Source: Desulfovibrio sp.
Lineage (GTDB): Bacteria > Desulfobacterota > Desulfovibrionia > Desulfovibrionales > Desulfovibrionaceae
Length of the DNA stretch: 23,899 bases
NCBI GenBank assembly: GCA_031282465.1
Contig: JAITDR010000223.1
Location: 1-23,899, forward strand
Direction: 5' to 3'
Below, piece by piece: positions 1 to 23,899 of this stretch. Position 1 is the first letter of the stretch; each line of letters starts with the position of its first letter. A program made the position numbers and the translations under genes. The notes beneath the pieces were generated by a model that saw only the letters and a program-made list of their open reading frames with translations, was not told the DNA's origin and searched no databases.

Positions 1-38
1 AGAGCTTCCGTGCTGTTGTTGAGTGTGTTTTCAGTCAT
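1..38 (-). CDS. 5' end of an unidentified divergent gene (partial)
   Basis: Reading leftward, an ATG at 38-36 opens a frame MTENTLNNSTEA that runs off the window edge. A strong ribosome binding site, AAGGAG at 50-45, sits six bases upstream. The twelve visible residues are too few to name a family. The gene is divergent from the sigma-54 activator at 462-2081 and lies downstream of a sigma-54-type promoter, so it is probably that activator's target (inference). Confidence 0.6.
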   Translation of the reverse strand, partial: MTENTLNNSTEA

Positions 39-208
39 GATGTTCTCCTTATGCAGGTTCGCTTCGGGCTTGTGCGCCCGGCATGGTGTATACCCGTTTC
101 GAGCGTGGGTACCTAACGTTGTGTGTACCGGATTCCGACTTGTATGCCCGACGTTGTGCAAAGTCGCTCCGGTTTTGCGTGTCTGTCGGGCTGTTGTACC
201 TGCAGATA

Positions 209-226
209 TTGCACATACCGTGCCGG
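209..226 (-). promoter_or_regulatory. candidate sigma-54 (-24/-12) promoter facing the divergent gene
   Basis: On the minus strand the sequence CGGCACGGTATGTGCA has GG at 224-223 and GC at 212-211, separated by exactly 10 bases. That is the defining sigma-54 spacing. It matches the TGGCACG-N4-TTGCW consensus except for the first T and one T of TTGC. Transcription would start near 199 and leave a leader of about 160 bases before the ATG at 38. The adjacent gene encodes a sigma-54 activator, which supports the call. Confidence 0.55.
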
Positions 227-307
227 CGCTTTTTTGAAAAAACAGCCTTGTATTTTCACTATGTTGTGGATACGCTGCGTCTGCACGGCCGGCTTGGCCC
301 GCACAAC

Positions 308-323
308 GGTGAAATGCGTCACC
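308..323. promoter_or_regulatory. dyad site 1, probable activator binding site
   Basis: GGTGAAATGCGTCACC has perfect 5-bp inverted arms, GGTGA and TCACC. The same 16-bp pattern recurs at 399-414 and, on the other strand, at 418-433. The site lies about 117 bases upstream of the predicted sigma-54 start at ~199, a usual distance for an enhancer-type activator site. Binding by the neighbouring regulator is inferred. Confidence 0.5.
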
Positions 324-377
324 ACTCAGGCAGGCACCGAGCCGGCAGAACGGTACACAACGGTCTGTGGCAGACCC

Positions 378-406
378 TTGACACGAGCCTGGCGCTGTGG
401 TGAAAT
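378..406 (+). promoter_or_regulatory. candidate sigma-70 promoter for the activator gene
   Basis: A perfect -35 box TTGACA at 378-383 is followed by a 17-base spacer and TGAAAT at 401-406, which matches four of six -10 positions. The expected start is near 413. The -10 box lies inside dyad site 2 (399-414), and dyad site 3 covers the first transcribed bases, so a protein bound there should block this promoter. Confidence 0.5.
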
Positions 407-414
407 CCGCCACC
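399..414. promoter_or_regulatory. dyad site 2, overlapping the -10 of the activator promoter
   Basis: GGTGAAATCCGCCACC differs from site 1 at only three positions and sits 91 bp from it. A longer arm pair, GTGGTG at 397-402 and CACCAC at 411-416, can also be drawn. Because it covers the -10 box at 401-406, it could serve as an autorepression operator as well as a distal enhancer for the divergent promoter. Confidence 0.5.
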
Positions 415-417
415 ACT

Positions 418-433
418 GTTGAAAATTTTCACC
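418..433. promoter_or_regulatory. dyad site 3, 19 bp from site 2
   Basis: Read on the minus strand this is GGTGAAAATTTTCAAC, with a perfect 12-bp palindrome TGAAAATTTTCA at 420-431. It shares GGTGAAA with sites 1 and 2. Its centre is 19 bp (about two helical turns) from site 2, so two dimers could bind side by side. Confidence 0.45.
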
Positions 434-461
434 AAAAATGTCTTGCGGGAGGTTTGTGGAA

Positions 462-2081
462 GTGACGACGGCGGAACGGGCAGCGGCGCTCTTTGCGGCG
501 GAAGAGCCGGGTGTTGCCGTGAAGGAACGGTTGCCGGGATGCGCCGGGGAAAAACTGTCACCGGGGCGCGCCGTGAGGGGACCGACAGCACGCATTGTGC
601 CGGAACAGCCGGCGGAACGCGCTGTAGCGGAAGCAGCGACGGCGCGTGAGGTGAAGGACCCGGCAGAGGAGGTGGAACGCCTGCGCAAGCTGAACAGGGA
701 ATACGAGGTCATGTTCGAGTCTTCACTCGACGGACTGGTGATTACCGACGGCATGGGCAGACTGTTGCGCGTCAACCGGAGCTATCTCGGCATATCCGGA
801 GCGAAGGAAGAGGACGTGGTCGGGCGCACGGTGCAGGAACTGGCCGAGCGCGGTTTTTTTTCCGCCTCGGCCACTCAGCTCGCGGTGGAAAACCGCCGCC
901 CGGTTACGGCCGAACAGATATTCCAAAACGGCGCCGTGCGTACCCTGAATACCGCCAACCCTGTCTTTGACGACAAGGGAGCGTTGCTGCGCATCGTGAC
1001 CAATGTTCGCGACATGTCCGCCGTACACAAGCTGGAAACAGAACTCAAGGAAGCCAGGGACTCGGCCGACCGCTACGCGGCCATTCTGGAAAGCATGAAC
1101 CGTCGGGCGCAGCGCGAGCATTATACGGCGGGGAGCGCCGCGATGCGCGGTGTCTTCCGCCGGGCTCTGGAATACGCCTCGGCCGACGCGCCGGTGCTGA
1201 TTACCGGGGAATCGGGCACGGGCAAGGAGGTGGCCGCGGATTTCATACACAACCACGGCCCGCGTCGCGACAAGCCCCTGCTGAAAATCAACTGCGGGGC
1301 CATTCCCGAGCAACTGCTGGAGGCCGAGCTTTTCGGATACGAGGGCGGAGCTTTTACCGGCGCGCGCAAACAGGGGCGTATCGGGCTTTTTGAAGCGGCG
1401 AACGGCGGTACCGTGTTTCTGGACGAAGTCGGGGAACTGCCGCCGCCCCTGCAGGTCAAGCTGCTGCGTTTCGTGCAGGACAAGGAATTTTATCGTCTGG
1501 GCGGCAACCGTCTGATCACGGTGGACGTGCGCGTTGCAGCCGCCACCAACCGTCCTCTTGAAGATATGGTGGAGCAACACAGTTTCCGCGCCGACCTGTT
1601 TTACCGTCTCAACGTCCTTTCCCTGTGCATTCCCCCCCTGCGGAAGCGGAGTGAGGATATTGTGCCCTTGGCGCATTTTTTCCTGCAACGCTTCAATTCC
1701 CGCTACGGACGGGATAAAACGCTCTCGCCGCAAGTCTGCTCCGCCTTCGAGCACTATGCCTGGCCCGGTAATATCCGCGAACTTGAGAACCTGCTGGAGC
1801 GGTTGAGTATCGTCCACACCGGCCCGATCATCCTGCCGGAGCATCTGCCGCGTCGCATGTCCGGCGAAGCCGAGGTCGTCCGCAGAACCGCCGTCCCGTA
1901 CCGCGACGCGCGGGAAGCCTTTGAAAAAGACTACTGGCACAAAGCGCTCAAACGCTATGCGTCATACAGAGAAGCCGCCGCCGCCCTAGGCGTGGATCAT
2001 TCCACCATCGTGAAGAAGGCGGCACGCTACGGGCTCAAATCTCCCTTCAGGGCGGACGGCGCGGCCGAGCCGACAGGATAA
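462..2081 (+). CDS. PAS-domain sigma-54-dependent transcriptional activator
   Basis: Bacterial enhancer-binding protein that would use ATP hydrolysis to open sigma-54 promoters. I prefer the GTG at 462, which has GGGAGG nine bases upstream (539 residues). An in-frame ATG at 438 has no ribosome binding site and would sit almost on dyad site 3. Numbered from that ATG: an Ala-rich N-terminus to ~80, a PAS domain ~86-205, then an AAA+ domain with Walker A GESGTGKE (257-264), the sigma-54 contact loop GAFTGA (304-309), Walker B TVFLDEVG (325-332) and FRADLFYRL (383-391). A Fis/TyrR-type helix-turn-helix follows at ~506-533. There is no receiver domain, so the signal is probably a ligand or redox cue sensed by PAS rather than phosphorylation. 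The prenyltransferase start follows 6 bases after the stop. Autoregulation is likely, since dyads overlap its promoter. Confidence 0.93.
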   Translation: MTTAERAAALFAAEEPGVAVKERLPGCAGEKLSPGRAVRGPTARIVPEQPAERAVAEAATAREVKDPAEEVERLRKLNREYEVMFESSLDGLVITDGMGRLLRVNRSYLGISGAKEEDVVGRTVQELAERGFFSASATQLAVENRRPVTAEQIFQNGAVRTLNTANPVFDDKGALLRIVTNVRDMSAVHKLETELKEARDSADRYAAILESMNRRAQREHYTAGSAAMRGVFRRALEYASADAPVLITGESGTGKEVAADFIHNHGPRRDKPLLKINCGAIPEQLLEAELFGYEGGAFTGARKQGRIGLFEAANGGTVFLDEVGELPPPLQVKLLRFVQDKEFYRLGGNRLITVDVRVAAATNRPLEDMVEQHSFRADLFYRLNVLSLCIPPLRKRSEDIVPLAHFFLQRFNSRYGRDKTLSPQVCSAFEHYAWPGNIRELENLLERLSIVHTGPIILPEHLPRRMSGEAEVVRRTAVPYRDAREAFEKDYWHKALKRYASYREAAAALGVDHSTIVKKAARYGLKSPFRADGAAEPTG

Positions 2082-2087
2082 ACTACG

Positions 2088-2957
2088 ATGCCCGATCATC
2101 CCCGGCGTATGCCGTACACAACATTTTTCGCGTTTTGCCGCATGGTCAGAATCGAACATTCCGTGTTCGCCCTGCCTTTTGCGTATGTCGGGGCTCTGTT
2201 GACCGCGCGCGGCCTGCCCGGACCGGAAGTGCTGCTGCCCCTGACCGCGGCTATGGTCTGCATCCGTTCCTATGCGATGGCCTTCAACCGCATTGCGGAT
2301 TTGCCCCTGGACCGCATCAATCCGCGCACGGCAGGCAGGCCGCTGGTCACGGGGGAAATAAGCCCTGCCGGCGCGCGCCGGTTCTGCGCGGTCACGGCCG
2401 CAGGCTTCGTCGCCTCCTGCGCGGCCCTCAATTCCCTGTGTCTGGTCCTGGCGTTCCCGACCCTTGCGCTCGCGGCCCTGTACAGTTACGCCAAGCGTGT
2501 CACCCGGCTCTGCCACTTTCTCCTGGGCGCGGTGATCGGCCTTGCTCCCGTTGCCGGGGCGCTGGGTGTTTCGCCGGTCTTCGAGCCTTCTTCGCTGTTG
2601 CTCGGCTTTGCCGTTCTTTTCTGGATCGCGGGCTTCGACATCATTTACGCCTGCATGGACCTGGATTTCGACCGGGCGCACGGGGTGCATTCCCTGCCCG
2701 CATGTTCGGGCGTCGGTCCGGCCCTGGCCGTTTCCGCCTTCTGTCATGTGAACACGGTGCTTTTTCTTTTTCTGGCCGGTCTTGAATACGGGCAAAGCGC
2801 CGGCTGGTACGCAGCGCTGGCCGTCACCGCGGCCCTGTTCCTGTGGGAACACGGCCTTGTGGGGGAGGGCAGGCTGGAGAACGCCGGTTTCGCCTTTGCC
2901 CTGAACGGCCCCATTGCCGTGCTGCTGCTGATCGGGGCGGCTCTGGGGATGGGTTGA
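2088..2957 (+). CDS. mqnP: UbiA-family aromatic prenyltransferase, MqnP-like
   Basis: Integral membrane enzyme that would attach a polyprenyl chain to an aromatic acid in quinone synthesis. The 289-residue protein has about eight hydrophobic segments and both Asp-rich metal/diphosphate motifs. The first is NRIADLPLD (N67, D71, D75), followed by INPRTAGRPLVTGEIS. The second is FDIIYACMDLDFDRAHGVHS (D184, D191, D195). That second motif resembles the MqnP/'UbiA-other' group used with the futalosine menaquinone route better than classic UbiA. This is recognition from memory, so the symbol is tentative. The ATG at 2088 has no clear ribosome binding site and lies 6 bases after the activator stop, suggesting translational coupling. 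An in-frame ATG at 2109 is an alternative. The gene ends 70 bases from the convergent MBOAT gene, with no clear terminator between. Confidence 0.85.
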   Translation: MPDHPRRMPYTTFFAFCRMVRIEHSVFALPFAYVGALLTARGLPGPEVLLPLTAAMVCIRSYAMAFNRIADLPLDRINPRTAGRPLVTGEISPAGARRFCAVTAAGFVASCAALNSLCLVLAFPTLALAALYSYAKRVTRLCHFLLGAVIGLAPVAGALGVSPVFEPSSLLLGFAVLFWIAGFDIIYACMDLDFDRAHGVHSLPACSGVGPALAVSAFCHVNTVLFLFLAGLEYGQSAGWYAALAVTAALFLWEHGLVGEGRLENAGFAFALNGPIAVLLLIGAALGMG

Positions 2958-3027
2958 CGCGACGGCGTAGGCGTTGTTTCATCGCTGCCCGGCCCGTACT
3001 CCTCTCTCTCCGCCGCCGCTCTTGTCC

Positions 3028-4482
3028 TCAAAAAGAAAAATAAATGAAAGGGAAAACCCCGTCCGGCCCCATCCGCAGGATAAGCCCGGCCAAAAACGCC
3101 GCCAACAATGCCTGCAAGGGCCGGCAAAGCGCGTCCTGCAGACGCAGAAAGGCGGCATGGATCGACGGCCCCGCCCACTGTATGAAGAGACCCGCCGCCA
3201 CAGCCAAAGGCACCGTAAACGGCAGCGCATCCCCCGGCTCGTTCCACAAGATGATGCGCTCCAACATGCTCAGGGCCGTCGGCATATCCTCCGCCCGGAA
3301 AAACACCCATGCCGCGCAGACAAAGTGAAACGTCGCAAGCCGGGCACACAAGCGCCCGAGGGCCGGGTTTCCCGACGTTGCGCGCCCCCCGCCCGCGTTT
3401 TCCGCAACAGGGCGGACTTTACGCCACAACAGCAGCAGGACGAGCGCCGCGCCGTGCAGCAGACCCCAGACAACGAAACGCAAGTGCGCCCCATGCCACA
3501 ATCCCCCCAACGCCATGGTCAAAAGCAGGTTCACGCAGTGCCGCGCAGGACCCTTCCGGTTCCCGCCGAGCGGTATGTACAGGTAGTCGCGCAGCCAACT
3601 CGACAGGGTGATGTGCCAGCGTCTCCAGAACTCCCGGATATTACAGCTCAAATAGGGCGCATCGAAGTTCCGCGGCAGCGTAAACCCCATGAACCCTGCA
3701 ATGCCTGTCGCCAAATCCGTGTATCCGGAAAAATCACAGTAAATCTGCACTGCGTAGGCATATGTCGCCAGCAGCACCGTGCCGGATGAATAGGCCTCGG
3801 GCAGCGCGAAGACGTCGCGCACCGCATACTCGGAAAGAAAAGAGGCCAAAACGACCTTCTTGAACAGTCCGCTGAGTATCAGCGCCGTGCTGCCCGCCGC
3901 GTCCACCTCGCGCGCCGGGGCTCGCGCCGCCTGCGTTAAAAAGTCGCCGGGACGCATGATCGGACCGGCCAGCACCGTCGGGAAAAACGCCAGATAACTC
4001 AAAAGGTCCGTAAACGGCGCAGGGCTTTCTTCAGGATTCCTGTACCGGTCCACGATGTACGCCACAGCCTGGAACGAATAAAAAGAAAGCCCCGCCGGCA
4101 ACGCCCAGTCCGCGATATCCGCGGGCATCAACAAGGCGAGCCGGCGCAGGCCCAGGCCGTGCAGACAACTCAGGAAAAATTCATAGTACTTCAGCAGGGC
4201 AAGGGGCGACAGGCAAAGCGCGATACCGATACCCGCAGCCCGCCGTCGGCCCGCCGCCGAAAGCGCAAGCGGCGAACCTTTCCCCGTCAGCAACCCTGCG
4301 CCCCAAGCGACGGCGGCTTCCAGAGGCAACAACGGAAGCGCGTATACTCCCCCCGCCGCGTAAAATATCAGCCCCGCCGCAGGTAAAAAAATCCGGAACA
4401 GCGCAGGTCTGTCCCGCAACAGTCGGCAACCGCACAGAACGCCGAGAAAAAAAACGACAAAGGGAACGGTGATGAAGTTCAC
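3028..4482 (-). CDS. MBOAT-family O-acyltransferase (AlgI/DltB-like)
   Basis: Polytopic membrane acyltransferase of 484 residues. In AlgI, DltB and PatA relatives, such proteins pass an acetyl or acyl group across the membrane for O-acylation of a polysaccharide or cell-wall polymer. Visible family marks are GLSFYSFQ (131-138), WRRWHITLSSWLRDYLYIPL (286-305, His290), the catalytic GGLWHGA (326-332, His330) and the typical C-terminal end FIYFSF. The start is GTG at 4482, overlapping the stop of the upstream SGNH gene in a GTGA arrangement, so translation is probably coupled. It is the last gene of a three-gene minus-strand set with two SGNH-fold proteins, a combination known from alginate and peptidoglycan O-acetylation loci. 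The substrate cannot be told from the sequence. Confidence 0.92.
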   Translation of the reverse strand: MNFITVPFVVFFLGVLCGCRLLRDRPALFRIFLPAAGLIFYAAGGVYALPLLPLEAAVAWGAGLLTGKGSPLALSAAGRRRAAGIGIALCLSPLALLKYYEFFLSCLHGLGLRRLALLMPADIADWALPAGLSFYSFQAVAYIVDRYRNPEESPAPFTDLLSYLAFFPTVLAGPIMRPGDFLTQAARAPAREVDAAGSTALILSGLFKKVVLASFLSEYAVRDVFALPEAYSSGTVLLATYAYAVQIYCDFSGYTDLATGIAGFMGFTLPRNFDAPYLSCNIREFWRRWHITLSSWLRDYLYIPLGGNRKGPARHCVNLLLTMALGGLWHGAHLRFVVWGLLHGAALVLLLLWRKVRPVAENAGGGRATSGNPALGRLCARLATFHFVCAAWVFFRAEDMPTALSMLERIILWNEPGDALPFTVPLAVAAGLFIQWAGPSIHAAFLRLQDALCRPLQALLAAFLAGLILRMGPDGVFPFIYFSF

Positions 4483-5204
4483 GAGGATGTCCGGCCGGCG
4501 AACAACACCTTTTCCCAGCGCTCATAACCTGCTTTTGTCAGATGTATGCCGTCGAAGGTCAACGGTTGCGGCAACATGCCCGCGCCGTCGGCAACCGCCG
4601 CAAATGAATGAATCACCTCGTAACCGCCGGCGTCGGCTATCCGCACAATGCCCGCGTTCATGCGGCGCAGCACGGCGGGGTCTATGCGGTTCGCCGCACG
4701 TCCTTTTTTGCCCTTGCCCCGGCGCACGGGGAGCACGGTCGAAACTGCGAGTTTCGCTCCTCCCCCGCTGAGCAGCCGGCAAACTTCCTCATAACGCCGA
4801 AAAAAATCGGGCAGTTTGTCCGGTCTGAGCCGCGGCGAATCGTTCACGCCCAGGGCGAGAATCACGGTCTTCGGCTTGATGACGCGCAGCAGAAGCGGCG
4901 CATAGGCCAGCCAGTCGGCGGTTCCCGCGCCCCGCACGCCCGCCGCGAAAATGTCCTTGCCGCTGTAATTCCCGTGCAACCCTTCCACCAAGCTGTCCCC
5001 CACCACCAGCACCTCGCAGGACCCGACGACGGCGGCGCGCTCCAGAACAGCGTCGAAAAGCGCGTTCCCCGATGCTTCGTATGCCGCGCGCACAGGCGCA
5101 GGCGCGGCTTCATCCGCTTCATGCCGCTGCAGGGTGCAGGACAAGGCAAACACGACGACAGCCGCCGTGACGACAATACCCAAAGCCGGAGAAAGTCCAC
5201 GCAT
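4479..5204 (-). CDS. membrane-anchored SGNH/GDSL-type hydrolase or acyltransferase
   Basis: A 241-residue protein with an N-terminal hydrophobic segment (~7-23) ending in ALSC, a weak lipobox-like site. The SGNH fold follows: GDSL block GDS (69-71, nucleophile Ser71), LGVND (118-122) and the catalytic FDGIHL (Asp218, His221). This points to an exported, membrane-tethered esterase or acetyl transferase. I chose ATG 5204 because AGGGA lies seven bases upstream. ATG 5210 is also in frame but has no spacing for a binding site, and the longer open frame to 5276 overlaps the upstream gene. The start follows the stop of the upstream DUF459-like gene (5215) by 10 bases, and the stop overlaps the MBOAT start. 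The likely job is to move acyl groups delivered by the MBOAT protein onto an extracytoplasmic polymer, or to remove them. Confidence 0.85.
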   Translation of the reverse strand: MRGLSPALGIVVTAAVVVFALSCTLQRHEADEAAPAPVRAAYEASGNALFDAVLERAAVVGSCEVLVVGDSLVEGLHGNYSGKDIFAAGVRGAGTADWLAYAPLLLRVIKPKTVILALGVNDSPRLRPDKLPDFFRRYEEVCRLLSGGGAKLAVSTVLPVRRGKGKKGRAANRIDPAVLRRMNAGIVRIADAGGYEVIHSFAAVADGAGMLPQPLTFDGIHLTKAGYERWEKVLFAGRTSS

Positions 5205-5214
5205 AGGCATTTCC

Positions 5215-7011
5215 CTATCCGCCGGCCTTGCCTGCGCGCGCGACGGACTTGGCGCGCGCCGTGCCCCGACCGTCACCGACGACTCCTTGCGGCGCGCCGC
5301 CGAGAGTTTTCAGGACGGAGGGCATAATATAATCCGTCAGCAACTTCCCGCCCGCCGTAGACACATGGACCTTGTCGGCGGCGCGTATGCGCACCGGCTC
5401 CGCGTTGTTGCCGGGGCGGAAGGTGGTGTATTGTCCGTTCTTGTCCGCCAGCACGGCGCGGACATCAAGGTAGGACGCAAAATCGAATTTCGCGCAGGCG
5501 TCCTGCTGAAGCCGGGAGACGGTCCGCAACACTTTTTCTATTTTGTCCACCCCGGCAATAGGCAAGCCTACCCAAAGCACCTTGGCCCCGCGCGATCCGG
5601 CTATGTGTACGAACTCCTCGGCACGGCGACGGTATTCCTTTTCCCAGGCCGGCGTGAACACGGTGCAGGCGCGCCGGTTCAGGTCCGTCATCGTGGAGCC
5701 GTCGTTGGCGCCTATAGAGATGACAACCAGGTCCGGGGAATGCTCCGCCACCAGACCGTCGAGGTATTTCGGCCAATCGACATCGGTGATGCGGCAGAGG
5801 CCGGTTGACGGCCGGGAATAGCGTTTGACGGAAATCCAGGGATAGGCCCGCATGCTGCGCTCAAGCACATGCCCCAAACCCCAGCCCATCATGGAATCGC
5901 CGACCAGCAGCACCGTTTTGCGCTCCTTGCCCGCTCCCTCAAGCCCGGAATTTTCCGGCAGAGAGGCAAGTGTCGCGCCTGGAAGAGCGGAACCGGCGGG
6001 AACGACCGCGCCCGCCCGGACGCTCTCTTGCGGAGCATCGGCCGGGAACGGCGGGGCGACCGCCGCCTGCGGTGCCGTTGAGACCCGCAGCGCTGCTGTT
6101 TCCGCCTGCGGGGCTGCTTTGGCTACAGTCTGCTGCGCTGTTGCAGCCGGCGGATCTGTTACAGTTACAGCCTGCATGGATGTTGCAGTCTGCGGCGTTG
6201 TTGCAGTTACAGCCTGCGGAGATGTTGCGCGTTGCGCTCCGTGAACGGCAGGGAGTTCCGCAGGAAGCTTTGACGCATCGGGTGCGTTTTGTTGTCCGGA
6301 AGCCGCCCGTGTTGCGGGAAGTACCGACACTTCCGGTACTGCCTGCGTTCCGGCGCGCACACCCGCTGTTTCCGACGGCCCCGACGCGGGTTCCCGGACA
6401 GGCGCGGGGGCTGTTTCGACGCCGCGGGAGTTCCTTTCCGGATCGTCTGCTCCGGCGGAGAGCGTCGTCTTTTGCCGGACGGCGGGCGTGTTCCCGGCCA
6501 GACGGCGGATCAGGGAGTCTTCCCATGCACCCAGGCCGGCCGCGCCGCTCGCCTTGCCGATTGCGCGGAGCAGGGATGCCGCCTTTTCCGCAGCGGCACC
6601 GGGGGCAAACTCGTCAAGATAACGTGCCCCGCGCTCGGACTCAAGGACAAGCAGCAGCAGGCAGACGCAGGCGGCCAGTATAAAAGCCCTGCCTGAAGGA
6701 AGAAAGACTCCGGCTGAAGCAGGGAAAGTCCCGCATGAAGCCGTTTCTTTCGGCGTCGCCTCGTCTTGTGCGCCGAGGCCGATGCGGCTCCCGTTCCCGC
6801 CGGCTGAAGCCGTTTTTTGCGTCGGCGCGTCGCCGGGGACCGGCCCTTCAGCGCAGACGGCCGCTTCCCGGGCGTCCGCAACTGTCGCGTCGGCGCGCGG
6901 CAGACCGTTGTCGACGGGCAGGGGAAACTGCACGCCGGCTTTTTTGCCGCGTTTCTTCCGCTGTTTCGCGCGCGCTCCCGAAGAAGCATGTTTTTTTCTG
7001 CCGGACGACAT
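5215..7011 (-). CDS. DUF459-like SGNH protein with membrane anchor and Ala/Pro/Thr repeat linker
   Basis: A 598-residue protein. Numbered from the chosen ATG: a Lys/Arg-rich cytoplasmic N-terminus (~1-25), one membrane segment (~108-124), a long low-complexity Ala/Pro/Thr/Gln linker (~190-360), and a C-terminal SGNH domain. The domain carries LLVGDSMMGWG (Ser373), ISIGAND (431-437) and DKVHVSTAGG (Asp546, His549). This resembles the DUF459 family found beside MBOAT acyltransferases. The linker holds about four units of a 14-residue imperfect repeat (~264-315). I start at ATG 7011 because upstream residues look non-coding. No good ribosome binding site is seen, so a leaderless or weak start is possible. 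It heads the SGNH-SGNH-MBOAT set. The linker could span the periplasm so the catalytic domain reaches its polymer (inference). Confidence 0.8.
   Translation of the reverse strand: MSSGRKKHASSGARAKQRKKRGKKAGVQFPLPVDNGLPRADATVADAREAAVCAEGPVPGDAPTQKTASAGGNGSRIGLGAQDEATPKETASCGTFPASAGVFLPSGRAFILAACVCLLLLVLESERGARYLDEFAPGAAAEKAASLLRAIGKASGAAGLGAWEDSLIRRLAGNTPAVRQKTTLSAGADDPERNSRGVETAPAPVREPASGPSETAGVRAGTQAVPEVSVLPATRAASGQQNAPDASKLPAELPAVHGAQRATSPQAVTATTPQTATSMQAVTVTDPPAATAQQTVAKAAPQAETAALRVSTAPQAAVAPPFPADAPQESVRAGAVVPAGSALPGATLASLPENSGLEGAGKERKTVLLVGDSMMGWGLGHVLERSMRAYPWISVKRYSRPSTGLCRITDVDWPKYLDGLVAEHSPDLVVISIGANDGSTMTDLNRRACTVFTPAWEKEYRRRAEEFVHIAGSRGAKVLWVGLPIAGVDKIEKVLRTVSRLQQDACAKFDFASYLDVRAVLADKNGQYTTFRPGNNAEPVRIRAADKVHVSTAGGKLLTDYIMPSVLKTLGGAPQGVVGDGRGTARAKSVARAGKAGG
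6061..6222 (-). repeat. in-frame 42-bp (14-residue) imperfect repeat in the SGNH linker
   Basis: The translated linker shows consecutive units SPQAVTATTPQTAT, SMQAVTVTDPPAAT, AQQTVAKAAPQAET and AALRVSTAPQAAV. All are near 14 residues with Gln-Ala/Thr-Val in the same place. At the DNA level, similar GTTACAGCCTGC and ATGTTGCAG words recur. Such tracts usually expand or contract by replication slippage. Confidence 0.6.
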
Positions 7012-7229
7012 GGCCGCACTGTAGCATACAATGCGGCGATCTTCAAGAAAGACCGGCCGCGCAACACCGGAATACCTCGCAACCTGTGAACAGCCGAACC
7101 CGGAAGGTCGCTTTCGGCACACTACTCCACGGCCCGCGCTGCCCGTGCCGTGTATAGCGTAACACCATCCATACTCCGATACTGCATACCCTGCCGTAGC
7201 TTCACATGCGGCACCGGATTGGTTGTAGT

Positions 7230-7814
7230 CTACATATTGAGGATCTTACTATAAATTGACGATAGTACAACATTTTGTTTTTTATAAAAACTGAAAATAT
7301 GTTCATTGCTCTCAAAAGGTATACCTTGGGAATTATAAAAAGGAAGAGTAAGTTTGACAGCTTGATACAGATAATCTCTAGACGGCTCTAATACGTCACC
7401 TGGTCTGCTTAAAAGCGGATCTTCATCAAATGAACAACATTGAGAAGTGACTATATATCTCCTGCATGCTATTGGTCGCATTGGGTATACAATACAGCAA
7501 TTATCAATGTTGAAAAGGCATAGTTGATTATGTTGGTCAAAATTCTTGACAATCTGCAAATATTTATGTTTAGTCAGAATATTATCAACATAAAATTTTA
7601 TGCCGACAGATTCAATTACCGACAGAGGAATTTTTTGACGACAACAGACAGAGCAACCTTTATAACATGCCGGTTTTTTCTTTGACTGTGCAATAGATTC
7701 GGCAACGCTGAGATCAATGACGGCATAGCAATCCAGCAACAGATGCAACCACTGATAATTTTGTTCATAGCGAGGCATCTGTAGTCTGTATGGAGTACTA
7801 TCGACGTTCAACAT
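7230..7814 (-). CDS. YkgJ-type CxxCxxCC zinc/iron-cluster protein, AT-rich
   Basis: A 194-residue protein with the cysteine signature of the YkgJ/CxxCxxCC family: CYKGCSVCC (Cys50, 54, 57, 58), Cys99, CC at 106-107, YPMRPIACRRY (Cys117) and CC at 126-127. The family is thought to chelate zinc or iron. Its biochemical role is not settled, although some members relate to flagellin or protein modification. The gene is strikingly AT-rich, with many AAT, ATA and TTA-type codons, unlike every neighbour, which points to horizontal acquisition. The start ATG at 7814 lacks a clear binding site. The ATG at residue 13 is an alternative. It stands alone: the kinase gene ends 77 bases upstream and the SGNH gene starts 218 bases downstream. 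No integrase or repeats flank it. Confidence 0.8.
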   Translation of the reverse strand: MLNVDSTPYRLQMPRYEQNYQWLHLLLDCYAVIDLSVAESIAQSKKKPACYKGCSVCCRQKIPLSVIESVGIKFYVDNILTKHKYLQIVKNFDQHNQLCLFNIDNCCIVYPMRPIACRRYIVTSQCCSFDEDPLLSRPGDVLEPSRDYLYQAVKLTLPFYNSQGIPFESNEHIFSFYKKQNVVLSSIYSKILNM

Positions 7815-7890
7815 AAGGTCCGGCTATAGTAGTCGATGCAGAAAAAAGTCATGTTCGGCGGTGTCGGCATCGGTGAATGAACGGGCACCG

Positions 7891-10800
7891 TCATGCCGCG
7901 GCGTTCCTTCCGAACCGGGACAGCAGGATTTCCAGGAGTTTGTCCGCCTCCAGCGGTTTGGCCAGATGTCCGTTCATGCCCGAGGCAACCGCCCGGTCCA
8001 CGTCTTCCTTGAAGGCGTTGGCGGTCAGGGCGATGATCGGCACGGTGCGCGCGTCGTCCCGCGGCAGGGCGCGTATGGCCGCGGCGGCATCGTAGCCGTT
8101 CATGTGCGGCATCTGGATGTCCATAAAAATCACGTCGTACCGGCCGGGCGGCGACTGCCTGAATTTTTCCAGGGCGACGGCCCCGTCTTCGGCTTCTTCG
8201 ATAATCATGCCCGTATCGGACAACATGTCGATGACGATGACGCGGTTGACTTCCACATCATCCACCAGGAGCGCGCGTCGGCCGGCAAGAGACGTAATGT
8301 CGGAAACGACGGCTTCCGCCGCGTCGGTGCGGGTCGTGTCTTCTTTGAAAGATATCTCGAAGGAAAACACGCTGCCCCTGCCTTCCTCGCTCTCGACGGC
8401 GATGTCGCCGCCGAGCATGTTCACAATGCTTTTGCTGATGGAAAGACCGAGTCCCGTGCCGCCGAACTGCCGCGTGATATGGCCGCCGAGCTGCTCGAAG
8501 GGTTTGAAAAGCCTTTCCGTTTGCTCCGGGGCAATGCCGATGCCCGTATCGCGCACGGAGAAGTGTACGGTCGTCGTCCCGTCCGCACGACCCGTCTGTT
8601 TCACGGCAAACCAAATTTCCCCGCATTCGGGCGTGAACTTGACCGCATTGCCGAGCAGGTTGACCAGCACCTGGCGCAGACGCAGATGGTCGGCAATAAA
8701 GTACGCCGTTTCCAGACCTTGCTCATCGACGTGAAAGACGATGCCCTTCTCCCGGCAGCGCGGACTGATGATGCCCGTCACGCCCGAAATGAGCCTGGGC
8801 AGGTTGAAGGATTCCTCCGTCAGCTCAATCTTGCCGGCCTCAATTTTGGAAATGTCCAGAATATCGTTGAGCAGGCCCAGAAGATGCGCGGACGAGCTTT
8901 CAATCCGGTCCACATAACGCAGTATTTCCTCGTTGTCCGCCTCTTTGTCCTTCAGTTTGCGCTTGGTTATGTTGGTCAGACCGATGACGGCGTTCATGGG
9001 GGTTCTGATTTCATGGCTCATGCGGGCCAGGAAGGCACTTTTGGATTCGCTGGCGCGATTCGCGGCGGCGGCGGCCTTGCGAAGTTCGCGTCGGGTACGG
9101 CGCAGGCGGTTTTCCACGTTGACGCGTTGTGTCACGTCGCGGCCGACGCCGAGTAACCCCACCATTTTACCGATAGGATCGAAAAGCGGCGTTCTGACCA
9201 CGTCCAAGATTTCTTCGTGCCCGTCGGCAAATACGCAATGCTCTTCCGTGTACACCGGCCCGGCGCTTTCAAACGCCAACCTGTCGTTTTCGGCGATGGT
9301 CGAGGCCACCGACGCGGGCAGGCATTCCTGCGGCGTCCGGCCCCGGACGGCCCGCGCATCCGTGCCGAAAGCGGCGGCAAACCTGGGGTTCACGCCCAGA
9401 TAACGCCCCGCGATATCCTGATACCACATCAGGTCGGGCGACGCTTCAAAAACGGAAGAAAGCAAGGCGCGCTGCCGCTCGATGCGCTTCTGTTCCTCTA
9501 TCAGATCGGTCACATCGGCGACCGTGATGATCATCCCCGTACGCCGGCCTTCGTTGTCCGTCAGCCAGGTGGCGCTGCCGCGGCGGTAACGGCCCGAAGG
9601 CGGGTGGAAAAGCACCTCCGCTTCCGTGCCGTTCTCAAGGGCGGCGATGGGGCAGTACGGCGAATCTTTGGGGAAAATGCTGAACTGTTCGTAGGGCTTG
9701 CCGACGACGTGCGCCGGCTCCGACTCGTTGAAAAGGGCCAATGCCCCGGCATTGGCGTATTTTATGTTCCGGTCGAGGTCGACGATGCACATGGGGCCGT
9801 GCACGCTCTCCGCGACGGCGTCGGCCATATCGTCGAAGGAGTCGGCCAGCGCGCCCATTTCGTCCTTGATGACGGCGTTGAAGCGGAACTGCCGTTCGCC
9901 GGAGCGGAAACGCGAAATGCCCCGGATCATGCGCGTGATGCTCCCCGTAAAAGCGGATGCCAGCCGGACGGCAATCAGGACGACCGCCAGAATCATCAAC
10001 CCCGTGGACACGGTCAGACGCCGGGCCGTGTCGAGCAGATTCTCGCCTATGGCCCGGAATGTCGCCGTTGCCATGTCCTGCAGTTGCGCGTCGGTATCGG
10101 TGATGCGCTTGTGGATGACCTCCCGGGTCACCGCGGCCGGACGGTGAAAGTCTGCGAGTCCCGCTCCTACGGCGACAAAGCCGAACCCGCGCGGAGACTT
10201 CCCGTAATTGCCGGTGTAATAGGGAATGGCGGCGGCCGTGTTCAGTTTCCACAAGCCGCTCCAGAGAATGAGAAAGGAGCCGGAGCCGCCCCGGCTTGTG
10301 AGGTCGAACCAGCCCGTGCATTGGGGCGCGAAATTCAGATAGCGGCAGTCAAGACCGACGAGACCCCGTTCGGTAAGCTGCCGGGCCGGTTTTTTGCTGT
10401 TGGACTGAGCGTCGAAGGTCGGCACGTTTTTGACGAACTCGGCATAAGGCAGTCCCGATGCCTGCCATTCGTCGTAAATGCGGTCTTCCAGCCAGGGGAC
10501 CTGGGGGTCGCCCGTCGCCGGGTCAAAACCGGTTATGGAATGATGTCTGGGGTGAACGATGCTGCGTCCCTTGTAATCCCAAATGAAGGCGTAATTGCCT
10601 TCATAGGCGTCGGAAAGCTCCGTGTAACGCTCGGCCGTAGGCATGATGTGGTCCGTAAACTCCATGATATGGTCGTGGTCCAGAGCCATGGTTACATAGC
10701 CCGCGACCCTGCCCTTTTCGACTACGGGCACGCCCCAGCGTACAAGCCCCTTGAAACGCCTGCCCAGCGGATTTTCCCGCCCGGCGAAGGCCTGCTGTTC

Positions 10801-11640
10801 CGGTTCGTACGGCACGCCGCGCTTGGCGCAATTTTCGGGGGTATACATGCCGATAAGGTTGGTGCCGACGTATTCGCCGATGACGTCGGACACATAGATT
10901 TCGGCCGGCCCGAGTTTTTTCAGTTCATCGAAATAGGTTTCGGCGCCCGCATAGGTGTTGCGCCGGTCGGAGACGTCTTTCAGTTCTTTGGACATGCGTT
11001 CGGAAGTCGTCACCTTGATGCGTTCCCTGCCGTTCGGGTCGACAAAGGTGATTTCCAGATACAAAGGACGCGTCTCGTACTGGAAACGCTCGGGCGGGCG
11101 GTAGTGGAAACTGTGGTCGTTTTCCTCAATGCCGGAAATAACCTGCTCCGGCGCCGGGCCGGGATCCTCCCGCCGCCATGATTTGCCGTCGGGCGCGAGT
11201 TCCCGGCGGCCCGTGCGCACCAGCCGGCCTGTTTTGCCGAAAGCGAAACGGCGGTATACGGCCTCGTCGGGCTCCATGGAGGCGAGAAAACGCAGATCGT
11301 CGTCGCGCGCGTACAGAAACTTTGCCACCGCGAGCGCCGTATCCGTGCTCATGCGCTCAATTTCGTCCGTGGCGCGGCGGTCCAGCGCAACCATGGCGTC
11401 GCCGACGGCGATGTCGCCGCTCTCCGTCAGCGCTTTGACCGCCGTTGAGGAGATGTCGACGGTCCGCTTCTTGAGTTCCTCACCCAGCAGCCAGGCTTGG
11501 CGCCACGCCACCAGAGCGATGAAAATCAAGGGGATGACCTTGATGACTACAAAGAGCGATATGAGTTTGGCGCGCATACCCAAGCCGAGCGAGGCGAATA
11601 TGCGCTCAATCTTCATACGCAATGGTGATTCCCGAAACAT
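7891..11640 (-). CDS. hybrid sensor histidine kinase with Cache-like sensor, PAS domains and receiver
   Basis: A 1249-residue inner-membrane signalling protein. In order it has a first membrane segment (~24-47), a ~490-residue extracytoplasmic region of double-Cache style (~50-540), a second membrane segment (~541-564), a HAMP-like stretch (~565-610), two PAS domains (~608-715 and ~722-840) and a HisKA domain MSHEIRTP with His876. An ATPase domain follows with DTGIGIAP (1031-1038) and GGTGLGLSI (1060-1068), and the protein ends in a receiver with LLVDD (1124-1128), phospho-acceptor Asp1174 in FMDIQMP, Thr1206 and Lys1228. All key residues are present. No Hpt domain or partner response regulator lies in this window. 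The start may be ATG 11640 or 11616; neither has a convincing binding site. The ligand and output are unknown. It may act through a distant Hpt or regulator. Confidence 0.93.
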   Translation of the reverse strand: MFRESPLRMKIERIFASLGLGMRAKLISLFVVIKVIPLIFIALVAWRQAWLLGEELKKRTVDISSTAVKALTESGDIAVGDAMVALDRRATDEIERMSTDTALAVAKFLYARDDDLRFLASMEPDEAVYRRFAFGKTGRLVRTGRRELAPDGKSWRREDPGPAPEQVISGIEENDHSFHYRPPERFQYETRPLYLEITFVDPNGRERIKVTTSERMSKELKDVSDRRNTYAGAETYFDELKKLGPAEIYVSDVIGEYVGTNLIGMYTPENCAKRGVPYEPEQQAFAGRENPLGRRFKGLVRWGVPVVEKGRVAGYVTMALDHDHIMEFTDHIMPTAERYTELSDAYEGNYAFIWDYKGRSIVHPRHHSITGFDPATGDPQVPWLEDRIYDEWQASGLPYAEFVKNVPTFDAQSNSKKPARQLTERGLVGLDCRYLNFAPQCTGWFDLTSRGGSGSFLILWSGLWKLNTAAAIPYYTGNYGKSPRGFGFVAVGAGLADFHRPAAVTREVIHKRITDTDAQLQDMATATFRAIGENLLDTARRLTVSTGLMILAVVLIAVRLASAFTGSITRMIRGISRFRSGERQFRFNAVIKDEMGALADSFDDMADAVAESVHGPMCIVDLDRNIKYANAGALALFNESEPAHVVGKPYEQFSIFPKDSPYCPIAALENGTEAEVLFHPPSGRYRRGSATWLTDNEGRRTGMIITVADVTDLIEEQKRIERQRALLSSVFEASPDLMWYQDIAGRYLGVNPRFAAAFGTDARAVRGRTPQECLPASVASTIAENDRLAFESAGPVYTEEHCVFADGHEEILDVVRTPLFDPIGKMVGLLGVGRDVTQRVNVENRLRRTRRELRKAAAAANRASESKSAFLARMSHEIRTPMNAVIGLTNITKRKLKDKEADNEEILRYVDRIESSSAHLLGLLNDILDISKIEAGKIELTEESFNLPRLISGVTGIISPRCREKGIVFHVDEQGLETAYFIADHLRLRQVLVNLLGNAVKFTPECGEIWFAVKQTGRADGTTTVHFSVRDTGIGIAPEQTERLFKPFEQLGGHITRQFGGTGLGLSISKSIVNMLGGDIAVESEEGRGSVFSFEISFKEDTTRTDAAEAVVSDITSLAGRRALLVDDVEVNRVIVIDMLSDTGMIIEEAEDGAVALEKFRQSPPGRYDVIFMDIQMPHMNGYDAAAAIRALPRDDARTVPIIALTANAFKEDVDRAVASGMNGHLAKPLEADKLLEILLSRFGRNAAA

Positions 11641-11852
11641 GAATACGGTCGCAGAGTTCGTTTTTGCGGACGAATCAACCGTACCGCATGCTGCTCAGAG
11701 AATCAATCCGCTCCAAGCCCCCGGAACATTGCAGCTTGGCGGTTACCCGTCATGCGGTCTCAGTATCCGCGCTTGATCCGGCGTTTGACGACCCGAATAC
11801 GTTGCGCTTTGCAATTGCTGCAGCACGGGGAATCAGGCCTGCCGCCTTTGAG

Positions 11853-11907
11853 TTTACCGCAAAAAAAGGCCCCCCGCCCTTCCGAGAGGCCGTGGAAGGA
11901 CGGGGGA
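11853..11907 (-). terminator. intrinsic terminator copy A, ending the DUF3990 cassette
   Basis: In minus-strand RNA a 13-bp stem (left arm CCCCCGUCCUUCC, right arm GGAAGGGCGGGGG, one G-U pair) closes a 10-base loop and is followed by GCC and seven U's. On the plus strand the G-U pair becomes an A-C mismatch and the T-tract is absent, so it works leftward. It starts about 16 bases after the stop of the last cassette gene (11924). The whole element repeats at 13142-13195 with only one A fewer in the A-tract. Confidence 0.88.
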
Positions 11908-11923
11908 CGCTTACGATAAAAAA

Positions 11924-12136
11924 CTATTTCCCCAATGGTACAAGCGCGAGGTAGTCTTCAACTTCCCGCAAAACGCCCTGTTCCCCGGTGAGGTGAAACG
12001 GCTCGTAGCCGTCGCGCAGAAAACCCAGCACGTCGTACTCATCGTCGAGCTTGACGAATTCCTGCGGGGTGATTCCGTGCTTGCGTATATAAAGGTTCGA
12101 TATTTGTACTTGAAGATAGGTTTCAGGGTCGAGCAT
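11924..12136 (-). CDS. small acidic protein, DUF3791-like, cassette gene 3
   Basis: A 70-residue protein starting MLDPETYLQV. The ATG at 12136 has an excellent GGAGG six bases upstream, and the previous gene's stop ends one base before it, so the longer open frame is rejected. The pattern HGITPQEFVKLDDEYDVLGF followed by YEPFHLTGEQG and an acidic EVEDYL resembles small DUF3791-type proteins found beside DUF3990 genes (recalled, not searched). It has no catalytic motif, membrane segment or obvious DNA-binding motif. Within the cassette it could be an immunity or antitoxin partner of the DUF3990 protein, which is inference from gene size, charge and tight linkage. A terminator follows immediately. 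Confidence 0.75.
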   Translation of the reverse strand: MLDPETYLQVQISNLYIRKHGITPQEFVKLDDEYDVLGFLRDGYEPFHLTGEQGVLREVEDYLALVPLGK

Positions 12137-12137
12137 G

Positions 12138-12392
12138 TCACACCTCCGTCCATCGGTCCCAGTCGCCGCGCCGCTCTGCGTCATACATATCCAAAACGTA
12201 CTCGGCGCTCTCCAAGTACAGATACGATTCAGGGTCCAAGAGCAACCCGTAGGTCTGCGTCGACATCAGCGTTTTTATCGCTTCCGTCGGCGTGAGACCG
12301 TTGCGCCTTGCTATCATCTGCGCTACCCGCGTAGCGAGTATGTCTTGGCATAGCTCCACGCTCTTCTTCTCGTCCGTCATTGCAGCATCCAC
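12138..12392 (-). CDS. small acidic protein of unknown function, cassette gene 2
   Basis: An 84-residue protein from ATG 12392, which has AAGGAG six bases upstream and overlaps the end of the DUF3990 gene by 16 bases. Starting at the in-frame ATG 12380 would give an ATGA overlap and 80 residues; both are plausible. The core reads LCQDILATRVAQMIARRNGL then TPTEAIKTLMSTQTYGLLLD, a mostly helical, acidic protein ending in a Trp/Asp-rich tail. It shares LDPE[ST]YL with cassette gene 3, so the two may be distantly related or bind the same partner. I cannot name a function. Position and size suggest an antitoxin-like partner. Confidence 0.7.
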   Translation of the reverse strand: MDAAMTDEKKSVELCQDILATRVAQMIARRNGLTPTEAIKTLMSTQTYGLLLDPESYLYLESAEYVLDMYDAERRGDWDRWTEV

Positions 12393-12925
12393 CTCTCCTT
12401 TGGAACAAGCAAATCTGCGGCGCGCTGCGAGCCGAAATAAAACTGCCGGGGCAGGCGTTCAGGGTGTATACGGCTCAGGAAAAAATCTATTGCCTCTTCG
12501 CTGCCCACGTCGCCGTATTCGCCCGCCATATAGAGTTGCGCCGTCCGCGACGTCACATCGTCCGCCGTCGCGCCGATGACGATATCGTAGCTGTGCTGAG
12601 GTGTTTCATTCGTGCGATTGAGTACAACAAACCGCACCCATTCTTTGTCTGCGGTAGCAAAGCGTTTTACGTTGAACGATTCAAGTCTGCCTTCATCCAG
12701 TTCAAACGTATAGAGCCACGGCGTGACATCGCGGGTTATCCCGCGCCGCTTCAATCTGCGGAGCTCTATATCGCGGTTGCGGAGCGCCATATTGAACGCG
12801 CTCTCACGATTTTGCGTGGTGTAGAACCCTTGACCGAAATCTTTGAACGGTTTGCCGCGCGTCACATCTATCTTGGTGAAGTCATGGTTGGTGCCGTGGT
12901 AGAGGGTTATCGTGTTTTCGCCCAT
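12377..12925 (-). CDS. DUF3990 protein, ADP-ribosyltransferase-like, cassette gene 1
   Basis: A 182-residue protein. The N-terminal LYHGT (His10) and FGQGFYTT (Gly31-Tyr35) look like the first two NAD-pocket motifs of H-Y-[E/D/Q] ADP-ribosyltransferases. A late RQFYFGSQRAADLL (~160-173) is where the third motif is expected, with Gln161 the candidate third residue. DUF3990 assignment and ART fold are from memory of the family. Activity is unproven and the third residue is uncertain. ATG 12925 is chosen because GAGAGG lies about ten bases upstream; an in-frame TTG at 12949 would add eight residues. Two small genes follow with overlapping ends, giving a toxin-plus-partners layout. Terminator copy B at 13142-13195 separates it from the ftsZ operon, so it needs its own promoter, for which I see no convincing match. 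Confidence 0.8.
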   Translation of the reverse strand: MGENTITLYHGTNHDFTKIDVTRGKPFKDFGQGFYTTQNRESAFNMALRNRDIELRRLKRRGITRDVTPWLYTFELDEGRLESFNVKRFATADKEWVRFVVLNRTNETPQHSYDIVIGATADDVTSRTAQLYMAGEYGDVGSEEAIDFFLSRIHPERLPRQFYFGSQRAADLLVPKERWMLQ

Positions 12926-13011
12926 CCTAATCAATCCTCTCTGCAGCAATCAACGCTTGAAACAGTTCGCTCAACGGCGGGCAAAGCCCGGCTGGTCCTG
13001 CTTCGCGGCAA

Positions 13012-13030
13012 GGATTTGTGGAGCAAATCC
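13012..13030. repeat. perfect 7-bp hairpin upstream of the DUF3990 cassette
   Basis: GGATTTG-TGGAG-CAAATCC forms a perfect stem with a 5-base loop, about 90 bases upstream of the DUF3990 start. A second, shorter perfect hairpin CGGGC-AAA-GCCCG lies at 12978-12990. Both would be in the leader RNA if transcription starts further upstream. A role is not evident. Confidence 0.45.
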
Positions 13031-13049
13031 CCGAAACATTTTTGAAGGG

Positions 13050-13140
13050 TCCGGGATGAAGCCTCGACTACGCCGAAGGCATGCACAATCAAGAATAATA
13101 CAGGTTGTTAGCATGCGGGAGATGCGTATGTCATCCCGGA
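13050..13140. repeat. nested inverted repeat upstream of the DUF3990 cassette
   Basis: Outer arms TCCGGGATGA (13050-13059) and TCATCCCGGA (13131-13140) are perfect 10-bp inverted copies. Inside them, GCATGCACAA (13079-13088) pairs with TTGT-TA-GCATGC (13105-13116) apart from a two-base bulge. The right outer arm ends one base before terminator copy B. It could be an operator for the cassette, a small mobile-element remnant or a structured leader. Confidence 0.55.
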
Positions 13141-13141
13141 A

Positions 13142-13195
13142 TTTACCGCAAAAAAGGCCCCCCGCCCTTCCGAGAGGCCGTGGAAGGACGGGGGA
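13142..13195 (-). terminator. intrinsic terminator copy B, ending the dcw operon after ftsZ
   Basis: Same hairpin as copy A: a 13-bp stem with one G-U pair, an identical loop, then GCC and six U's on the minus strand. It lies 143 bases past the ftsZ stop and no gene is seen in between. Apart from one A in the A-tract, its 54 bases match 11853-11907, including the loop, which need not be conserved for function. The two copies are therefore recent duplicates or members of a genome repeat. Confidence 0.88.
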
Positions 13196-13338
13196 TTCCG
13201 TCGTGCGGACGCGGCTTTCAGGAAGCGCCGCGCATAGCGTCCGGCCGCGCCGCAACGCCCCGCGCTCAGGCGGGACGATTTGCCGGTCCCGGCACGCGCG
13301 CGGAGGACAACTCCCCCGCGCAGGCTTGCCCGGACCGA

Positions 13339-14661
13339 TCAGTTGGCTTGGGTATAGAGAAACGTGGGCGTTTCAAACTCGTCGTCCTCGCTGAAGATGA
13401 AGCTGTCCTCGCCGGGGCTGTGCAGGCCGCGCCGCTGCGGTCCGGCCGCCGCCTGCGGCGCGCGCACGGTGCGACCCCTGACCGCGTAAGCCGGGATATG
13501 CTCGCGTTCCCCAAGGGAAGTATCGCCGCCTTGCTCGTACTGTCTGAGAATCCTTTTCTGGAGTTCCGTGTCCACGGTGTCCAGACCTTCGGGCAGGCGG
13601 GTGATACGGCCCGACGCCTGCAGCGGCGCCGGCCCGACCGAGTTGCGGACCGGGGCCGAGATCGGGGACCGGGTGCCTGCGACCTCGCAGCCGCCCGCCC
13701 TGTCTATGCCCGTGGCAATGACCGTAATGCGTATTTCGTCGCCCATGGTCTCGTCTATGCAGGTGCCGAACTTGACGTTTACGTCCGCATGGGCGGACTC
13801 CTGCACGATGCCCGCCGCCTCGGCCACTTCATCCAGGCCGAGATTCTCATCGGCGGTGATGTTCAGAAGCACGTTGCGCGCCCCGCTTATGGACACGTCT
13901 TCGAGCAGCGGGCTGGCAATGGCCATGCGCGCCGCTTTTCCCGCCCTGTCTTCTCCCGAGGCCGTGCCCGCGCCCATCATGGCCAGACCGGAATCGCTCA
14001 TGACCGTTTTCACGTCGGCGAAATCCACGTTGATGAAGCCGGGGGTCATGATCAGGTCGGAGATACCCTGGACGGCGTTCAACAGCACCTCGTCGGCCTT
14101 TTTAAGCATTTCCACAAAGGTGGCTTTTTTGTGCGCTATGAGCATCAGGCGGTCGTTGGGTATGGTGATGAGGCTGTCCACGTATTTGCGGAATTCCTCA
14201 ATGCCGCTTTCCGCCGCCCGAAGGCGCGGAGGACCTTCAAACGAGAAGGGCTTGGTGACCACGCCCACGGTCAGGATGCCGAGTTCCTTGGCAATCTGCG
14301 CGATGACGGGGGCCGCGCCGGTGCCGGTGCCGCCGCCCATGCCCGCGGTGACGAAAATCATTTCCGCGCCCTCAATGCACTGCCGGATCTGCTCCGCGCT
14401 TTCACGGGCCGCCTCGCAGCCTATCTTGGGATTGGAACCCGCGCCGCGCCCCTTGGTGAGTTTGGCGCCGATCTGAATTTTCCGCCCGGCCAGGGATTTG
14501 TCCAAAGCCTGCAGGTCCGTGTTGGCGGCGATGAAACTGACGCCGCGCAACCCTGATTCCACCATGGTGTTGACGGCGTTGCCGCCGCCTCCGCCGACGC
14601 CGACGACCTTGATCACGGTCTGCTGTTCGTTGCCGTTGCCGTTGTTGATGATAAGTTCCAT
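13339..14661 (-). CDS. ftsZ: cell division protein FtsZ
   Basis: Tubulin-like GTPase of 440 residues that polymerises into the division ring at midcell. It shows the early glycine loop [11 protein letters not shown] (21-31), the tubulin signature GGGTGTGAA (109-117), and the synergy-loop NVDFADVK (211-218, Asp214) that completes the GTPase site of the next subunit. A variable linker follows from ~320, and the protein ends [12 protein letters not shown]. The final peptide keeps the Pro-Thr-Phe-Leu core used to bind FtsA but has Tyr where Arg is usual. The start ATG 14661 has AAGGAG seven bases upstream, and the longer open frame is rejected. It follows ftsA by 64 bases, is the last gene of the cluster, and is followed by terminator copy B. 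Confidence 0.98.
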
Positions 14662-14725
14662 TGTGCCTCTCCTTGCCTTTCCTTGCCGTTGCACCGGCTT
14701 GCGCTGCCGGTTCTGCCGGATATGC

Positions 14726-15952
14726 TTACGATATGGTTTTAAACCAATCCTTGATGCCTTGCACCGTGCGCTCGAAAACCGATTCCTCGCTTTTGCGGGA
14801 TGTTCGCTCGCCGGCTTCCTTTTCCGCGCCGTAACGCAACAGTCCCACCGCGGTCGCGTACCGGGGGCTGTTGACCACGTCCTTGAGCCCGCCGATGTTG
14901 CGCGGATAGCCGATGCGCGTCGGCATGTTGAAAATCTGCTCGGCCAGTTCCTGACAGCCGTCGAGCAGCACTCCGCCGCCGGTCAGCACGACCCCGGCCC
15001 CTACCATATGCCTGCACCCGGACTTGCTCAGCTCCTGGTCCGCCAGTCCGAGCAGTTCTTCCATGCGCGGCTGGCAGATTTCGGCCAGCAGCCGGCGCGA
15101 CAGCCGGCGCGGTTCCCGTCCGCCCACGCTGCGTACCTCTATAATCTCGTCCACGCTCACCATATCCGCCAGGACGCACCCGTATCTGAGCTTGATCTGC
15201 TCGGCGTCGAGCAGCGGGGTGCGCAGCCCGGAGGCGATGTCCTTGGTGAGGTTCTGGCCGCCCAGGGGCAGAACGCCGGTATGCATGACGGCCTCGCCGG
15301 AAAATACGGCAATGTCCGTCGTGCCGCCGCCCAGATCCACCAGCGCCACGCCCAGCTCGCGCTCTTCCTCGGTCAGCACGGCCTTGGCCGACGCCATGGA
15401 TTCCAGCACGATGTCCGCGACGTCCAGGCCGCTGTTGTGGCAGACCTTGACGATGTTCTGGGTGCTGGTCACGGCCCCGGTCACGATATGCACCTTGACT
15501 TCCAGACGTACCCCGGACATGCCGAGGGGGTGTATGATGCCGTGCTGGTCGTCGACGATGAATTCCTGGGGCAGGGTGTGAATGATTTCGCGATCCATGG
15601 GTATGGCCACCGCGCCCGCGGCTTCCAGCGCCCTGTCCACGTCGCGTTGCGTGACTTCGCCGCCCTGTATGGCTATGACCCCGTTGCTGTTGGCGCTTTT
15701 TATATGGCTGCCGGCTATGCCGGCGTAAACGGAACGTATGGAGCATCCGGCCATCAGCTCAGCCTCTTCCAGAGCCTTCTGCACGGATTTGACCGTCTCC
15801 CCGATATTGACCACGACTCCCTTGCGCAGCCCCGTGGACGGGCTCGTGCCGATGCCCACGATGTCCACGCTGTCTTCGCCCGCTTCGCCCACCACCGCGC
15901 AAATCTTGGTGGTGCCGATGTCGAGCCCTATGATCAACGGTGCCTTTGCCAT
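14726..15952 (-). CDS. ftsA: cell division protein FtsA
   Basis: Actin-like ATPase of 408 residues that tethers FtsZ filaments to the inner membrane and recruits later division proteins. Nucleotide-binding motifs are GLDIGTTK (9-16) and [13 protein letters not shown] (205-217). The C-terminal [16 protein letters not shown] is the amphipathic membrane-targeting helix expected for FtsA. Length is normal. The ATG at 15952 has AAGGAG six bases upstream. It lies 37 bases after ftsQ and 64 bases before ftsZ, in the usual ftsQ-ftsA-ftsZ order. Confidence 0.98.
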
Positions 15953-15989
15953 GTCCTTCTCCTTGAACCCGTGCCGAATTCCCGCCCGC

Positions 15990-16892
15990 TCATCCCGCGG
16001 CGATCCGGTCCTCGGCGCGTCTTTCCACCCATACGTTGGCGCCCTGCACCCGGATGACGCCCGTCCCCGCCAGTTCTCCCCGGCGCGTAAGGTCGGCCAG
16101 CACCCGGCCCAGGCGGCGCAGGTTGGAAAGCCAATCTTCTATATCAATGGAAAAGACGGGCCCCGCCCTTTCCGCAACAAGTTCCAAACCCCGTGAAGCC
16201 GAAAGCCGGATCAGCGCAATGCCGCCCGTGCCCTGCAGAACCTGCGAGTCGTGCAGCGACTTGACCAGATCCGGCAGCAGCCCCCGCAGCCGGCCGGCTC
16301 CCGGCTCCACTTCCAGCATCGGAAGTTGAGAGCTGCCGTCGGACGCGACCGGCGCTATGCCGTTTCCTCGCTTGTCCGCATAATACTGCGCGCCTTCATG
16401 CATGATCCGGAACACGGGGGTCTTCTCCTTTACCGTTATGATGAGTCTGTCGGGGAGCACCCGCTTCACCGAGGCTTCCTCCACCCAGGGATGTCCCGCC
16501 AACGCTTTCTCAACGGCGTCTATGGACAAAGCCAGCGTGTTTGCTCCTTCTTCTAAATCGACAGTTTTTAGAATTTCTCTAGAGTTCAGACGAGAATTTC
16601 CGTGAATTTCTAAAATTTTTAATGCGAAGTAGTCGCCGAGCGTTACGCTCCTGTAGCCGTAGATCAGGGCCAGACTCACCCCTGCGAGCAGGAGGAGCAG
16701 CAGGGAGCAAAGGCCGAGCAGGGAAAAGGCCGCGCGCACACTCTTCAGTGAGGGGTGGGGCAGGGCGCGGGGGGCGCGCTCGGGGCGGATTGCGCGCCGA
16801 CTGTTTTCGGCGGGGGGTCGTCCCGTGCCGCCTCTGGTCAGCGCGACGATCCTGCCTCTGCGGGCCGGGCGTGTCGTTATTGCCGAACCCAT
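15990..16892 (-). CDS. ftsQ: cell division protein FtsQ
   Basis: Bitopic inner-membrane divisome protein of 300 residues. It has a basic cytoplasmic tail (~1-50), one membrane segment (~54-78), a POTRA domain starting near FALKILEIHGNSRL (~89-155) and a beta domain. FtsQ links early and late division proteins through FtsB/FtsL. The ATG at 16892 has AGGAAG seven bases upstream and overlaps the end of murB by 16 bases, so coupling is likely; the longer open frame is rejected. Codons ~90-118 (16539-16625) are unusually AT-rich and contain TTA, CTA, AGA and GGA codons, unlike the rest of the operon. Confidence 0.93.
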   Translation of the reverse strand: MGSAITTRPARRGRIVALTRGGTGRPPAENSRRAIRPERAPRALPHPSLKSVRAAFSLLGLCSLLLLLLAGVSLALIYGYRSVTLGDYFALKILEIHGNSRLNSREILKTVDLEEGANTLALSIDAVEKALAGHPWVEEASVKRVLPDRLIITVKEKTPVFRIMHEGAQYYADKRGNGIAPVASDGSSQLPMLEVEPGAGRLRGLLPDLVKSLHDSQVLQGTGGIALIRLSASRGLELVAERAGPVFSIDIEDWLSNLRRLGRVLADLTRRGELAGTGVIRVQGANVWVERRAEDRIAAG

Positions 16893-17814
16893 AGACACAC
16901 TTCCTTTTCCAGAATGAAGCCGCTGTGCCGTCTTACCGCCTCGACGGCCATGTCGATAAGTTCCAGGGCCGCCGCGCAGCTTCCTCCCCCTTCGTTGACG
17001 AGAAAGCCGGCGTGCAGGGTGGAGAAGCGCATGCCGCCCAGTGTCTTCCCTTTCATGCCCGCCTCTTCCAGAAGACGTCCGGCCGGGACGTCCGGAGCGG
17101 GATTTTTGAAGACACAGCCGGCGCTTGCCGCGCCCACCGGTTGACGCAGCCGTTTTTCCGCCAGAAAAGCGCGCATGCGGGAGCGCACGTTGTCTTTGCC
17201 GCTTTCGGCCAAGGAGAATACGGCCTCCAGCAACAGCACGGGGAATTCGCCGGCGGCCGGGGCCGGGCTGCCGAAGGGCAGACCCAGGCAACGGGCGCGC
17301 CGATAGCAAAACTCCGTCTGTTCAGCGCCCGTGCGGATTTCCTGTAGACCCGGACGCGGGGAAAATATCGTCAGGGAACGCAGCAGCGGGCCGACTTCCG
17401 TGCCGAAAGAGCCGGCGTTCATGGCCACGGCCCCGCCCACGCTGCCGGGAATACCCGCCAGGCCTTCCAGGCCGCCCAGGCCGGCGGCGGCGGCGGCGTT
17501 CAGCAGGGCGGGGAGGGGCAGCCCGGCCGGGGCCTTCGCCCATACTTCGGCGCCGTGTCTTTCGAACGACACCTTCTCCCGCGTCTCACGGCGAATCAGC
17601 ACCAGAGGCAGGTCCTCGTCGGCGGCGATAATGTTGCTCCCTTTGCCGATAACGGCGGGCAGGCCGCCGAGTTCGGCGACCAGATCGGGCAAATGCTCGG
17701 CCCCTGTCTTGTCGCGCAGCACGATTTCGGCAACGGGCTTCCCTCCCAGGCGGATGCCGGTGAGTTGCGAAAGCGGTGGGGCGTCTCCGACCCGGAGCGC
17801 GCGTGTCGAATATT

Positions 17815-17818
<4 letters not shown>
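16877..17818 (-). CDS. murB: UDP-N-acetylenolpyruvoylglucosamine reductase MurB
   Basis: Cytoplasmic flavoenzyme that reduces UDP-GlcNAc-enolpyruvate to UDP-MurNAc with NADPH. FAD-binding motifs are GKGSNII (~58-64) and [18 protein letters not shown] (~122-139). The proton-donor region reads SAGCVFKNP, with Cys (~235) where E. coli MurB has Ser, a known variation in other MurB groups. A conserved late Glu lies in EKEVCLW (~306). I choose GTG 17818, which makes a GTGA overlap with the murC stop (313 residues). An in-frame TTG at 17833 would add five residues; neither start has a strong binding site. Its position after murC and before ftsQ, with no ddl between, fits the cluster. Confidence 0.95.
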
Positions 17819-19181
<1,363 letters not shown>

Positions 19182-19185
<4 letters not shown>

Positions 19186-20321
19186 GCCGCCTCCGCTTTT
19201 CCTTCCCCGATCAGCTCCGCGAGGGCGTCGGCCATGTGCCCGGCCGCGCGCGGCCGCGCCGCGTCCAGGGCGCTCGCGGACATGACGCGCAATTTCGCTT
19301 TGTCTTTCAAGAGCGGCAGCAGGGTTTCGGCCACTGCCTCCGGGCGCGTCGTAAAGCATTCCTGTTCCAGAATCACAGCCGCGCCGGCTTCTTCCATGAC
19401 GCGCGCGTTGAAGCGCTGATGATCGCGCGCGGCATGGGGGAAGGGCGCGAGTACCGAGGGCAGGCCGGCGGCGCAGAGTTCGGCCGCCGTCGTGGCCCCG
19501 GCACGGCAGAATGCCATATCCGCCCAGGCATAGGCCCCGCCCATATCGTCGATGAAAGGCACGGCCCTGGCTTGTTCCGTTCCCCAAGCATTGTATGCCC
19601 CGCGTACCGTTTCCAAGTCCTCGTTCCCCGTCTGGTGGAGAATTTCCACGCCGGCGGTCAACAGGGCGGAGGCCGCGCCGGCGACCGCCAGGTTTACGGC
19701 CCGCGCCCCGCGGCTGCCGCCCATGACCAGCAGCCGGAGAGGACCTTCGTCCTCTGTTCCGTTTTCCTGAAGCGCCGCCTTTTGCCGTGCCCCCTCGTAC
19801 AGCGCCGCTATGTCGGCGCGCACGGGATTGCCGGTCAGCAAGGTTTTACGCGCGTCAAAGGCCCCGGTAAGGTCGGGCATGGACAAGAATACGCGCCTGG
19901 CCAGACGCCCCAGGATGCGGTTGCCGACGCCCGGCAGGGCGTTTTGCTCATGCACGGCCGTCGGTATGCCGAGCAGGGCGGCGGCCGAAACCCCGGCAAA
20001 GGACGCATAGCCGCCGAAGCCGACAGCCGCGTGCGGAGAAAATTTGCGTATGACCCGCGCCGCTTTCGCCAGAGCGCGCAGCATACCGGGCACGGCCCCA
20101 AGGGCGCGCGCGCCGCGTCCCATGAATCCGCGCACGGGCAGGGCGATGAACTCCAATCCCGCCGCCGCGGCCAGCCTGCCTTCCGGCCCGTATGCTCCGC
20201 CCATGAACAGGATGCGCGTCTCCGGCCCGCGCCTCGCAAGTTCCTCGGCCAGGGCCAGAGCCGGGAAGATATGTCCTCCCGTGCCGCCGCTGCTGAGCAG
20301 TATGCGCTTTTCTCCCGTCAT
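19182..20321 (-). CDS. murG: UDP-GlcNAc transferase MurG (lipid II synthase)
   Basis: Peripheral membrane GT-B glycosyltransferase of 379 residues that converts lipid I to lipid II on the cytoplasmic face. The N-terminal [14 protein letters not shown] (10-23), the [12 protein letters not shown] motif, the [11 protein letters not shown] glycine loop and the [17 protein letters not shown] donor-site motif are all present. The ATG at 20321 overlaps the ftsW stop (ATGA), with TGGAG five bases upstream. The 3' end overlaps murC in the same way, so ftsW, murG and murC are probably translated as a coupled chain. Confidence 0.97.
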
Positions 20322-21442
20322 GCGTTCTCCAGATTGCGCGACAAATTGAGCAGCAGCCCCACGCAGATCAGCGATGCCGACAAGCTGCTCCCGCCGTAAC
20401 TGATGAAGGGCATGGGTACGCCCTTGGGCGGCACCACGCCCATGACCACCGCCAGATTCAGCACGCAGGACAAAGCGGGGACCAGCAACAGCCCGAACGC
20501 CGTGAGACGCAGCCGCATATCCGGCTGGCCGAGCGCGATGCGCATGCCGCGCAGAAAAAAGCAGAGCAGCAGCAAAAACATCAGGGAAATCCCGATAAAG
20601 CCGGTTTCTTCCCCCATCACTGCCATAATGAAGTCGTTGTGCGCCTCGGGCAGATAGAAAAGTTTCTGTTTGCCCGCGCCCAGTCCCGCCCCGGACAGCC
20701 CGCCCGCCCCGAAGGCGTAAAACGACTGCACAAGGTGATAGCCGCTGTCCGAGGCATCGGCAAAGGGGTCGCGGAAGGCCAGCAGACGGCGGAACCGGTA
20801 GGGTTCGGCCACCACCAGCAGATAGGCGCCCGCCGCGGCCGTGAGGCCGGAACCGATGAGGTAGACGAGGCGCGTCCCTCCGGCGAAACACATAAAAAAC
20901 AGCAGAATGGCGCAAAAGGCCGCGCCTCCGAAGTCCGGCTGCTGAAGCAGCAGGGCGCACATCGCGCCCGTAATCAGGAAAGGCGGCAGCACCCCCTTGC
21001 TGAAACTTTTCACGATGGTCTGCTTGGTACCCATGAAGTAGGCAAGGTACAGGACCAGCGCAATCTTGGCGAACTCCATGGGCTGCATACGCAAGGGGCC
21101 GAGACCTATCCAGCGGTTCGCGCCCTTGGCGGCCGCGCCCAGAGGCGTCAGGCAGGCGGCCAGCAGGGCGAAGCCGACCAGCAGAGCCGGATAATGCAGA
21201 CGTTCCAGCACCGGGCGCGGCAGGGACGCGGCCAGGGCCAGACCCAGGCCGCCGACCAGCACGAACAAAAGCTGGCGCTTGAAGAAATAATAGGTGTCGG
21301 CCTGGACGCGCTCGGCGGAAATGCCGCTGGCGGAAAAAACCATGGTCAGCCCCATGAAGACCAGGACTATAACGACGGCCAACAACCACCAGTCCGGGTG
21401 ACCGCGCGGCGGAACCGCGGCATGTTCCGAAACGCCGTTCAC
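20318..21442 (-). CDS. ftsW: septal peptidoglycan polymerase FtsW (SEDS family)
   Basis: Polytopic membrane glycosyltransferase of 374 residues that polymerises lipid II at the septum with its partner class B PBP. SEDS hallmarks are GANRWIGLGPLRMQPMEFAK (107-126), PEAHNDFIMAVMGEETGF with the catalytic Asp (~270), and PMPFISYGGSSL (343-354). About ten hydrophobic segments can be seen. The start is GTG 21442, with GGAGG seven bases upstream, overlapping the murD stop (GTGA). The longer open frame to 21616 runs through murD and is rejected. Confidence 0.97.
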   Translation of the reverse strand: MNGVSEHAAVPPRGHPDWWLLAVVIVLVFMGLTMVFSASGISAERVQADTYYFFKRQLLFVLVGGLGLALAASLPRPVLERLHYPALLVGFALLAACLTPLGAAAKGANRWIGLGPLRMQPMEFAKIALVLYLAYFMGTKQTIVKSFSKGVLPPFLITGAMCALLLQQPDFGGAAFCAILLFFMCFAGGTRLVYLIGSGLTAAAGAYLLVVAEPYRFRRLLAFRDPFADASDSGYHLVQSFYAFGAGGLSGAGLGAGKQKLFYLPEAHNDFIMAVMGEETGFIGISLMFLLLLCFFLRGMRIALGQPDMRLRLTAFGLLLVPALSCVLNLAVVMGVVPPKGVPMPFISYGGSSLSASLICVGLLLNLSRNLENA

Positions 21443-22767
21443 CGTATTTCCTCCCCGGCGGCGGCCGCCGCGACAAGACGCCGCAAATGGTCGCCGCGCT
21501 CCTTGTAACTCCCGTACAAATCGTAACTGGCGGTCGCGGGAGAAAGCAGCACGACATCGCCCGGGCGCGCCGCTGCACGCAGGCGCCGCAGGGCCGCCGG
21601 CAGTTCCGGATCCCACGTCAGGGGCACGGTTCCGCTCCAGGCTTTTTCAAAAAATTCCCGGCTCGCCCCGAACAGGGCGACAGCCTTGACCTTTGCCGAC
21701 AACAGTGGACGCAGGGATTCCAGATCTCCGCCCTTGAAGTGTCCGCCGGCCAGCAGCAGCAGCGGCGCGTCGAAACTCAGCAGCGCCGCGCGCAAGGCGT
21801 CCACCGTCGTGCTTTTGGAGTCGTTGACGTAATCGACACCGTCAAGTTCCCCCACCTTTTCCAGGCGATGCGCCAAGGGCGCGAACTCGGCCACGGCACG
21901 CGCCGCGTCCGCTTCGTCCACGCCGAACCCGGCCGCAGCGAGATAGGCGGCTTCAGCGTCGGCGGCGTTGTGCGCGCCTATGAGCCTGCCCATGGGGAAG
22001 CGCCCGGAGGCCCTGAATATTTTCAGACGGCCCTTGTAACCCCGCCGCCGGTATTCTTCCGCCAGGTCTTCGGGCACAACGGCCAGATCGTCTTGTTCCT
22101 GCCGGGCAAAGATGCTGAACTTAGCCGCGCGGTATTCGTCCATATCCGCGTGGTGATCCAGGTGGTTGGCGGCCAGATTGAGCAGGACGGCCGCCGCGGG
22201 ACGCAGGCTGAACATGCCCTGAAGCTGGAAACTGGACAGTTCCAGCACCAGGACGTCGGCAGTCTCGCCGGACAGCGCATACTCCGAAAGCGGCACGCCT
22301 ATGTTGCCGCCGAGAAAGACCTTTTTGCCCGCCGCGCGCAACATGGCCGCGGCCAGGCTGACGGTGGTCGTCTTGCCGCTCGTTCCCGTAACGGCCAGCA
22401 CGGGCCCGCGCACGCAACGCAGGGCCAACTCGGTTTCGCCGATCAGCGGAGGATTTCCGGCCGCGGCCCGCAGGGGAGCAAGCGTTGCAGGCGGCACTCC
22501 GGGGCTGACGACGACCAGGGACGCGCCCCGGAACTGCTCCGGGGTATGTTCCCCCAACAGCAGTTCGAAACCGGCCTTCCCCGCCCGTTCAAGCACCTCC
22601 TGTCCCGGATCGCCGTTGCGCTCCAGAAGCCGGACGCGCGCGCCCCATGCAGCGAGCAGCCGCGCCGCAGCAAAGCCCGAAAGGCCCGCCCCGACCACGA
22701 CGGCCGTCGCCCCCGGCGCGAGCGGCGCTTCCCCGAGCGGATGATGATTTGTCGATTGCGGGCACAT
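21439..22767 (-). CDS. murD: UDP-N-acetylmuramoyl-L-alanine-D-glutamate ligase MurD
   Basis: Cytoplasmic ATP-dependent ligase of 442 residues that adds D-Glu. Motifs are an N-terminal VVGAGLSGFAAARLL loop (~24-38), the ATP loop VTGTSGKTTT (126-135), LELSSFQL (175-182), NHLDHH (201-206), NDSKST (315-320) and LLSPATASYDLYGSYKERGD near the end, with Thr where Cys is common. The ATG at 22767 has GGAAGG four bases upstream and lies 11 bases past the mraY stop. The open frame continues upstream to 23424 through mraY in another frame, which is not a fusion. Confidence 0.97.
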   Translation of the reverse strand: MCPQSTNHHPLGEAPLAPGATAVVVGAGLSGFAAARLLAAWGARVRLLERNGDPGQEVLERAGKAGFELLLGEHTPEQFRGASLVVVSPGVPPATLAPLRAAAGNPPLIGETELALRCVRGPVLAVTGTSGKTTTVSLAAAMLRAAGKKVFLGGNIGVPLSEYALSGETADVLVLELSSFQLQGMFSLRPAAAVLLNLAANHLDHHADMDEYRAAKFSIFARQEQDDLAVVPEDLAEEYRRRGYKGRLKIFRASGRFPMGRLIGAHNAADAEAAYLAAAGFGVDEADAARAVAEFAPLAHRLEKVGELDGVDYVNDSKSTTVDALRAALLSFDAPLLLLAGGHFKGGDLESLRPLLSAKVKAVALFGASREFFEKAWSGTVPLTWDPELPAALRRLRAAARPGDVVLLSPATASYDLYGSYKERGDHLRRLVAAAAAGEEIR

Positions 22768-22778
22768 GATTCCTTCCG

Positions 22779-23855
22779 TCAGCGCAGCTTGAGTACGGAG
22801 AGCGCCGCCAGGGCCAACAGGGCCGAGGTTATCCAGAACCGGATGATAATCTTCGATTCCGGGGTGCCCGCCAACTCGAAATGGTGATGCAGAGGCGCCA
22901 TGCGCAGGATGCGCTTGCCGCCCGTGAACTTGAACCAGCCTACCTGCAGGATGACGGACAGCGTTTCGACGACGAACAGACCGCCGACCACCAGCAGCAG
23001 CAGTTCCTGCTTGCAGAGTACGGACAGAAAACCCAGCGTGCCGCCCAGGGACAAAGACCCCGTATCGCCCATAAAAATCTGCGCCGGGTAGGCGTTGAAC
23101 CACAAAAAGCCTATGCACGCGCCCGCAAAGGCGCCGCAGAACACCGTCACCTCGCCCACGCCCGGCACATGCGCTATCTGCAGATAGCCCGCCATGGCGG
23201 CATTGCCGGCGACATACACGAACACCGCGAAACATATGCCGGCAACGATGACCGGACCGGCGGCAAGACCGTCGAGACCGTCCGTCAGGTTCACCCCGTT
23301 GGAGGCTCCGACCATGACCAGCACCGCGAAAGGCAGGTAAAACAGCCCGAGATCCGGTGTGAAATTCTTGAAAAAGGGCACCGACAGTTCCGTGGAATAA
23401 GCCGGCAGGGTGTACAGGATGCACATGGCCGCGCCGGCGACCAGCAACTGTCCGGCAAGTTTGCTTTTGGCACGCAGCCCCTTGTTGTTTTTGCGCCGAA
23501 TTTTCAGGTAATCATCCGTAAAGCCTACGGCCGCGAAACCCAGGAACACGAACATGCACAAGAGAACGCAGGGATTGGTCCAGTCGCCCCAGAGCAACAT
23601 GCTCACGGTCAGGGAAAAGGCCATGAGCAGACCGCCCATGGTCGGGGTGCCGGCTTTGCAGCGGTGCGCCTCAACGTCTTCCAGAATGTACTGCCCCATC
23701 TTGAGTTGCCGGAGTTTCTCTATGAACAGCGGGCCGACCACCACGGCGATGATCAGGGCCGTGAGCAGCGCCCATACGGAACGGAAGGTTATGTAGCGGA
23801 ATACGTTGAATACGCTGACTTCCGAACTCAAAGGATAAATCAGGTTATAGAACAC
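22779..23855 (-). CDS. mraY: phospho-N-acetylmuramoyl-pentapeptide-transferase MraY
   Basis: Polytopic membrane enzyme of 358 residues that transfers phospho-MurNAc-pentapeptide to undecaprenyl phosphate, making lipid I. Active-site motifs are GFTDDYLK (Asp114-Asp115 near 111-118), [12 protein letters not shown] (186-197), FMGDTGSL (261-268) and the His triad MAPLHHHFE (319-327). About ten membrane segments are visible. GTG 23855 gives the family-typical start FYNLIYPLS and length and has GGGGG six bases upstream. The ATG at 23894 would add thirteen unrelated residues. It probably overlaps the murF tail. Confidence 0.97.
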
Positions 23856-23898
23856 GGCCGTCCCCCTTTGTCCGCATCCGGGAATTGCGCCCATGCGC
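23845..23898 (-). CDS. murF: possible C-terminal tail of MurF (partial)
   Basis: On the minus strand a frame entering from the window edge reads [17 protein letters not shown] and stops at TAA 23847-23845, overlapping the mraY start by 11 bases. The GRNSRMR stretch vaguely resembles the KGSRxMRME end of MurF, which is the expected gene before mraY. Another open frame (from 23899, stop TGA at 23845-23843) also crosses the edge, so the frame choice is uncertain. Confidence 0.35.
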
Positions 23899-23899
23899 G

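Follow-up and report, generated by a model that had tools for sequence, protein, structure and literature searches.

The DUF3990 family belongs to the ADP-ribosyltransferase (ART) clan, according to the available text of PMC7955679, and in Serratia marcescens it forms the C-terminal domain of Rhs5-CT, which adjoins a predicted immunity gene (PMC4524185, available text). CmdTAC consists of three genes, with an ART toxin whose triad is of the HY-[E,D,Q] class (PMC11618068, available text). PADLOC-DB 2.0.0 contains a phage-defence candidate class, PDC-M13, whose role in defence is a prediction and whose models carry no mechanism description. The class is reported to be abundant, with 3,324 calls in rumen genomes (PMC13356809, available text). 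In the literature searched, with most subscription papers and preprints outside its scope, we found no mechanism for PDC-M13 and no phage-protection experiment on it, and no mention of PDC-M10, PDC-M42, PF13151 or PF12668.

The cassette analyzed here lies on the reverse strand of the window, by which we mean the whole stretch of 23,899 nucleotides that was analyzed. Its first gene, ART (12377 to 12925, ATG at 12925), encodes a DUF3990 ADP-ribosyltransferase of 182 residues, the predicted toxin. It is followed by B (12138 to 12380, 80 residues), a divergent DUF3791-like module and predicted antitoxin half, and by C (11924 to 12136, 70 residues), a DUF3791 protein and predicted second half. The three open reading frames proposed in the initial annotation are thus in place. 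The ART stop and the B start share the sequence ATGA, with the ATG of B at 12380, and C starts at 12136, one base past the B stop; overlapping or abutting genes for a toxin and its small partners are a feature of type II toxin-antitoxin layout. The small proteins had been called acidic, and a hand count of D+E against K+R agreed with this, giving net charges of −6 for B and −7 for C. Comparison with PADLOC-DB matched ART to the PDC-M13A/B models (1.9e-29 and 7.5e-29), B to PDC-M13B (2.5e-10) and PDC-M13C (1.8e-08), and C to the PDC-M13A/C models (1e-06), and with the ART-type protein and both adjacent small components matched the window is a member of PDC-M13. As a catalogued class the system is therefore not little-described, as had been suggested, but for its mechanism the description does hold in the literature searched.

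A terminator-like hairpin (11868 to 11891, reverse strand) closes the cassette and provides the terminator of its own that had been noted earlier; it sits within a perfect 46-nt direct repeat (11862 to 11907) whose other copy (13150 to 13195, 100% identity) contains the terminator-like hairpin 3' of ftsZ (13156 to 13179, reverse strand) on the upstream side of the cassette. The repeat copies border the cassette on both sides with a spacing of 1,288 nt. When up to 3 mismatches were allowed, the 38-nt repeat core was found at two sites only in the window's genome, both being these copies. The leader between the ftsZ terminator and ART (12926 to 13149, reverse strand) is the presumed promoter region, and a consensus scan found no sigma-70 consensus site in it. 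The cassette is flanked by the ORFs of ftsZ (14694 to 13339) and of a hybrid histidine kinase (11640 to 7891), both named from reading the sequence without a family search.

The DUF3990 identity of ART was confirmed by Pfam (PF13151; E 1.6e-36, score 125.7 bits, cut-off 32.2 bits), and a scan up to E 10 returned, besides DUF3990, a weak match to ART-PolyVal only, with the RES family absent. The motifs read as NAD-binding in the initial annotation were located at residues 8-12 (LYHGT), 30-37 (FGQGFYTT) and 160-165 (RQFYFG). Within the ART alignment H10 and Y35 are conserved in 75/75 rows each and Q161 in all 74 rows with a letter at that position, and these three residues would form the catalytic triad. 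The structure model of a relative's ART gave an ART fold, as had been anticipated, and the nearest solved folds of that model include the ParST, MbcTA and RES-Xre toxin-antitoxin pairs.

C is recognized by Pfam as DUF3791 (PF12668; 8.1e-07, 29.4 bits, cut-off 25). The B of the window gave no Pfam match up to E 10, and certain genes in the B place of other genomes (G226, G281, G114, G142) clear the DUF3791 cut-off with 26-28 bits. Comparison of profiles built from 107 B and 105 C rows aligned 53 collinear columns with a probability of 94.1% (E 1.2e-7), while reversed profiles gave at most 0.4% and narrower B-C profiles were weaker, at 3% and 67%. The predicted C model consists of five helices (residues 4-20, 24-34, 36-42, 44-47 and 51-65; pLDDT 91.3), and its helix pattern agrees with that of B, whose helices occupy residues 190-213, 217-225, 228-234 and 245-256 of the model of a fusion. 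Judged from profiles and predicted models, B and C are paralogous DUF3791-like helical modules. The LDPE[ST]YL motif that the initial annotation had found in both proteins falls away as evidence, since its positions (B residues 48-54, C residues 2-8) are not equivalent in the B-C profile alignment. What had been proposed as two possible neutralizers can accordingly be put more sharply as two paralogous modules, which in some relatives form one fused protein.

A contig scan gave 513 ART relatives, of which the best 80 were retained, and the survey therefore covers the nearer part of the family. Within these best 80 of 513, ART, B and C were found side by side by the B and C profiles at 76 loci, far above chance, and the four incomplete loci (L034, L048, L064 and L090) all run to the contig end. 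Loci close to that of the window (L014-L059) have the order ART-B-C, and more distant ones (L060-L093), mainly from Lachnospiraceae according to their record titles, the order C-ART-B. In L067 (5959-7898) a tandem pair of ART-B units is separated by about 1.2 kb. On a tree of 154 ARTs, which excludes the window row and the two fusions L029 and L073 and has unsettled bootstrap values and long branches, the gene order has changed at least three times among the B+C rows. Counting all layouts, the tree needs 6 changes; judged by its well-supported branches, 2 to 3 are unavoidable.

Across 291 Clostridia genomes DUF3990 was present in 59 and DUF3791 in 46 (both families in 36, DUF3990 only in 23, DUF3791 only in 10, neither in 222). 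DUF3791 matches lay within 1.5 kb of an ART match in 50 of 81 cases and farther away in 31, and 11 of those 31 neighborhoods were inspected. The loci examined held 83 of the 102 ART match rows; 18 of the 19 excluded were fragments or weak matches, and the other was already in the set. A partner census of the 84 ART ORFs in 80 Clostridia loci, counting as four ORFs the pieces of two broken genes, gave B+C for 41, the PDC-M42 partner M42B for 36, the PDC-M10 partner M10B for 4 and no partner for three, one at a contig edge (L149), one alone (L173) and one with an unrelated-looking neighbor (L197). The proposed toxin-antitoxin-like layout with a steady three-gene make-up is supported by this census and by the 76 of 80 complete loci. 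Broken ARTs with stops occur among Clostridia, and adjacent B and C with ART absent were found in L218, L244 and L245. In L142 an ART with an HTH-bearing partner of its own is followed, in addition, by a free DUF3791 protein (2801-3016; Pfam 1.4e-21).

The modules were also found joined in several ways. ART and B share a single frame with an internal ATG in L029 and L073, and in L029 a ribosome-site-like stretch precedes B. On two plasmids, one from Phocaeicola vulgatus (L246; 7,659 bp, mobilizable) and one from Bacteroides uniformis (L247; 124 kb), a single B-C protein is encoded upstream of ART, with E-values, for 1,000 sequences, of 5.6e-14 and 1.3e-13 for the respective B halves and 3.2e-17 and 4.3e-17 for the C halves. 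Two near-alike 86-residue proteins (5672-5932 and 6927-7187) flank the B-C/ART pair of L246. P0183, a protein of 52 residues, joins a B start to a C end, apparently through an internal deletion. The PDC-M10 partner (5 sequences) matched B with its C-terminal half (91.9%, E 7e-7) and C weakly with its N-terminal half (10.9%, E 0.0028). The 35 PDC-M42 partner sequences comprise 22 of at least 200 residues and 13 shorter ones. The short form matched B (56%, E 1e-4) and C (48%) with its N-terminal half and C with its C-terminal half (69%, E 4e-5), and the long form gave weak matches to B (5.3%) and C (21.8%); reversed controls for these PDC-M10 and PDC-M42 comparisons reached at most 0.4%. All three long PDC-M42 partners scanned with Pfam (3/3) have a C-terminal HTH.

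We consider it reasonably probable that the cassette is a mobile toxin-antitoxin unit, consisting of an ART toxin and an antitoxin split into B and C. ART would be an NAD-dependent ADP-ribosyltransferase that poisons its producing cell, and B and C would be the two halves of a single antitoxin, translated right after ART and jointly keeping it inactive. Loss of either half, by degradation, by titration through a phage product or by failure of replacement after loss of the DNA, would free ART, and its release could serve abortive phage defence, addiction or both. We infer toxicity, neutralization, the joint need for both halves and the trigger, and the relatives with fused B-C suggest a possible mode of action. 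Such a split-antitoxin unit would account for the mobility, for the constant gene set with its overlaps, and for fused and orphan genes alike.

The window's genome is an assembly of 1.96 Mb and 67% complete. A search of 15 genomes from the genus, among them that of the window, found FtsZ in 14, and ten ftsZ loci from the other genomes were compared. The same kinase lies past ftsZ and the cassette is missing in L200 (from G001, FtsZ 96% identical), L203 and L208, and therefore the presence of the cassette varies within the genus. In L201 and L202 ftsZ and its terminator are followed by other DNA, and in the remaining five loci no kinase match was found within the stretch compared. A hairpin matching the ftsZ-side one lies 3' of ftsZ in G001, G002 and G013, and such a hairpin exists also where relatives lack the cassette. 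A second hairpin, which has diverged, is present in L200 and is perhaps the scar of a loss or an older state. The window's genome carries a second ART, 39% identical and accompanied by a B gene, in a locus that runs into a contig end. At a contig edge of G001, a frame of 90 codons (L012, 3-272) fuses the start of an ART of this second-copy type to a B end and is a deletion remnant. The remnant lies near a gene that closely resembles the neighbor of the second ART (L009). The named homologues nearest to the window's ART include one from Candidatus Adiutrix (76%, lineage Thermodesulfobacteriota), a genus that inhabits the termite gut. The named ARTs closest to it come from two phyla, with 75-77% identity, and phyla are intermixed at close range on the ART tree, as expected of horizontal transfer.

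These data also bear on the possibility that the unit is purely selfish, maintaining plasmids and islands by addiction without a role in phage defence. This would fit the presence or absence next to ftsZ within one genus, the 67 plasmid records with a relative, one of them a plasmid of 7.7 kb, and the neighbor genes around the 76 full loci, which are scattered and, among the matches listed for the 150 genes scanned, mostly of ordinary families. Against it, a Moraxella osloensis plasmid (L248, 2454-6001) has the order hsdM-ART-B-C-hsdS with overlapping ends at every joint, which places the cassette inside a type I restriction-modification operon, and PADLOC lists PDC-M13 as a defence candidate, albeit by prediction. 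We regard addiction without defence as rather unlikely.

Another arrangement of roles, in which one small protein neutralizes ART and the other is a sensor or stabilizer that preserves its partner until this is removed by a phage product, has a precedent in the three-gene ART system CmdTAC (PMC11618068, available text). A viral contig (L094) has an HTH-C protein beside ART and gave no match to the B profile, but this support is soft, because the C module of that locus escaped the narrow C profile as well. B and C are moreover relatives of each other and are also found fused as one protein, which argues against separate roles. The C model is all-helical and thereby differs from the SecB fold, and SecB was absent from the 11 Pfam families matched by 74 C proteins at E 0.1. 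A sensor or stabilizer role for one of the proteins thus appears doubtful. That ART is a non-toxic protein modifier which B and C, as its subunits, target or regulate is highly improbable, even if a stable three-gene make-up fits such a complex equally well, as the ART-less B-C pairs, the stop-broken ARTs and the G001 remnant resemble the usual wear of toxin-antitoxin loci and the DUF3990 that ends an Rhs protein adjoins a predicted immunity gene (PMC4524185, available text).

Returning to the split antitoxin, PDC-M13, PDC-M10 and PDC-M42 may, as we tentatively propose, form one superfamily of DUF3990 ART toxins held by a two-module antitoxin of paralogous DUF3791-like parts. The modules would have been rearranged repeatedly, being split into two genes that lie on the same side of the toxin or flank it, fused to each other in either order, fused to the toxin or fused to an HTH, and therefore the two-module lock, without a fixed gene layout, would be the conserved element. 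If this is true, the need for both halves would make a double-key sensor. With B and C as a split antitoxin and the three candidates joined, one simple test could settle all three together.

Compared with known systems, the DUF3990 of Rhs5-CT likewise stands beside a predicted immunity gene but is part of a large Rhs protein, whereas the window's ART is small and free-standing (PMC4524185, available text). ParST, MbcTA and RES-Xre also pair an ART toxin with a protein antitoxin; unlike them, the window's ART has no RES match and Pfam scans found no HTH family, Xre type included, on its B or C, an HTH occurring on partners in related loci. CmdTAC shares the three genes around an ART toxin and the triad class, but its third protein is a SecB-like chaperone (PMC11618068, available text), whereas the B and C models are both helical and DUF3791-like. 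PDC-M10 and PDC-M42 have a related DUF3990 ART and a partner that resembles a fused C-B (PDC-M10) or B-C (PDC-M42), but they consist of two genes instead of three, and the PDC-M42 ART is longer. Between PDC-M13 and the window's cassette we found no difference, and the PDC-M13 A, B and C models spread over ART, B and C in a way that fits both observed gene orders.
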